A stretch of DNA of 64,000 nucleotides from Thermococcus sp. M39 (GTDB taxonomy: Archaea > Methanobacteriota_B > Thermococci > Thermococcales > Thermococcaceae): contig NZ_SNUG01000002.1 in NCBI RefSeq assembly GCF_012027325.1, positions 1-64,000 of the forward strand. Reading direction: 5' to 3'. The notes below the pieces were generated by a model, which had not been told where the DNA came from, made no database searches, and was given only the letters and a program-made list of their open reading frames with translations. The position numbers and the translations under genes were made by a program. Every line of letters starts with the position of its first letter. Positions within the stretch are counted from its first letter, which is position 1. Positions 1-64,000 of the stretch are shown in pieces.

Positions 1-111
1 TCTGACTGTTTTGATTTTCCCTTCCCTATCCCATTTCTGGATTGTTTTTGGATGAACTCCGAGTATCTCACTCGCCTGTTTGACCGTGTAAAGCTTTTCC
101 TTCACTACCAT
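1..111 (-). CDS. IS607-type serine recombinase (TnpA), N-terminal fragment cut by window edge
   Basis: Thirty-seven codons read leftward from an ATG at 111 to the window edge, so the rest of the gene lies outside. The visible peptide includes LYTVKQASEILGVHPKTIQK followed by WDREGKI, a MerR-like helix-turn-helix. This is the usual N-terminal domain of IS607-family serine recombinases, where it precedes the resolvase catalytic domain. The element would normally also carry a tnpB gene, which cannot be seen here. A plain MerR-type regulator is the alternative. The identification rests on 37 residues only. Confidence 0.6.
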   Translation of the reverse strand, partial: MVVKEKLYTVKQASEILGVHPKTIQKWDREGKIKTVR

Positions 112-187
112 ACACTCACATTTAATCTTTGACAAAAAAGAACAGTTCTGCTAGGCTAAAAGGTTAAATACCATTTCGATAAAAATC

Positions 188-200
188 TTAACGGTGTTAG
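188..200. promoter_or_regulatory. imperfect palindrome at transcription/translation start of the M20 peptidase gene
   Basis: TTAACGGTGTTAG overlaps the GTG start at 194. It matches in layout the perfect palindrome TTAACGCCGTTAA at 1568-1580, in front of the phosphoribosyltransferase gene. A TATA-like GTTAAATA lies at 163-170, about 25 bp before the GTG, so the transcript is probably leaderless and the motif would cover the transcription start. Operator function is inference. Confidence 0.35.
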
Positions 201-1519
201 AGGTGCTGGAGCTATTATCCCAGCTAATTGAGTTTGAAACTGTGAACGACCCGACCAACGGAAAAAAGCCAAGCAAGGAGTGTCCGAAATTCATCAGGGA
301 TATCTTAGATTCCTGGGGAATAGAAAGCGAGATAATTGAAAAAGATGGGTACTATGCTGTCTATGGTGAATTAGGGGAAGGTACTCCAAAGCTCATGTTC
401 TTGGCCCACTTTGATATCGTTCCAGTGAATATAGAAGAGTGGAGGACTGACCCATTTAAATTAACGATAATTGGAGACAAAGCCTATGGAAGAGGAAGTG
501 CTGACGACAAAGGGAACGTTGCTGGAGTAATGCTTGCTTTAAAGGAGCTTTCAACGAAAAAGCTCAATAGAAAGGTAATTTTCGCTTTTACTGGGGATGA
601 GGAGATTGGAGGCAAATTAGCAATGCACATAGCGGAGAAGTTGAGAGAAGAGAATAAACTCCCACAATATTTGATCAATGCTGATGGGATTGGCATGAAT
701 CCAATAATTAGAAGGAGAAAAGGATTCGGTGTGATAATTGAGGTACCGCAGCAGAAAATCCTAATCAAAGGCAAAGTAATGAAAAAGTCGTTCACTATAA
801 ACACGCCTGTACTTCAAACGAGGCATGCTGCCTATTTCATGCCTGGCGTGGATATGCATCCAATGATTGCTCTTTCTTACTTCCTAAGGAACAGCGATAA
901 TCTTGCTGTAAAAGTTGAAGGTAAATTTTTGAAGTCAAACGTTCTGCCGAGCAAAGTTGAACTGGCATATGTAGAACCCGATGAAAGTGGGGAAGAAGTT
1001 GAGGCGGATTTAAGCTTAACAGAGCTTTTGAAAGCTATAGTACCTTTAGTTAGAGCATCAATAAGTGCTGAAAAATACAGCGATTTTGGGATCTCGATAA
1101 CTCCTAACTTATATTCACTTGAAAACGGAGTTCACAAGCTTAGACTGGATATAAGAGCAATGAGCTATTCTCCTGAGCAAATAGAGAAGGTGCTTAGAGA
1201 AATCTTAGAGTTCAATATTCCGACTGCAAAGCTAACTGTTAAGCATAATGAAAAGGCGGGATATCTCTTCACTTCTCTAGATTCAGAGCTTGTCAGAATA
1301 ATGATGAAAACTCTAGAACGCTTAGGAGAGAAAGCTAAGCCAGTTGAAGGTGCTGGAGCATCAGATTCAAGATATTTCACTCCTTATGGTGTTGAAGCAA
1401 TAGATTTTGGACCAAGAGGGGGAAACATTCATGGGCCCAATGAATATGCAGATGTTACCTCCCTTAAACTGCTTCCAAAAATTTATACACACGTTGCAAT
1501 AAATTTGCTTAAAAAGTGA
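194..1519 (+). CDS. M20 family metallopeptidase (ArgE/DapE/carboxypeptidase group)
   Basis: This 441-residue protein has the di-metal M20 signature in order: HFD with His72 and Asp74, the GRGSADDKG segment with bridging Asp104, TGDEEIGG with catalytic Glu136 and metal ligand Glu137, and a C-terminal GGNIHGPNE with His413. Family members hydrolyse N-acyl amino acids or small peptides in the cytoplasm; the substrate cannot be read from the sequence. The lid domain between about 190 and 310 is present, so length and layout are normal. The start is GTG at 194 without a Shine-Dalgarno sequence, and a TATA-like box at 163-170 suggests a leaderless message. The gene stands alone between the recombinase fragment and the phosphoribosyltransferase. 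Confidence 0.85.
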   Translation: MLEVLELLSQLIEFETVNDPTNGKKPSKECPKFIRDILDSWGIESEIIEKDGYYAVYGELGEGTPKLMFLAHFDIVPVNIEEWRTDPFKLTIIGDKAYGRGSADDKGNVAGVMLALKELSTKKLNRKVIFAFTGDEEIGGKLAMHIAEKLREENKLPQYLINADGIGMNPIIRRRKGFGVIIEVPQQKILIKGKVMKKSFTINTPVLQTRHAAYFMPGVDMHPMIALSYFLRNSDNLAVKVEGKFLKSNVLPSKVELAYVEPDESGEEVEADLSLTELLKAIVPLVRASISAEKYSDFGISITPNLYSLENGVHKLRLDIRAMSYSPEQIEKVLREILEFNIPTAKLTVKHNEKAGYLFTSLDSELVRIMMKTLERLGEKAKPVEGAGASDSRYFTPYGVEAIDFGPRGGNIHGPNEYADVTSLKLLPKIYTHVAINLLKK

Positions 1520-1567
1520 TTCCTCTGTCCATTTTTTGTATGGAAACATTTAAATATTCCTAATCTA

Positions 1568-1580
1568 TTAACGCCGTTAA
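1568..1580. promoter_or_regulatory. perfect 13-bp palindrome at phosphoribosyltransferase promoter
   Basis: TTAACGCCGTTAA is two 6-bp arms around one base. It lies 15-27 bp after a TATA-like TTTAAATA (1549-1556), so it spans the predicted transcription start and ends 8 bp before the ATG. A related sequence sits at 188-200. It may be an operator for an unidentified repressor. Confidence 0.4.
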
Positions 1581-1588
1581 GGGAAATC

Positions 1589-2236
1589 ATGAAAAAGTTT
1601 CCGGCATATCTCGCTTCTTGGAATGATATTGAGAGATGGGCAAAAGAAGGAGCTCTAAAAATTCTTAACGAAGGCTGGAAGCCAGATGTTGTAGTCGGAC
1701 TTGCAAGAGGCGGATGGGTTCCAGCAAGGCTGTACTGCGATTACCTCGGCATTAAAGACTTAGTGAGCATCAAAGTTGAGCACTGGGGCATTACAGCTAC
1801 CCCCGATGGAAAAGCCAAGCTGAAATACGGAACGCAGTATCCTTTTGAAGGGAAAAAGGTTCTGATTGTTGACGATATAGCCGACACAGGAGAGAGCTTA
1901 ACTCTGGCTAAGAACTACGTTGAGAGTAAAAATCCAGCTGAAGTTAAAGCAGCGACGTTGCTAACAATAAAGACCTCAAAGTTCAGACCGGATTATTATG
2001 GGGAGGAGATTGACTGGGCGTGGATTGTATTCCCATGGAATTTCGTTGAAGATATGATAAATCTGACAAGCAACCTCTTTGAGGAGAAAGAAAAGCTCAC
2101 AACAGATGAAATCATTGCTCTTTTCAGAGAACTTCACGGCATTGAGGTTCCAAAGGAAAGGCTCGAGGAAGCTTTGACTATAGCAGAGAAGAGAAAAATA
2201 TTTAAAAAGGAAGGTGAATTTTGGCTCAAACCTTAA
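1589..2236 (+). CDS. purine-type phosphoribosyltransferase
   Basis: This is a 215-residue type I phosphoribosyltransferase. The PRPP-binding loop is VLIVDDIADTGES at residues 91-103, and the N-terminal fold carries VVVGLARGGWVPAR at 34-47. This layout matches archaeal xanthine/guanine/hypoxanthine-type enzymes that convert a free base and PRPP to a nucleotide, so a purine salvage role is the best guess. About 65 residues follow the core and look like a small helical extension. A BMP-type nucleoside importer lies 3 kb downstream, which fits salvage but does not prove it. The base specificity is not determined. Confidence 0.8.
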   Translation: MKKFPAYLASWNDIERWAKEGALKILNEGWKPDVVVGLARGGWVPARLYCDYLGIKDLVSIKVEHWGITATPDGKAKLKYGTQYPFEGKKVLIVDDIADTGESLTLAKNYVESKNPAEVKAATLLTIKTSKFRPDYYGEEIDWAWIVFPWNFVEDMINLTSNLFEEKEKLTTDEIIALFRELHGIEVPKERLEEALTIAEKRKIFKKEGEFWLKP

Positions 2237-2248
2237 GGTTGTGGTACT

Positions 2249-2569
2249 TTGGATAAAGAAAAGACCATAGAGGCAATTAAAAAGCACAGTAACTATTCGA
2301 GGGAAATTTACGAAATGCACGAGGAGAGCATAAATAATGCAATTGATAACTATGAACAGCTGAAAGAGAACTATCTAAATGACCACTCAAGAGCTAGGAT
2401 AGTTAGAATCGTCATAAATGAGGATAACGATCTGCCACTAGCTATAGAATTCCACAAAAAAGACGACTCCTTCAAAGGATTCAGCATCGCAATAGGGAAG
2501 CCATACATAAAGAGTGAAAATAATGGGAAAAGCGAGGAGCAAGAAAATTACGAAGAGAGCAACGGCTGA
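2249..2569 (+). CDS. small charged hypothetical protein, downstream partner of the phosphoribosyltransferase
   Basis: The product is 106 residues with no recognisable motif. It begins with a TTG only 12 bp after the preceding stop, so the two genes are probably co-transcribed. The N-terminal half is helical and acidic; the middle (RIVRIVINEDNDLPLAIEFH) looks like two beta strands; the last 20 residues are Glu/Asn/Ser-rich and probably disordered. Its 3' end overlaps the convergent gene by 22 bp. I do not recognise the family. The TTG start is chosen because no ATG or GTG lies near the beginning of the open frame. Confidence 0.55.
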   Translation: MDKEKTIEAIKKHSNYSREIYEMHEESINNAIDNYEQLKENYLNDHSRARIVRIVINEDNDLPLAIEFHKKDDSFKGFSIAIGKPYIKSENNGKSEEQENYEESNG

Positions 2570-4335
2570 ATATAAAATCCATCTTCTATCTTTTCTCCAT
2601 CATAAATTTCATAGCTGACAAGATAATAGGTCGGATTTCTGTATCTTCTCGTAGAGTATCTGTCTGCACCAGCAATCCAGACAATGTAGTTATCTTCTCT
2701 GAGAGGGTTCCTTATGGCAAGGAGCATAGATGTTTGAGGTGAGTTGTAAGAGAACTTCATAAAGGAAACTTCTTTTATGTCATCTGGAGTTATGATAAAT
2801 GTTCTAACATTTCCGAAGTTTGAATTTTTCTCTAAAACCCAGGTGCCGTTCTTAAACACAAACCTCAACGGGAAGTACTCCTCAAACTGTTGCACAACTT
2901 TGTTGCTGACAGAGCCGCCTATGAGGATTAAGTCTTTCTTTAAGTCTTCATCCGTCAAGTTTACGTCTGCTTTAACCTCAATTTTAATGTCTCCAGGCCA
3001 CTGTGAGTAAAATGTTTCGAGATAGCTTTTCACGATCTCCGCAGTTTCTCTGTCATATTCAGATCCTCTTTTGTCTGGATTCTGAGTGCCGTAGACAATT
3101 ATTACTTCTCCTTCCTTTACAACATCATCTAAAGCTCTTAAAGGAGTGATAGGGACGTTTTTCTCGTAAAGATCTTTGGCTTTTTCTGGAGGGGCTTTCT
3201 CAGCTAGCTCATCGAGCATCTTGTAGATATACTCATCAAGGGTCTTGTTCTCTTTTAAGCTTAAAGCGGTGTATTTTTGATAGAGTTCTATCATGTAATC
3301 CTGCCAAAATTCGCCCCAAGCTTTCTGCATTTGAAGGTTCCACTCGGCATAGTCCCTATCTATATGGCTCAGGGCAAAGTATGCCCAGCCGTCCGCAAAG
3401 CTCTCATAGATCATCATTGTATCAAACCAGAAGTGGATATCATAGGTTGCTAAATAGGGCATATCCTCCTCTATCGTGTTTTCAAAGTAGCGGAGAGGTT
3501 TAACTTTGTAGCCATAGTATTCATCCAGCTTTTCATTCGTTATATCATGACCAAGCTCATGATAAATGAAGTCTAGAACCCAAAGCTCATCAAATTTTCT
3601 GTTATTTACATAGACAGCGTTGAGAGGAAGCCCAAATATAGTATCTTTGGCTCTCTCCAAGCTCCATAAAGTCCTCGGCGGTGTTCTCCTCACCAGCGGA
3701 GGTATTCCACCTGAGCCGTAAATCTTAGTTCCATTCTCTTCTCTGTAAAAGCTGTGCCCGTGAATGCACACCAAATACGGCAGATGGAACTCAAATCTGA
3801 CGTTTGTTAGGTTCATGTAGGGCCCCATGAATTCATCTGGAGGCAAAAGCTGAATAGCAGATTTATAAACTTCCAAATCTTGCCCATAATAGCTTTCATG
3901 GGATTTAAAGAACTCCATGAAGTGTGTATCCTGAGCAAATTTTCTCAGGGCATCAACAATTTTGTCCAAATCCGAGTCTTGCCACTCCGTGTAAATTCTC
4001 TTCATTTCAGGAGGATTTGAAAACTGAAGAATGTACGCATCGAGGAGGAAGAGCTTGTAATCTCTCTGTGGAATATTCTCTACATCGCTGAAGTAGTGCT
4101 TAAGTGTTTGGACTGCTTCATGGTTTTTGTATTTCCCAAAATAAGCATCCACATCTCGGATATAACCGAGGCGATGTATTACAAACTCGTCAAGTTCAAA
4201 TGTAAGATAGTAAACGATGCTTAAAAGTTCTTCATTCGGATTTACCTCAACAAGAACTTTATCCGTTTGATACTGACATGCATAAGCGGGAGAAGCTAGG
4301 ATTATAAAAACAAAGAATGCTAATGCTCTTTTCAT
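2548..4335 (-). CDS. exported HExxH metalloprotease-like protein (DUF4932-like)
   Basis: The start is the ATG at 4335, preceded by AGGTGGTGAT, not the upstream frame opening at 4383. It gives 595 residues with a signal peptide (MKRALAFFVFIILASPAYAC). A zinc-protease motif HELGH sits near residues 259-263 and a downstream ESFADGWAYF supplies a possible third ligand. This resembles the DUF4932 family, whose function is unknown. The C-terminal 170 residues read as a separate Rossmann-like alpha/beta segment. The protein is probably exported. It is divergent from a metal-binding protein gene, and the two share a 91-bp promoter region. Protease activity is inferred from the motif only. Confidence 0.65.
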   Translation of the reverse strand: MKRALAFFVFIILASPAYACQYQTDKVLVEVNPNEELLSIVYYLTFELDEFVIHRLGYIRDVDAYFGKYKNHEAVQTLKHYFSDVENIPQRDYKLFLLDAYILQFSNPPEMKRIYTEWQDSDLDKIVDALRKFAQDTHFMEFFKSHESYYGQDLEVYKSAIQLLPPDEFMGPYMNLTNVRFEFHLPYLVCIHGHSFYREENGTKIYGSGGIPPLVRRTPPRTLWSLERAKDTIFGLPLNAVYVNNRKFDELWVLDFIYHELGHDITNEKLDEYYGYKVKPLRYFENTIEEDMPYLATYDIHFWFDTMMIYESFADGWAYFALSHIDRDYAEWNLQMQKAWGEFWQDYMIELYQKYTALSLKENKTLDEYIYKMLDELAEKAPPEKAKDLYEKNVPITPLRALDDVVKEGEVIIVYGTQNPDKRGSEYDRETAEIVKSYLETFYSQWPGDIKIEVKADVNLTDEDLKKDLILIGGSVSNKVVQQFEEYFPLRFVFKNGTWVLEKNSNFGNVRTFIITPDDIKEVSFMKFSYNSPQTSMLLAIRNPLREDNYIVWIAGADRYSTRRYRNPTYYLVSYEIYDGEKIEDGFYIQPLLSS

Positions 4336-4409
4336 ATCACCACCTATGGTAATTTTACTCATTTGCTTAAAAATCTTGCACAAAGTTTTAAAGTCAAACT
4401 ACTTAACGA

Positions 4410-4427
4410 TTTTAGGGTGACCTAAAA
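4410..4427. promoter_or_regulatory. DtxR-like operator overlapping RBS and start codon
   Basis: TTTTAGGGTGACCTAAAA is a perfect inverted repeat with 7-bp arms around GTGA. The TTAGG-N4-CCTAA core has the spacing of the bacterial DtxR/IdeR box. The GGTGA ribosome-binding site of the following gene lies in the centre, and the last A is the first base of its ATG. A TATA-like stretch lies near 4386-4393. Regulation by a metal-responsive DtxR-family protein is inferred from motif similarity and the nature of the gene. Confidence 0.6.
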
Positions 4428-5407
4428 TGAGAGCAAAAGCTGTTATACTCATCCTTCTCCTCACTTCATTTGCAATTCCAAGTGTGAGCGCTGAAAAGCC
4501 CTTAGTGGTTGCGAGTATAGCACCTCTGGCAGAGATAGTAAAGGAGGCATTTGGAGACTCCGTAAACGTTGTCTATCTCGTCCCTCCTGGAGCTGATCCT
4601 CACCAGTACCAGCTGACTCCAGATCAGATTGAGCTCATCAAGAGAGCTGATGTGGTTGTTACAGCGAATGGTCATTTGCCAGTGGAACAGAAGATGAAAG
4701 AACTCTGGGAGGAAGGAGCGCTTAATGCAAAAGTACTCTTTGCTGATGATTATCAGAAATACGGCTTCCGCTTTCTCCCAGAACGGTGGTATAATAACAA
4801 AAACAACCCTCATGGAGTTTGGGTTGACCCCTACAATGCCTTGGCGATTGCGAAAGCTACAGAGGTGGCGTTAGCAGAAAAATATCCGCAGAACAGAGAG
4901 TTTTATGAAAAACAATACAAAAAATTTGAGATAAGAGTTCTGGCAATAGTTGAGGCTTACAAAGCTTTGGCTGAGAATGCAACTGCTGTAATCGAGATGC
5001 CCTCCCAGCAGTATGCTCTTGAGTGGATCGGAGTAAAAGCAGTTGCCTCAATTAAGCCTGAAGAAGAAGTTCCAGCTAAGAGCGTTGATGATATGATCAA
5101 TATAGCTCAAACTGCTGATATTATTGCTTATTCTTCTCAGAGCCCTGAATCACTAAAAAATGCTGCCCTTGAGCTCTCTCAAAGAACTGGTAAACCTTTA
5201 GCCGATATAACCACAATTTGGGTCAATAAACCTTACACTGAAATCTTAATTGAAAACTCCAAAGCTGTGATAAATGCATTGAACCAAAAGACACCAGTCA
5301 TTCAACAAACTACAAAAGCAGAAAGCATCAATGTTATTTATGTTCTCTTGGCATTGGTTGTTGGAATTTCACTTGGAATGGCTGTCGGGGTTTTGATTAA
5401 GAAGTAG
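4427..5407 (+). CDS. Zn/Mn-type ABC transporter substrate-binding protein, membrane-anchored
   Basis: This is a 326-residue cluster A-I (ZnuA/TroA-like) metal-binding protein with a signal peptide at 1-22. Candidate metal ligands are His59 (GADPHQY), His83 and His129 (NPHGVWVDP), with an acidic ligand in the C-terminal lobe. A C-terminal membrane segment (VIYVLLALVVGISLGMAVGV) before a short basic tail anchors it outside the cell. Zinc or manganese delivery is the family role; which metal is unclear. No permease or ATPase gene adjoins it, so it is an orphan that must work with a transporter encoded elsewhere. A DtxR-like palindrome overlaps its start, consistent with metal control. Confidence 0.85.
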   Translation: MRAKAVILILLLTSFAIPSVSAEKPLVVASIAPLAEIVKEAFGDSVNVVYLVPPGADPHQYQLTPDQIELIKRADVVVTANGHLPVEQKMKELWEEGALNAKVLFADDYQKYGFRFLPERWYNNKNNPHGVWVDPYNALAIAKATEVALAEKYPQNREFYEKQYKKFEIRVLAIVEAYKALAENATAVIEMPSQQYALEWIGVKAVASIKPEEEVPAKSVDDMINIAQTADIIAYSSQSPESLKNAALELSQRTGKPLADITTIWVNKPYTEILIENSKAVINALNQKTPVIQQTTKAESINVIYVLLALVVGISLGMAVGVLIKK

Positions 5408-5421
5408 AAAAAAAGAAAATC

Positions 5422-6327
5422 TCACTCTCTCTTGTATGGCTTTCCATCCCACTTTGGTGGTCTTACCTTTCCTATTATTCCAGCAACGATGACTATTGTC
5501 ACTATGTACGGCAGTGTAGCAACGAACTGCCATGGAACAACTTGTGAAACTGCTGGGTTTGTTCTCACCCACACTGAGAGGTTATCGAAGAATCCAAAGA
5601 GAAATCCACCGATTAATGCCCTTACTGGGTTCCAGCCACTGAATACCATGTTTGCCAATGCAATGAAACCTCTACCTGAAGATATTTCCTTTGTGACGAC
5701 TCCGAGCCAGTCAACGCTCAAATAGGCCCCTCCAAGCCCAGCTAAGGTTGCTCCATATACTGTTGCTAAAAAGCGGTATTTCTCAACGTTGACACCTAAA
5801 GCATCTGCTGCCTCTGGGTTCTCACCGACAGCTCTTATTCTAAGTCCTAATGGAGTTCTAAAGAGCACCCAGTGTGTTAGGAACACAATTATGAAAGTTA
5901 CGAGCACCATAGGACTTAAGCCACCATAGGGGGTGTTAATGAGTGGCTGAATTCTAAAGTTCGTGGGGACTTGGTGCTGTCCTGCTGTTCCCCATACTGC
6001 CGTAATTCCGAAGGCGACTACACCTAAAGCCAGCAAATTCACACCGATACCCGGAATGATGTGGTCTCCTTTGAGATAAACCGTTATGGCTCCATGGAGC
6101 ATTCCTAAGAGCATCCCAACAAAAGCTCCACCTAATAGGCCTATCCATGGGTTGCCACTCATCTCTGCAAATATTGCACCGAAGAGTGCTGACATGAGTA
6201 GGATTCCTTCATATCCGATGTTTACAACTCCTGCTCTTTCACTTACCACTGCTCCAGTGCTCGTCAAAACTATTGGGACCATTGCTGTCAATGAACCGAG
6301 AAGGATTGAGAGTATCATGTCTATCAT
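5422..6327 (-). CDS. nucleoside-type ABC importer permease 2 (NupQ/YufQ-like)
   Basis: This 301-residue polytopic protein belongs to the BPD transporter family 2 that serves BMP-type substrate-binding proteins. The conserved SERAGVVNIGYEGILLM segment is at residues 29-45, and about eight hydrophobic helices follow. It is the last gene of a four-gene operon; its ATG overlaps the upstream permease stop by 4 bp (ATGA), with GGTGGTGAG as ribosome-binding site. Together with the other permease it should form the membrane channel for a nucleoside or related substrate. Confidence 0.85.
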   Translation of the reverse strand: MIDMILSILLGSLTAMVPIVLTSTGAVVSERAGVVNIGYEGILLMSALFGAIFAEMSGNPWIGLLGGAFVGMLLGMLHGAITVYLKGDHIIPGIGVNLLALGVVAFGITAVWGTAGQHQVPTNFRIQPLINTPYGGLSPMVLVTFIIVFLTHWVLFRTPLGLRIRAVGENPEAADALGVNVEKYRFLATVYGATLAGLGGAYLSVDWLGVVTKEISSGRGFIALANMVFSGWNPVRALIGGFLFGFFDNLSVWVRTNPAVSQVVPWQFVATLPYIVTIVIVAGIIGKVRPPKWDGKPYKRE

Positions 6328-7364
6328 TTTCTCACCACCTTCTTAACTAAGTCCCACAAGCCTGGAACTGCAACTGCAACAACAATTATACCCTGCACAA
6401 CCTTAACCATCTCTAATGGGACTCCAGCCTCTATCTGCATGTATGTTGCTCCTGCTTTCAGTGCTCCGAAGAATATACCGCTAAAGATTATGCCTATCGG
6501 GTGGTTTCTTCCCACCAAAGAAACACCAATTCCATCAAAACCGTAGCCGTATATGTTCGCCATACCTTGGCTTATTGCGTAGCTTGGTGGTCTTCCCATA
6601 ACTTCAGTCGCTCCTGCTAAACCGCTCATTATACCACCAAGAAGGAATGACCAGATGATGGCTCTCTTTGGATTGATTCCACCATATCTTGCAGCTCTCT
6701 CGTTATAACCACTTGCTCTCAGTTCATAACCAAGAACTGTATGCCAAAGGATATAATATGTGATTATTGCAGCTGCTATTGCAATTATGAATGCAAGGGA
6801 AAGCTCGCTTCCCTTCATGAGCAGAGGTAATCTTGCACTTACTGGGACTTCTATTGTTTTGTTGGGGTCATCAGGATTTGCCAGTGGACCCAGAACAAGG
6901 TATAAGGCAGTATAAAATGCAATCCAGTTGAGCATGATTGTTGAGATAACCTCATGAACACCCCTGTAGACCTTTAAAAGTGCAGCTGGCAGTGCCCAAA
7001 GCATTCCAAAAATCATTCCAGCAATTAAGCCTATTATAGGGTTAGCAAAGATGTTGGTGAAAATTATAGCGGCTATTGCACCGAAGTAGACAGTACCTTC
7101 AGCACCAATGTTGAATATTCCAGTCCTCGCGCTGATTGCGAAAGTTAAAGCTGTTAAAATTATCGGAGTTGCTGAACTCAAGGTCATTGACCATCCATAA
7201 GCTGAACCTACAGCACCTTTAACGAGAGCAGCATATGCTTCTATTGGATTATACCCAGAAAATGCTAACACTATAGCTCCAATGAGAACTCCGATTACAA
7301 TTGCAAGGAAACTTTCAAGGAGAGGTTTAATGAGTTGTTTAATCATTTTATTATCAGCTTTCAA
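6324..7364 (-). CDS. nucleoside-type ABC importer permease 1 (NupP/YufP-like)
   Basis: This is a 346-residue membrane protein with the family hallmark ARTGIFNIGAEGTVYFGA (about 79-96), about nine hydrophobic helices and the usual size for the longer of the two permeases. The TTG at 7364 has GGAGGT seven bases upstream and overlaps the ATPase gene by 11 bp; an ATG at 7346 is the alternative start. It pairs with the permease encoded just downstream and with the tandem ATPase upstream. The substrate is inferred to be a nucleoside from the family. Confidence 0.85.
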   Translation of the reverse strand: MKADNKMIKQLIKPLLESFLAIVIGVLIGAIVLAFSGYNPIEAYAALVKGAVGSAYGWSMTLSSATPIILTALTFAISARTGIFNIGAEGTVYFGAIAAIIFTNIFANPIIGLIAGMIFGMLWALPAALLKVYRGVHEVISTIMLNWIAFYTALYLVLGPLANPDDPNKTIEVPVSARLPLLMKGSELSLAFIIAIAAAIITYYILWHTVLGYELRASGYNERAARYGGINPKRAIIWSFLLGGIMSGLAGATEVMGRPPSYAISQGMANIYGYGFDGIGVSLVGRNHPIGIIFSGIFFGALKAGATYMQIEAGVPLEMVKVVQGIIVVAVAVPGLWDLVKKVVRK

Positions 7365-8883
7365 TTTTGATACCTCCCATCATTAGTCCGATTTGTTCTT
7401 CGGTAACCTCTTCGGGCTTCACAATGCCGACAAACTGTCCTTCGTACATTATTGCCATCCTGTCACTAAGCTGCAGTACCTCATCCAGATCTGCTGAAAC
7501 CAAAAGAACAGCCTTGTTTTCATTTCTAAGCTTGACGAGATAGTTTCTTATGTATTCTGTTGAAGCAACATCAACACCTCTTGTAGGTTGTGAAGCAACT
7601 ATTAATAGGGGCTCTTTGCTAACTTCCCTAGCAACTATGAGCTTTTGCTGGTTACCACCGCTCAAGCTCTTAACTGGAGCATCCACACCTGGTGCAACTA
7701 CTTCAAACTTTTCTATAAGCTCTTGAGCGTGTTTTTTAACGTTACTCCACTTAATGGAGTTTAACACTCCTGTAAACTCCTTCCTCCAGTGAAGACCAAG
7801 TATTGAGTTTTCAGCAACACTCATGTCCAATATAAGTCCCATGTTTGTTCTGTCCTCAGGAATGTGAGCAACTCCGAGATTGTATAGCTCTTTGGGAGGC
7901 CTCCCTGTGATGTCTTTTCCGTTGAGGATGACTCTACCCTTCTCAATCTTTCTCAACCCAGTTATTGCTTCAATAAGTTCAGTTTGGCCATTTCCTTCAA
8001 CACCAGCAATTCCAAAAATTTCTCCAGCTCTAACCTCAAAGCTTAATCCCTTAACGGCATCTTCTCCTCTGTCACCTTTTACCCACAAGTTTTCAACTTT
8101 GAGAATTGGTTCTCCAGGCTCTTTTGGAGGCTTTTGAATTCTTAGAACTACATCCCTGCCGACCATCATTCTCGCTAAGAGCTGAGGTGTTGCTTCGCTT
8201 GTATTTACAGTCCCAATGACCTCTCCTTTTCTCAACACGGTAACCCTATCAGTTATTTCCATAACTTCTCTCAGCTTGTGGCTGATGAAAATAATTGTTT
8301 TTCCTTGTGCCTTGAGTGTTCTCAAAACGTCGAACAGCTCTTTAACCTCGATAGGGGTTAGCACAGCAGTTGGCTCATCTAAGATAAGAACATCAACATC
8401 TCTATACAGAACTTTTAAAATCTCAATTCTCTGCTGAACGCCAACAGGTAGGTTCTCAACAGGCACATCAAGAGGAACTTGAAAGTTCAGCTCATCCATA
8501 AGCTTTCGGAGCTTTGCTTTAGCTTTATCAACATCAATCTTGGAGAAGTGTCCGTGACCTTCCATCCCGAGGATTATATTGTGCAGAGCATCAAAAACCT
8601 CAACAAGAGTGAAATGCTGGTGAACCATACCAATACCATTTGCTAAAGCATCAGCTGGACTTTTAAACTTCACTTCTTTCCCCTTAACATAGATTTTACC
8701 TTCAGTTGGAGAAAGCATTCCAGACAAAATCTTCATTAATGTAGTCTTACCCGCTCCATTCTCACCCAAAAGACCGTGGATCTCACCTTGCTTAACCGAA
8801 AAATCAACGCCTTTCAAAGCTTTAGTGCCATCGGGATAAATTTTAACAATGCCTTTCATCTCTATGATGGGAACTTCTTCCAT
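7354..8883 (-). CDS. nucleoside-type ABC importer ATPase with two nucleotide-binding domains (NupO/YufO-like)
   Basis: This 509-residue tandem ABC protein energises the importer. Domain 1 has Walker A GENGAGKTT (about 40-48) and a Walker B LILDEPTAVL. Its signature region reads LPVGVQQR rather than LSGGQ, as is usual in this family. Domain 2 has the weaker P-loop GVEGNGQTE, signature LSGGNQQK and LIVASQPTRGVD. One canonical and one degenerate half are normal in the RbsA/YufO group. The ATG at 8883 follows GGGGGTGA. The substrate-binding protein gene is 36 bp upstream. Confidence 0.9.
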   Translation of the reverse strand: MEEVPIIEMKGIVKIYPDGTKALKGVDFSVKQGEIHGLLGENGAGKTTLMKILSGMLSPTEGKIYVKGKEVKFKSPADALANGIGMVHQHFTLVEVFDALHNIILGMEGHGHFSKIDVDKAKAKLRKLMDELNFQVPLDVPVENLPVGVQQRIEILKVLYRDVDVLILDEPTAVLTPIEVKELFDVLRTLKAQGKTIIFISHKLREVMEITDRVTVLRKGEVIGTVNTSEATPQLLARMMVGRDVVLRIQKPPKEPGEPILKVENLWVKGDRGEDAVKGLSFEVRAGEIFGIAGVEGNGQTELIEAITGLRKIEKGRVILNGKDITGRPPKELYNLGVAHIPEDRTNMGLILDMSVAENSILGLHWRKEFTGVLNSIKWSNVKKHAQELIEKFEVVAPGVDAPVKSLSGGNQQKLIVAREVSKEPLLIVASQPTRGVDVASTEYIRNYLVKLRNENKAVLLVSADLDEVLQLSDRMAIMYEGQFVGIVKPEEVTEEQIGLMMGGIKIES

Positions 8884-8919
8884 AGGTTCACCCCCAAAAG
8901 GTTAAGAAAAAGAAGAAAA

Positions 8920-10188
8920 TCAAGAGCTCTCCTTCTCCCACTGCTCAGCAAGTTGCATCATTTCTTTCCAATCCTTTGCGTTTCTTATTGCCTCTATTTG
9001 CTCTTTGTTTTGGGCTTTTGGAACCTTTATCTCTCCACTAAGTATCTTCTGTTCAAGCTCTTTCACTGCTTCCCAAATCCAGTCTGGGACCTGCTTTCTG
9101 GTCTCCTCAAGCTTTGCAAAGAGTTCATCTTCGCTCTTGAAGCCGAGCTCTTCGAGCTTCTTCTTCTTGACGTCCTCTGGGAGTGAGTTGAACATTTCTT
9201 TAACGTCATCAATTGTGCTCAATCCTACACCGCCGTCAGCTAAGCCGAGCTCGACGATTCCACCCTTGAATGTTCCCTTAACTACTGACTCAACTGCCTT
9301 GTAAACACCGACATCAACTCTCTTCATCATTGAAGCAATTATGACACCTGGCTTAATCCAGTCCTGTGCTGAGTCAACACCAATAGCGAATGGTGGTCCC
9401 ATATCTTTTCCTTGGCTCTGTAAGTACTCACCAATGGCATCGAAGACACCCAATCCGACTGCACCAGCAACTTGGTAGATAACCCATGCGCCCTGTCCGA
9501 GCTGAGCTTGTGTAGCAGTCTTACCTTTAGCAGGGTCTGTAAATGAACCAGTGTATGTGTATAATATGTCAATGTTAACGTCCTTTCCAGTCTTCTGCTT
9601 GTAGTAGTCCTCAGCCCAGGCGACACCGAATCTGTAACCACCCTCGAACTTGTAGAGAACTGGAATTTCGATACCAAGAACAATACCAACCTTGTCCTTA
9701 CCATCGTTTGCTGCGATAAGGGCTGCTAGTGCACCCGCTAAGGCTGAACCCTCGTTTTCTTTGAAGAGTATGCTCATAACGTTTGGCTTGTCTGGAATGT
9801 ATCCGTCAACGATAGCGAACTTCTGGTTGGGGAATTCATCTGCAACTTGCTTGACAGCATCTGTCATCATGAAACCAACTGCAATGATTAAATCGTATTC
9901 ACCACTTTGGGCGAGAGTTCTGAGGTTTGGCAAGTAATCGCTTTCCTGCTTGCTTTGAACTTCTTTAAGCTCAAGATTAAAGTCTTTAGCTGCCTTTGAA
10001 GCACCTAAATATGCCATATCGTTGAAGCTTAAGTCACCTCTTCCACCAACGTCATAGACAATTGCGATTTTACCTGCGTACTCTTTCTTTGTCTCGGTGG
10101 GTGTTTCTCCTCCGCCGATACATCCGCTGGCAACTACGCTAAATGCTAACACCCCGATTAAAAACAAGGCCAATACTGACTTCTTCAT
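8920..10188 (-). CDS. BMP-family substrate-binding lipoprotein (nucleoside-type)
   Basis: This 422-residue protein begins with a secretion signal and lipobox (VVASGCIGGG), so the mature protein should be lipid-anchored through Cys23. The remainder is the Med/BmpA fold: KIAIVYDVGGRGDLSFND near 42-59, YDLIIAVGFMMTDAV, and AIGVDSAQDW. Family members bind purine nucleosides or autoinducer-like sugars; a nucleoside is the likely ligand. It is the first gene of the four-gene importer operon. The ATG is preceded by GAGGTG at 10197-10202, and a TATA box lies at about 10235-10246. A long acidic C-terminal tail (about 330-422) extends past the core fold. Confidence 0.88.
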   Translation of the reverse strand: MKKSVLALFLIGVLAFSVVASGCIGGGETPTETKKEYAGKIAIVYDVGGRGDLSFNDMAYLGASKAAKDFNLELKEVQSKQESDYLPNLRTLAQSGEYDLIIAVGFMMTDAVKQVADEFPNQKFAIVDGYIPDKPNVMSILFKENEGSALAGALAALIAANDGKDKVGIVLGIEIPVLYKFEGGYRFGVAWAEDYYKQKTGKDVNIDILYTYTGSFTDPAKGKTATQAQLGQGAWVIYQVAGAVGLGVFDAIGEYLQSQGKDMGPPFAIGVDSAQDWIKPGVIIASMMKRVDVGVYKAVESVVKGTFKGGIVELGLADGGVGLSTIDDVKEMFNSLPEDVKKKKLEELGFKSEDELFAKLEETRKQVPDWIWEAVKELEQKILSGEIKVPKAQNKEQIEAIRNAKDWKEMMQLAEQWEKESS

Positions 10189-10227
10189 ATCGTAACACCT
10201 CTGAAAGTTTTCTCACTCATGAAAAGC

Positions 10228-10255
10228 TACACCTTTAAATATATACTTTGTGGTG
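10228..10255 (-). promoter_or_regulatory. promoter of the BMP importer operon, TATA box flanked by ACACC/GGTGT
   Basis: Read on the minus strand, AAAGTATATATTTAAAGG gives a strong TATA box about 50 bp before the ATG. It is enclosed by 5-bp inverted arms, ACACC and GGTGT, 18 bp apart. The arms could be an operator, but they are short and may be chance. Confidence 0.4.
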
Positions 10256-10319
10256 TATTTCTTTAGGTTTTTCGAAAATTTTTCAAAAAATTTATTAAGC
10301 CTCTCTCATATTTCATTAC

Positions 10320-10775
10320 ATGCTGAGAGAAATAGTACACCTAAGTAAAGGGGTAATATTGATTACTGGAGATGCAAAAAAGATTGCTAGGATTTTCCTT
10401 AATGCATGGCTTTCAAATGGGATGATATTTTTGGCAGAGCATTTGCCTTTCGATGTAAAATATCCAGAGAATGTTTTTATCGGAAGTTTAAATGAAGGAA
10501 TAGAGTTTGATGGGTATTTAATTTATAACCTCCTTTCTCGACCAAAAAATGAAAGAGCAAAAATTTATGAGTGGATAAAAGAGTACCGTGATAAGCTAAT
10601 TCTAATCTATGAGACCAAATACATGAAAGATTCTGTGCTCCATTATGGAATTAAAGAATTAATTAATTACCTAATTGCATATAAAAGAGAAACGCTTGGG
10701 TTTGAGAGGATTGATGTCTACAAGTTCGAAGAAGGAAGAGTAATTGAGAAGAAAAGCTATGTGAGAAGGTCATAG
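10320..10775 (+). CDS. hypothetical protein, alpha/beta, 151 residues
   Basis: This is a small alpha/beta protein of unknown function. Residues 11-18 (GVILITGD) and 26-33 look like beta strands next to a helix, as in a RecA- or Rossmann-like fold, but no complete P-loop is present. The C-terminal third is basic. A TATA-like AATTTATTAAG about 28 bp before the ATG and the lack of a ribosome-binding site suggest a leaderless message. It converges on the thiamine operon and overlaps thiDN by 6 bp. I do not recognise the family. Confidence 0.6.
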   Translation: MLREIVHLSKGVILITGDAKKIARIFLNAWLSNGMIFLAEHLPFDVKYPENVFIGSLNEGIEFDGYLIYNLLSRPKNERAKIYEWIKEYRDKLILIYETKYMKDSVLHYGIKELINYLIAYKRETLGFERIDVYKFEEGRVIEKKSYVRRS

Positions 10776-12125
10776 AATGATTTTGAGTTTTCTCAGCACA
10801 TCCTCTGGAGATTCCCCAAATATCAGCACCATTGCTTCCTTTCCCCAATCACCAAGATGATATATTATGTCTGGTCTTTCACTTAGTCTTTTTATTGCTG
10901 TTTCAATGCCCCAAGGAATTGTTGCGCCTTCTTTAGCTTTTATTTCTTCTGGTTCTTCTCTTCTGTCATAGAATGAAACTTTGAACCCATTTTTTTGAGC
11001 TCTCTTAATTAGGTTCTCGCTGTATCTCAAATTAAGGGCACTTCTAGTCTCTGGATAGAGCTCCATGAACTTTAGAACGGCTCTTGCTAGATGGCTTGAT
11101 GCTCCGAATTCTACACTGCCCACTGCTTTTACTGTATTTCCAAATCTTACAATACGCCCCTTAACTCCAGCCACATCTTTAGGAGTTCTTGCATAAAGCC
11201 TTGGTAATGCATAAACAAAGTTCATGCCAACTTCTGGTACATGGGGTAAAATTCTGTCTCCAATTCTCTCGAGCTCCCTTACAGCTTTTGTTAGGCTTTC
11301 ATAAACCCGCCATTTCTCCGCTGGAATTTCAACCCAAACATTTTGATTAACTGGGCAGTGTCCTTTCCCAATTCTTGCACCATAAAAGATGCCCATTGTT
11401 ATGAACTCTTTTGCAACCTTAATTGCTTCCTCTAAGCCTTTCCCTTTTGCTAAGTTTGCAGTTATCGCTGCTGAGAATGAGCAACCGGTTCCATGGGTAC
11501 AGCCTTCAACAAAAGGAGCACTGTATTCCCTAAATTTTCCAGCATGATAAAGCACATCAACAGCTTCACTGAGGTTTAGATGTCCCCCTTTCACTATTGC
11601 CGCTTTCGCTCCAAGCTCTTCAACAATAATCTTTGCCGCCTTTTTTGCATCCTCGAGAGTTTCAATTTTAATACCGCTCAGCTTTTCAGCTTCTGGCTTA
11701 TTTGGCGTTACAAGTGTAGCTAGAGGGATTATATATTTGATAAGAGCATCCATTGCATCTTCTCTCAAAAGAGGAGCTCCACTCTTAGCGATCATCACTG
11801 GATCAACTACAAGTGGGAATTCATACTTCTTCACAGTCTTTGCGACAGCCTTTATTATTTCAGCGTTGCTCAGCATTCCTGTCTTAGCTGCATCAACCCC
11901 AATATCATCTGCAACTGCCTCAATCTGCTTTGCCACAACCTCTGGAGATACATCATAAATCGCTCTAACCTCTTGAGTGTTTTGAGCTGTGACTGAGGTT
12001 ATTGCCACTAAGCCATGAACTCCAAAGGCTGAAAAAGTTTTTAAATCTGCCTCAATGCCAGCGCCTCCCCCACTATCGCTCCCTGCTATCGTTAGAGCGG
12101 TTTTTACATACTTTCTAGCATCCAC
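10770..12125 (-). CDS. thiDN: ThiD-ThiN fusion: HMP/HMP-P kinase plus thiamine-phosphate synthase domain
   Basis: A 451-residue bifunctional enzyme. Residues 1-265 are ThiD (TIAGSDSGGGAGIEADLKTF, then VDPVMIAKSG, and GTGCSFSAAI), phosphorylating hydroxymethylpyrimidine to its pyrophosphate. Residues about 280-451 are a ThiN domain, which in archaea joins the pyrimidine and thiazole units. Candidate catalytic residues are the His in GASSHLARA and the Arg in SALNLRYS. I place the start at GTG 12125: GGAGGTGA lies just upstream, inside the end of thiE, and the thiE stop TAG is one base before it. The longer frame from 12152 is less likely. It is the last gene of the thiamine operon. Confidence 0.9.
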   Translation of the reverse strand: MDARKYVKTALTIAGSDSGGGAGIEADLKTFSAFGVHGLVAITSVTAQNTQEVRAIYDVSPEVVAKQIEAVADDIGVDAAKTGMLSNAEIIKAVAKTVKKYEFPLVVDPVMIAKSGAPLLREDAMDALIKYIIPLATLVTPNKPEAEKLSGIKIETLEDAKKAAKIIVEELGAKAAIVKGGHLNLSEAVDVLYHAGKFREYSAPFVEGCTHGTGCSFSAAITANLAKGKGLEEAIKVAKEFITMGIFYGARIGKGHCPVNQNVWVEIPAEKWRVYESLTKAVRELERIGDRILPHVPEVGMNFVYALPRLYARTPKDVAGVKGRIVRFGNTVKAVGSVEFGASSHLARAVLKFMELYPETRSALNLRYSENLIKRAQKNGFKVSFYDRREEPEEIKAKEGATIPWGIETAIKRLSERPDIIYHLGDWGKEAMVLIFGESPEDVLRKLKIIL

Positions 12126-12126
12126 A

Positions 12127-12756
12127 CTACTCACCTCCCAGATATTCATCAATTATCTTTCTCATTTCTTCAGTTGCCTTTTTCACATCTGGAGCTCCTA
12201 CTATAGCAGAAATAACTGCTATCCCATCAACACCAATCTCCAGCACTTTTCTAACATTTTCGTGGTTTATTCCACCTATCGCGACAACTGGAATTTTTAC
12301 TGATTTAACTACTTTTTTTAATCCCTCTAAACCCAGAACTCTGGCATCTTTCTTTGTTTTTGTTGGAAAGACTGAGCCAGCGCCGAGATAGTCTGCCCCC
12401 TCTCTTTCTGCCTTCAGAGCTTCTTTCAAACTGTATACCGAAGCTCCTATAATTAAGTTTGGAGCAAGCTCTCTAGCTATAGAGACTGGCATGTCCTCTG
12501 GACCGAGCTGAACTCCATCTGCATTAACCGCCAGAGCCACATCAAGCCTGTCATCAACAAAAAACAGTGCGTCGTATTCTTTTGTTATCTTTCTGAGTTC
12601 TCTTCCAACTTTTATCATCTCCCCAGTTGGTGCATTTTTAATCCTCATCTGTATTGCAGTTGCTCCCCCCTCCAGTGCCGCATTCACAGTTTCTATCTCA
12701 TCTCTAAGCCTTCTATCAGTGATGACATAAAGCCTAAGCCTTTTCCTAAGGTTCAA
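12127..12756 (-). CDS. thiE: thiamine-phosphate synthase
   Basis: This 209-residue TIM-barrel enzyme condenses HMP-pyrophosphate with thiazole phosphate. Visible motifs are LYVITDRR near 9-16, GATAIQMRIKN, the catalytic-region DRLDVALAVNADGVQLGPEDMP, GAGSVFPTKTK and VVAIGGI. Length is normal. It overlaps thiM by 11 bp and ends one base before the thiDN start, so translation is probably coupled. A ThiN domain with the same activity is encoded by the next gene, so this operon seems to carry two thiamine-phosphate synthases. Confidence 0.92.
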   Translation of the reverse strand: MNLRKRLRLYVITDRRLRDEIETVNAALEGGATAIQMRIKNAPTGEMIKVGRELRKITKEYDALFFVDDRLDVALAVNADGVQLGPEDMPVSIARELAPNLIIGASVYSLKEALKAEREGADYLGAGSVFPTKTKKDARVLGLEGLKKVVKSVKIPVVAIGGINHENVRKVLEIGVDGIAVISAIVGAPDVKKATEEMRKIIDEYLGGE

Positions 12757-13546
12757 CTTTCCTCACCTTTGCCCGTTCATTTATTAACTCTCCATCGATT
12801 CTGTAGAGCCAGTCATAGAGCTTTACATGGAAACTCCCCGGATATTTGGCTTCCTCATAGGCCTTCTCAGCCGCGATTCCAAAGACTACCAGTGCGGATA
12901 CAGCAGCTCTCAGAGGTTCTTCAACAGCTGCAAAGGCACCAGTTATTGCAGTGACCATACATCCCGTCCCCGTGACTCTTCTTAACATTTCATGGCCATT
13001 ATATATAGCATAAACTTCTCTACCATCACTCACATAATCAACGGGACCAGTAACGGCTACAACAGTATTGAACTCCTTTGCTGCAATGAAAGCTAGCTCT
13101 TTAGCTTTGTCCTTTTCATATGCTGCTGAATCAACACCCCTTGTTTTACCATGTTCACCAAGCAAAGATGCTATTTCACCAAAATTGCCGCGAAGAATTG
13201 TTATACTGCCTATTTCAAGGAGTTTTAGAGCTGTTTCGGTTCTTAGCTTAGTAGCTCCAGCCCCAACTGGGTCGAGAATTATGGGCTTTTTCATCTCGCT
13301 GGCAACTTTAACAGCTTTTTCCATTGAGGAAATCCAGTGTTCATCGAGGGTTCCAATATTAACCACAAGGGAGTCCGCTATTCTCAGCATATCCTCAAGC
13401 TCATCTTTGGCATGAGCCATTACAGGCGAAGCTCCAAGAGCTAAGAGGGCGTTAGCGGTTGTGTTCATTACTACAAAGTTTGTAATGTTCTGAACGAGCG
13501 GTTTTCTTTTTCTAACTTTTTCCAAAGCTTTAGCTATCCACTCCAT
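12746..13546 (-). CDS. thiM: hydroxyethylthiazole kinase
   Basis: A 266-residue ribokinase-fold enzyme that phosphorylates salvaged hydroxyethylthiazole. Family segments are LVQNITNFVVMNTTANALLA at 17-36, GASPVMAHAKDE, ILDPVGAGATKLR near 91-103, and VTGTGCMVTA near 190 with the anion-hole and catalytic Cys. The gene is four bases downstream of cytX and overlaps thiE by 11 bp, so it belongs to the thiamine salvage operon. Confidence 0.93.
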   Translation of the reverse strand: MEWIAKALEKVRKRKPLVQNITNFVVMNTTANALLALGASPVMAHAKDELEDMLRIADSLVVNIGTLDEHWISSMEKAVKVASEMKKPIILDPVGAGATKLRTETALKLLEIGSITILRGNFGEIASLLGEHGKTRGVDSAAYEKDKAKELAFIAAKEFNTVVAVTGPVDYVSDGREVYAIYNGHEMLRRVTGTGCMVTAITGAFAAVEEPLRAAVSALVVFGIAAEKAYEEAKYPGSFHVKLYDWLYRIDGELINERAKVRKVEP

Positions 13547-13550
13547 ATTA

Positions 13551-14825
13551 TCACCTCTCCACTAGGTAGTAGAGAATGCTCACCAAAATGAAGGTTGGAA
13601 TGCTTGAGCCGAGCTTAAAGCCAACCTCACTCAAAACTGGAATGTAGATGTTAAACAGCCCTTCAACCGCAAGCAGCATGTAGAACACAAATCCAACTGC
13701 CCAAATTGCTAGGGCTTTCACATTGTACCCAGCGAATTTCCCTTTTTCATCCAAGAGCTCCTCAGCGTTGTATTTTTTCTTGACGAGGAAATAGTCAGTT
13801 ATCATTATTGCAGTTAGAGACACAAATGCTCCTCCAATTAGCAGGAGAAAGCTCTCATACTGATCAACTGGGAATACCAAAGCCAGCAAAGTTCCCAATG
13901 TTCCCACGAGTAGAATTTGCTTTTTTGCATCTGCTCTTGGTGAGATGTTTTTGTAAGTTATTGCTGCTGAATAAACATCGAGGAAAGTTGTGGTCACCGT
14001 AGAGAATACTATTATCAGCATTGCGGGGATTACGACTCCATATGCTACTATTATTCCAATTGGGTCGCTCTCTCCTATTGCCATATTTGTCAGCGCTCCA
14101 ACAAAGTAAAACAACGATGACGAAATAAAATAACCTATGTATGTTCCCCAGAATGCCGAACTTCTATCCTTAGCGAATCTTGAATAATCCGCTATAAGGG
14201 GCGCCCATGAAAGAGGCATTGCAATAACTAAGTCAAGAGCTAGCATTGTTCCCATTTCTCCCGTTCCGGGCTTTGATAAGAGCTCGCTGAGTGGGAACTG
14301 CTTCAGCGTTACATAAGTTAACCAGATGCTCAACACAAGGAGTAAAGCTGCTGCCGCTTTTTCCAGCTTATCCCAGTTCTTTGGTCCAATGTAAGTCCAT
14401 GTAGTTACCAATAGACCGAGAAGAACTACCCAAAGAGCATAGTTTTCAAGACCAAAGTGTTTTGAGACAGCGTTCATTGCATTTGCACCGACGATCAGCA
14501 TTATTGCCGTCCAGCCTATGAGCTGGAGGTAGTTTAGAATTGAGGGCAGAATTGAGCCTTTTATTCCCAGAGCAGCTCTTGAGAGCACCATGGTTGGAAC
14601 TCCCGTCTCTTCACCTTCAATCGCTATTAATCCCATAACTGTGTTGCCAATTAAGTGTCCGATGATAATTATGACTATTGCCGCTCCTAACGAGAGGGCT
14701 GGGGTTAATAATGCTCCAGCCCAGAATTCTGCAATGCTTATTCCGGCGCCGAACCAGATTGCAAAGAGTGTTAGAAACGTGAAGGTTCTCTCTGAGACGG
14801 GCTTTATGTCATAGCCAGACTCCAT
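13551..14825 (-). CDS. cytX: NCS1-family transporter, putative hydroxymethylpyrimidine permease CytX
   Basis: This 424-residue protein has about 12 hydrophobic segments and is similar to cytosine/purine NCS1 permeases. FAIWFGAGISIAEFWAGALL and GLIAIEGEETGVPTMVLSRAALG are characteristic of the CytX branch. Its place as first gene of a thiM-thiE-thiDN operon points to uptake of the pyrimidine precursor of thiamine. I chose ATG 14825 (MESGYDIKP) because GGTGA stands five bases upstream; the open frame extends to 14924 but the extra residues look non-coding. A TATA-like GGTTATAAATT lies about 60 bp upstream. Confidence 0.82.
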   Translation of the reverse strand: MESGYDIKPVSERTFTFLTLFAIWFGAGISIAEFWAGALLTPALSLGAAIVIIIIGHLIGNTVMGLIAIEGEETGVPTMVLSRAALGIKGSILPSILNYLQLIGWTAIMLIVGANAMNAVSKHFGLENYALWVVLLGLLVTTWTYIGPKNWDKLEKAAAALLLVLSIWLTYVTLKQFPLSELLSKPGTGEMGTMLALDLVIAMPLSWAPLIADYSRFAKDRSSAFWGTYIGYFISSSLFYFVGALTNMAIGESDPIGIIVAYGVVIPAMLIIVFSTVTTTFLDVYSAAITYKNISPRADAKKQILLVGTLGTLLALVFPVDQYESFLLLIGGAFVSLTAIMITDYFLVKKKYNAEELLDEKGKFAGYNVKALAIWAVGFVFYMLLAVEGLFNIYIPVLSEVGFKLGSSIPTFILVSILYYLVER

Positions 14826-14900
14826 GTTCTTCACCATTAGGTTATTACTTTGGATGTTTATAGCTCTTTTGTGAAAATTTATAACCTTGTTATACAAAGG

Positions 14901-14908
14901 CTTAAAAA
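14901..14908 (+). promoter_or_regulatory. TATA-like element of the C/D box guide RNA gene
   Basis: CTTAAAAA lies about 26 bp before the predicted RNA 5' end at 14931 and is oriented with it. That is the normal archaeal spacing. It supports rightward transcription of the RNA, away from cytX. Confidence 0.45.
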
Positions 14909-14930
14909 CGCTTGTAGCGAACACTCAACT

Positions 14931-14988
14931 GCTGGATGACGAGCGGTTTCGGAGCTGAGGAATGATGATACCAGCTATCGCCGACAGC
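14931..14988 (+). ncRNA. C/D box methylation guide RNA with two 12-nt guides, predicted target 23S rRNA
   Basis: The boxes occur in exact archaeal order: C (ATGACGA, 14936-14942), a 12-nt guide, D' (CTGA, 14955-14958), a 3-nt spacer, C' (ATGATGA, 14962-14968), a second 12-nt guide, and D (CCGA, 14981-14984). GCTG at 14931-14934 and CAGC at 14985-14988 close the terminal stem. The C and D boxes each have one U-to-C change, so the usual U-U pair of the kink-turn would be C-C. The D guide (TACCAGCTATCG) complements CGATAGCTGG, a conserved 23S rRNA domain II stretch as I recall it. The D' guide complements CTCCGAAACCGC, which resembles the sequence just downstream. It fills the gap between two genes exactly. 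Confidence 0.8.
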
Positions 14989-16587
14989 TTATTTCTTTTT
15001 AAGATACAACCCCACCAACAGCACAAGAACAACAAACACAAAAATCTCTTCCACCAATTTTATCCTTGGTTTTCCATATTCCTTGAAGCTCCCACTCCGG
15101 ACGTCCATTAAAAGAAGCAGCAGAGCGTAGTCCTCAGTGCAACCCCTATTTTGATAGTCTCCAGCAAGCTCACTCTCACATTTAAGGGAGCTGTAATTTC
15201 TCAAGAGCTCATCTATAGCTCTTGTTTCGCCAGCAAGATAATACCATAGCAAAGCAGTCACAGAAGGTCTTATGGAGTCGCTCCACCAGTCGTAATGTGG
15301 GTAAAGCTTAAAATTGTAGCACCCTTTGCTGCATTTTTGAATTTCAGCACAGTCAACCCGCATATAGCTTCTGTTTGTGAGCCTCTTGAAAAGAAATACA
15401 TTCACCTCTGGTTCCCAAGTAACTTCTTCTGGAACCGTGAAGTTCAGGCTTCCGCTTATTGTAAAATTCTTTTCAAGCGCTTTAAACTTCAAGCTTCTGA
15501 TCAAGAGATAGTAAAAGGTTCCGTTTTCAGTCATTTGGCTCAAGTTGGCTCCTTTGAATAAGACGCTCAGAGAATAGTTTTCTTTTGAGTTCCAGAATAA
15601 ATCTGTCGAAATGTAGAGTGTGTAATCGCCAGCAAAGGAAATCCTCGTTTTGTTCAGAATAGATACTATAAACCTAACGGCACTCTGATTAATCTCTGAC
15701 CCTTCTTCTTTAATCAGCACCAGAGGAACCACTAAGCTTTCAAAGGGCTCTCTATGATAAAAGTGAACGCTTGGAAAACCAAGCTGATAGAATGGAAAGC
15801 TGTACTCCCATTTGGGTGTTTCGTTTTCGAGGAGATATGTCAAGTAATCTTTGTTAATCAAATTCTCAGGCTTGAGGTTTGAGTTCAGCCACTGCAAGGA
15901 CTTCGATACGTTATATCCCAATCTATGGAGAAGCGCGACAGCATAAGCTGTGGCAACTAAGCTGGGCTTTTCTTTGAATCCCCACACTTTTTCAGCCTCT
16001 TTACAGCTCGAAACTCCTACTTTGGAAGAAGACACCGTGTAAACATACGTCCAGTATGTGCCGTTCTTCATAGTTTTCAGGAGATATTGCACTCCTTTCT
16101 TTATCACAGGAGAATTTCTAGGCTCGCCAGCATCTAAGAGCGCATACAAAATCAGAGCCGTTGAAGCGGCTCTGGAGCATGTCGTTATATAGCTATACTC
16201 AGGACACTTCTTGAATGAGAATCCGTAAAGACACGAGGGAAAGCCTTCAAACCCCTTTGGTCTCTCTGCATAGTAATAAGCATCGCAGGAAGGAACACCG
16301 GACACGTCAAAAGTTATGATAGGTGGAAATGAACCGTCATCTTCTTGAAGCGACTTCAGCCACTCAGCATACTCCTTAACAATCTCCCCCTCTGGAATAC
16401 CAGACCTTGCAACTGCTATTATCTCAAGAGAGCGGACATAGATTGCATAGCTAAGCTCAGCATTTTCGAAGAATTCATCTTGAGAAAGCTTTTTGATGAT
16501 GTCTCTTTTAGCTTCATCAAGAGGAACAGCCCCGACTTGAGATGTCAATATAAGGGCCATTACTAAGATAAGCGAAAGCTTTTTCAT
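14989..16587 (-). CDS. exported alpha/alpha-toroid (prenyltransferase/squalene-cyclase-like) protein
   Basis: A protein of 532 residues from ATG 16587, with a signal peptide (MKKLSLILVMALILTSQVGA) and a C-terminal membrane helix (FVFVVLVLLVGLYL) before KKK. It is therefore probably surface-anchored. Residues about 60-250 carry terpenoid-cyclase-type repeats: WLKSLQEDDGSFPP, SRAASTALILYALLDAGE and SLVATAYAVALLHRLGYN. These form alpha/alpha barrels also used in protein-binding domains. No cyclase DxDD motif is seen, so enzymatic activity is doubtful. Cysteines are unusually frequent (SCDAYYYAER, FPSCLYG, FKKCPEYSYITTC), suggesting disulfides. A GTG nine bases upstream is an alternative start. 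Confidence 0.6.
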   Translation of the reverse strand: MKKLSLILVMALILTSQVGAVPLDEAKRDIIKKLSQDEFFENAELSYAIYVRSLEIIAVARSGIPEGEIVKEYAEWLKSLQEDDGSFPPIITFDVSGVPSCDAYYYAERPKGFEGFPSCLYGFSFKKCPEYSYITTCSRAASTALILYALLDAGEPRNSPVIKKGVQYLLKTMKNGTYWTYVYTVSSSKVGVSSCKEAEKVWGFKEKPSLVATAYAVALLHRLGYNVSKSLQWLNSNLKPENLINKDYLTYLLENETPKWEYSFPFYQLGFPSVHFYHREPFESLVVPLVLIKEEGSEINQSAVRFIVSILNKTRISFAGDYTLYISTDLFWNSKENYSLSVLFKGANLSQMTENGTFYYLLIRSLKFKALEKNFTISGSLNFTVPEEVTWEPEVNVFLFKRLTNRSYMRVDCAEIQKCSKGCYNFKLYPHYDWWSDSIRPSVTALLWYYLAGETRAIDELLRNYSSLKCESELAGDYQNRGCTEDYALLLLLMDVRSGSFKEYGKPRIKLVEEIFVFVVLVLLVGLYLKKK

Positions 16588-16779
16588 AAACGTCACTTGT
16601 TCTGATTGTTTTTAAGGATTCTTCCTTAATGCTTCTTATTGTCAAAATGCTCCTTGGGAGCTTGATGGTTATTATTGCCCAAAAACCTTGTACCTTACCT
16701 GACCAGATTAGATATAAACAGGAGGGTCTCGTCTGATCCCTCTGTATGTTAATATTCCAAGATGTCCGGTCTGAGTTTT

Positions 16780-18624
16780 TTACTCCATAACCAGCGAGTG
16801 ATCTTTTTCGGCCATGCTATCTAGAATTCTTACTGAGATCCTGTGTATCTCAGGGGACTCTGAATTTTTGAGCTCTTTCAGAATGGGGACGAACTTTTTT
16901 AAGAGATAAGCTTTTTCCTTAGGAATGGTCTGCACTATCCCTTCGAGAGTTAAAAGCGCGTCAAAACGGGTTTCCCTGTCTTTTAAAAATACTTCTAGGC
17001 TGTCTAAAACTTTTACTCCTACGTTTTCGTCCCACTTTTGGAAGAAATAGTAGCTGAAGAATACCAAGGCTCCAATATTGCAATTTTTCTCTGGTGAGCG
17101 TAGCCATTCGAGCATTTCCTCCAAAATTTCTTCTCCAAATTCAGATCTAAGCGCAATATTTGCCAGAGTTTTTGCTGCCCTATCCTTTGCCCACCTGTTC
17201 GGGGAGTTCATGATGTCTAGGAGGGGTTTTATAGCCGGCTTTAAGAGGTGAAGATCGTTGGGCTTTAGATCCCTCGAGAGTATGTACAGTGCCCAGAGGG
17301 CATCCATCCTTTCCTCTATTTTTTCACTCTTGAGCATGGTTATCAGCTCTATCACAGCTTCACGCCTTACTTTCACGAACCTGCAGAGCTTTTCACTCTC
17401 CCCCAAGGAGATGATATGTATTAACTCATCCCTCACACTCTCAAGGACTTCTGGAAGCTCGACTTTCTCGTAAGTTCTTGTCTCCTCTGGTGAACGATTC
17501 TCCTCTGATTCTATAGAAAACTTCTCTGCCGTACTCGCTGAGGGCTTTCTAGGTGATTTAAAGTCTTTCAGCAGAAGTGGACGTATTGTTCGAGAAGACA
17601 GCTTTTCCGGAGACAGTGATTTGTATACGGGCCTTGGAATAATCCTCCCATTAATTTGGAGTCTCTTTTTCTCCATTTTTTCCAGTTCTTCCGCCAGCCA
17701 TTTCAGGATGTACTTATCGCCAATGGCCAGAGCGAGGTCTATCGCCTCCTCAAATCTCTCGTTTTTGAGGAGCTCGTTTATTCTCTGGATGGCCTCTTCA
17801 GGTCTTGACTCGTAGTACCTGCGGAGGAGATCTTCAATAGCTTCAGCCACTGTTTTGGCTTTGTAGCGGATTATCGACTCCTTATGGTGGAGTGCCAAGT
17901 TTTTGACAATTGTAAGAGTTCTGGAGAACTCTTCAACGGTCTCTTTTGTTACTGGTAATCTAGTCAGTTCCATTATAATTGTTAATAGGGAGTCTATGAG
18001 GAGAACGTCCTCGCTGTTCAAAAGCTCTCTTGACTCCCTGATCAGTATAAGAAGCGCTTTATAATCTCCTGTAGAAACTGCCATATTGCGGAGAAGCATC
18101 AATCCCATAGCCTTTATCTTAGGGTCCTTTGAAAAGATGAGGGGCATTATCTTGGATATAACTTTCGAGGAAGGATGAAGAAGGCGCATATTCATGAGCA
18201 CCTCGGGGAGTTCAAGCAGCGCAATATCTTTTCTCGCGGACTTCAGGAGACGCAATAGAGTATCGATAATCTTCATAAACTCTTTTTCTCTCAGAGGAAA
18301 GTCCTTAACGAGGGCACTTAGAGTTTTGATGGCATTTATTGACACAACGTCATCCTTGTCCTGTATGGCATCGATTATTGCTTCAAAACCTTCTTTCATG
18401 ATGAAAAGCTTCTCAAGTTCTCCTGCAGTGGAGAGCACTTCTTTCAGGACCGTAAGGGCGCCAATACGGACCTTTCTGTTCTTATCCTTTATGAGCTTTA
18501 TGAGTATTCGGAGTACGTCCTTGCTGGATCTGGCGAGATTAACCACTTCGTTCATGCGCCAGGATGAGACCATTTCCTTAATGTCTTTCTCTGAAAGTTT
18601 GGAATGTGAACTAATCGGGGACAT
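16780..18624 (-). CDS. HEAT/ARM-repeat protein of unknown function
   Basis: This 614-residue cytoplasmic protein is built of helical HEAT-like repeats in two blocks. The first (about 20-290) includes DVLRILIKLIKDKNRKVRIG and DDVVSINAIKTLSALV. The second (about 400-610) includes EERMDALWALYILSRDL and RAAKTLANIALR. The blocks are separated by a charged, proline-rich linker (about 325-395). No catalytic motif is visible; such proteins are usually scaffolds. It lies beside a stretch of gene debris, in what looks like an accessory region. The function is unknown and the start (ATG 18624) lacks a clear ribosome-binding site. Confidence 0.65.
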   Translation of the reverse strand: MSPISSHSKLSEKDIKEMVSSWRMNEVVNLARSSKDVLRILIKLIKDKNRKVRIGALTVLKEVLSTAGELEKLFIMKEGFEAIIDAIQDKDDVVSINAIKTLSALVKDFPLREKEFMKIIDTLLRLLKSARKDIALLELPEVLMNMRLLHPSSKVISKIMPLIFSKDPKIKAMGLMLLRNMAVSTGDYKALLILIRESRELLNSEDVLLIDSLLTIIMELTRLPVTKETVEEFSRTLTIVKNLALHHKESIIRYKAKTVAEAIEDLLRRYYESRPEEAIQRINELLKNERFEEAIDLALAIGDKYILKWLAEELEKMEKKRLQINGRIIPRPVYKSLSPEKLSSRTIRPLLLKDFKSPRKPSASTAEKFSIESEENRSPEETRTYEKVELPEVLESVRDELIHIISLGESEKLCRFVKVRREAVIELITMLKSEKIEERMDALWALYILSRDLKPNDLHLLKPAIKPLLDIMNSPNRWAKDRAAKTLANIALRSEFGEEILEEMLEWLRSPEKNCNIGALVFFSYYFFQKWDENVGVKVLDSLEVFLKDRETRFDALLTLEGIVQTIPKEKAYLLKKFVPILKELKNSESPEIHRISVRILDSMAEKDHSLVME

Positions 18625-18806
18625 CTTATTTGAAATTTCAACGTCCTTACGAATATTATTTTTTCGGTCTAGGTGCTGGTATGAAGTAGGATCTGTGAAG
18701 ATATTGTGAAGCTTTGCAGAGCTAGGAGATGTTTGCTCATTGCTACCGACTTTTGAGACAAAGCTTTTTAAGAGTTGGGGAAACCTAATCGTGGAAGAGG
18801 TTGAAG

Positions 18807-19052
18807 ATGACTATCAAGGATCTCCTACGCTCAGCATGGCTGTTCTCAGCGCCGATCCGTTCACCCAAAGGATAATGAGAAGCAGAGAAAATGGGAGCAC
18901 AAAGTTGAGAGAGCATACGTTGTCGTCAACCTTGCGGCGGCATTGGCGAAGATAAAGCCAGGGAAGCGAGCGACGCTGGAATTCCAATAGTGCTCTATGG
19001 AGACACTGAGGGGGCGAAAGTCTTCATAGAGCTCGCAAAGAAGAAGCTTTGA
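18807..19052 (+). pseudogene. frameshifted remnant of an unidentified gene
   Basis: A good start (GAGGTTGA then ATG at 18807) gives MTIKDLLRSAWLFSAPIR before a stop. The coding sense continues in a second frame as KWEHKVERAYVVVNLAAALA and IKPGK. It then continues in a third as DAGIPIVLYGDTEGAKVF followed by IELAKKKL and a stop at 19052. Three frames of plausible protein in the same direction indicate at least two frameshifts. The parent family is not recognised. Confidence 0.5.
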
Positions 19053-19080
19053 GGAAATTAATGAAGTCTTCCTGTTTTCT

Positions 19081-19245
19081 AACTACGAGGAGTTTTGGTT
19101 CCGTAGACTGTTTTTACAAACTTCTGCACTATTTCCTAGACTGTCACATAGCTGATCTCTAGTATTTCTGTGACTCGGCGGTAGCTGAGGCCTTCCAAGT
19201 CTCACCTTTCTGAAGTAGTATCAGAAACCTAAAGTCTAACCCTCC
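19081..19245 (-). pseudogene. relic of a transposase helix-turn-helix region
   Basis: On the minus strand the frame reads DLEGLSYRRVTEILEISYVT, then a stop, then EIVQKFVKTVYG. It has the pattern of the N-terminal helix-turn-helix of an insertion-sequence transposase (GLSYR-x-VAxIL-x-IS-x-xTV). In-frame stops on both sides show it is dead. The insertion-sequence family cannot be fixed from this piece. Confidence 0.45.
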
Positions 19246-19323
19246 CTGCTTATCCTAACAGTATCCACTGAATGCTGAGAAGCCTTATAAACCTCCCACC
19301 CAATTCAATTCTGGTGGTGGGAT

Positions 19324-20226
19324 ATGTTTAGAAAGCTCAAAGAAAAGTTAAGCTCATTCGTCAACAAAGTTGCTCAGACCGAGATAAAGGAAAAAGATGT
19401 TGAAGAAGCTTTATGGGATTTGGAGCTGGAACTTCTTGAAGCAGATGTTGCTTTAGAAGTCGTTGAGGAGCTGAAGGAGAAAATCAAGCAGCAGCTGGTT
19501 GGGCAGAAAGTCAAGATTGGAACTGATAAAAGAAAGCTCGTTGAGGACGCTGTAAGAAAAGCCGTTCTTGAAGTTCTCACACCCGAGAGGAAAATCAACC
19601 TTCTTGAGATGATAAAATCAAAGAAAGAGAAGCCCTTTGTCATAGTTTTTGTCGGCTTTAACGGCTCTGGAAAGACGACAACGATAGCTAAGCTTGCTCA
19701 TTGGCTCAAGAAACATGGCTTAAGTGTAGTGATAGCGGCAAGTGATACATTTAGAGCTGGGGCAATTGAGCAGGTAGAGGAGCACGCAAGGAGAGTTGGC
19801 GTTAAGATAATCAAGCACCGCTATGGCGCTGATCCAGCGGCTGTGGCATATGATGCAATCCAGCACGCAAAAGCAAGGGGCATCGACGTTGTTTTGGTCG
19901 ACACAGCTGGGAGAAATGAGCTGAACCGAAACCTCATGGATGAGATGAAAAAGATTGTTAGAGTTACAAAGCCTGATTTAGTTATTTTCGTTGGAGACGC
20001 TCTAGCTGGAAATGCTATAATTGAGCAAGCGAGGCAATTCAATGAGGCAGTAAGAATAGACGGAGTCATTTTAACAAAGCTCGATGCTGATGCAAGAGGT
20101 GGTGCAGCTTTAAGCATAAGTCACGCAATTGGAGCACCAATACTCTTTGTGGGCATTGGACAAGGCTATGGTGACCTAAAAGAGTTCGATGAAAAGTGGA
20201 TGATTGAGAAAATCTTTGGGGAGTGA
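19324..20226 (+). CDS. ftsY: signal recognition particle receptor FtsY
   Basis: The 300-residue SRP-receptor GTPase docks SRP-bound ribosomes at the membrane. The N-terminal helical domain (1-100) is followed by the NG GTPase domain: P-loop [10 protein letters not shown] at 111-120, the [10 protein letters not shown] insertion-box segment, DTAGR near 197-201 and [10 protein letters not shown] near 252. It lacks a long acidic A domain, as is usual in archaea. The ATG follows GGTGGTGGG. It stands alone, followed by the aIF1A operon. Confidence 0.95.
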
Positions 20227-20262
20227 GTTTTCATTTTTAGTTTTATGCCCAATTTTATTCAT

Positions 20263-20311
20263 GCAAAAATTTTTAAACTCTTTCATCTATGTTTTTGTGG
20301 AAAATTTTTGC
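20263..20311. repeat. 11-bp inverted repeat upstream of aIF1A promoter
   Basis: GCAAAAATTTT (20263-20273) and AAAATTTTTGC (20301-20311) are perfect inverted arms separated by 27 bp of A/T-rich sequence. They lie just before a second inverted repeat that encloses the TATA box. They could be an ftsY terminator structure or a regulator site. Confidence 0.4.
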
Positions 20312-20315
20312 AAGG

Positions 20316-20337
20316 CTTATGCTTATAAATGCATAAG
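20316..20337. promoter_or_regulatory. aIF1A operon promoter: TATA box inside a 7-bp inverted repeat
   Basis: CTTATGC and GCATAAG flank TTATAAAT, which is a good archaeal TATA box. It lies 32-39 bp before the chosen ATG at 20362. The symmetric arrangement places any dimeric regulator directly on the TBP/TFB site. Confidence 0.5.
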
Positions 20338-20361
20338 TTTAATCACTGTGAGGTGATGCTC

Positions 20362-20706
20362 ATGGCTAAGCCAAAAAGGGATAATAGGAAAGTTGAAGGT
20401 GACGAAGTTATTAGAGTCCCACTCCCAGAAGGGAACCAACTCTTTGGAGTTGTTGAGCAGGCTTTAGGAGCTGGGTGGATGGACGTTAGATGTGAAGACG
20501 GAAAGATCAGAAGATGCAGGATTCCAGGAAGGCTCAAGAGGAGAATGTGGATTAAGGTCGGCGACTTAGTGATAGTTCAGCCTTGGCCCGTCCAAACAGA
20601 CAAGAGAGGCGACATTGTGTATAGATACACAAAAACTCAAGTTGACTGGCTTATAAGAAAAGGAAAGATAAGCCAAGAGTTCTTAACTGGCGGATTAGTG
20701 CTGTGA
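20362..20706 (+). CDS. translation initiation factor aIF1A
   Basis: The 114-residue protein is the archaeal counterpart of eIF1A/IF1 and binds the small-subunit A site during initiation. The OB-fold core includes [32 protein letters not shown] and [20 protein letters not shown] chose ATG 20362 ([10 protein letters not shown]) because GAGGTGA lies six bases upstream; an in-frame ATG at 20356 overlaps that site. It is the first gene of a seven-gene operon that continues through rio1, a KH protein and the topoisomerase VI genes. Confidence 0.95.
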
Positions 20707-20712
20707 TGTTCT

Positions 20713-21483
20713 ATGGAGAGGTTAGATAGAGAGATTGCAGAGATTTTGGGCTTAGATGAGCGTAGGGAAAAAGACAGTGAACTGTTCAAAGTCTTCAGTG
20801 AAGTCTTTGACAAAACGACTGTTGAGACTTTAAGCTACTTCCACAGAAGGGGTAAAATAGAGCAACTTTTAGGGGTAATCTCAACAGGTAAAGAAGCAAA
20901 TGTCTTTATGGGAGTGGACGGCAAAGGCAATAAAATAGCCGTCAAAATTTACCGCACCTATACAACGGAATTCAGAAGAATCTGGGAGTATTTAGCGGCT
21001 GACCCAAGAGTCGGGTACCTCCCAAAGGATATAAGGAAGCTCGTCTTTGTGTGGACAAGGAGGGAATTCAAAAATCTGCAGAGAGCTATGAAGTATGCAG
21101 TTAGAGCCCCAGAACCGATTGCCTTCCGCAACAACATCTTGATAATGGAGTTCATTGGGGATGAAAATCCAGCACCTCGTTTAAAGGATGTGGAAAAGGT
21201 ATTAGAAAAAAAGGACTTTGAGGAGCTTTATGAGTTTTCGATGAGTGCAATAGAGAGGCTCTGGAAGAGGGGAGATATGGTTCACGGTGATTTAAGCGAG
21301 TATAACATCCTAATTTGGGAAAAGCCCGTGATAATTGACTGGTCTCAGGCAACTGTGAAGAGGAATAGAATGTCTCTAACGCTGCTTTACCGTGATTTGA
21401 GGAATATCATCAATTACTTCGGTAAGAAAGGGGTTGCTGTTGATGACCTTGAGGAGAAGTTCAAAGAGCTGACGGGTGATTGA
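20713..21483 (+). CDS. RIO1-type serine protein kinase
   Basis: This 256-residue atypical kinase is known in archaea and eukaryotes for small-subunit maturation. Motifs are the RIO1 ATP-binding loop STGKEANVFMG (about 57-67), the catalytic HGDLSEYNIL (Asp near 193) and the metal-binding IIDWSQA. No winged-helix domain precedes the kinase, which separates it from RIO2. It starts six bases after the aIF1A stop and ends one base before the KH gene, fitting a ribosome-biogenesis operon. Confidence 0.93.
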   Translation: MERLDREIAEILGLDERREKDSELFKVFSEVFDKTTVETLSYFHRRGKIEQLLGVISTGKEANVFMGVDGKGNKIAVKIYRTYTTEFRRIWEYLAADPRVGYLPKDIRKLVFVWTRREFKNLQRAMKYAVRAPEPIAFRNNILIMEFIGDENPAPRLKDVEKVLEKKDFEELYEFSMSAIERLWKRGDMVHGDLSEYNILIWEKPVIIDWSQATVKRNRMSLTLLYRDLRNIINYFGKKGVAVDDLEEKFKELTGD

Positions 21484-21484
21484 T

Positions 21485-22153
21485 ATGGGGGAGGAGTTTG
21501 ATAAGCTGCTCAAAAAGTATGAGTATGTAGACAAGGAAGGCGAGAAGAAGAGTGAATTTGAGGAGAGCGTATATTATGAGGCCTTTGGTGAGCAAGAAGA
21601 GTTTGTGAGAATTCCAAAGGAGAGAATTGGAGTTCTCATCGGAAAGAAAGGCTCAACCAAAAGAAAGATCGAGGAAATTACAAAGACCAGAATAGAGGTG
21701 GACAGCGAAACTGGTGAGGTATTTATAAGTTCAACTGAAAAAACAGACGACCCATTAGCAGTTTGGAAAGCGAGGGATGTTGTAATGGCTATTGGCAGAG
21801 GATTTTCTCCAGAGAGAGCTTTCCGCTTGTTCAACGACGGTGAAGTTCTTGAAATAATTAACTTGAGCGATATAATCATTGGAAACGAAAAGAATGCCTT
21901 GCCGAGAATTAGGGGTAGAATAATCGGTAGAAAAGGAAGAACAAGAGAGATTATTGAGGAAATGAGTGGTGCTGATATTAGTGTTTACGGTAAAACAGTC
22001 GCTATCATCGGGAACCCTATTCAAGTTGAAATTGCCAAGACTGCTATAGAAAAGCTGGCGAAGGGTTCCCCACATGGAACGGTGTATAAGTATCTCGAAA
22101 GGAGAAAGAAGGATTTAGAGCTTGAAGGAGGCGTTTATTATGGCAAAGGCTAA
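21485..22153 (+). CDS. KH-domain RNA-binding protein (Pno1/Dim2/Krr1-like)
   Basis: This 222-residue protein has two KH domains. The first carries IGVLIGKKGSTKRKIEE (about 43-59) and the second IRGRIIGRKGRTREIIEE (about 139-156). Its eukaryotic counterparts act in 18S rRNA maturation next to RIO kinases, which matches its neighbour rio1. ATG 21485 is preferred because GGGTGAT lies four bases upstream, rather than the GTG at 21476. The gene overlaps top6B by 14 bp. Confidence 0.9.
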   Translation: MGEEFDKLLKKYEYVDKEGEKKSEFEESVYYEAFGEQEEFVRIPKERIGVLIGKKGSTKRKIEEITKTRIEVDSETGEVFISSTEKTDDPLAVWKARDVVMAIGRGFSPERAFRLFNDGEVLEIINLSDIIIGNEKNALPRIRGRIIGRKGRTREIIEEMSGADISVYGKTVAIIGNPIQVEIAKTAIEKLAKGSPHGTVYKYLERRKKDLELEGGVYYGKG

Positions 22154-23852
22154 AGAACTCTTTAAAGAATTTAAAATTCAGAGTGTCAGCGAATTCTTTA
22201 GAAGAAACGCCGCAATGTTAGGTTATACTGGAAAGATTCGTTCTTTAACCACAGTTGTCCACGAGGCAGTCACGAATTCCTTGGATGCATGTGAAGAAGC
22301 AGGAATTTTGCCTTATGTGAGGGTTGAAATAGAGGAGCTTGGAAGGGAGCATTACAAAATAATCGTCGAGGACAACGGACCAGGAATTCCAGAGAAGTTC
22401 ATAACCCACGTTTTTGGAAAGATGCTCGCTGGAACCAAAGCCCATAGAAACATTCAAAGCAGAGGTCAGCAGGGTATTGGTATCAGCGGTGCAGTCATGT
22501 TTGCCCAGATTACAAGCGGAAAGGCAACACGCGTAATAACTTCAACGGGTGGCGATGAGATAATCGAGGCTTGGGTTAAGATTGATGTTGAAAAGAATGA
22601 GGGTAAAATTGTCAAGAAGATTAAGCATAAGAATACAACTGGCTGGAGAGGTACGAGGATAGAGCTGGAGGTTAAGAACGTTAAGTATGTCCGCTCAAAG
22701 CAAGGCGTCTTCTGGTATCTCAAGCTCACAGCTATAGCTAATCCTCACGCTCACATTGAATTGATTGAACCAGATGGAAAGCTCATTGTTTTCCCACGCT
22801 CAAGTGAAGAAATTCCAAAGCCTCCAGTTGAGATGAAGCCGCATCCAAAGGGAGTCATGACAGATGACGTCTACAGAATGGCAAAGAAGACGAGGAAGAA
22901 CACAGTGAAGAGATTTTTGATTTCTGAGTTCTCAAGAATCAGTGACAAGAAGATAGATGAGCTCATCAAATACATAGCTGCAATTAGGCTTATCAACAGC
23001 GAAGAGGACAAGAAAATAAAAGACGAGCTTTTTGAAAGGTTGGCTAAGGGAGAAGTGGATTTAATTCTGAGACGCTATGGAAGAAGGGCGAAGAAGGTCA
23101 TCAAAGAGGTTCAAAACCTCATGGAAAAACCGCCAGAGAAGCTCAGCTGGCATGAAGCTGAGGAGATAGTTGAAGCATTCAAATACATGAAGTTCTTGGC
23201 ACCTCCAACTCACGGCTTGAGGCCAATTGGGGAGGAAAACATCGTTAAGGGTCTCACTGGAATCCTCAAGCCAGAATTTGTAACCGCAGTTACAAGGCCG
23301 CCTAAAGTTTACAGAGGTGGAATCCCCTTCCAAGTTGAGGTTGGTTTAGCATATGGTGGTGAGCTTGAGAGCTCATTTAATCTGCTCAGATATGCTAACA
23401 GAGTTCCCTTATTATTCGATGCAGGTGCATGTGTAACAACAATGGCTGCCCGCAGTGTGGACTGGAAGCGCTACAAGGTTGAGGACTTAGACAGAGCACC
23501 TCTGACACTTTTGATTAATGTCATCAGCGTCCACGTTCCTTACACCTCAACAGGAAAGCAGAGCATAGCCAATGAAGACGAGATTTATGAGGAGATAAGA
23601 TTAGCCATAATGGAGGCTGCAAGGAGACTGCAAACTTATCTGAGCGGTAAGCATAGGAGATTGTATCAAGTCAAAAGGAAGAAAACACTCCAAAAATATG
23701 TTCCGGAAATAGCGAGAGCTTTGAGCATCCTAACAGGCGAGCCTGAGGAGAAGATTAAGGAATACTTCATCAGCTTGATTGAGAAGAAGTTTGAAAGTGT
23801 TGAGGAAGCATTAGAACAATCAGTGGAGGTTGAAGCAGATGCTGAAGCGTGA
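22140..23852 (+). CDS. top6B: type II DNA topoisomerase VI subunit B
   Basis: This is the 570-residue ATPase subunit of topoisomerase VI, which relaxes and decatenates DNA as an A2B2 enzyme. GHKL motifs are [15 protein letters not shown] near 43-57, VEDNGPGIP near 78-86 and [11 protein letters not shown] near 110-120. The transducer domain follows, with Lys in [12 protein letters not shown]-terminal acidic tail ends the protein. ATG 22140 lies eight bases after GAAGGAGG and is preferred to the earlier frame opening. It overlaps both neighbours by 14 bp, so A and B subunits are translationally linked. Confidence 0.96.
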
Positions 23853-24984
23853 AAAGCCAAAGGAGCGTTTTGGCTACGACCCACAGAAAGTTCTCCGCAA
23901 ATTGGAAGAGCTTGGAAAAGAAATCCTCGAGGAAGTTAAACAGGGGAAGAACCCCTACTTCGACATACCGACCAGAGGATTGAACAACGTTTACTTTGAT
24001 GAGGTCAAGAGAGTCATTAGGATGGGAGATAAGCTCTCAAGGAGATACTTCCTCAACGTTGCTCACGCTAGAAAGTTCATGCAGACCTTGCTCATAGCAG
24101 CTTACGTGAAAAGATTGGTGAGCGAAGGAAAGCACGCGAGCTTGAGAGAAGCCTACTATGCCAACAAGCACACAATTCCGGGAACTAAGGAGAACACATT
24201 TGAAGACCAGAGCGAGAGCGACCCAGTTATTGAAGACTTGGAGAGAATGCTTGGCGTCTTAAGAGAAGAGATGCACTTAACTGCTGACAGAAGAGGTTAC
24301 GTTTACGGAGACATAACAATCAGAGATGGCGAAGACGAGTTCAACACTTCAAAGCTCGGTATGGGTGGCTGGGCTGTTCCAGGAACAGTTGAGCACATCC
24401 AGTTCGTTGATATCAACGTTGATTACGCATTGGTTGTAGAGACAGCAGCTATGGCTGACCGTCTAATTGAAGAAAAGTTCCCTAAGAGGGAAAGGGCTCT
24501 AATCATTGCAACTCAAGGACAGGCTTCAAGAGGTGTGAGAAGATTAATCCACCGTCTGCACTATGAAGAGGGCTTGCCAATAATAGTCTTCACCGATGGA
24601 GATCCATACGGTTGGTACATCTACTCAACAATAAAGCAGGGTTCAATTAACCTCGCTTACCTCAGCGAGAAGCTTGCAACGCCTGAAGCAAAGTTCGTCG
24701 GAATGACTATGGATGACATTAAGAAATATGGCCTAGAAAACGTTACAGAAAAGCTCAAGGGAATTCCGCCAAATAAGAAGGGCGGTCCAACTGGAGATTA
24801 TAAGAGAATCATCGAGGAAATGAACTATCCGTGGTTCAAGAACAAGGAGTGGCAGAGGCAATTAAAGCTGGCTTTAGAGTGGGGCGTCAGAATTGAGCAG
24901 CAGGCTTTAGCAAATAAGAGTTTGGAGTTCGTTGCTAAGAAGTATCTGCCTGAAAAAATTGCAAACGAGGAGTTGTTGCCATGA
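23839..24984 (+). CDS. top6A: type II DNA topoisomerase VI subunit A (Spo11-like)
   Basis: This is the 381-residue DNA-cleaving subunit. The 5Y-CAP domain contains LREAYYANK with the active-site Tyr at 106 or 107. The Toprim domain contains acidic metal ligands in [15 protein letters not shown] near 250. Length is typical. ATG 23839 is preceded by GTGGAGGTTG within the end of top6B. The next gene overlaps its stop by 4 bp (ATGA). Confidence 0.96.
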
Positions 24985-26231
24985 CGACCACCGAAGAGCT
25001 GGTCGGTCAGGTTAACAAGATTTTGGACGACATTGGAATTGATATGGCTGGGTTATTTGAGAGTTTTGACATTCCCTCTCTTGTTTTCTACTTAAACAGG
25101 AATATGGAGATCTTGAGAGACTTTGAAGAAGAGCTGTCGAGAAGGGTTGGGGAAACTGTTCCTTCAGTCAGGGGCATAGACAAGAAAGAAAAGGATCCTC
25201 ATATAAGGTGGCTGTATAAGAAGAAGCACAACAGGATTCTAGCCCTTGAGAGGCTTAGGAGCGCAATAGTAGCACATAAAATGGCTTTGGCTTTGATTTC
25301 AGCGAACTACTCCTTCTACATCGGAAATAGAGAAATAGATGTAAAAACAATCAAAAAGCACGAAGAGCTTAAGAAGATAAAAGTTGTTAAAAAACCCTTT
25401 ACTCTTGGAAGACTCGAAATTCTACCTCATCTAGCATACTCTGGCGATGTGTTGAAGCTTCTCGGTCAGGAAAGCATTGAGGTTAGAGAGGCATTTAAGC
25501 TCATAAAGTCAAAGCTTAGAGAAAAAGGTGTTGTTAGAAAGAAGAGCTTTAGGATTGAAGTTGAATATTGGGAAAAAGGAAGGCTCAAGAAGACGAGGAT
25601 TGATCTTCCAACGGATGCAGACATAGAGAGCGAGCTCAGGCAGAGGTTTGGAAAGCGCTTCCGCTGGAGAGTTTTGAGCTATGTGAAAACAAAAGGAGTT
25701 CTCATAAACAATCATTACACCGTTGATAACCTGGCTTTGGCCTATGCAGCATTTGACCCAGAAAAGGGTCCAGAACTTCTTGGTCTTGACTTATTTAGAT
25801 ATTATTTCCTAACCTCCGAAAAAGAAAGGGAAAACTTGGGTTTATATCCAGACATTAAGCTCTGCATTGACTGTCACTATTCAATTTTTGATCTGCCATT
25901 TATGAAGGAGAAAGGGTTTAGGACGGGTTTTGGAAGCATGATGATCATTCAAAAGTGTGAGATCGAGAAGATGCTCAGCGGAAAGAGAAGCGAAATTTCA
26001 AATATTCCCAACTACCTCCTTGGTGGAGCAATACTGTATGGAATCAGCCCATTTGAGGAGGAAAAAGTTGCAGAGCTGCTTGGGCTGGATTTAGATAAAC
26101 TCGTTGAAGCAATTAGGAAGCTCGTCTTGTCTGGTCTTCACACGTCTCTGTTCACGAATGTTGAGAAGTTTGAGAAATTCATGCCGAAGAGCGATAAAGC
26201 AAAGAGATTTTTGGAGCTTCTCCAGGGGTGA
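24981..26231 (+). CDS. DUF530 protein of unknown function
   Basis: This 416-residue soluble protein matches my memory of DUF530, a family conserved beside topoisomerase VI genes in Thermococcales and known in some methanogens. The N-terminal half is helical ([19 protein letters not shown]); a CIDCHY motif near 293-298 could bind metal; the last 100 residues look like a winged-helix or helical domain. It overlaps top6A by 4 bp, so co-translation with the topoisomerase is likely. The biochemical role is unknown. Confidence 0.7.
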
Positions 26232-26236
26232 GAGGG

Positions 26237-26626
26237 GTGAGAGTTGAGATAAAGGCGAGAAACAACGAGGAGCTTTTGAGGAAAATAGATGAGATGCTCA
26301 ACGAAAATGTGAGAGAAGTCTACATCAATCTGCGACCAACTAAAGAAATCCTTGTGAGAATTCTGGAGAATGCTCCAAATGTAAGGGTCATTGGCTGTCC
26401 CCCAAGTCTATATCCAAAAGTCTCAAAGAGAGTTATAAAAGCCCTCAGACAGATGGGCATTGATATTATCCCCATAAAGAAATCGAGAGGAAGACCAAGG
26501 AAATATGATGAAGCCGTTCTCCTCCAGATCAGAGAGCTTATGAAGAAAGGAAAAACCCCAAAAGAAATCAGCAGAGAACTTGGGATTCCCTTGAGAACTT
26601 TGTACTACATGATTAACGGGAGATAA
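26237..26626 (+). CDS. DUF1699-like protein with C-terminal helix-turn-helix
   Basis: This 129-residue protein has an alpha/beta N-terminal half (REVYINLRPTKEILVRILEN). An AT-hook-like KKSRGRPRKYDE follows near 80-91, then a helix-turn-helix (KTPKEISRELGIPLRTLYYM). It resembles DUF1699 plus a resolvase-type DNA-binding tail, so it is likely to bind DNA. Two GTG starts are possible; I prefer 26237 because GGGGTGA lies five bases before it. It closes the aIF1A-topoisomerase VI operon and could be its regulator, but that is inference. Confidence 0.65.
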   Translation: MRVEIKARNNEELLRKIDEMLNENVREVYINLRPTKEILVRILENAPNVRVIGCPPSLYPKVSKRVIKALRQMGIDIIPIKKSRGRPRKYDEAVLLQIRELMKKGKTPKEISRELGIPLRTLYYMINGR

Positions 26627-26636
26627 CAGAAAATTT

Positions 26637-26654
26637 TTAGGTTTTAAAACCTAA
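26637..26654. promoter_or_regulatory. perfect 18-bp palindrome containing a TATA-like core
   Basis: TTAGGTTTTAAAACCTAA is fully self-complementary. The half-site TTAGGTT is that of the bacterial DtxR/IdeR box, with a 4-bp instead of 5-bp centre. The central TTTTAAAA is placed about 30 bp before the following ATG and could be its TATA box. Operator, promoter or both; not proven. Confidence 0.5.
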
Positions 26655-26659
26655 GCATA

Positions 26660-26669
26660 CACCGGTGTG
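26660..26669. repeat. 10-bp palindrome before the DUF4129 gene
   Basis: ACACCGGTGT is a perfect palindrome six bases after the 18-bp palindrome and nine bases before the ATG at 26678. Its GGTGT could also serve as a weak ribosome-binding site. Confidence 0.35.
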
Positions 26670-26677
26670 TTTATCAT

Positions 26678-27544
26678 ATGGTGCCCAATAGAGAAAAATC
26701 AGAGCTGCATCCTTTGGGAAACACTAGATTTTACAGGAAAAATCCCAAACATCCAAAGACAGTTGATATTGTAAGACACACCCTTGTCTTTTTGCTTATA
26801 ATCTTTCTGTTCTCATTGCTCTACAGATATACAATTAGATCGGAGGCTTCATCATTTAATATCGAGTGGATATACCTAGCATGGGGGTTCTTTTTCTTTA
26901 TAGCAATGAGCATTGCATTGAGATTCCTCTTTGAAACTGGCATTTCGGGTGAAAGACTTCCAAGGAAGAAGAGTAAATGGAGAAATGTCGCTGAGTTTAT
27001 TACATTGTTTGCACTTGTTGTTGCAGTTTACCTCATCCTCACAGCTAAACCTCGCTATTTACCTCGCGGAGAGGCTCCTCTTATAAGGTATCCAAAATGG
27101 ATTATGAGCTTTGGGCTTAATCAGACTGTTATGGTTTACTATAAACCTCTGCCCTTGTATATGTATGTAATCCCTCTCCTTATTGCCGCTCTTATTGTTT
27201 TAACCGCAGTTAAAAGACGGAGAAAGCACGCCGTAGTTATGGGCGAGCTTCATAGATTTAACCCCCAGATGACCTTTGATACAATTGAAGGAACGCCGGA
27301 GGAGAGGATAATAAAGATGTACAAGAACGTTGTTGCTGGCCTCGTTTTGAAGGGCTACCCCTATCAAAAGAGCTGGACCCATTGGGAGCATGAAGAAAAG
27401 CTAAGAAATATTTTTGAGGATTTAGAGGATTTGCACGCGCTTACGAGGATATTTGAGAAAGCAAAATATGCCAAAAAGCTCAGCGGTGAAGATATAGACA
27501 TTGCAAAGAAAAGTTATGACAATTTGATGAAATTCTTGAGATAG
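26678..27544 (+). CDS. integral membrane protein with C-terminal DUF4129-like domain
   Basis: The product is 288 residues with four predicted membrane segments (about 34-54, 66-84, 101-118 and 159-177). A cytoplasmic C-terminal domain has the DUF4129 pattern, EERIIKMYKNVVAGLVLKGY followed by a helical ARIFEKAKYAKK region. DUF4129 often ends transglutaminase-like membrane proteins; here the transglutaminase part is absent. Two palindromes lie in its promoter. The function is unknown. Confidence 0.65.
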   Translation: MVPNREKSELHPLGNTRFYRKNPKHPKTVDIVRHTLVFLLIIFLFSLLYRYTIRSEASSFNIEWIYLAWGFFFFIAMSIALRFLFETGISGERLPRKKSKWRNVAEFITLFALVVAVYLILTAKPRYLPRGEAPLIRYPKWIMSFGLNQTVMVYYKPLPLYMYVIPLLIAALIVLTAVKRRRKHAVVMGELHRFNPQMTFDTIEGTPEERIIKMYKNVVAGLVLKGYPYQKSWTHWEHEEKLRNIFEDLEDLHALTRIFEKAKYAKKLSGEDIDIAKKSYDNLMKFLR

Positions 27545-27587
27545 AGTTAAAAAGCCAATTGTTTAGCCTAACCTAGCGGTGATAAAA

Positions 27588-28400
27588 ATGAGCGAGATTT
27601 TTGAAACTCAAGAGGAAGTTCCGGAGATTAGGGAGAAGCTTCATAGGGTTGGGATAACGAATCTCAGAACTGTGGCAAAGATCAACTGGAAAGGAAAGCT
27701 CTACACATTTATTCCAACATTTGAAATTACAATTGATGTTCCAGAGGAGAAAAAGGGAATACACATGAGCCGTCTCGTGGAGAGCATAACAGAAACGATG
27801 AGCGAAGCAGTGGAAGAAGAAGTGAGTAGAGTTCACTCCTCCCTTGAGGAGCTTGAGCTTGCCATAATCAAGCGCTTAGAGAAAAAGCATCCGCATAAAA
27901 GAGCTGAAATATGGATAAAAACGCATCTAATTATTGGAAAAGAAACCCCTGTAAGCAAAAGAACGAGCTTGGAAACCTATGATGTTGAGGTTGGAGTGAT
28001 AAAGGACGAGATAAAAGGGAAGCTCGAAAAAGTGCTTAGAGTTACAGTTATAGGGAACACTGCCTGCCCGCATGCAATGGCAAACAATCAAGGAAAAACC
28101 CATATCCAGAGAGCGATAGCAACTCTCGAGATAAAGACCAACTTTGATGAGGAAATACCCCTTGAGGACATGATTGAAGTCGTTGAAAGCTCCTTCAGCT
28201 CTCCGACATATACACTTCTCAAGACAGTTGACGAGAACGCTGTTGTCCAGAGGATGTATCAGAATCCTAAGTTCGTGGAAGATGTTGCTAGAGAGATAAT
28301 ATTCAAAGCAAAACAGCGCTTTAAAGGCAGAATTCATGTAAAAGTCATCAGTTTGGAGAGCATTCACAAGCATGATGTGATAGCTGAGACTTGGTATTAA
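27588..28400 (+). CDS. mptA: GTP cyclohydrolase IV (MptA/FolE2 family)
   Basis: This 270-residue enzyme of the COG1469 family opens GTP to a dihydroneopterin cyclic phosphate, the first step to archaeal pterins. Features are the N-terminal [32 protein letters not shown], and the conserved [20 protein letters not shown] segment (about 155-175) with the Cys/His metal-binding region. ATG 27588 is chosen over GTG 27579 because GCGGTGAT precedes it at suitable distance. Length is normal. Confidence 0.92.
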
Positions 28401-28497
28401 GGGAGCATTCTTGCCCTCTCTGTCTTTATTATCCCTTTTTAAAGTTTTCCGGGAAGACTTATTAATCCCAATCCCTATTCTCTCTTGGGTGGTGGTT

Positions 28498-29172
28498 GTG
28501 AAGTACAGTGAGCTGGATTCAAGGATTAGGAAAGTTTACTCCAGAATTAGAATGCTGGACGATTATCACTGGGACTTGAGTGAGGACAAGATACTCGGGA
28601 GACACAAAAAGAGCAACCTAAAAATCAGGATTCGAGTTGCGAACAGCAAAGAAGAAGCAGAGAAGTTAAGTGAAGTGAAAGAAGGAGAAGGCCTCGACAT
28701 AGTGGTTGTCCCGGACAAAAACACATTTTACATTTACAACGGAACATTCATCATGACGTCAAAATTCCTCAAAGGAACGCTCGTGGATATAAACGATCAC
28801 ATAGTGTGGAGAGGATTTAAGGTTGTTGAGCAAGATGGGGAGCTCATTCAAGAGGACTTCTATGAATACTTGGGTGGCAGATTCATCGAGCACTTGAAGA
28901 ACAGCATGACAATCGGCCAAGACTTTGTGTTCTGGCAGTTTTACAAGTGTGAAGTATGTGGCAAATACGTTGACATCGACAGCGTGAGAAGCCACTTGAA
29001 GAGCCATGGAATTAAGATTGAGGATAAAGACGAGATGGTGTACGATGTGTTTGAGATCAACTTGATTGAAGGCAAGGTTTATGACAAGTATGGTCGAGAA
29101 GTTAAAGAAGAGACGCTCAGTGAAGAGGCTAGGGATTTCATCAAGGAAACTCTCGAGAGCTTTAAATCTTAA
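28498..29172 (+). CDS. TBP-interacting protein TIP26
   Basis: From GTG 28498 (after GGTGGT) the product is 224 residues, the size I recall for Thermococcus kodakarensis TIP26, which binds TATA-binding protein and inhibits its DNA binding. The N-terminal domain is alpha/beta (nuclease-like fold in the known structure). A zinc-finger-like CEVCGKYVDIDSVRSHLKSH occupies about 151-170, with Cys151, Cys154, His166 and His170. The upstream extension of the frame to 28411 is not supported by a ribosome-binding site. The name rests on memory of the family rather than a search. Confidence 0.72.
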   Translation: MKYSELDSRIRKVYSRIRMLDDYHWDLSEDKILGRHKKSNLKIRIRVANSKEEAEKLSEVKEGEGLDIVVVPDKNTFYIYNGTFIMTSKFLKGTLVDINDHIVWRGFKVVEQDGELIQEDFYEYLGGRFIEHLKNSMTIGQDFVFWQFYKCEVCGKYVDIDSVRSHLKSHGIKIEDKDEMVYDVFEINLIEGKVYDKYGREVKEETLSEEARDFIKETLESFKS

Positions 29173-29294
29173 AGTAATTTTTGAATTTTTGTCAAGTTTA
29201 TTTAATCTTAATTTTTATTATCTGCATGTTCTTCAAAGGACAATGCATAAGAGATTTAAAAATAAATGGTATATTTTATTTTATGGTGGTGAGT

Positions 29295-30056
29295 ATGAAT
29301 GAAGGGGCTCTCATCGACGTCATATTCAGGGACATTCCAGAGGACTCTGTGATAACGATAGTGTATGATGTCCATTCGACAGGATGGATGATCGGGCTTT
29401 CTTTATTGAAGAAAGCTCTTGAAAAGGGAAAGCTCGGGATAATATCAAACTACAATCAAACTCTATCTCATCTTGCTAAGTCCCTCAACCTAGTCGGGAC
29501 CGATATGTGGAGCGAGCTTAACAGCAACAACTTAGTTATTTTTGACATCTTTGGCTCGCGATACGGGGTAAGGGAAAGATACAAGAATGTATTCTATCTT
29601 GATAATGTTGATCCTGAAACCATAAATCCAAAAATCGATTCTATGTATAGGGATCATATTCTTCCAATGATTAATAACCGCAAAGTTGTTCGCCTTATAT
29701 ATACACTAGATGGAGCTACATTGATTCTTGGAGAAAACGTAACACTGAAGTTGCTCAACCAGACAATAGCAGCAAAATCTAAACTCCTCAAAGGCTCAAT
29801 TCTGATTCTGCCCATAAACAGTGATGTAGTCTCAAAGCGCTTCACTGCCTGGGTTGTTGGTATAAGTGATTACGCCCTTGTGGTACGTTCTGAATTTAGA
29901 GATGACAAGATAATGGAGTTTCTGCATTTGATAAGAGCTCCAGAGGAGGACTTTGAACCAACGACTTATCTGTTGACAACAGTGGGAGAAAGAAAAGCTG
30001 AAAGACTAAGGGTAAAGAAACTAACCCCTGAACTTGGGTCTCTGAGAAAGCAGTAA
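29295..30056 (+). CDS. DUF257 family protein
   Basis: This 253-residue protein is of the Thermococcales-specific DUF257 type. An N-terminal [20 protein letters not shown] resembles a RecA/KaiC-like strand-loop-helix without an intact Walker A lysine. Further alpha/beta segments follow ([28 protein letters not shown]). ATG 29295 has GGTGGTGAG just upstream; the earlier frame start is rejected. The last 36 bp overlap the convergent thrS gene. The function is unknown. Confidence 0.7.
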
Positions 30057-31901
30057 CGGTAGAGGCCTTGGCTTGTATGGGAAGCCTTCTGTCTTCTGTC
30101 TTATCTCTTTTATTAAGTCCTCAAGCTGCATTTCGTACTGCTTGCCGTCTTCTCTCTTTCTGACAGTAATAATGCCTTGTCTCTTCTCGTTTTCACCAAC
30201 TACAATAATGTATGGGATCCACTCTTTCTCTGCCTTTCTAATCTTCTTTGTCAATCTATCACTTGTGTCGTCAACATCTACCCTAATCTTTGCGCCCTCA
30301 AGCTTTCCTGCAATGTAGAGGGCGTAGTCGAGATAATCTTCGCTAACTGGAATAACCCTAACTTGTATTGGACTGAGCCAGAGAGGATACATTGGCTTCT
30401 TTCCTTGATTTCTAAGCTTTGCCTGCTTTTCAAGTATCGCATACATCACTCTTTCAATTGCACCGCTAGGTGAGCAGTGGAGTATGAGCGGGTACTTTTC
30501 TTTTCCATCCTCATCATAGTATGTGATTCCAAATCTCTGGGCGTTTTCAACATCAATCTGCACTGTGCTTAAAGCTGCAGCTTTGTCTAAGTTGTCAACG
30601 AAGTTGAACTCGAACTTGAGGATGAAGTAGAAGAACCTTTGCTTCCACATCTCAATTAGGACTGGTTTTCCAATAATTCTTACTAATTCAACTATGAAGT
30701 CCTTGTTCTCGTTCCAGAAGTCCTCTGTGAATCTTATTGCAACTTCATAATCTTCTGGTGTTAATCCAACGCCCTTAAGAACTTCCATGCTTAACTTATA
30801 CTGCTTCTTAAACTCCTCCATTGCCTGCTTTAAGTCCTTAGCGACTGTGTGCATATCCGGCATTGTGAATGCTCTAAGTCTTCTGAGACCGCTTAACTCA
30901 CCGCGCTTCTCTCTTCTGAAGGAATATCTTGTGAGCTCATACATTCTCAATGGCAAGTGCTTGTAGCTTATTGTTGCATCTTTCTTTATGAGGAACTGAC
31001 CAAAGCAAGCGGCAAACCTAAGGAAGTACTTCTTATCACCGCTCTTGACAATGTACTGCCTTGCTGGGAATCTGTTCAGATACTTTTCAAGAGCTGGGTG
31101 TTCAAAGTCATACATTATTGGTGTCTCAACTTCCATGGCACCGTATTCTATAACTTTCTCTGTAACATACTGCTCAAGCAGTGACTTGATGAGTCTTCCC
31201 TTTGGATAGTATCTTAAGTTTCCTGGGTCACTTCCTGGCTCATAATCAACTAACTCCTGCTCAAGCATTATCTTAACGTGAGGCGGTTCCTTCTCTGCTA
31301 TTCTGCTTTTACTTATCTCGTAGTTTGCAAACTTCTTGAGGTTCTCATGCCCTGTGAAGTCAAATTTATCGACCTCAATCAGCTCTCCTTCTGGTGTGAG
31401 AATATACCAGTAGCTGACAAGCTCTTCTTCCTCTTTCTTCAGAGCCTCTGGAACTTCCTCCTCTTTCTTAGCCTCTCCTGGGACTACTGTCCTTGAAAGC
31501 TCTGCCAATGGGTGGCCTTTACAACTCAGCTTAAACGCTTTGTAGTATCCAAAGGGTGCCCTCTTAACGTTGAAGCCCTCTTCCTTGAGCTTCTCCTCAA
31601 TTGCCTTGAGAATCTTGAGGGCAACATCTGGTGAAGCCAATTCACTGCTTAAGTGAGCGAATGGATAAACAAATATGTTTTGAGCCTTGACTTGAGAAGC
31701 AACATCTTTAATTTCAGCAATAGCCTTATCAACAACTTCTTCTGGATTTTGCTCGTCAACCTTCTCAACGCTTACAAAAACAGCAAGAACTTCCTCAAGC
31801 CTCCCTCTTTTTTGCTCTTCACTTATCTCTTCGGGCTTTTTCAAAGCCTTGTCTTTAACTTCATACTCAAGATAATCGCTGTGGATTAGAAGCATTCTCA
31901 T
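30021..31901 (-). CDS. thrS: threonyl-tRNA synthetase, archaeal type
   Basis: This 626-residue class II synthetase charges tRNA-Thr. The N-terminal 140 residues are the archaeal editing domain of D-Tyr-tRNA deacylase fold ([31 protein letters not shown]), unlike bacterial ThrRS. The catalytic core has [27 protein letters not shown] (motif 2 region) and [15 protein letters not shown] (motif 3), followed by an anticodon-binding domain ([12 protein letters not shown]). The start at ATG 31901 follows GGTGGTAAGG. It overlaps the DUF257 gene tail-to-tail. Confidence 0.95.
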
Positions 31902-32025
31902 CCTTACCACCATCCAAGCCTTTTGACAAACTTACTAAAAATAATTTCCGAGCTTCCTTATAAAGTATATGCTGTGCCCATAAGCTTAAAAGATTAGACT
32001 ATCAAAATTCACTGGGGTGTGAGAA

Positions 32026-32625
32026 ATGGATGTAGATAAGAGGAAAGAATCAGCGAAAAATGGGGATTTTGTTATTCCAGGTGATTATCTTGGGGTTATC
32101 GAGGAGTTCCTTCCCGGAGATGGTGTCATTGAAGAAAATGGGGAGCTTTATGCAACAAGAGCTGGAAAAGTTAAGATAAACCAAGAAAAGATGGAAATAA
32201 GCGTAGTTCCAGTTACAGATACTCCTCCAATTCCAAAAGTCGGGCAAGTTGTAATTGCAAAAGTGATTGAAGTGAAGCCTCAAGCTGTGATTGTCCAGCT
32301 TCTCAAGATTGAAGGAAGGGAGGATTACAGGGAGATAGCAACTTCAAAGCTTGCTGGCATTCACATATCCCAAGTTAAGGACGGCTTTGTTGAAGATATG
32401 AGCAAGGAGTTTAAGATTGGAGACATAGTAAGGGCAAGGGTTTTAACTAACGAAAAAAGCCCAATTCAGCTCACAACTAGAGCTCCGGATTTGGGAGTTG
32501 TCTTTGCATTATGCTCAAAATGCAAGACTCCGCTTGTAAGAAGGGGTAATCAGCTTGTATGTCCTAGATGTGGAAACGTTGAGACTAGGAAACTCTCAAC
32601 GCTTTACAGAAAGATTAAAACTTAG
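32026..32625 (+). CDS. csl4: exosome RNA-binding subunit Csl4
   Basis: This 199-residue cap subunit of the archaeal exosome has three parts. The N-terminal domain contains FVIPGDYLGVIEEFLPGDGV, an S1 domain spans about 70-150 (GQVVIAKVIEVKPQAVIVQL; DIVRARVLTNEKSPIQLTTR), and a zinc ribbon has CSKCKTP and CPRCGN near 165-187. It recruits RNA to the RNase PH ring. It is the first gene of a csl4-DUF2067-rpoL operon. Confidence 0.95.
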   Translation: MDVDKRKESAKNGDFVIPGDYLGVIEEFLPGDGVIEENGELYATRAGKVKINQEKMEISVVPVTDTPPIPKVGQVVIAKVIEVKPQAVIVQLLKIEGREDYREIATSKLAGIHISQVKDGFVEDMSKEFKIGDIVRARVLTNEKSPIQLTTRAPDLGVVFALCSKCKTPLVRRGNQLVCPRCGNVETRKLSTLYRKIKT

Positions 32626-32640
32626 TGTATGGTGTGAGAC

Positions 32641-33270
32641 ATGAAAGCCAAAAAAGTAATCGTTATCCATGTAAAAGATGATATAGAAAAAGAAGAGTTT
32701 ATGAAGGAGTTGCAGAAGCTTAATCTGCCCGCTTTTATTTATGTTCATGGGAGGCTCAACTCTCTAAAGATCAACATTCAAGGTACTAAAGATGAAATTA
32801 GAGATGCCATTTATAAGATCAAGGACATCCACAGAAGAGTTCGTTCTCGCTTGTATGCAAACAAGCGCGGGCTGTATAGATACACGCTCGATGACATATT
32901 TAGAGAAGCGGGTGTCAGCATTTCAGCCCCAATTCTGCTGAAAACACTTGAGCTGCTTGGAGAAACCGTTGAATTTAAAGACAATGAACTTGAGACATCA
33001 ATGCCCTGGAACGAAATAATTGCCCTAACAAGGAAGCTTGGAGAATATCTCGCAGACATTTCACTCCAGACCACAAGGCAAATAAGGGAAGTTGCGTTAC
33101 CTTTAGCTGTTGTCTTTAACATTGATCCAGAAGAGATTCTGGACTTGATGATCGAGCTTGGAGTAGCTGAGTACAAAGAGGATAAGTTTAAATACGAACT
33201 TGTGAAGAACAAAGAGCAGGCTATGGAGATAATGTTAAAGCATTTGATAGGTGAGGGAAATGAAGATTGA
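32641..33270 (+). CDS. DUF2067 family protein
   Basis: This 209-residue protein resembles the archaeal DUF2067 family. It has a ferredoxin-like N-terminal part ([40 protein letters not shown]) and a helical C-terminal part. It lies 15 bp after csl4 and overlaps rpoL by 11 bp, so it is sandwiched between an RNA-exosome subunit and an RNA polymerase subunit. That context suggests an RNA-related role, but none is known to me. Confidence 0.7.
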
Positions 33271-33547
33271 GGTTATCAAGCGCGAAGGGAATGTAATGGA
33301 GTTTTACCTTGTTGGAGAAGACCACACATTTGCTAATCTTCTCAATGAAGTTCTTCATGAGAACAAGCACGTTACATTTGCTGGCTACACAATTGAGCAT
33401 CCAATCTTAGCTGCCAGAAAGCCAAAGTTTAAAGTTGTTACAGATGGCAAAATAACCCCAGAGGAAGCTTTAGAGGAAGCTGCCCAAAAGATATTTGACA
33501 GAGCTAAAGAAGCCCTTGAGGTTTGGGAAAAGGCTGTTAAAAAGTGA
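33260..33547 (+). CDS. rpo11: DNA-directed RNA polymerase subunit L (Rpo11)
   Basis: This 95-residue subunit is homologous to Rpb11. It shows the assembly motif [20 protein letters not shown] near 20-39, [15 protein letters not shown], and a long C-terminal helix; it dimerises with Rpo3. ATG 33260 ([10 protein letters not shown]) is chosen because AGGTGAGGG precedes it. Length is typical. Confidence 0.95.
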
Positions 33548-33548
33548 T

Positions 33549-33640
33549 TTTTGGTCTCATTTTTTCGACCAAATCTTTTAAATTTTGGTCTGGAATTTCG
33601 ACCAAAAAGCTTAAGTTTTAGTCATATTTTCAAACCAAAC
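33549..33640. repeat. three tandem about 33-bp units, each with an inverted repeat, before the RNase III-family gene
   Basis: Units begin at 33549, 33583 and 33616. Unit 1 has TTTTGGTC, 10 bp, GACCAAA. Unit 2 has TTTTGGTC, 9 bp, GACCAAAA. Unit 3 is degenerate (TTTTAGTC ... ACCAAAC) and ends exactly at the next ATG. A TATA-like TTTTAAA lies between units 1 and 2. The first unit begins one base after the rpo11 stop. Confidence 0.7.
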
Positions 33641-34027
33641 ATGAAATACTCAAAAGACTTCACAGACAAAAACCTCTCAAAGTTCGGCGATTCTTTGGTT
33701 AATTTTATATTCTCCCTAGCCCTAAGCGAGTATTTAGGATATCCAGCCGCTGGTAGAGTTCCGAATTCTTCTTTAGCCTTAGCTCTTGATAGAGCCAAGC
33801 TTTCCCATTTGATTCCCCCAAGAACGGACAAGCATGGGAAAGGAGATATAGCTGAGGCTATAATAGCTTATGCATGGCTCGAGAAAAAGATATCGATTGA
33901 AGAGGCAGCTGAAATCATAAAGAAAAACTTAACCCCAGATGTTGTTCATTTTGCAAAAAGGAAGGAAATAATAGGTCTTGCCTTTGGAGAGCTTTTAAAA
34001 GTGATAAAAGAAAGGCTTGGACTTTGA
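33641..34027 (+). CDS. small RNase III-family protein
   Basis: From ATG 33641 ([17 protein letters not shown]) the product is 128 residues. It resembles the archaeal COG1939/RNase III-like family: [20 protein letters not shown], then [20 protein letters not shown] with conserved Gly-Asp and acidic residues. No double-stranded RNA-binding domain is attached. Bacterial relatives (Mini-III) mature 23S rRNA. No ribosome-binding site precedes the ATG. An array of inverted repeats fills the promoter and leader, raising the possibility of self-regulation by RNA cleavage; that is inference. Confidence 0.7.
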
Positions 34028-34030
34028 TTT

Positions 34031-34837
34031 TTAAATGTTTGTCAGAATTTCAATCAATGTCTGCTTGTCAGGCAGCTTTGCAAATTTGTCCGGGTCTTTG
34101 ACTTTAAGTAACAGCGGGACCTCTCCAAATAGCTTGAGGACTTTTCCAAATGGTATCTTGCCTTCACCTGGTAGGAGATGTAGATCACCAACTCCATAGG
34201 CAAGAGCATCTTCTGGCTCAACTTGGGGTGTGAGCTTTCCGAAATTGTCGTGAATCATTAGAATTATCGTTTTCTCTGTTCCCAGTTTAACGTCTTCAAG
34301 GAGCTTGTTTTCATCTCCTTGAGCGCTTAAAAAGGCGTGAGCAACGTCTAAAGCAAAGCCAACGTTCTCTCTATCTACATTATCCACAACATAGAGGGTA
34401 TCTTTGACGCTGAATGTGTTCTCAAGGGCTATCTTGATTCCAAACTTGCTCGCTATGTCTGCCAGCTGCTGAATTGCTTCAATCTCCAGATCTAATCTCC
34501 CTGTTTTTCCGCTCTGCATGACTATGATTTTTGCCCCCAGCTTTATTGCAACATCAACTACAGCTTTCGCGACTTTGAAGTGTCTCGAATAGTAAATGTG
34601 ATCTCTGAGGTTAACTGAGAGAGGCATTCTGACTATGTAGTTTATCCCTACACCTTTTAATGCTGCCTCAACGGGGCGGAGCTTCTTCTCAACTACTTCA
34701 CCATTTTTTATCAGCCCAAGAGCATGCGGAAAGATCTGAACGAAGTCGTACTTCTTAATTTTCACATCAGCTAGAACCGATGGCAAGCTTTTATCTTTGT
34801 TCACAAAGTGAGGATAGATACTAACTCCAATCTCCAT
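34031..34837 (-). CDS. TIM-barrel sugar phosphate isomerase/epimerase-like protein
   Basis: This 268-residue protein belongs to the AP-endonuclease-2/xylose-isomerase-like barrel family. Typical segments are GAKIIVMQSGKTGRLD, IKIALENTFS with a metal-ligand Glu near 137, VGFALDVAHAFLSAQGD with Asp/His, LMIHDNFG and LLPGEGKIPFGKVL. Such enzymes use a divalent metal to isomerise sugars. The substrate cannot be told. It is transcribed away from sppA. Confidence 0.75.
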   Translation of the reverse strand: MEIGVSIYPHFVNKDKSLPSVLADVKIKKYDFVQIFPHALGLIKNGEVVEKKLRPVEAALKGVGINYIVRMPLSVNLRDHIYYSRHFKVAKAVVDVAIKLGAKIIVMQSGKTGRLDLEIEAIQQLADIASKFGIKIALENTFSVKDTLYVVDNVDRENVGFALDVAHAFLSAQGDENKLLEDVKLGTEKTIILMIHDNFGKLTPQVEPEDALAYGVGDLHLLPGEGKIPFGKVLKLFGEVPLLLKVKDPDKFAKLPDKQTLIEILTNI

Positions 34838-34955
34838 CTCCTACACCTGCCCTTGTTTTCTTTGATTGTTATAAAAATCTAATGTTCTAGGTTGTTATAA
34901 ATCTATAGCACCACATTTAAAAGTTTCCAGCATAATCTCTAGTTAGGTGATATAC

Positions 34956-35972
34956 GTGGATAGAGAAGAAGTCTGGAAGTACCTCACGTTCATCTTAACT
35001 CTTCTCCTAGCTTTGGCAATTGTGAGCAACGTACTGCTTTACACACAGAACAGCGAACTCCAGAAGGCTTTAATGACAAACAGAACAACTGAAATTAAAG
35101 TTGAAATGCCGAACATAACAGTTCAGGCTCCTACAGGGAACATAACAGCATTGCAAGCTAAAATCGAAGAGCTTCAAATGCAGATTGAGTACCTTAAGGA
35201 ACAGCTGAGGGAAAAGCAGCCAACGGAAGCAAACGCAACGATAGCGATACTTCCCATAATGGGTCCAATCGACGAAGCAATGGCGCTTGATATAGTTTCC
35301 AAGATTAGAGAGATCAAAGAAAATGAAAGCATAGGTGGAGTTCTGCTCTGGATTGAGAGTCCCGGAGGTTACGTAGGCCCAGTCAGAGTAATTTACAAAG
35401 AGCTGAAAAAGCTCAGCTATGAAAAGCCGATAGTTGCCTATACGGGCGGCTACGCTGATTCAGGAGGATACTTCATAGCATGTGCAGCTGATAAAATCAT
35501 CGCTGATCCATTGGCAGAGATCGGCAGCATAGGGGTTCTCTATGTCCATTATGACCTTGAGCAGTACTATGCCCAAAATGGCATAAAAGTCAACGTCTTC
35601 AAGACTGGCAAGTACAAAGATATGGGTGCTGAATGGAGGGATTTAACCCCCGAAGAAAGAGAGATGATAAAGAACACCATCGATACGTACTTCCAGGATT
35701 TCCTCCAAGCAGTCAGCGAAGGAAGACACCTTGATATGAATACAACAAAAGAATACGCAACTGGCCAAACTTGGTTTGCTACAGAGGTCAAAGGAACTCT
35801 AGTTGACGATACTGGAGATTTAGATTACGCAATTAAGGTTCTTGAGGAGCTTATGGGCGTTAAAAGCGCTAGAGTAATCATATACGATGCTCAAAAAACA
35901 GATTTTGGAATCTATGAGAGCTCATCCCTCTACATGCCCGCCAATTATGTTTACTCTTACATAAGGGGGTGA
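34956..35972 (+). CDS. sppA: signal peptide peptidase SppA
   Basis: The 338-residue membrane-anchored serine protease degrades cleaved signal peptides. It has one N-terminal membrane helix (about 8-30), a coiled coil (about 60-87) and the ClpP-like catalytic domain. Ser169 in ADSGGYFIA and Lys221 in GKYKDMG fit the Ser/Lys dyad known for the Thermococcus enzyme. GTG 34956 is selected because AGGTGA precedes it by five bases, rather than the GTG at 34947 that lies inside that site. Two or three small genes follow closely. Confidence 0.92.
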   Translation: MDREEVWKYLTFILTLLLALAIVSNVLLYTQNSELQKALMTNRTTEIKVEMPNITVQAPTGNITALQAKIEELQMQIEYLKEQLREKQPTEANATIAILPIMGPIDEAMALDIVSKIREIKENESIGGVLLWIESPGGYVGPVRVIYKELKKLSYEKPIVAYTGGYADSGGYFIACAADKIIADPLAEIGSIGVLYVHYDLEQYYAQNGIKVNVFKTGKYKDMGAEWRDLTPEEREMIKNTIDTYFQDFLQAVSEGRHLDMNTTKEYATGQTWFATEVKGTLVDDTGDLDYAIKVLEELMGVKSARVIIYDAQKTDFGIYESSSLYMPANYVYSYIRG

Positions 35973-35976
35973 GCTC

Positions 35977-36450
35977 ATGCAATGTGAGGAAAAGCTTGAG
36001 GTATTTGAAAATGGCTTTGAGGATGGAAAGTTCAACTTGAGAATAGAGTTTTATGGTGCTGATGCCAGAAAAGTGCTACTTGCAATTCTTTATGAACTTT
36101 ATCTTCCAGACTATGGGCCGGAATACGTCTATCCTTTCGAATGTGCAAAGGAGTTTTGGGGCATTTACATGGATGCCAGCGAAGTTCAGCCAGAAGAGCT
36201 TAAGCTCGGCAAGCCCAAATTTGTGAGCAGAGCAGTTATTGATAAGCTCGAGGCAATTTTAGAGAACATTGAAGCTCCAAGAGATGTAAAAGAGAGCATA
36301 GACTTAGAAAAGGCAGAGATTTATAAGCTTAAAGATGGGCTTTTAGCTTTAGGAAAGAACTTTCTGCTTGACGGCATTAAAAACCGCTTGTTTATCTTTA
36401 ACAAGCCCTCTGCAAGGGAGTTGATTTTGAAATATATTGGGAGATGGTAG
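35977..36450 (+). CDS. hypothetical protein, 157 residues
   Basis: This soluble acidic protein is not recognised. It begins with EEKLEVFENGFEDGKFNLRI and continues with alternating helices and strands. It lacks a signal or membrane segment. GGGGGTGA precedes the ATG, four bases after the sppA stop; the downstream gene starts one base after its stop. It therefore sits in an operon with SppA and an AI-2E-type membrane protein. Confidence 0.65.
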   Translation: MQCEEKLEVFENGFEDGKFNLRIEFYGADARKVLLAILYELYLPDYGPEYVYPFECAKEFWGIYMDASEVQPEELKLGKPKFVSRAVIDKLEAILENIEAPRDVKESIDLEKAEIYKLKDGLLALGKNFLLDGIKNRLFIFNKPSARELILKYIGRW

Positions 36451-36451
36451 T

Positions 36452-37495
36452 ATGAAGACAGAAACCCTTGTGTGGATTGGAGTATCTCTCATTATTCTTT
36501 TTTTAGTCTGGCTTACTGTTAAACCATTAATTTCACCGATAATCTTCAGCCTAGCTATGGCATACATCTTTCATCCATTTCACATGAAGCTCTCTGAAAA
36601 ATTTGGCAACAAAAAATCTGCTGTGCTGTTAACAGCCATGATGGCACTGTTTGCTGGTGTTTTGCTGATAGGTGCAGCCCTTTGGCTGAGAGATGTCTTA
36701 ACATACATCTACATTTATATTGGCGATGTTTTTAATTGGCTTCTGGGAGTTCATCTGCCATTTGGAATATGGGAAAGTATTCAAACTCTTTCAAAGACAA
36801 TCCCGGAAAAACTTGGCGGCATTTTATTGGGCTATACATTTTCACTCCCAAAATTCATGCTCCAGGCAATAGTTTTCCTTGCTTTGTTCTATGCTATCTT
36901 GACAAACTCCGAGTTCCTTTCCATGGAGATCTACCGCCTCTTACCAAAAGAGAACAGAGAGCTAGCTATACATTTAATGGAAAGAGCCAAAATAACGCTC
37001 AATGCCATTCTAAGAACTTGGCTCATGCTCAGCGTTCTTAAGGGTATCTTCCTTACCGTTGGCTTTGTGCTGTTTGACATAACAACTGTCAGCGGTGCAA
37101 TTGCAGCTGGAATTTTATGCATAGTTCTCGAGCTTTTGCCCGTGATTGGAGGTTGGATCCTCTGGGCAATTGGGGCAGCGTATTTAATCAAAACGGGCAA
37201 TATAGCCTTTGGAATACTTTTTGCAATATATGGTGCAGTTTTTATTTCACCTATCCCTGATATTACAGTACGTCCAAAGCTTGTCGCTAAAGGTGCAAAA
37301 GTGAGCTCAGTAGTTGCATTGATAGGAATTTTTGGTGGAATAATGTCCTTTGGAATAAAGGGAGTTATAATTGGACCAGTCGCTTTGGGTTTACTCGTAA
37401 CACTGCTGGAGGAGTGGAAAGAGCGAGAAAAGGAAACTTTATCATCCCAGGAAACTAGACAACTTTCCAAAGCTCATCGCTCAAAGGCTGCTTGA
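36452..37495 (+). CDS. AI-2E family (UPF0118/TerC-unrelated) membrane transporter
   Basis: This 347-residue polytopic protein is of the AI-2E/PerM family. The N-terminal PLISPIIFSLAMAYIFHPFH and the C-terminal block (GILCIVLELLPVIGGWILWA; YGAVFISPIPDITVRPKLV) are typical, with seven to eight membrane segments. Family members export small molecules or act as Na+/H+ antiporters; the substrate here is unknown. ATG 36452 is chosen over an earlier frame opening. Its last 41 bp overlap the convergent AIR-synthase-like gene. Confidence 0.8.
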   Translation: MKTETLVWIGVSLIILFLVWLTVKPLISPIIFSLAMAYIFHPFHMKLSEKFGNKKSAVLLTAMMALFAGVLLIGAALWLRDVLTYIYIYIGDVFNWLLGVHLPFGIWESIQTLSKTIPEKLGGILLGYTFSLPKFMLQAIVFLALFYAILTNSEFLSMEIYRLLPKENRELAIHLMERAKITLNAILRTWLMLSVLKGIFLTVGFVLFDITTVSGAIAAGILCIVLELLPVIGGWILWAIGAAYLIKTGNIAFGILFAIYGAVFISPIPDITVRPKLVAKGAKVSSVVALIGIFGGIMSFGIKGVIIGPVALGLLVTLLEEWKEREKETLSSQETRQLSKAHRSKAA

Positions 37496-38447
37496 GTTCT
37501 TCCTCTTTGCCTTCTTTTACGATTACTCTTTTTTCTTTGTCTTCAAGGAATTCCCCAATTATCGAGGCAACTATGCCTTCTTTTTCAAGAGCAGCAAGTA
37601 TTTTTTCTGCGTTTTCCCTTGATGTAGAAATGAGTAGTGCCCCAGAACTTATCAATGCCAGAGGATCCAGGTTGAAGTACTCACAGATTTTCTTCGTTTC
37701 ATCTGCTATTGGTATCTTCTCATAGTAAACTTTAAAGCCTAATCCGGAGGCATCTGCCATCTCGTGAAGCCCATTAGCAATTCCTCCCTCCGTAGGGTCG
37801 TGCATTGCATTTACTCCAATCTCGTTCGCTATTAATGCCTCTTTTACAACGCTTATCTTCCGGAGAAATGTCTTTGCCCTCTCAACGAACTCTCTTCCGA
37901 AGGCCTTGATTAGTTCTTCTTCACGCTCGCTTGCTATGATCGCCGTTCCTTCAACCCCTGCTCCTTTTGTTAGAATTATAACATCTCCCGGCTTTGCATT
38001 TCCAGCGTGTACAAGCTTTTCTTTTTTAACCTCGCCAAGCATTGTGCCAACAACTATCGGCCTCTTTAGGCCAGGAGTAACTTCGGTGTGCCCCCCAATT
38101 ACTGCAATGCCGAGTTCTTTTGCACTTTTATCAATATCCGCCATTATATCTTCTAAGAGAGTTTCATCAGCATTTTCTGGCAAAAGAACTGAGACTAAGA
38201 ACCACTTCGGCTTTGCCCCAAAAGTTGCAACGTCATTAGCGTTCACATTGACCGCATAAAATCCTATGTGCTTCTCTGCACCGGTTATTGGGTCTGTGGA
38301 TGCTACGAGGACTTCATCGCCAAATTCTACAGCAGCTGCATCAACCCCAACACCGGACTTAATTAATACCCTCTCCCCCTGAACGCCTAGGTGTTTGAAA
38401 ACTATCTCTTTAAGCTTCTCTGGTGGAACTTTTCCAGTAGGCAGCAT
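37455..38447 (-). CDS. AIR synthase-related protein (HypE/ThiL/PurM superfamily)
   Basis: This 330-residue ATP-binding enzyme is of the PurM superfamily. The sequence has GVGVDAAAVEFGDEVLVAST near 33-52, the conserved NVNANDVATFGAKPKWFL near 67-84, GGHTEVTPGLKRPIVVGTML and HDPTEGGIANGLHEM. HypE-like members dehydrate carbamoyl groups; this one lacks the usual HypE C-terminal Cys (it ends SDELWKVV) and no hyp gene adjoins it. The substrate is unknown. Confidence 0.8.
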   Translation of the reverse strand: MLPTGKVPPEKLKEIVFKHLGVQGERVLIKSGVGVDAAAVEFGDEVLVASTDPITGAEKHIGFYAVNVNANDVATFGAKPKWFLVSVLLPENADETLLEDIMADIDKSAKELGIAVIGGHTEVTPGLKRPIVVGTMLGEVKKEKLVHAGNAKPGDVIILTKGAGVEGTAIIASEREEELIKAFGREFVERAKTFLRKISVVKEALIANEIGVNAMHDPTEGGIANGLHEMADASGLGFKVYYEKIPIADETKKICEYFNLDPLALISSGALLISTSRENAEKILAALEKEGIVASIIGEFLEDKEKRVIVKEGKEEELKQPLSDELWKVV

Positions 38448-38562
38448 TTTTCATCCCAAATGGAGTGCCATTTTAAAAATATAAACATTGTCTTATGCAG
38501 ATGTTTAATTCTGTAATTGTTGAATTATTTAATTGATTAATCACATTAAAGGTACTGAGCAG

Positions 38563-38589
38563 TTAATTCTCTAGAGGCTCATTATTAAG
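38563..38589 (-). repeat. decayed CRISPR repeat beyond the leader-distal end
   Basis: TTAATTCTCTAGAGGCTCAT plus ATTAAG aligns with the array repeat over most positions with one gap and several changes. It lies 21 bp before the first clear repeat, too short for a full spacer, suggesting a deletion in the old end of the array. Confidence 0.35.
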
Positions 38590-38609
38590 TAAGATTGTAG
38601 AAAAAGAGA

Positions 38610-39433
38610 ATTTCAATTCTCCTAGAGTCTTATTGGAACCCTTTGTCAAAGCTGGGTTATTAAAGAGGGTCTTACTTTCAATTCTCCTAGAGTCTTATTG
38701 GAACACTCATCGTAGAGCTCAAGCAGCTCCTCCACGGCCCGCTTTCAATTCTCCTAGAGTCTTATTGGAACATGAAGGAAAAGTATGTGTATATTAAGTG
38801 GAATGGTTCTTTCAATTCTCTTAGAGTCTTATTGAAACTTGATTGAGCCAGTAGTGCAACCCCGGAGCATTCTGCTTTCAATTCTCTTAGAGTCTTATTG
38901 AAACCTTGGGGCTTGACAAGTCAATCACAATCACAAGCACCTTTCAATTCTCTTAGAGTCTTATTGAAACAGAGGTAGCAGAGGCATTAGAGTGTTACGA
39001 AATGCTCTTTCAATTCTCTTAGAGTCTTATTGAAACGCGTACCTTTTGTGGTGAAGTTGAGCGTTAAGCTGACTTTCAATTCTCTTAGAGTCTTATTGAA
39101 ACACTAATAGATGAGTTAATCCACAGAGTTGATAGAAGACTTTCAATTCTCTTAGAGTCTTATTGAAACCGATGAAGATGAATTTGACAGCCGTGTTTGT
39201 CAAAACTTTCAATTCTCTTAGAGTCTTATTGAAACTCCAATTCTTATAGCCAAGCTTGATTTACCAGTTCCCTTTCAATTCTCTTAGAGTCTTATTGAAA
39301 CGCACGGCCTCGACTACAGAGACTTTTATCAGAAGTGCTTTCAATTCTCTTAGAGTCTTATTGAAACAAGGGAAGCATTGGAGAGATATATCAGCGAGGA
39401 GCTCTTTCAATTCTCTTAGAGTCTTATTGAAAC
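38610..39433 (-). CRISPR. CRISPR array, 13 repeats and 12 spacers, leader on the right
   Basis: The plus-strand repeat is 30 bp, beginning CTTTCAATTCTC and ending TCTTATTGAAAC. Spacers are 35-37 bp, mostly 36. On the minus strand the repeat ends in ATTGAAAG, the 5' handle of Pyrococcus/Thermococcus crRNAs, so transcription runs leftward. Repeats start at 38610, 38675, 38742, 38809, 38875, 38941, 39007, 39073, 39140, 39206, 39272, 39338 and 39404. The three leftmost share two changes (CCTAG for TTAG-region T, and TTGGAAC for TTGAAAC). No cas gene is in the window, so the subtype is not determined. Confidence 0.97.
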
Positions 39434-39904
39434 TGGGCGCAATTTTGCTCTATCTCCCCAATGAGACTATAAAAACGCTTGAATTATAAAAGTTTTTTGC
39501 TGAGGGGTTAATACCAAAGCCAAAGCAAGCCCCGGATTTAGAAATTTTATGACTTCTCTTGGTGAATATGTTCTACCGTTGGGTTCAATTCTTTGCTACA
39601 CAATAATGTCCAAGAGGCTTCCAACGTTCAAAAAATCCTTTAATTCCAAAAATCTAACTTCCTTAGCTTTTAATTTTAAAATGGTCAAGTTTCCATGAGG
39701 AGAGCATACCAAAGAAGCTCTCAAAAATCTCAAATCCAAATGTGCACATTCAAAACGTTACAATTTTAACAAAAATTTGCAACATAATGTAATTTGATAA
39801 CAAATGATTACTAAAAACTTCCAAGGAACTCTCAGGACAATATTCCAGAAAAGAAGACTGCAAAGAGCCAAAAACTACAAAAACAAGAAAGATAACGAGA
39901 GGTG
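39434..39904 (-). promoter_or_regulatory. CRISPR leader region, about 470 bp, A/T-rich and gene-free
   Basis: This stretch holds no credible gene. Next to the first repeat, the minus strand has two TATA-like elements, AACTTTTATAATTC and GTTTTTATAGTC, suitable for leftward transcription into the array. The length fits the long leaders of Thermococcales. The far right end contains the end of the ABCE1 gene's trailing sequence. Exact leader limits are not visible. Confidence 0.6.
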
Positions 39905-39912
39905 AAAATTAT

Positions 39913-41685
39913 TCAGTCAACGTAATAGTACTCTCCTCTTTCCTTCTGCTCTCTGTCCTTAACGCTGCCCTCTTTATTTGCTCTCGGTCTTCCCGTGTCG
40001 GGGTCTCTTCTGAATGTAATTCCAACGGAAGCAAGGAAGCGGTTCATGCCCTCTCTCATACCCATCGGCTTTGTGGCTTTACCGAATTTACCTGGCTCAC
40101 CTTCAAACACAATCAAGCGGTCGCTTATGTAGTCAATCATCAAAACATCGTGCTCAACAACTAATGCTGTCTTCTCGTTCTTCTCCATCAAATGCCTTAT
40201 TGCCCTTGAAACTGCTAATCTCTGCTCAACGTCGAGATAAGCTGAAGGCTCGTCTAACAGATAGAGGTCAGCGTCTCTAAGCAGACATACAGTTATTGCA
40301 ACCCTCTGCAGCTCACCACCGCTGAGCTCATTCACTGGTCTGTCATATAGCTCTGGAATGCCAAGAGGATTCAGCAGTTCAGTCTTGTAGAAGCTGCTCA
40401 TAAGCTTTGATGCATCAATTTTGCTTAAAAGCTCAAACACAGTTCCTTCATAGTCTGCTTTTATGTACTGGGGCTTATAGCTTACTTTGAGCTCCCACTC
40501 AACTTTTCCTTCTGTCGGCTCCTCAACTCCAGCGAGCATCTTCACGAAGGTAGTCTTACCAATTCCATTTGGTCCAACTATGCCAACCACTTCTCCTCTA
40601 TACAGCTCTCCGCCTTCAGCTTCCAACCTAAAGCTTCCATAGTCTTTAACTAAAGATGGGTACTCAACCAGAACTTCTCCCGCTTGACTCTTCCTTTCGC
40701 TCAGCTTTGTGAATCTGATCTCATACGGCCTAAAGCGAACGTTCTCATCTGGAAGATAGCCGTCGAGGAATATGTTTATCCCAACTCTTGTCCCCTTCGG
40801 CATTGAGAATATACCATAAGCTCCTGGCTTACCATAAACTACGTGAATAATATCGCTTAGGTAGTCAAGAACTGCCAAATCGTGCTCTACAGCTAAAACT
40901 GATTTGCCCTCTTCAGCAAGCTTCCTTATTAGCCTTGCTGCCTTCAGCCTCTGTCTTATGTCGAGATATGAGGAAGGCTCGTCGAAGAAGTAGAAATGGG
41001 CATCTCTCAACACTGCCGCAGCTATTGCAACCCTCTGCAGCTCACCACCACTCAACTGCTGGATTTCTCTATCTAAAATGTTTTCCAGCTCAAGCTCTTT
41101 GACAACTTTGTCAAAAAGTCCTCTTTCATCTGCTCTCTTAAGCAAATCCCTCACTTTTCCTTTAACTACTTTGGGGATTAAGTCCACATATTGGGGCTTT
41201 ACAACGGGTTTTATCTCCTTATTTTTCAGCTTTTCAAAGTAGTTCTGGAGTTCATTTCCTCTAAAGGCTTTAATCACGTTGTCCCAGCTGTCGTTGTCGC
41301 CGCAGAGGTTTGGGATAAGCTGTCCAGCTAGAATTTTAACTGCAGTTGTCTTACCAATACCGTTTGGTCCCAAAATTCCAACTACCATACCCTCTTTAAT
41401 TACTGGCAGTCTGTAGAGGACAAATCCATTTACGCCGTATCTGTGAACGCAGTCCTCGCTGAGCTGCTCTGGAAGATTTACGATGGTTATTGCATTAAAA
41501 GGACACTTGTGCACACAGATTCCACAGCCTGTACACGATGCCTCTTGAATTATCGGCTTGTAGCTCTCCTCGTCTATTATTATTGCCTCCCCACCCATTC
41601 TGTTGACGGGACAAACTCTTTCACAGAGGAAGTGACCGCACTTATCTGGATTACACTTATCATAATCAATGACCGCAACTCTCAT
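39913..41685 (-). CDS. ribosome recycling ATPase ABCE1/Rli1
   Basis: This 590-residue ATPase splits post-termination ribosomes into subunits. Two 4Fe-4S clusters are encoded by cysteines in DYDKCNPDKCGHFLCERVCP (8-27) and CTGCGICVHKCPFNAI. Two ABC domains follow, each with GPNGIGKTT and an LSGGELQRVAIA signature. A hinge ends the protein, with a charged tail (EQKERGEYYYVD). ATG 41685 (MRVAVIDYDKC) follows GGTGAG; the earlier frame opening is not used. It is divergent from the helicase gene. Confidence 0.97.
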   Translation of the reverse strand: MRVAVIDYDKCNPDKCGHFLCERVCPVNRMGGEAIIIDEESYKPIIQEASCTGCGICVHKCPFNAITIVNLPEQLSEDCVHRYGVNGFVLYRLPVIKEGMVVGILGPNGIGKTTAVKILAGQLIPNLCGDNDSWDNVIKAFRGNELQNYFEKLKNKEIKPVVKPQYVDLIPKVVKGKVRDLLKRADERGLFDKVVKELELENILDREIQQLSGGELQRVAIAAAVLRDAHFYFFDEPSSYLDIRQRLKAARLIRKLAEEGKSVLAVEHDLAVLDYLSDIIHVVYGKPGAYGIFSMPKGTRVGINIFLDGYLPDENVRFRPYEIRFTKLSERKSQAGEVLVEYPSLVKDYGSFRLEAEGGELYRGEVVGIVGPNGIGKTTFVKMLAGVEEPTEGKVEWELKVSYKPQYIKADYEGTVFELLSKIDASKLMSSFYKTELLNPLGIPELYDRPVNELSGGELQRVAITVCLLRDADLYLLDEPSAYLDVEQRLAVSRAIRHLMEKNEKTALVVEHDVLMIDYISDRLIVFEGEPGKFGKATKPMGMREGMNRFLASVGITFRRDPDTGRPRANKEGSVKDREQKERGEYYYVD

Positions 41686-41788
41686 CTTTCTCACCGGTCT
41701 ATGGTTTTCAGAAAGGGTTTAAAATGTTGCGATATCTTACATCTGGCTTTCCCAAAAATTTATTTCCCATCTGGACATAATTACGAAC

Positions 41789-44485
41789 ATGATAAAAGAA
41801 CTTTTCAGCGATCTCAAGAGCGAAATAGTTTCAGTTAGAGAGTTTTCACCAAAAGAAGGGGAATACGGAAAATTTACATTTAAAAATCCCGAAATAAATC
41901 AGCTTGTGGAGAGCTTAGGGTTTAAGCTGTATAAGCATCAAGTTGAAGCGCTTGAAAAACTCTATTCCGGAAAAAACATTGTTGTAACTACTCCTACAGC
42001 CTCCGGTAAAAGCGAAATTTTCAGATTAGCTATTTTTGACAACTACCTTTCAAACCCTCAGCACACTTATCTCCTAATATACCCCACCCGTGCTTTAATA
42101 AACAACCAGTATGAGAAGTTTTCCCTTGAGAACTTCCACTTCTTTCAGATAACCAAGAAAATGGTGAATGCAAAGATTTTAACGGGAGACGTTGAGTGGA
42201 GCGAGAGGAGGATAATTTTAAGAGAAAAACCCAGAGTCATTTTCACAACCCCCGATATGCTACACTACAACCTTTTGAGAAATCTGAAAGACTATGAATG
42301 GCTTTTAAGGAATTTGAGGTATTTGGTTGTTGATGAGCTTCACATCTACAGAGGTGTCTTCGGAACAAATGCTGCTTACGTCTTTAGGCGGTTGCTGAGG
42401 GCATTAAAGCGTTTAGGTGCAAAACCCCAAATCATAGCTCTCTCTGCAACTCTCAGAAATCCCAAAGAATTTGCTGAGAACTTTTTTGGCCTGGAGTTTG
42501 AGACGATAACAAGGGCAACAAACCCATTTCCAAAGCGCTATCTAATTCTCTTTGAGCCTCGAAGATTAAATGAAATGCAGCTTTTGAGAGCTGTAGTTGA
42601 GAAATTAGCAGAGAAGGGGATTAAAACACTTGTCTTCTTTGATTCAAGAAAAGGAACTGAGAAGCTCATGAGGTTTTTGCTTTCATCACCAGCTGTTTAC
42701 AAAACATCCACTTATAAAGGAACCCTTCCAAAGAACGTCCGTTGGGAAATTGAGAGAGATTTTAAAGAAGGAAGGCTTTTGGTTCTGCTAACGACAAATG
42801 CTTTAGAGCTTGGTATAGACATCGGAGATTTAGATGCTGTAATCAACTATGGAATTCCACCGGATGGGCTGTTTTCTTTAATCCAGCGTTTTGGAAGAGC
42901 TGGGCGTTTAAAAGAGAGGGAGGCAATAAACGGCATTGTTCTTAGAAAGAACGGTCTAGACTATTACTACAAAGAACACTTAGACGAGCTTGTTGAGCGG
43001 TTAGAGAAAGGAATAATTGAATATATGCCCGTTAATTTGAAAAATCGTTTGGTTGTTAAAAAGCACCTCCACTACCTCTTGACTGAGCTTAAAGTCCTTG
43101 ACTGGAATGAGCTGAACGATTTTGAAAAAGCCGTAGCTGAAGAGCTGATAAAGGAGAAAAAGGCTAAACTCTATGAAAACCCACTAACTGGGAAGAAGGA
43201 GCTTAGAATTCTAAAGCCAGCGTTTAGTTATTCATCAATCAGAACGGCAAGTGATGAAAGTTACTTCTTGGTTTTAGATGAGCCTTGGATAAGGTATAAA
43301 CTGCTGGAAAAAGAAAGCTTAAGCGACCTTCTGCGCTTCATAAACTGGCTCAAGCTTAAAGGTTATCTTATTGAAGAAGTTGATAAGTCAGAGTACTATC
43401 GCTCATTATTGCCGGGAATGGCTTACTTCTCAAGAGGGGAGCTTTATATGGCTAGAGACAAGCTGAAAATTGGAAAATTTCACTTCATCTTTGTTAAGCA
43501 GCTCAACAGATTTTGGGAAGTTGAAACTTTTGCATCAAAGCGTGAGGAAGTTGAAATTCTTGAGATTTACAAGAAAAAACAGTTCAGAGATATTGAAATT
43601 TACATTGGCCGGCTCAAAGTTAAGCACAGGTATTGGGGCTTTGCTGTCAAAGGAAAAGATACACATCTCTACCTCCAAGAACTGCTTAAGCTTAAAGAAG
43701 AAAGCATCTTGAAAGGTGAAATTTATGCACCTCTCGTTGGAGGATTTGAAGCTGTTAACTTGGATGAGCTGAGCGATGAAGAATGGAAAATCCTCGACTG
43801 GGAAAAGTTCGCTAAGGTTGAATTTGACGAGCCTCTGGAGAGAGAATTTGAAACTGATGGTATCTGGCTTGTGTTTCCCGATAAAATTAGGGAAGTTGCA
43901 AGAGAGGAATTCCACGAGTTCTTTAAGGTTGCAATTGAGAAAGATCAAGGGGATTTAGCGTTTTCCATCTATGAGCGTTTGGATAGGAGAAAGCTCTTCC
44001 CAGAGCTTTTAGGAGCTACAACCTACTACATAAGGAAAACAATTGGAGATGTTCTTGAGAAGGCAAAGGCTAAAGATGATGAGCTTGCATTAGCTATAAA
44101 GAAAATGATTGACAGCAAAGATGGGATTGGAAATGGACTTCATGCAATAGAGCACAACATGATAAAGATTGCCCCAATCTTTACCTATGTTGACAGCAGA
44201 GAGCTTGGTGGTTACAGTTATGAGAGCTTTCCGAATCCGCTACACATAGGGAAGCCGATAGTCTTCATCTACGATGGGAATGAGGGAGGCTTTGGACTGG
44301 CTGAAATACTCTATGAGAACGCCGAAAAACTAATAGAGAGGAGCTTTGAGCATCTAAAGAGCTGCAAATGTAGAGACGGCTGTCCGTTATGCATTTACTC
44401 ACCTAAATGCGGAACATTTAACGAGTTCTTAGACAAGTGGCAGGCAATGAAGATTTGGGAGAAGATTTTGAAGTGCCGGTTATGA
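41789..44485 (+). CDS. MrfA/Hrq1-like DEAD/H helicase with C-terminal four-Cys domain
   Basis: This 898-residue SF2 helicase has motif I TPTASGKSE (about 68-76), motif II VVDELHIYRGVFG, LSATLRNP (III), LTTNALELGIDIG (V) and QRFGRAGR (VI). The C-terminal MZB/DUF1998 domain ends with CKCRDGCPLCIYSPKCG, a cysteine cluster seen in Hrq1 and MrfA. Those relatives unwind 3'-tailed DNA in crosslink and mitomycin repair. Between is a large, less conserved segment (about 390-700). No MrfB-like nuclease is adjacent. DNA repair is the likely role, by family. Confidence 0.85.
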   Translation: MIKELFSDLKSEIVSVREFSPKEGEYGKFTFKNPEINQLVESLGFKLYKHQVEALEKLYSGKNIVVTTPTASGKSEIFRLAIFDNYLSNPQHTYLLIYPTRALINNQYEKFSLENFHFFQITKKMVNAKILTGDVEWSERRIILREKPRVIFTTPDMLHYNLLRNLKDYEWLLRNLRYLVVDELHIYRGVFGTNAAYVFRRLLRALKRLGAKPQIIALSATLRNPKEFAENFFGLEFETITRATNPFPKRYLILFEPRRLNEMQLLRAVVEKLAEKGIKTLVFFDSRKGTEKLMRFLLSSPAVYKTSTYKGTLPKNVRWEIERDFKEGRLLVLLTTNALELGIDIGDLDAVINYGIPPDGLFSLIQRFGRAGRLKEREAINGIVLRKNGLDYYYKEHLDELVERLEKGIIEYMPVNLKNRLVVKKHLHYLLTELKVLDWNELNDFEKAVAEELIKEKKAKLYENPLTGKKELRILKPAFSYSSIRTASDESYFLVLDEPWIRYKLLEKESLSDLLRFINWLKLKGYLIEEVDKSEYYRSLLPGMAYFSRGELYMARDKLKIGKFHFIFVKQLNRFWEVETFASKREEVEILEIYKKKQFRDIEIYIGRLKVKHRYWGFAVKGKDTHLYLQELLKLKEESILKGEIYAPLVGGFEAVNLDELSDEEWKILDWEKFAKVEFDEPLEREFETDGIWLVFPDKIREVAREEFHEFFKVAIEKDQGDLAFSIYERLDRRKLFPELLGATTYYIRKTIGDVLEKAKAKDDELALAIKKMIDSKDGIGNGLHAIEHNMIKIAPIFTYVDSRELGGYSYESFPNPLHIGKPIVFIYDGNEGGFGLAEILYENAEKLIERSFEHLKSCKCRDGCPLCIYSPKCGTFNEFLDKWQAMKIWEKILKCRL

Positions 44486-44522
44486 TATCCTTTAAATGCT
44501 TCTCATGAAAAGAGGTCTTAAT

Positions 44523-45110
44523 TTAATCCTTCCCCGTGTTCTCTTCGGTTAAAAGATTCATGAGAGACTCAGCTTCACCTTTCTTTATTTCCACTATGAA
44601 CTTTACAAGCTCTCCATATTCTTCGTCAACAACTTTTCCACCGTTTTTCTCAATGGTTTCCTTGACTGTATGGTAAAGGTTATAAGAAAACACTACTTCA
44701 AAGCGTTCTGTTTGGTAAATCTCAACTATCCCAGCGTTTTCAATTGCTAAACTTGTTGCATCACTGTAAGCCTTAACTAATCCACCGTATCCAAGCTTTA
44801 TGCCTCCAAAATATCTTGTAACTACAACAACGACATTGTTGAGCCCTTTGTTCTGAATGACTTTGAGGACGGGTTTTCCAGCTGAACCTTTAGGCTCACC
44901 GTCATCATCATAGCGGACAGCAAAGCTTTTGCCATCGTTTATCAAATAAGCAAAAACATTGTGAGTTGCATCTCTGTGATGTGCCTTTATCTTCGCTATG
45001 AAAGCCTTTGCTTCTTCCTCCGAGTTCGCTGGGGAGGCATAGCCTATGAAGACAGACTTCTTAATAACAAGTTTAGCAGTTCCTATGCCTCTGAGTGTTT
45101 TATAACCCAT
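44523..45110 (-). CDS. YigZ/IMPACT family protein
   Basis: This 195-residue protein of the UPF0029 family has the N-terminal IMPACT domain: KSVFIGYASPANSEEEAKAF; HHRDATHNVFAYLI; DDDGEPKGSAGKPVLKVI; and VVVVTRYFGGIKLGYGGLVKAY. The C-terminal DUF1949-like domain follows. Eukaryotic IMPACT binds GCN1 and affects stress translation; the archaeal role is unknown. The ATG has GGGTGAT upstream, and the gene lies three bases after the HAD gene in the same direction. Confidence 0.88.
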   Translation of the reverse strand: MGYKTLRGIGTAKLVIKKSVFIGYASPANSEEEAKAFIAKIKAHHRDATHNVFAYLINDGKSFAVRYDDDGEPKGSAGKPVLKVIQNKGLNNVVVVVTRYFGGIKLGYGGLVKAYSDATSLAIENAGIVEIYQTERFEVVFSYNLYHTVKETIEKNGGKVVDEEYGELVKFIVEIKKGEAESLMNLLTEENTGKD

Positions 45111-45113
45111 ATA

Positions 45114-45566
45114 TCACCCTCTCAGTGTTGCGATCAGTTTCTTCTCATTCAGCAGCATTGCTATTGCATCTTTAACATCCTTAACTACAACATCACTTGC
45201 CAAAAGTGCATCAACTGTTGCTCCTTCTTCACCGATCACACAGAAGGCAAGCTCGGCATTTTCAAGCATTCTAACGTCGTTATTGCCGTTGCCTACTCCA
45301 ATGTACGGTTCATACTTCATCGCCTTCTCCAGCTTCTCATTACCGTTCTTAACGCGCTCGATTTTGACGTTTAATCCTTTAAATTCCTCTTCTAATGTTC
45401 CAAAGGTGTCTGCACTTAGGACAACTACGATGTATTTCTCGCTAAGTCTTTCAAGAAGCTTCTTAACTTCTTCGCTTACTCTCCCTTCAACTCCCAGAGT
45501 TCCGTTTAAGTCAAAAACAACCGCTCTGGCTTCAATTTTTCCATAGTTTGGGACTTCGATTGTCAT
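45114..45566 (-). CDS. small HAD-superfamily phosphatase-like protein
   Basis: The product is 150 residues with nucleophile motif VFDLNGTLG (Asp19), VLSADTFGT (motif II Ser) and GNGNNDVRML (motif III acidic). It matches the soluble P-type-ATPase-like HAD proteins of archaea, which lack a cap domain. The second Asp of DxDGT is replaced by Asn (DLNGTL), as in P-type ATPase-related forms where it is often Lys or Thr, so catalysis may differ. The substrate is unknown. Confidence 0.82.
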   Translation of the reverse strand: MTIEVPNYGKIEARAVVFDLNGTLGVEGRVSEEVKKLLERLSEKYIVVVLSADTFGTLEEEFKGLNVKIERVKNGNEKLEKAMKYEPYIGVGNGNNDVRMLENAELAFCVIGEEGATVDALLASDVVVKDVKDAIAMLLNEKKLIATLRG

Positions 45567-45628
45567 ATTATCACCACTGAGAGAAGGGTTTAAAGGATCT
45601 TAAAGGTTACTTAGAACTTGGTGATCTC

Positions 45629-46153
45629 ATGAGAATAGCTTGGGGGATCAGTGGAGCAGGACATCTCCTCAAAGAAAGTATTGAAATTCTCGAGAAATTG
45701 AAGGATAAGCACGAAATTAAAATCTTCTTATCAAGAGCGGGCGAGGAAGTTGTCAAAATGTACAAACTTTTTGATAGACTTGAGGAGTTTCCTCTTGTTA
45801 AGGAGTCTAGGCAAGGCTCCTCCTTTCCCTCATGCGGCGCCTTTAACTTAGGAAAATTTGATGTATTCATTATCTCCCCCGCAACTTCAAACACCGTTGC
45901 CAAGATTAGACTCGGAATTGCCGATTCCCTCTTATCTTGCTGCGCCTCCCAAGCTTTGAAGAGCAGGGTTCCACTAATATTGGTTCCAACTGACTCAAAG
46001 CCCGTTGTTGAAACTAAAGCTCCCAACGGTCAAATCTTTAAAATATATGTGAGAAAAATTGATTTAGAGCATTTGGAAGCGCTGAAGGAAGAGGGAGTTA
46101 TAATTCTAGAGCATCCTTATGAGGTTGAAAAAACCTTAAAGCGATTCTTGTGA
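45629..46153 (+). CDS. archaeoflavoprotein AfpA-like flavoprotein
   Basis: This 174-residue protein has the flavodoxin-like fold of the Flavoprotein (COG1036/AfpA, dihydromethanopterin-reductase-like) group. The features are IAWGISGAGHLLKES at 3-17, FDVFIISPATSNTVAKIRLG near 88-107 for FMN binding, and ILVPTDSKPV. AfpA transfers electrons from ferredoxin in Archaeoglobus; in this organism the partner is unknown. GGTGAT precedes the ATG. The last 37 bp overlap a convergent gene. Confidence 0.75.
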   Translation: MRIAWGISGAGHLLKESIEILEKLKDKHEIKIFLSRAGEEVVKMYKLFDRLEEFPLVKESRQGSSFPSCGAFNLGKFDVFIISPATSNTVAKIRLGIADSLLSCCASQALKSRVPLILVPTDSKPVVETKAPNGQIFKIYVRKIDLEHLEALKEEGVIILEHPYEVEKTLKRFL

Positions 46154-48183
46154 ACATAGTAGAAGTTTCCCTCGCTGTCAATGTAAACGTAGTCTGGGGA
46201 GTATTTTGGTCCATAATATAGATTGTGTCCATCTAGGCGATACCATAACGCTCTAGCCGCTTCAAGTTTATTCAGCTCATCAAGAAGTGTTAAGTCGCCG
46301 CTTTTAATCATGCTGAGAAGCTTTTGCATGTATGCATCGCTTATCTGAAAGCTTATGTAGGAGGCAAAGAACTCATAACCCGTTATGAATTCCTTTGATA
46401 AGTCTTTAGGGGGATATGCTGGAGTAACCCTTATCCCAAAGCGCTTGTAGAATTCCCTCAGAGCAAATTTGTCTGGCCTGTATGGAATAAGTCCCAATGT
46501 CATGAGCTCTATGGTCTCTCTGGAGTATTTTCTAGACCAGTCTGGTTCAAAAGGATATATATGCTCTGGAACTTTAGGATATGGGTCAAGGCCGAGGGCG
46601 TAAAATGCCCTGTAGCTGCTTCCAACCAACAGAGGGGCTCTCCAGATTACCACTACTTCCGAATGGTCAAGCTTTCCTCCGCTTAAGCTTGCTGGAATTT
46701 GTACCGCCCATGCATCGAGATTGAAATCCATGAACAGATTGTTCATTAAAATCACTTCTGTTTCACCATCATAGCCACATATCCTTGATTGGAGAGTTCT
46801 TATTATTGGGGTATCAAAGGAATGAACGTAAATATTTACAAAATATGCAATGTGGAGAGGGGTCATGGAGTAAAAAGGCACAGGCTTTTTGTAGTAGTTC
46901 AAAAGCTTGTGCTTTGTATCATTATAGAAGAACCCCATTGCGCCATCAAACTTTATCTTATGGTAGCGGACAAAGCCTAAGTCTGGATAAATTGCTTTAT
47001 AAACTTGGAGAGGCTTGTGCCGAGCAACTTTTCTCCACATGTACTCGATTTCGCTTTTGGTGTAAAGTTTCGCATTCTGGAAATCGTAGTGGCCTTTTTC
47101 ATCAAAATAAATCGGGAACGCTAGAGGATAATGAGCAAGTGTAACATTCACTGAGTTTTTATTTCCCCTTGCGTCGTATGCCTCTATTGTTATTGTGTAG
47201 CTTCCCCAATCTTCAGAGAACTGGAGCATATGTGTGTATTTTAGGGATTCTGTATTAATTAAATCTTCGAATTTTTCCCTTTCGTTTACAAGTATCCTGA
47301 TTTTCTTGGGAGGGTTTGCATTGTCTTCAATGTTCAGCGAAATTTCAATTAATCCAGAAGGGAGGCTTTCTACTCTTCCCCACATTTTTGGCGGTGTTTC
47401 GTCGTTTCTGTGCTCTTCCTTGAATTCTGTCCATGTTTTGTAAACCTCTTTTGCTTCAAATCGATGAGCATTTTCAACGAACCAGTTCCTATAAGTTAGA
47501 TTCATAATAATCTCTGTCTTAATCTGCTTCAATCCGAAAATAAACTTAGATATTTCATTTGGCTTAAATCCTCCTAAAATACCTCGCATGTTATCAATTG
47601 CTTCAACGACATCTGGAGGTAGTCCAGAGAGAGACACTCTAAGCTTTTCCACAAGCTGGATGTACTCAGTTAAGGCTTTCACTTGATAAATCTGGCGAGA
47701 GTTTTCGATGCCTATCTGAATATGTAGTGGAAGGGCTGAATAGACACGTACAAACTCATTTACCTGAACCTTGAACAGCTCCACCTTCTGGGAAAATTCT
47801 TCTAGGGTGTAAGGGGCATCTGAAAATAGAAACCTAACCATGTCATCCCTTAGGGCTAATGGAACATTATTAAGAGTCTGAACACTCTCTTGACTGAGGT
47901 TGGCAAATCTACCGGGGTCAGTAACTTCAACTTCCTCAAACAGTGTTGTTCTGTATGTGTAGAGAGGATAAATCTGCTCTATAATTTTCAGTTCTTTTTC
48001 ATCAACCTTCCCATCATCTAGAAATCCAAGCTGTTTGGCTATGTACTCATAGTCCCTCTCCAAGGAGTACGATTCGACTGGAAGAACGCTTTTTTTAACT
48101 TGAGGAGGACGCAACACAATCATCAAACATATGATGTATGACAGTATGAGTATCAAAGCAATTTTACGTAAGTCAAGTTGCAT
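46117..48183 (-). CDS. large exported or membrane-anchored protein of unknown function
   Basis: The product is 688 residues with an N-terminal membrane segment (KIALILILSYIICLMIVL) lacking an obvious cleavage site, so it is probably a type II anchored extracellular protein. The first 230 residues are helical. Residues about 255-345 look like a beta-sandwich (LIEISLNIEDNANPPKKIRI; WGSYTITIEAYDARGNKNSV). The C-terminal 330 residues are rich in Tyr, Pro and aromatic residues, with no recognised catalytic motif. It is divergent from nikR. The family is not recognised. Confidence 0.6.
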   Translation of the reverse strand: MQLDLRKIALILILSYIICLMIVLRPPQVKKSVLPVESYSLERDYEYIAKQLGFLDDGKVDEKELKIIEQIYPLYTYRTTLFEEVEVTDPGRFANLSQESVQTLNNVPLALRDDMVRFLFSDAPYTLEEFSQKVELFKVQVNEFVRVYSALPLHIQIGIENSRQIYQVKALTEYIQLVEKLRVSLSGLPPDVVEAIDNMRGILGGFKPNEISKFIFGLKQIKTEIIMNLTYRNWFVENAHRFEAKEVYKTWTEFKEEHRNDETPPKMWGRVESLPSGLIEISLNIEDNANPPKKIRILVNEREKFEDLINTESLKYTHMLQFSEDWGSYTITIEAYDARGNKNSVNVTLAHYPLAFPIYFDEKGHYDFQNAKLYTKSEIEYMWRKVARHKPLQVYKAIYPDLGFVRYHKIKFDGAMGFFYNDTKHKLLNYYKKPVPFYSMTPLHIAYFVNIYVHSFDTPIIRTLQSRICGYDGETEVILMNNLFMDFNLDAWAVQIPASLSGGKLDHSEVVVIWRAPLLVGSSYRAFYALGLDPYPKVPEHIYPFEPDWSRKYSRETIELMTLGLIPYRPDKFALREFYKRFGIRVTPAYPPKDLSKEFITGYEFFASYISFQISDAYMQKLLSMIKSGDLTLLDELNKLEAARALWYRLDGHNLYYGPKYSPDYVYIDSEGNFYYVHKNRFKVFSTS

Positions 48184-48375
48184 GATATTTCCCTATTTGT
48201 AAAATTAGAGTTGTTACTTTATCAATCTTTCTCAATGATTTTTTGATATTTTAATGAAGTACATTTTGCCATAAAATGTTTAGCAGTGCCTTTATACCAA
48301 GCAGAATTTCAGATATACTAAGGAGCTAGACTATCTGGCCATTATCACTTTTTGCTGAAAAATATCTTTAAATAT

Positions 48376-48397
48376 CCCAAAGACGAGCTACTTTGGG
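48376..48397. promoter_or_regulatory. inverted repeat at the nikR promoter, candidate operator
   Basis: CCCAAAG and CTTTGGG (perfect 7-bp arms) are separated by 8 bp. A TATA-like TTTAAATA (48368-48375) directly precedes it, so the repeat spans the transcription start; the nikR ATG is at 48405. The right arm also begins the ribosome-binding site (GGGTGGT). NikR boxes are dyad-symmetric, so self-control is plausible. Confidence 0.5.
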
Positions 48398-48404
48398 TGG
48401 TGCT

Positions 48405-48821
48405 ATGAAGATAGTGCGCTTTGGAGTTTCTATTCCCCAAGACTTGCTCACGAAATTTGACAAAATCATAGAGGAGAAAGGTTATACTAACAGAAGTGAA
48501 GCTATTAGAGATTTGATTAGAGACTTCATCGTGAGGTATGAATGGGAAGTTGGCGATGAAGAAGTTGCTGGGACAATTACAATAGTTTACAACCATGATG
48601 AGGCTGAAGTGGTTAAGGAGCTCTTGGATTTGCAGCATGACTATATTGATGAAATTGTCTCAAGTTTGCATGTCCACATGGACGAGCATAACTGTCTTGA
48701 GGTTGTGGTTGTCAAAGGAAAAGCAAGCAGGATAAAGAGGATTGCCGAGAGATTAATAAGTCTCAAGGGAGTTAAGCATGGGAAACTCGTTATGACGACT
48801 ACTGGGAAGGAACTCGTTTGA
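48405..48821 (+). CDS. nikR: NikR-type nickel-responsive ribbon-helix-helix regulator
   Basis: This 138-residue protein has an N-terminal ribbon-helix-helix ([34 protein letters not shown]) and a C-terminal ACT-like metal domain. Nickel ligands align as His78, His89, His91 and Cys97 ([13 protein letters not shown]), the same set and spacing as in bacterial NikR. It should repress nickel uptake genes when nickel is ample. ATG 48405 follows GGTGGT. No nickel transporter is in the window. Confidence 0.92.
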
Positions 48822-48863
48822 GGAAAAGCTTATAAATTCACTTCTTATCATCTTTTCTTGGGT

Positions 48864-48940
48864 GCCGGGGTAGCCTAGCTCGGTAGGGCGGGGGACTCGT
48901 AATCCCCAGGTCCCGGGTTCAAATCCCGGTCCCGGCTCCA
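48864..48940 (+). tRNA. tRNA-Thr (anticodon CGU)
   Basis: A 77-nt cloverleaf starts with GCCGGGG and ends with CCCGGC, discriminator T and encoded CCA. The anticodon stem GGGGA/TCCCC holds loop CTCGTAA, anticodon CGT, reading ACG. The T arm is CCGGG-TTCAAAT-CCCGG. A TATA box (CTTATAAATT, about 48828-48837) lies upstream at normal distance. U73 fits archaeal tRNA-Thr. No intron is visible. Confidence 0.95.
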
Positions 48941-48942
48941 TA

Positions 48943-48966
48943 CAAACTTTTTTAATGAAAAGTTTG
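48943..48966 (+). terminator. hairpin just after tRNA-Thr
   Basis: CAAACTTTT and AAAAGTTTG form a perfect 9-bp stem with a 6-nt loop, two bases after the tRNA CCA. A further AAAGTTTG copy follows at 48970. It could stop transcription or mark the tRNA 3' trailer. Archaea usually terminate on T runs, so its role is uncertain. The rest of the gap to 49166 shows nothing. Confidence 0.4.
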
Positions 48967-49166
48967 ACCAAAGTTTGTTTATTCTTCTTCAAATATCACT
49001 CTTCATGTGGATTCTTAACTAATTTAGCAGTTTTCAAGATTTTACTGAAAAAGCGCCTCCAAACGAAATTATCTAAAAAGTTATATTCCGAGTGAATCCG
49101 TACAGTTAATGAGCTTCTTCTGAAGAACTCTCAATGAATAAAAAACTGGGGGCTTTATCTCTCAAA

Positions 49167-49967
49167 TTACTTTCCAAACCTTCTCTCCCTCTTCTGATAC
49201 TCCCTAATTATCCTCAGAAAGTCTATCTTTCTGAACTCGGGGAAGTACACATCAACAAAGAAGAGCTCGCTGTAGGCAATTTGATAGAGCAGAAAGTTGC
49301 TTATCCTAATCTCGCCACCGGTTCTTATCACTATATCAGGGTCAGGCATATTAGGGATGTAAAGATACTTCTTCAAAAGCTCTTCATCAATATCCTCTTT
49401 GGTTATCTTTCCATCTTCAATGTCATCAACAATCCTCTTTATTGCATCCACTATCTCGCTCCTCCCACCATATGCCAGAGCTATATTTAGGACGTAGTTG
49501 CTGTACTTCCTTGTAGCTCTCTCAGCTTCTTCAGCGGCTTTTCTCACATTTTCTGGGAGGAGTTCTTTTCTCCCAATCACATTGACTCTTATGCCATACT
49601 TATGAACCCTCTCATCGTGCACTAATTCCTTGAACTTTTGCTCGAAAAGATTCATCAAAGCATTGACTTCCTCTGGACTTCTCTTAAAGTTCTCAGTAGA
49701 GAATGCATAAACGGTTAGTGTCTTAATACTAAGCTCCCTGCACCACTCCAAAATTTCCTCAAGCTTCTTGGAGCCAAATAGATGCCCATACCAGGGAGGC
49801 TTCTCAAGCTTTCTCGCCCATCTTCTGTTGCCATCCATGATGATTGCTACATGCTTGGGAATTCTACCATTAGCTTTGACTTTCTCTAAGAGATAGCGCT
49901 CATACAAATCATAAGCAGGCTTGAATAAAATATGGGGAATGTGGGAAATCACTCTGTAAATTAGCAT
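49167..49967 (-). CDS. uppS: cis-prenyltransferase (undecaprenyl/dolichyl diphosphate synthase family)
   Basis: This 266-residue enzyme elongates allylic diphosphates with isopentenyl diphosphate to the polyprenyl carrier used for glycosylation. Motifs include HVAIIMDGNRRWARK near 38-52 with the catalytic Asp, LTVYAFSTENFKRS, ALAYGGRSEIVDA, and DIVIRTGGEIRISNFLLYQIAYSELFF with RxSxFLxxQ-type residues. The C-terminal GKRRERK-like end is short. It lies seven bases downstream of the carbonic-anhydrase-like gene. Confidence 0.93.
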   Translation of the reverse strand: MLIYRVISHIPHILFKPAYDLYERYLLEKVKANGRIPKHVAIIMDGNRRWARKLEKPPWYGHLFGSKKLEEILEWCRELSIKTLTVYAFSTENFKRSPEEVNALMNLFEQKFKELVHDERVHKYGIRVNVIGRKELLPENVRKAAEEAERATRKYSNYVLNIALAYGGRSEIVDAIKRIVDDIEDGKITKEDIDEELLKKYLYIPNMPDPDIVIRTGGEIRISNFLLYQIAYSELFFVDVYFPEFRKIDFLRIIREYQKRERRFGK

Positions 49968-49973
49968 TCAGCA

Positions 49974-50498
49974 TCACTCTATTTTCTTTCTCCTCTTGAG
50001 GTGCTTTTCAGCGAGCTCTATGTAAATTTCAGCGTTCTTCTTAGTCCACTCAATTTCCTCCTCGCTGAGCTGCCTGACAACATTTCCTGGAACTCCAATA
50101 ACCAAACTGTAGTCCGGGATCTCTTTTCCTGGGGGAACTAATGCCCCAGCTCCGATGATGACATGGTTTCCTATCTTCGCACCATCAAGAATAATAGCTC
50201 CCATTCCTATGATGACGTAGTTTCCAATCTTTGCTCCGTGGACAACTGCATTATGTCCAATAGTTACATATTCGCCAATTATTGTCGGCTGTCCGTGTGA
50301 TGTGTGTATGCTGACGTTGTCTTGGATGTTTGAGCCTTTTCCAACATAAATCTGCTCAATATCTCCTCTGAGAACAGCTGATGACCAAACACTGGTTTTC
50401 TCCTCAAGAACAACATCTCCGATTATGACAGCATTTTCATCAACAAAAGCGCTCTCATGGATTTTAGGTTTCTTTCCTTCAAACTCATAAATCGCCAT
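49974..50498 (-). CDS. gamma-class carbonic anhydrase-like hexapeptide-repeat protein
   Basis: This 174-residue left-handed beta-helix protein has hexapeptide repeats (AVIIGDVVL, NVSIHTS, VTIGHNAVVHGAKIG, YVIIGMGAIILDGAKIG). The zinc-ligand histidines of Cap/YrbT-like gamma carbonic anhydrases can be placed in SIHTSHG and IGHNAVVHG. Pyrococcus has a crystallised homologue of the same size. Carbonic anhydrase activity of this subgroup is often weak. ATG 50498 (MAIYEFEG) follows GGTGGTAAAG. Confidence 0.88.
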   Translation of the reverse strand: MAIYEFEGKKPKIHESAFVDENAVIIGDVVLEEKTSVWSSAVLRGDIEQIYVGKGSNIQDNVSIHTSHGQPTIIGEYVTIGHNAVVHGAKIGNYVIIGMGAIILDGAKIGNHVIIGAGALVPPGKEIPDYSLVIGVPGNVVRQLSEEEIEWTKKNAEIYIELAEKHLKRRKKIE

Positions 50499-50586
50499 CT
50501 TTACCACCAAACTGAACTTTCCAACATAGCTTATAAATCTTCACCAACATATTTAACTAATAATTGCGGAAAATTGAGGGATTGAT

Positions 50587-50991
50587 ATGAGGTACAGAAA
50601 AGGTGCAAGTGCTGAAAGGGAACTCATTAAGATGCTCGAAAAAGAAGGATTTGCTGTTATCCGCTCTGCTGGAAGTAAAAAAGTTGACATAGTTGCTGGA
50701 AATGGGAAGCTTTACCTCTGCATTGAAGTTAAAAGCACTAAAGGAGAGAAGCTCTATGTCAATGGAGAAGATGTGGATAAGCTAATAAGCTTTGCAGAGA
50801 AGTTTGGAGGTAAAGCAGTTATTGCTGTGAAGTTCATAAATAACGGCTGGTATTTTCTTTATCCAAATCAGCTGATAAAAAGCGGCAAAAATTATAAAAT
50901 AAGTTTGAGAGATGCAAAGTATAAGGGATTAACGTTCGATGAGATAATTGGAAAACAAAAGCCCTTAGATGAGGTGATTAGGCGTGAATAG
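50587..50991 (+). CDS. hjc: Holliday junction resolvase Hjc
   Basis: This 134-residue archaeal resolvase cuts four-way junctions during recombination. The nuclease core is visible: RKGASAERELIKMLEKEGFA with a catalytic Glu, SKKVDIVAGNGK with Asp, and LCIEVKSTKG with the ExK pair. Length is typical. It overlaps the next gene by 8 bp. Confidence 0.95.
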   Translation: MRYRKGASAERELIKMLEKEGFAVIRSAGSKKVDIVAGNGKLYLCIEVKSTKGEKLYVNGEDVDKLISFAEKFGGKAVIAVKFINNGWYFLYPNQLIKSGKNYKISLRDAKYKGLTFDEIIGKQKPLDEVIRRE

Positions 50992-52531
50992 ACGGCTTGT
51001 TATTGCCCTAATTTTTGTATTAATTTTTCCTGCCGTTCATTTGGTTCAAGCTCAGCCTCTCATTGTGATAAATGTCCCACAAGAATATTTTGAAGGAAAG
51101 CCTGAGGATGTCATAAAAATACCTGTTACAGTTAGAAATGTTGGAAATGAGACAGCTTACAACATAACAGTCTACATATCTGGACCGGTTAAGGGTTTTC
51201 AATATACAATGGCAGCAATATCTAAGCTTGAGCCAAACCAGAACACTACAGTTGAGCTGGCAATATATCTCAAAGACGATGCAAATGCTGGAACATATGA
51301 TTTGAAGATTGTTGGCCGCGTCGGTGCTTTGCTCTTTGAGAAGCCGATAAAGGTTAGGGTTCTCACGGTAATTGATTACAAGCTTGACATTCAAGTTGAA
51401 GACAAATACCTTTACGGTAGCGATGTTGAGGCAAACCTTGTAGTTAAGTCCCTCTCAAATGGAGTCATAGTTGGAACAATAAGCTATGAGCTGTATTCTG
51501 AGGAGGGCTTGCTGAAGGAGGATTCCTGGGTAACCTACATAAATCCTCAAGAAAAGTGGGAATACACCATTTTTCTGCCGAAACCAAAAGTTGGAAAGTA
51601 CACAATAATATTAAGGGCAGATTTTGCGGGAATCACAAAGACGCTTACAAAGAGCTTCCTTGTGTATAGGAGGAACCTCACCTACGAGGCATACTTCGAG
51701 AACGGCATAATTTACGTGAAGGTTATGGACAAGGAAGGAAATGGGGTTAAAGACATTCCCGTTGAAATTGGCGGAACACTTTTTAAAACTGATCCCTACG
51801 GCTTTGTTAAATACGAAGCTAAAGAACCGGGAGTTTATAAGATAAAACTCAACCTTGACGGCAAGATTGTTGAAACCTTTGTTGAAGTTAAAAAGCTGTT
51901 CATTGACTGGAAGCAGAAAAATGAGACTCTGATTGTTTACGTGAGAGATGCCTCTGGAAAGGGAATCTCTAATGTTAGTATTGAGGCGGTTGGGCCAAGT
52001 GGTAAAGCCTATGCGGTAACAGATGAAAATGGACAAGTAGAGATAAGCTTGAATGAGACTGGTTTCGGCTTGATTACAATAAAAGCAGATAGCTCGAGAT
52101 ATATTGGAACCGAAGTCAGCATAAGTGTTGAAAAGCCCAAACCTAAGGAAACGCCAACTGTAACGGTAACCACGACAACAACTTCAACCCATATCCAAAT
52201 TAATGAAACCTCTACCCAAGTTGAGCAGCCGAGAAGAAGCTATGGTTATCTTCCAATAATCCTAATTCTTTCAGCGATGATCTTTGGGATTACTTCATAT
52301 GCCGCATTTTTCATGCCTATAACACTTGAAGAGCAGCTCGATAAGTACTACTTCGTTAAAGTCAAAGCTCCAAAGCTTAGGAGCCTTAGAAACTTCAGAT
52401 ACGAGAAAGTGATAAATGCTGTGGATGCGAGAGCAACAAAAGGTGAAGTGACAATTGAGAACAACAAAGTTGTATGGGAAATTGAAGAGCTTGAGCCTGA
52501 AGAAGAGGCATTTCTGCAGGTTCTGCTTTGA
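50984..52531 (+). CDS. surface protein with NEW3/CARDB-like and carboxypeptidase-regulatory-like beta domains
   Basis: The product is 515 residues with a signal peptide (1-24) and a chain of beta-sandwich domains: about 25-125 (VTVRNVGNETAYNITVYISG, CARDB/NEW3-like) and about 225-385 (VKVMDKEGNGVKDIPVEIGG; VRDASGKGISNVSIEAVGPS). A Thr-rich linker (VTVTTTTTSTH) precedes a membrane helix (YLPIILILSAMIFGITSYAA) and an 80-residue tail on the far side. GTG 50984 follows GAGGTGAT. It is probably a cell-surface scaffold; the function is unknown. Confidence 0.65.
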   Translation: MNRRLVIALIFVLIFPAVHLVQAQPLIVINVPQEYFEGKPEDVIKIPVTVRNVGNETAYNITVYISGPVKGFQYTMAAISKLEPNQNTTVELAIYLKDDANAGTYDLKIVGRVGALLFEKPIKVRVLTVIDYKLDIQVEDKYLYGSDVEANLVVKSLSNGVIVGTISYELYSEEGLLKEDSWVTYINPQEKWEYTIFLPKPKVGKYTIILRADFAGITKTLTKSFLVYRRNLTYEAYFENGIIYVKVMDKEGNGVKDIPVEIGGTLFKTDPYGFVKYEAKEPGVYKIKLNLDGKIVETFVEVKKLFIDWKQKNETLIVYVRDASGKGISNVSIEAVGPSGKAYAVTDENGQVEISLNETGFGLITIKADSSRYIGTEVSISVEKPKPKETPTVTVTTTTTSTHIQINETSTQVEQPRRSYGYLPIILILSAMIFGITSYAAFFMPITLEEQLDKYYFVKVKAPKLRSLRNFRYEKVINAVDARATKGEVTIENNKVVWEIEELEPEEEAFLQVLL

Positions 52532-52619
52532 TTCCGTATTTTTATCTTTCGTCGACCACATAAAACCTTTTAAGTAAAACTAATCACATTAAGAGAAGAA
52601 TTTAAACGAGGTGTTAAAG

Positions 52620-53657
52620 ATGGTGAACTTTGAGCTTTTGAGAAAAGTTGTTGAAGCTCCAGGTGTCAGCGGGTACGAGTTTTTAGGAATTAGAGACGTT
52701 GTTGTCGAAGCTTTGAAAGATTACGTTGATGAAATCAAAATTGACAAGCTTGGCAATGTAATCGCTCACAAAAAGGGAAGCGGACCAAAAGTCATGATTG
52801 CCGCACATATGGATAAAATTGGCTTGATGGTAAACCATATTGACAAGGATGGCTATCTCCATGTAGTCCCAATTGGCGGAGTTGATCCAAGGACTTTAGT
52901 CGCTCAAAGGGTCAGAATATTCACAGAGAACGGAGAGCTTTACGGAGTCGTTGGTCATATCCCACCGCACTTAACAAAACCTGAAGAGAGGAAGAAAGCC
53001 GCAGAGTGGGACACAATTGTGGTTGATGTTGGTGCAGATTCAAAAGAAGAAGCTGAGAAGATGGGAATTAAAGTCGGAACAGTTATGGAATTTGCCCCAG
53101 CATTTACAAAGCTCACGGAGAACAGATTCGCCTCCCCATATCTTGACGACAGGATATGCCTTTATGCAATGATAGAAGCCGCGAAAGCCTTAGAAAACCA
53201 TGAAGCAGATATCTACTTCGTGGCAAGCGTTCAAGAAGAGGTTGGATTGAGAGGTGCAAGGGTTGCGAGCTATGCAATTGACCCCGAGATTGGAATTGCT
53301 ATGGACGTAACTTTTGCCAAACAGCCCGGAGATAAGGGCAAAATTGTCGTTGAACTTGGCAAAGGCCCTGTCATGGATGTTGGTCCAAACATAAATCCAA
53401 AAGTTAGGGCATTCGCTGAAGAGGTCGCTAAGAAATATGACATTCCTCTCCAAGTTGAGCCAAGCCCGAGACCAACAGGAACAGATGCAAACATTATGCA
53501 GATTAACAGAGAAGGTGTTGCAACTGCTGTCTTGAGCATTCCAATCAAATATATGCACTCACAAGTTGAATTGGCTGATGCGAGAGACGTTGATAACGCA
53601 ATCAAGCTAGCTAAGCACTTCCTCGAGGAGCTCAGACCCATGGACTTGATTCCTTGA
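52620..53657 (+). CDS. M42 family aminopeptidase (endoglucanase M/deblocking aminopeptidase type)
   Basis: This 345-residue di-metal aminopeptidase of the TET type forms large tetrahedral assemblies in Pyrococcus. Metal ligands fit AAHMDKIGL (His, Asp), YLDDRICL (Asp), [10 protein letters not shown] (catalytic and ligand Glu), MDVTFA (Asp) and the final MHSQVE (His). ATG 52620 follows GAGGTG. The substrate preference (Glu, Leu or acyl-blocked) cannot be read. The gene ends at 53657, before the HepT-like gene. Confidence 0.92.
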
Positions 53658-53713
53658 TTTATCCTTACCTTTTTCCAAAAGCCTTATTTTTTCTTAGTGT
53701 AGATTTATTATTG

Positions 53714-54154
53714 GTGTTTGATTTGGACAGTGAGATTCGGCACAAAATAGAGCTGATTGATAGGAGTTTGAAAATTATTCGAGAAAACCTCCCGACCTCT
53801 CTGGAGGATTTCTTAAAGATGGGGCTTGAAAAAGATGGGATTTACAAGCAGCTTGAGTTTGCAATTCAAAATGTTTTGGATATATGCAATGAGATAAACT
53901 CAAGCCTTGAGCTTAGTATAGCTGTTGGCTACGATGACGTTGTAGGCAGCCTCTACAATGCAAAAATAATTGATGATGAGCTTAGAGAAAAGCTGGACTT
54001 CCTAATTCAGCTCAGAGAAGTTTTAATCTATAATTACCACCTCATACAAGATGAGATAGCTTTTAAAAACATGCCCGAGTATCTGGCTATGATTGGAGAT
54101 TTCCTGGCATTCACTGAAAGGTTCCTTGAGGGACAGAAATGGCGGGAATCTTGA
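53714..54154 (+). CDS. HepT/DUF86-like four-helix protein with altered active motif
   Basis: From GTG 53714 the product is 146 residues, the usual HepT size, and all helical. Conserved features are DSEIRHKIELIDRSLKIIRE, QLEFAIQNVLDICNEINSSL and the RxxxxHxY region, which here reads REVLIYNY, so Tyr stands in place of the His. HepT proteins are RNase-type toxins or AMPylation targets paired with an MNT nucleotidyltransferase; no MNT gene is adjacent. It overlaps the archaemetzincin gene by 16 bp. It may be a domesticated HepT. The start is uncertain; the frame opens at 53654. Confidence 0.7.
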   Translation: MFDLDSEIRHKIELIDRSLKIIRENLPTSLEDFLKMGLEKDGIYKQLEFAIQNVLDICNEINSSLELSIAVGYDDVVGSLYNAKIIDDELREKLDFLIQLREVLIYNYHLIQDEIAFKNMPEYLAMIGDFLAFTERFLEGQKWRES

Positions 54155-54693
54155 TAATCCCAATAATTGCGAGGAAAGTAGAGAAGGAAGTAGTCAGTGC
54201 CATTGCTGATTATGTTGGACAGTTTTATTCTAAATTTGGACTAGGGGTTACAGTTCTACCGAAAATTAACATAAGAAGGTTTTCTGTGGGATACAATGAT
54301 GTTAGGAGGCAGTTTCTGGGAAGGGTGTTTCTCCCTGTTTTGGGAATGATTCGCAATGAGTTCAGAGTTAAAGCTATTCTTGGCATAACGGATGTTGATT
54401 TGTATGAAGGAGAGTTGAACTTTATATTTGGACTTGCAGATTCATATTCAAAAGCAGCTATAATTTCACTATACAGACTTAGACCAGAAACCTATGGGGA
54501 GATGAACGAAGGGTTATTAAAGGATAGAGCAATAAAAGAGGCCATGCATGAGCTGGGGCATGTTTTTGGTCTTGAGCACTGTCCTAATCCTAAATGTGTT
54601 ATGCATTTCTCCAACTCAATTATTGATACTGATTTCAAAAATAAAGATTATTGCAGCATTTGTTTGAAAAGCTTGAGGAGGTATTTTAGATGA
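54139..54693 (+). CDS. amzA: archaemetzincin zinc metalloprotease
   Basis: This 184-residue protein carries the hallmark MHELGHVFGLEHCPNPKCVM: His137, Glu138, His141 and His147 for catalytic zinc, Cys148 and Cys153 plus later CSIC (Cys172, Cys175) for a second structural zinc, and the metzincin Met155. It is cytoplasmic. The substrate of archaemetzincins is unknown. It overlaps the HepT-like gene by 16 bp and the CYTH gene by 4 bp. Confidence 0.95.
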   Translation: MAGILIIPIIARKVEKEVVSAIADYVGQFYSKFGLGVTVLPKINIRRFSVGYNDVRRQFLGRVFLPVLGMIRNEFRVKAILGITDVDLYEGELNFIFGLADSYSKAAIISLYRLRPETYGEMNEGLLKDRAIKEAMHELGHVFGLEHCPNPKCVMHFSNSIIDTDFKNKDYCSICLKSLRRYFR

Positions 54694-55244
54694 TAGAAGT
54701 TGAGCTTAAGGGCTATGCAGATGATAAAATCTTTGAAAAAGTTAGGGAAAGATTTGAGTTTATGCGGAAGGAAGTGCATGAAGATATTTATTATCAACAC
54801 CCTTGCAGAGACTTCTCCAAGACAGACGAAGCTCTGCGGATTAGGATAAAACGTTTTAATGGACATTTTGAGGCATTTCTGACATACAAAGGTCCTAAGC
54901 TTGACAGCGTGTCAAAAAGTCGGAAGGAAATAGAAGTCCCAATAAGTGACGTTGATGCATATTCCGAGTTACTCACTTCTCTGGGATTTAAGGAAGTTTT
55001 GACTATTGTTAAGGTTAGAGAAAAATACTATGTCGAAAAAGGCGTGACAATAACGCTCGATGAAGTTGAAGGGCTAGGAAAATTTATTGAAATAGAAAAA
55101 CTCGTTAAAGAAGGTGAGAATATCGAAAAAGAAGTTAAGAAGCTCCGCGGAATTCTTGAAGATCTTGGCGTCAAAAAATTCGAGAGAAAGTCATATTTGG
55201 AGCTTTTACTTGAAAAGTTGAGGAAAGATGATCTCAAGGTTTAA
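54690..55244 (+). CDS. CYTH-domain protein (class IV adenylate cyclase CyaB-like)
   Basis: This 184-residue CYTH protein begins IEVELKGYA, with the ExExK signature (Glu3, Glu5, Lys7). Other tunnel residues are in EALRIRIKR, FLTYKGPK and ITLDEVEGLGKFIEIEKL. Relatives act on triphosphorylated substrates as thiamine-triphosphatase, inorganic triphosphatase or adenylate cyclase. Archaeal members are mostly untested, so the activity is open. It overlaps both neighbours, the archaemetzincin gene (4 bp) and the following gene (17 bp). Confidence 0.88.
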   Translation: MIEVELKGYADDKIFEKVRERFEFMRKEVHEDIYYQHPCRDFSKTDEALRIRIKRFNGHFEAFLTYKGPKLDSVSKSRKEIEVPISDVDAYSELLTSLGFKEVLTIVKVREKYYVEKGVTITLDEVEGLGKFIEIEKLVKEGENIEKEVKKLRGILEDLGVKKFERKSYLELLLEKLRKDDLKV

Positions 55245-56046
55245 AAAATTGAAGCTGTATTTGAATGACATTCTGAGAGGAGAGTCGCAAGAAACTAGAG
55301 ACAATGTAATACTTGAGATAGTTGAAGCCGCATTAAAAAGAGGAAACATTGCCAGTGCTATTGAAGAGTTAAAGCGCATGAAAGACGATTATTACATTTT
55401 TTTAGGAGTTAGAATAACCGTTCGGAAAATCATTGAGACAATAAAAGGGTTGATCTCCAAATTTGGAGAGGTACCAAAAACCAATAAAGAAATCTTCATA
55501 AACTATCTGAGGGATCTAATAGTGCTTGCAAATTCTGTAATGAAGGAGAGGCTTAGAGCGCTTCTCTTTGCTGATATTGCCATTGCTTTTTACCTCCTTG
55601 ATGAATCTCTTGAGGGAGATTTAGCTCTGAAAACCAGTTTAGATCTTGCCGAAGAACTGAAGGACGATGATGTAACTTTGGACATTGTCTACTCATTGAT
55701 GGAGATCAATCTCCTCGAAAAAGCCGCTTATGCAATGAACCTAGTAAGAAACAGAAAAAAGCTGGATGTTATCTTGTCTCACCTAGCGCTTCAGCTTTAT
55801 AAAGAAGGACGAGAAGAAAATGCAGCGAGAGTGATTGAAAACATACAAAGTGAATTTCACAAAGTGATGGCTATTTATAAAATAGCAGAGTTTGAGGCCA
55901 AGAGGGACAAAAACAAAGCCCTGGAACTCTTAAAGAAAGCTGAAGAAGTAGTAGACAAAATTGACAATCCTCCCCTGAGATTCGAAGCTTTTGTAAAGCT
56001 TACAGAACTTCAAGACGAGCTTATGGGGAAGTCCAAACCCCTGTAA
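55228..56046 (+). CDS. all-helical repeat protein (TPR/solenoid-like), unknown function
   Basis: A 272-residue helical protein with paired-helix segments (GNIASAIEELKRMKDDYYIF; SLEGDLALKTSLDLAEELKD; NKALELLKKAEEVVDK). It resembles the helical solenoids common in Thermococcales. There is no signal, membrane segment or catalytic motif. It is the last member of an overlapping quartet with HepT-like, archaemetzincin and CYTH genes, and converges on the ECF ATPase gene with a 26-bp overlap. Confidence 0.6.
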   Translation: MISRFKKLKLYLNDILRGESQETRDNVILEIVEAALKRGNIASAIEELKRMKDDYYIFLGVRITVRKIIETIKGLISKFGEVPKTNKEIFINYLRDLIVLANSVMKERLRALLFADIAIAFYLLDESLEGDLALKTSLDLAEELKDDDVTLDIVYSLMEINLLEKAAYAMNLVRNRKKLDVILSHLALQLYKEGREENAARVIENIQSEFHKVMAIYKIAEFEAKRDKNKALELLKKAEEVVDKIDNPPLRFEAFVKLTELQDELMGKSKPL

Positions 56047-56875
56047 GTTCCCTTAATCTGTTTACAAGCTCCTTCTCATCAAGGGCTGCCTCTTTTAGAA
56101 TTCCCCTTTTCTTCAATTCATAAGCAATCCTAACGCTCGCTGGTATTCTAATTCCAAGCCTCTCAAGAAGGTCAACTTCTTCAAAGACTTGTTTGGGCTT
56201 CCCCTCCAGAATTATTTCTCCTCTGTCAAGAACTATAATCCTATCAGCAAAGCTCAAAAGGTATTCAGTATTATGCTCCACCAGAATTATAGTGATTCCC
56301 TGCTCTTTGTTCAGCAGTGTTACCAAACTCAAAACTTGCTCTCTTCCAAGAGGATCAAGCTGAGAGGTTGGCTCATCTAGGACTAGGACTTCAGGCCTCA
56401 TTGCCAAGACGCTTGCAATAGCTAATCTTTGCTTCTGACCTCCGCTTAAATTAGGTGGGAACTCATTTTCAAAACCTTCCAGTCCAGTAATTCTTAATGC
56501 CCACTTGATTCTTCTCCTTATTTCCTCTACATCCAAACCAAGATTTTCAAGACCAAAGGCAACCTCTTCCTCAACTGTCATATTGAAGAGCTGGGAGTCT
56601 GGATTTTGCAATACAAGACCAACAATTGTAGAGAGCTTTGCAACGCTTGTCTCTCTTGTATTATAACCCTTTACGTAAACATCCCCTTTGAATTCACCTT
56701 TTATTGAATGGGGTATAATTCCATTAAAAGTCAAACAGAGAGTTGACTTTCCACTCCCGCTGGCTCCTAAAATCCCTAAAAACTCCCCTTTCCTAACCTT
56801 GAGATTTATATCCTTGAGGGAATATTCTTTAGCTCTTGAATATCGGAAGCTCAAGCTCTCAACTCTTATTAACAT
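56021..56875 (-). CDS. ECF-type ABC transporter ATPase (EcfA/CbiO-like)
   Basis: This 284-residue ATPase has Walker A GASGSGKST near 36-44, Q-loop LQNPDSQLFNMTVEEEVAFG typical of ECF/CbiO ATPases, signature LSGGQKQRLA, Walker B VLVLDEPTSQLD and VEHNTE. These power vitamin or metal uptake with EcfT and an S component; neither is adjacent, so the partner must be elsewhere. Its ATG directly follows the TrkH stop codon. Its last 26 bp overlap the convergent helical-repeat gene. Confidence 0.87.
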   Translation of the reverse strand: MLIRVESLSFRYSRAKEYSLKDINLKVRKGEFLGILGASGSGKSTLCLTFNGIIPHSIKGEFKGDVYVKGYNTRETSVAKLSTIVGLVLQNPDSQLFNMTVEEEVAFGLENLGLDVEEIRRRIKWALRITGLEGFENEFPPNLSGGQKQRLAIASVLAMRPEVLVLDEPTSQLDPLGREQVLSLVTLLNKEQGITIILVEHNTEYLLSFADRIIVLDRGEIILEGKPKQVFEEVDLLERLGIRIPASVRIAYELKKRGILKEAALDEKELVNRLRELTGVWTSP

Positions 56876-58360
56876 TCATCTCCTCTCCACAAGTCTTGGG
56901 ATTAGCAGTATAGCACTGACTATGAAGACCAGCGTAGAGAATATCTCAAGCCTTCCAATCCACATGTGAAGAATCAGCAGTATCTTTATGTCTATTGGAA
57001 GAGTTGGGGAAGTTATGCCGACGCTTAAACCAACATTACCCTGAGCAGAGGCAACTTCAAAGAAGGCATCTGCAACGGGAACCCCAAGCCTTGCCATGAC
57101 CCATACAGTACCTATAAGAAGGAAGGCAAAATACGTCATTGTAAAGCTGAACACTTCCTGAATTTCATCCTCCGAGAATATGTAATCCCCAACTTTCCTC
57201 TTAATGATAGCCCCTTTTGGCAAGATTGCTTGCTGGAGTGTCCATTTCAAGCTCTCATACGTCAGTGTAATTCTAATCAATTTTATACCACCTGCCGTGC
57301 TTCCTGCACCACCGCCAACGACCATTAAAAATCCAATTAAGAGCTTGGCAAGCTCCGGATACTTTGAAAGGTCATCAATTGAAAATCCAGTACAAGTTAT
57401 GGCCGAAACGGCATGAAAAATGCTCTCTCTAAATGCTTTAGCAATTTGCATATGGTTCCAAGTTATTAGGGAATAACCCATCAGCACTATGGTGGGGATG
57501 AGAAATACAAACATGTATCTCACTTGAATGTCCTCAAAAAAGTGTCGTATGTTGCGGTTCTTAAACATCTTATAGTGAACTGTAAAGTTCACAGCACCCA
57601 TAATCATCAGAAAAATTGTGACAGCTTCTATGCTCAGGCTGTTGAAATATCCTATGCTCAAGTCGTGGGAGCTCATACCACCAGTTCCCAAACCAGTCAT
57701 CGCGTGAATGACTGCATCGAAGAGAGGCATTCCATTTATATAGTAAAGGTAAATACCAAAGAGCGTCAGAACGGCATATATTTGGAAGATTATTTTAGAA
57801 GTATTAACCAAATTTGGCAGAATCCTCTCAGTTCTTGCTTCCGCCTTATACAGACGAGCAGCTGCCACTCCTGGGCGGATTAAAATAGTGAGAGCAACTA
57901 AAACAATGCCAATTCCACCTAACCACTGCATCCATGCTCTCCAAAAGAGGAGTATGTGGGGATAACTTTCAAGATTGCTCATCATTGTAAGCCCAGTTCC
58001 AGTCCAAGCGGACATGCTTTCAAAATATGAATCAATAAAACTCATATGGGCGATTTTCATAAATGGAACAACACTTATGAAAGATGCAAAAAGCCAAACG
58101 AATGCAGCAGAGATCATAGCTTGTCTCAAATTTACATCCTCGATCATTTTAACATGCCTGCTTAACCATGCGCCAAGGAGGATGCTTGTTATACCTGGGA
58201 TCACAAAATAGTGAATATCTAGGATTTCATCGGGATAAAACCACACTATGAGAGGGGGAATTAAATACGCCAGCCCAATGCCTTGGAGAAGCGTACCTAT
58301 TAGATTTTTGACAACAAAGAGATCCTCGGATAAATTTATGTATTTCCTGACTTCAAGCAT
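56876..58360 (-). CDS. trkH: TrkH/KtrB-type potassium uptake membrane protein
   Basis: This 494-residue K+ channel-like transporter has repeated membrane-pore-membrane units. Filter-like segments are SMSAWTGTGLTM near 114-125, IHAMTGLGTGGMS near 219, HAVSAITCTGFS near 313 and EVASAQGNVGLSVG near 435. It should work with a TrkA/KtrA regulator, not seen here. The ATG follows GGTGAG. It is transcribed ahead of the ECF ATPase with no gap, though the two are not functionally related in an obvious way. Confidence 0.92.
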   Translation of the reverse strand: MLEVRKYINLSEDLFVVKNLIGTLLQGIGLAYLIPPLIVWFYPDEILDIHYFVIPGITSILLGAWLSRHVKMIEDVNLRQAMISAAFVWLFASFISVVPFMKIAHMSFIDSYFESMSAWTGTGLTMMSNLESYPHILLFWRAWMQWLGGIGIVLVALTILIRPGVAAARLYKAEARTERILPNLVNTSKIIFQIYAVLTLFGIYLYYINGMPLFDAVIHAMTGLGTGGMSSHDLSIGYFNSLSIEAVTIFLMIMGAVNFTVHYKMFKNRNIRHFFEDIQVRYMFVFLIPTIVLMGYSLITWNHMQIAKAFRESIFHAVSAITCTGFSIDDLSKYPELAKLLIGFLMVVGGGAGSTAGGIKLIRITLTYESLKWTLQQAILPKGAIIKRKVGDYIFSEDEIQEVFSFTMTYFAFLLIGTVWVMARLGVPVADAFFEVASAQGNVGLSVGITSPTLPIDIKILLILHMWIGRLEIFSTLVFIVSAILLIPRLVERR

Positions 58361-58418
58361 CTACTCACCACAAAACTAAAAATCACAATCAAATAAAAGA
58401 TTTTCGTGAGGGAAGACT

Positions 58419-60589
<2,171 letters not shown>

Positions 60590-60643
60590 CTGCTTAATTA
60601 TTTCACTATTTTTCAATTTCTTGCAATGTAAAAAGCTCGGCGT

Positions 60644-60730
60644 TGGCGCCGGGGCGGGGATTTGAACCCCGGCGGGCGAACGCCCAGTGGATCTCGAGTC
60701 CACCGCCTTCCCTGGCTAGGCTACCCCGGC
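60644..60730 (-). tRNA. tRNA-Ser (anticodon CGA)
   Basis: An 87-nt class II tRNA read on the minus strand. It starts GCCGGGG and ends CCCCGGC, discriminator G and encoded CCA. The anticodon stem GTGGA/TCCAC holds loop CTCGAGA, anticodon CGA for UCG. A long variable arm (GGGCGTTCGCCC) confirms serine. The T arm is CGGGG-TTCAAAT-CCCCG. A TATA box (GTTTATAAAA on the minus strand) lies about 30 bp upstream. Confidence 0.96.
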
Positions 60731-60878
60731 TCCATGAGAGTGTTACGCTGAGCTTTTATAAACCTTATTGGCAAAAACTTTATTAACATTTTATTACTAA
60801 AATATTCTCGAGCTCCAATCAAAGAGAAGGTTTAAATGCAATGAGAGATATAGATAAAATTGAAAGGAGGTGGCAGAA

Positions 60879-62057
60879 GTGGTCGGAATTCTTGTAGAAG
60901 AAGTTATGACAGACAAGTTTGCAAAAATTGACATAAATGCTTCACTTTCTGAAGCAATTGGACTTTTTGAAAAAGAAGATCCAGATTTGATTCTGGTGTT
61001 TGATGGAAATGTATACAAGGGTGTTGTTACGCAGGACTTGCTAATTAAGTCCCACCTCAAATGGAATCCAACCAAAGCTAAAGTTAGGGACGTTTACAAG
61101 CCTGCTCCCGTCGTTAAGCCGAAAGACGATTTGAGCTTAGCTGCAAAGCTCATGATTGAGACTGATTTAAGGTCTTTACCTGTTGGCGAAGATAAAGCAA
61201 ATATTTTTGGTGTAATAAGCGACTTAGCTGTACTTGATAGAGTTGTGAAGGAGGAGTTCGGAAAGAGAAAAGTCAAGGAGTTCATGACCACTGATGTTAT
61301 AACTTTAAAGCCCGACGACACCGTAGCAAAAGCTTTAGCGACCATGAGAGACTATGCAATTTCAAGAATTCCCATTGTAGATGAAGAAGGAAAGCTTGAG
61401 GGCTTAGTTACTCTCCATGACTTGATAATCCGTTTCATAAAGCCGAGGTTCAAGGCCCAAATCGGTGAAGTTGTTGGTGAGAAGATACCGCCGTTCTCAA
61501 CCCAGCTGAGAGAGGTCATGATAAGAGGAGTAATAACAATACTTCCAGAAGCTACTATAAGGGAAGCAGCTGCAACAATGGTTGACAACCACATCGATGG
61601 CTTAGTAGTTGTCAATGAAAACAACAAGGTGGTTGGTGTTCTAACAGTCAAGGATCTATTGCTCCCAATCTCAAGGATGGTCGAAAAAGAAGCTAAATTC
61701 TACTTACAGCTTGGAGGAGATGCTCACTTATTGAGCGATTTCACAAGAGAGAGGATTATCAGCGATATCAAGAAGTTCGTTGACGGTTACGCGGATATCC
61801 TAGGCAACGAGGGAATAATTTACCTCCACATAAGGAGGTTCAATGAGAAGTTTAGAGGAGTTCACCTCTACCAAGCAAGGATGAGGATAGTCAGTGATAG
61901 AGGAGTCCTTATAGCAACAGGCGAAACATGGGGAGCAATTCAGGCAGTTCACGATGCATTGAGAGCTATTGAAAGACAATTGCTCCAAAAAGTAGAATTG
62001 CAAAGAGATTTAAGATATACCAAGAGATTCCTTGATAAGCTTGAACTTTGGCGCTGA
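60879..62057 (+). CDS. four-CBS-domain protein with HPF-like C-terminal domain, candidate ribosome hibernation factor
   Basis: The 392-residue protein has four CBS modules in two tandem pairs (about 1-125 and 130-270). Examples are VKEFMTTDVITLKPDDTVAK, REVMIRGVITILPEATIREA and VVGVLTVKDLLL. The last 110 residues (EGIIYLHIRRFNEKFRGVHL; RIVSDRGVLIATGETWGAIQ; AVHDALRAIERQLL) have the beta-alpha-beta-beta-beta-alpha pattern of HPF/RaiA-type ribosome-binding proteins. CBS pairs usually sense adenylates, so this could link energy state to ribosome silencing. GTG 60879 lies six bases after GGAGGTGG. Confidence 0.8.
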   Translation: MVGILVEEVMTDKFAKIDINASLSEAIGLFEKEDPDLILVFDGNVYKGVVTQDLLIKSHLKWNPTKAKVRDVYKPAPVVKPKDDLSLAAKLMIETDLRSLPVGEDKANIFGVISDLAVLDRVVKEEFGKRKVKEFMTTDVITLKPDDTVAKALATMRDYAISRIPIVDEEGKLEGLVTLHDLIIRFIKPRFKAQIGEVVGEKIPPFSTQLREVMIRGVITILPEATIREAAATMVDNHIDGLVVVNENNKVVGVLTVKDLLLPISRMVEKEAKFYLQLGGDAHLLSDFTRERIISDIKKFVDGYADILGNEGIIYLHIRRFNEKFRGVHLYQARMRIVSDRGVLIATGETWGAIQAVHDALRAIERQLLQKVELQRDLRYTKRFLDKLELWR

Positions 62058-62098
62058 GGAGATTTTGGATTTCCTATTTTCTCAGTTTCTTCTTCCTT

Positions 62099-63205
62099 TT
62101 ACGGATAACCTTTAAACTCTCTTTCTATCAATTTTCTCTGCCTCTCGCTCAGTGCATCTAAGCTTACAACAAAGATCAATGTTTTATTCTCTGCTAAGAC
62201 TCTATCTTTGAGACTTACCAGGAATTTAAATGCAGATTCAAATCCATTTTCTAGCATTAAGTATTCGAATGCATCAATGTACACGACATTGTAGCCTTGT
62301 TTTAATCCCTTTGTGATGAGGTCTATAAGTATGTCCATTTTTGTTGGTGATATTGCAAAAATTCGTGGATTGTCATCAATAATACCCTCTCTAATTTTTG
62401 TTATCCAATAAATAAATATGCCATTCTCCAGAGAAAAATTGCGTGGATCTTTTCGTGTGATTACAATAACATTGTTATCCGAAAATAAGCCCGGAAGTGC
62501 CTGTTCAGCTTCCTCTTTATTCCTAAATAGATAGACATTCCCGGGAGCAATTGTTTTCTTCTCTTTTTTAGGTGGAGCGATAGGATAAAATACAAATTTA
62601 ATTGCCCCAATTGCCATTGCTGCTCTAAAGACGGCCCCCATCAAGAATCCATACGGAGCAAACCACTCTATATTTCTAGTGAACGGATATGTAAGGTTCA
62701 GGGCTCCAAGAAGGAACATCCCTACTGGGAAAAGCATTGCTATATAGTCTTTTTTCGGGACATATGTATAAAGAACTCTTGCTACATACATATTTGCAAA
62801 GCCGTATACTGCTAGGGGAAACAGCATCTTCAATGTGAAGCTGTAAGACAGATTGGAAATTTTGGTGGTAGACATTATGAAAATCCAGATATAAGCGGCT
62901 GAAGAAAAGATTGCAAAGTACATTACGTCCTTTACTTCTGAAGTTGGCTTTTTTATGTGAATAGCACCCCACAGAAGAATGAATCCTATTAGAAATGCAT
63001 TTATCATTACCAGAACTTCCTCCACTTGAGGAGTTGTCTGGAGTCCAAGAGACTTAATGACATAACTCTCAGGTTCTAGAGCATTTAGAAAGAAAGCCAG
63101 GGACAGTAAGAGCCAGCCTTTTTCTTTGGTTTTAGCAAACTTGTAGGCTACCACAATGAAGATAACCCATCTGGATATGAAATTTAAAAGAGGAATGACA
63201 TCCAA
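62099..63205 (-). CDS. membrane protein with C-terminal DUF835 domain
   Basis: This 368-residue protein has about six to seven N-terminal membrane segments (residues 1-215) and a cytoplasmic DUF835 domain (about 225-368). That domain contains PGNVYLFRNKEEAEQAL, VIVITRKDPRNF, VVYIDAFEYLMLENGFESAF and IFVVSLDALSERQRKLIEREF. The domain looks like a RecA/KaiC-type fold without a P-loop; the function is unknown. Its ATG follows GGTGAGG, six bases after the stop of the GlmU-like gene, so the two are likely co-transcribed. Confidence 0.8.
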   Translation of the reverse strand: MDVIPLLNFISRWVIFIVVAYKFAKTKEKGWLLLSLAFFLNALEPESYVIKSLGLQTTPQVEEVLVMINAFLIGFILLWGAIHIKKPTSEVKDVMYFAIFSSAAYIWIFIMSTTKISNLSYSFTLKMLFPLAVYGFANMYVARVLYTYVPKKDYIAMLFPVGMFLLGALNLTYPFTRNIEWFAPYGFLMGAVFRAAMAIGAIKFVFYPIAPPKKEKKTIAPGNVYLFRNKEEAEQALPGLFSDNNVIVITRKDPRNFSLENGIFIYWITKIREGIIDDNPRIFAISPTKMDILIDLITKGLKQGYNVVYIDAFEYLMLENGFESAFKFLVSLKDRVLAENKTLIFVVSLDALSERQRKLIEREFKGYP

Positions 63206-63211
63206 ATTTCC

Positions 63212-64000
63212 TCACCTTTCAATTATCTCTTTCTGCTGTCTAACAATGACCAAACTGTTTGAAGGAATATTTTTATCAACTATCACTCCTGGCCCGACAA
63301 ATGAGTTGCTCCCTATCTTTCTACCAGGGTATATTGAAACATTTATTCCAACTTTGACATTGTGTCCAATAATCGCCCCCAACTTCCTCCTTCCGCTGTC
63401 TTCGAGTTTTCCTTTAATTTCAACCCTTATTGTCTTATTATCATGCCTTAGATTCGCTGTTATGGTTCCAGCCCCTAAGTTTGTGTGCTCTCCAATAATC
63501 GAGTCGCCAACGTAGTTTAAGTGCGGAGCATTGCTGTGATCCATTATTATTGAGTTTTTGATCTCAACTGCATTTCCGATGTGGCAGTGGTTGCCGATGC
63601 TAGTATAGGGCCTTATGAAGCAGTTGGGACCAATTTTACAGTTCTTTCCAATTTTCACTGGACCAACGATATATGCGCTGCTTTTAACAACTGTCCCCTC
63701 TCCAATCTCAACTGGAGGTATTATTGTTGCTCCTTCCTCTACGACTCCTCTAATCTCATGCTTCAAATGATTCTTGAGAATGTACTCGTTCAAATTGAGC
63801 AAATCCCAAGGCCTCCCAATGTCGTTCCAATAGCCATCATAGACTGCATAGGCAACTTTTCTGCCTGCTTTTATCATGAGATTAATCGTGTCTGTTATTT
63901 CATACTCACCGCGCTTGCTCAGTGGAGTTTTTTCAATGAATTCAAAGACATCTGGCTTGAATAAATAGATTCCGAGATTTGCATAGCCTCTGATGTTTCC
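63212..64000 (-). CDS. bifunctional sugar-1-phosphate nucleotidylyltransferase/acetyltransferase (GlmU-like), C-terminal part
   Basis: The frame runs open to the right edge, so the 5' part is missing; 262 codons are visible. The first 65 residues are the end of a nucleotidyltransferase domain (NLGIYLFKPDVFEFIE; DGYWNDIGRPWDLLNLNEYI). The rest is a left-handed beta-helix acetyltransferase domain with hexapeptide repeats (GATIIPPVEIGEGTVV; VGPVKIGKNCKIGPNCFI) and NFVGDSII-like turns (LNYVGDSIIGEHTNLGAG). Archaeal enzymes of this type make UDP-GlcNAc or dTDP/UDP-glucose. The smaller frame beginning at 63877 is only an internal Met. Confidence 0.9.
   Translation of the reverse strand, partial: GNIRGYANLGIYLFKPDVFEFIEKTPLSKRGEYEITDTINLMIKAGRKVAYAVYDGYWNDIGRPWDLLNLNEYILKNHLKHEIRGVVEEGATIIPPVEIGEGTVVKSSAYIVGPVKIGKNCKIGPNCFIRPYTSIGNHCHIGNAVEIKNSIIMDHSNAPHLNYVGDSIIGEHTNLGAGTITANLRHDNKTIRVEIKGKLEDSGRRKLGAIIGHNVKVGINVSIYPGRKIGSNSFVGPGVIVDKNIPSNSLVIVRQQKEIIER

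What the first reader, a model, noticed from the sequence alone, without database searches (positions are those of the whole stretch)
14931..14988. Complete dual-guide C/D box RNA gene between cytX and a toroid-protein gene
All four boxes, both guides of exactly 12 nt, a 3-nt D'-C' spacer and a closing stem are present, with a TATA box 26 bp upstream and a T-rich end. The N+5 rule predicts 2'-O-methylation of the A in CGAUA by the D guide and of the G in CUCCG by the D' guide. Both are probably in the same stretch of 23S rRNA domain II, roughly 15 nt apart. The C and D boxes carry paired U-to-C changes, which would replace the kink-turn U-U pair by C-C. I recalled the rRNA sequence from memory and did not align it.
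Basis: partly seen in the sequence, partly recalled or inferred. Interest (0 to 1): 0.7.

Follow-up and report, generated by a model that had tools for sequence, protein, structure and literature searches.

The report
Known rRNA-methylation guide RNA, sR28
This is an ordinary archaeal guide RNA (sR28) that most likely tells the cell's methylation enzyme to mark two facing positions in the large ribosomal RNA; it is real and conserved in its archaeal family, but belongs to a catalogued kind.

Summary
14931-14988 (+) holds a 4-bp closing stem, box C AUGACGA, a 12-nt guide, D' CUGA, a 3-nt spacer, C' AUGAUGA, a 12-nt guide and box D CCGA, with a TATA-like box upstream. It is not new: it scores 48 bits against Rfam RF01136 (sR28, cut-off 39), and 35 of 37 genomes of its family carry it.

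Against this genome's own 23S rRNA, the D guide pairs over 10 bp and predicts A927 (E. coli A804); the D' guide pairs over 9 bp and predicts G795 (E. coli G674). The distance is wrong: 132 nt, not about 15. The two sites lie on opposite strands of one rRNA helix. A review lists Gm809 and Am941 for P. abyssi, also 132 apart.

The C-C kink-turn change is real but not unusual. Among 125 C/D RNAs in 12 genomes this pair is U-U 57, C-C 16, G-C 15, A-U 15, and the two sides covary. Function is inferred; no RNA or methylation data were tested.

The parts
14901..14908 (+). TATA-like promoter element CTTAAAAA
   Evidence: sequence; CTTAAA at -34/-35 from box C in all six genus g1 copies and TATA-like motifs at similar distance in many other genera
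14931..14934 (+). 5' side of closing stem (GCUG)
   Evidence: pairs with CAGC 14985-14988; stem pairs show compensatory changes across 31 copies, e.g. pair -1 G-C 15 / C-G 16, no mispair
14936..14942 (+). box C AUGACGA (kink-turn 3b = C)
   Evidence: sequence; Rfam sR28 alignment
14943..14954 (+). D' guide GCGGUUUCGGAG; 9 bp to 23S 793-801, N+5 nucleotide G795 (E. coli G674)
14955..14958 (+). box D' CUGA
   Evidence: sequence, Rfam alignment
14959..14961 (+). D'-C' spacer GGA (K-loop)
   Evidence: sequence
14962..14968 (+). box C' AUGAUGA
   Evidence: sequence, Rfam alignment
14969..14980 (+). D guide UACCAGCUAUCG; 10 bp to 23S 924-933, N+5 nucleotide A927 (E. coli A804)
14981..14984 (+). box D CCGA (kink-turn 3n = C)
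   Evidence: sequence, covariation with box C
14985..14988 (+). 3' side of closing stem (CAGC)
14989..15000 (+). T-rich stretch just downstream; also the last codons of the convergent gene 14989-16596 (-)

Best explanation
A single-copy gene for the Thermococcales box C/D guide RNA sR28. The roughly 58-nt RNA would be bound by L7Ae at its C/D kink-turn and C'/D' K-loop, then by Nop5 and fibrillarin. Its D guide base-pairs with 23S rRNA 924-933 and its D' guide with 793-801, placing fibrillarin at A927 and G795 (E. coli A804 and G674) for 2'-O-methylation. The two target strands form one helix in mature 23S rRNA, so the RNA would also hold those strands apart until release. Shown here: anatomy, orthology, guide-target complementarity, target geometry, and presence of fibrillarin and L7Ae genes. 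Inferred: transcription, assembly, methylation, chaperone effect.
For: Rfam RF01136 at 48 bits, cut-off 39. Found in 35 of 37 family genomes, 0 of 24 outside, with different neighbours: the cytX gene is adjacent only in genus g1 copies, the toroid gene only here and in G006, so the RNA is conserved independently of context. D guide: longest rRNA match 10 bp, reached by 16 of 1500 shuffles; D' guide: 9 bp, reached by 119 of 1500, weak alone. In genus g2, D' guide CCGGUUUCGGGA matches CCCGAAACCGG over 11 bp (7 of 8 genomes with both sequences; G032 has GCGGUUUCGGGA). In genus g3 the rRNA site has changed A to G, and the guide is U (wobble) or C (restored pair); guide C is never seen opposite target A. 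E. coli numbering from an alignment. A review's Table 2 lists P. abyssi Gm809 (same row as yeast Gm805 and human Gm1522) and Am941 (PMC11542601); their spacing of 132 equals that of G795 and A927. Fibrillarin (E = 2.2e-102) and L7Ae (E = 9.5e-33) are encoded.
Against: No RNA-seq or methylation data were available. The D' pairing of 9 bp, with mismatches at +1 and +2, is at the lower limit, and a shuffled guide does as well 8% of the time. A second site, 23S 704-715, pairs with the D' guide over 10 positions including two G-U pairs, but that site is absent in genera g2 and g6. The review labels its list experimentally mapped, but its archaeal citation appears misnumbered and probably derives from Gaspin 2000, which included predictions.
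Confidence: 0.95

Rival explanations
1. The gene is an sR28 orthologue in which only the D guide still directs methylation; the D' guide has drifted and only anchors the RNA or is idle.
For: D' pairing here is 9 bp with mismatches at +1 and +2, against 11 bp in most of genus g2.
Against: Core positions +3 to +11 are perfectly paired, including the N+5 nucleotide; the guide follows the A-to-G change of the target in genus g3.
Confidence: 0.15
2. The D' guide targets the second site 23S 704-715 (G708) instead of, or in addition to, G795.
For: 10 consecutive pairs including two G-U from +3 to +12.
Against: That site is missing in genera g2 and g6, which keep the guide; the literature-listed Gm809 corresponds to G795.
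Confidence: 0.1
3. A chance arrangement of boxes in an intergenic region, not a gene.
For: Short boxes can occur by chance.
Against: Rfam score, orthologues in five genera in different contexts, compensatory stem changes, 27 against 0 matches in the backwards control.
Confidence: 0.01

Closest known systems
Rfam RF01136, small nucleolar RNA sR28 (archaeal C/D box sRNA)
   Same: Both guides, box order and spacing; full-length match above the gathering score
   Different: Box C AUGACGA and box D CCGA against consensus AUGAUGA and CUGA; weaker 5' part of D' pairing (AG at +1/+2)
Yeast snR39b and its human equivalent (25S Gm805 / 28S Gm1522)
   Same: The D' target is listed in the same row as these eukaryotic sites in PMC11542601 Table 2 (as P. 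abyssi Gm809)
   Different: Eukaryotic guides are different RNAs with other partners; homology of the guides was not tested
N. equitans sR15/sR17 type long-range double guides (PMC4644070)
   Same: Two guides pair with opposite strands of one rRNA helix
   Different: There the sites are in 16S rRNA; here in 23S domain II

Membership tests
Archaeal box C/D sRNA | Boxes C, D', C', D in order with two guides of about 12 nt | tested here: met
   one substitution from consensus in each of C and D
Archaeal box C/D sRNA | Closing stem and kink-turn with tandem G-A pairs | tested here: met
   GCUG/CAGC stem; both sheared G-A positions intact; compensatory stem changes over 31 copies
Archaeal box C/D sRNA | Guide complementarity to rRNA across the N+5 nucleotide | tested here: met
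   10 bp (D) and 9 bp (D') to own 23S
Archaeal box C/D sRNA | L7Ae and fibrillarin encoded in the genome | tested here: met
   (Nop5 not searched)
Archaeal box C/D sRNA | Expressed small RNA bound by L7Ae | not testable with these tools
   no RNA data held
Rfam sR28 (RF01136) | Covariance-model score above the curated cut-off | tested here: met
   48.0 bits against 39
Rfam sR28 (RF01136) | Same rRNA targets as other members of the family | tested here: met
   guides pair with the same two sites in 23S of eight genus g2 genomes; positions match listed P. abyssi Gm809/Am941 by spacing and base

The most novel reading that the evidence does not exclude
The pair next to the tandem G-A pairs of the C/D kink-turn (3b:3n) covaries among U-U, C-C, G-C and A-U states in Thermococcales guide RNAs, and this choice tunes how far each RNA depends on L7Ae to fold. 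With 3b = C, sR28 would be among the more ion-foldable; published k-turn rules (PMC4382518, PMC5689011) predict a shift, although its G-C pairs at -1b:-1n and 4b:4n oppose it.
Probability: 0.2. Interest if true: 0.4.

Novelty: new member of a known kind. Interest (0 to 1): 0.18.

Why it matters
It adds a clean member, with targets checked against its own rRNA, to a known guide family and shows guide and target changing together across genera. The by-product is a covarying kink-turn pair in 125 guide RNAs, which would give natural variants for testing how L7Ae and metal ions share kink-turn folding.

Tried and rejected
Targets in 16S rRNA: best Watson-Crick runs are 8 bp (D') and 6 bp (D), below the 23S sites. 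tRNA targets were not searched. The cytX and toroid-gene neighbourhood as functional context: rejected, because other genera lack it. A pattern scan of all genomes with the D-guide/box D string was mostly chance bacterial matches; only two Thermococci contigs (L067, L107) had the full sR28, and one Thermoprotei contig (L132) had a C/D-like RNA with the same D guide. Literature searches found no open text on Pyrococcus sR28 itself. The C-C change as a special feature of this one RNA: rejected after the survey.

Full report
Observation. The interval 14931-14988 (+) reads GCUG-G-AUGACGA-GCGGUUUCGGAG-CUGA-GGA-AUGAUGA-UACCAGCUAUCG-CCGA-CAGC. The T-rich end is real, but it coincides with the last codons of the convergent gene 14989-16596, so it is weak evidence of a terminator. 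The TATA-like CTTAAAAA at 14901 is kept in the genus.

Identity. An Rfam scan of the whole window calls it sR28 (RF01136) at 48 bits, cut-off 39, E = 2.5e-9. The locus is single-copy in its genome. Of 37 genomes of the same family, 35 carry a match; none of 24 more distant genomes does. Named contigs with the full RNA are a Thermococcus sp. MAG (L067) and a Thermococci MAG (L107), so the genome is taken to be one of the Thermococcales.

Context. The gene is divergent from a cytosine/purine/thiamine-type permease (Pfam PF02133, 3.4e-45) and convergent with a 535-aa protein with only a sub-threshold match to a squalene-hopene cyclase domain. The permease is adjacent only in genus g1 copies, and the second gene only here and in G006. 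The guide RNA is conserved without them.

Targets. The two guides were compared with this genome's own 23S (G000:C2:290858-293888) and 16S rRNA. The D guide pairs over 10 bp at 924-933 and its N+5 nucleotide is A927. The D' guide pairs over 9 bp at 793-801 and its N+5 nucleotide is G795. By alignment these are E. coli A804 and G674. Shuffled guides reach such runs in 16 of 1500 and 119 of 1500 trials, so the D match is good and the D' match is weak if taken alone. Comparison decides: in genus g2 the D' guide matches the same site over 11 bp in seven of eight genomes; in genus g3 the site has A changed to G, and the guides carry U (4 genomes) or C (5 genomes) opposite it, while all 16 genomes with A have U. 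These genomes are related, so the count is not a significance test.

Geometry. The two predicted nucleotides are 132 nt apart. In the Rfam LSU consensus structure, bases within 792-804 pair with bases within 917-932, so the D' and D guides bind opposite strands of one helix. Holding both strands would resemble the chaperone role proposed for N. equitans sR15 and sR17 in PMC4644070. That role is inference here.

Literature. PMC11542601 Table 2 lists P. abyssi Gm809, in one row with yeast Gm805 and human Gm1522, and Am941. Their base identities and their spacing of 132 match G795 and A927, and in the genus g2 genomes the two nucleotides fall close to 809 and 941 (its printed G positions are one too low because of an indexing slip of mine, as the base shown, C, reveals). 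The review's citation for the archaeal column seems misnumbered; the data may come from Gaspin 2000 and include predictions.

Kink-turn. Box C carries C at 3b and box D carries C at 3n, in place of U-U. In sR28 copies the pair is C-C in 14, U-U in 11, A-U in 5 and C-U in 1 of 31. In 125 C/D RNAs matched by a pattern that leaves both positions free in 12 genomes (0 matches for the backwards control in every genome), the table is U-U 57, C-C 16, G-C 15, A-U 15, C-U 10, G-U 6, others 6; no within-genome shuffle of 5000 reached the observed mutual information. Related copies are counted more than once, but several families show different states in different genomes. McPhee et al. (PMC4382518) found that a Watson-Crick 3b:3n pair blocks ion-induced folding and 3b = C permits it; Ashraf et al. 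(PMC5689011) report U-U as the usual archaeal state and that G-C at -1b:-1n and 4b:4n impairs ion folding. sR28 here has G-C at both, so it probably still needs L7Ae.

Verdict. A correct observation of an ordinary, catalogued guide RNA, with the target distance corrected and the C-C variant shown to be one of several common, covarying states.

Noticed in passing
125 C/D sRNAs in 12 genomes of the family: The kink-turn pair 3b:3n of boxes C and D covaries (U-U, C-C, G-C, A-U), with intermediates mostly C-U and G-U, i.e. box C seems to change first.
   Followed up: partly
38610-39433 (-): CRISPR array with RF01319 (CRISPR-DR6) repeats, 13 copies at about 66-bp spacing.
   Followed up: no
L002, L007, L011, L013 (genus g3): In these sR28 copies no TATA-like motif was found at the usual distance from box C; the gene may be read from an upstream transcript.
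   Followed up: no
L132 (Thermoprotei archaeon contig QMRC01000003.1), around the ACCAGCTATCGCTGA match: A C/D-like RNA with the same D guide but a different D' half, suggesting that other archaea mark the same 23S adenosine with a differently built guide.
   Followed up: partly
G000:C2:459051-459157: Two C/D sRNA genes in tandem, about 8 nt between box D of the first and box C of the second; the same pair occurs in G004.
   Followed up: no
14989-16596 (-): 535-aa predicted protein with only a sub-threshold match to the squalene-hopene cyclase domain; its stop codon lies directly next to the sRNA end.
   Followed up: no
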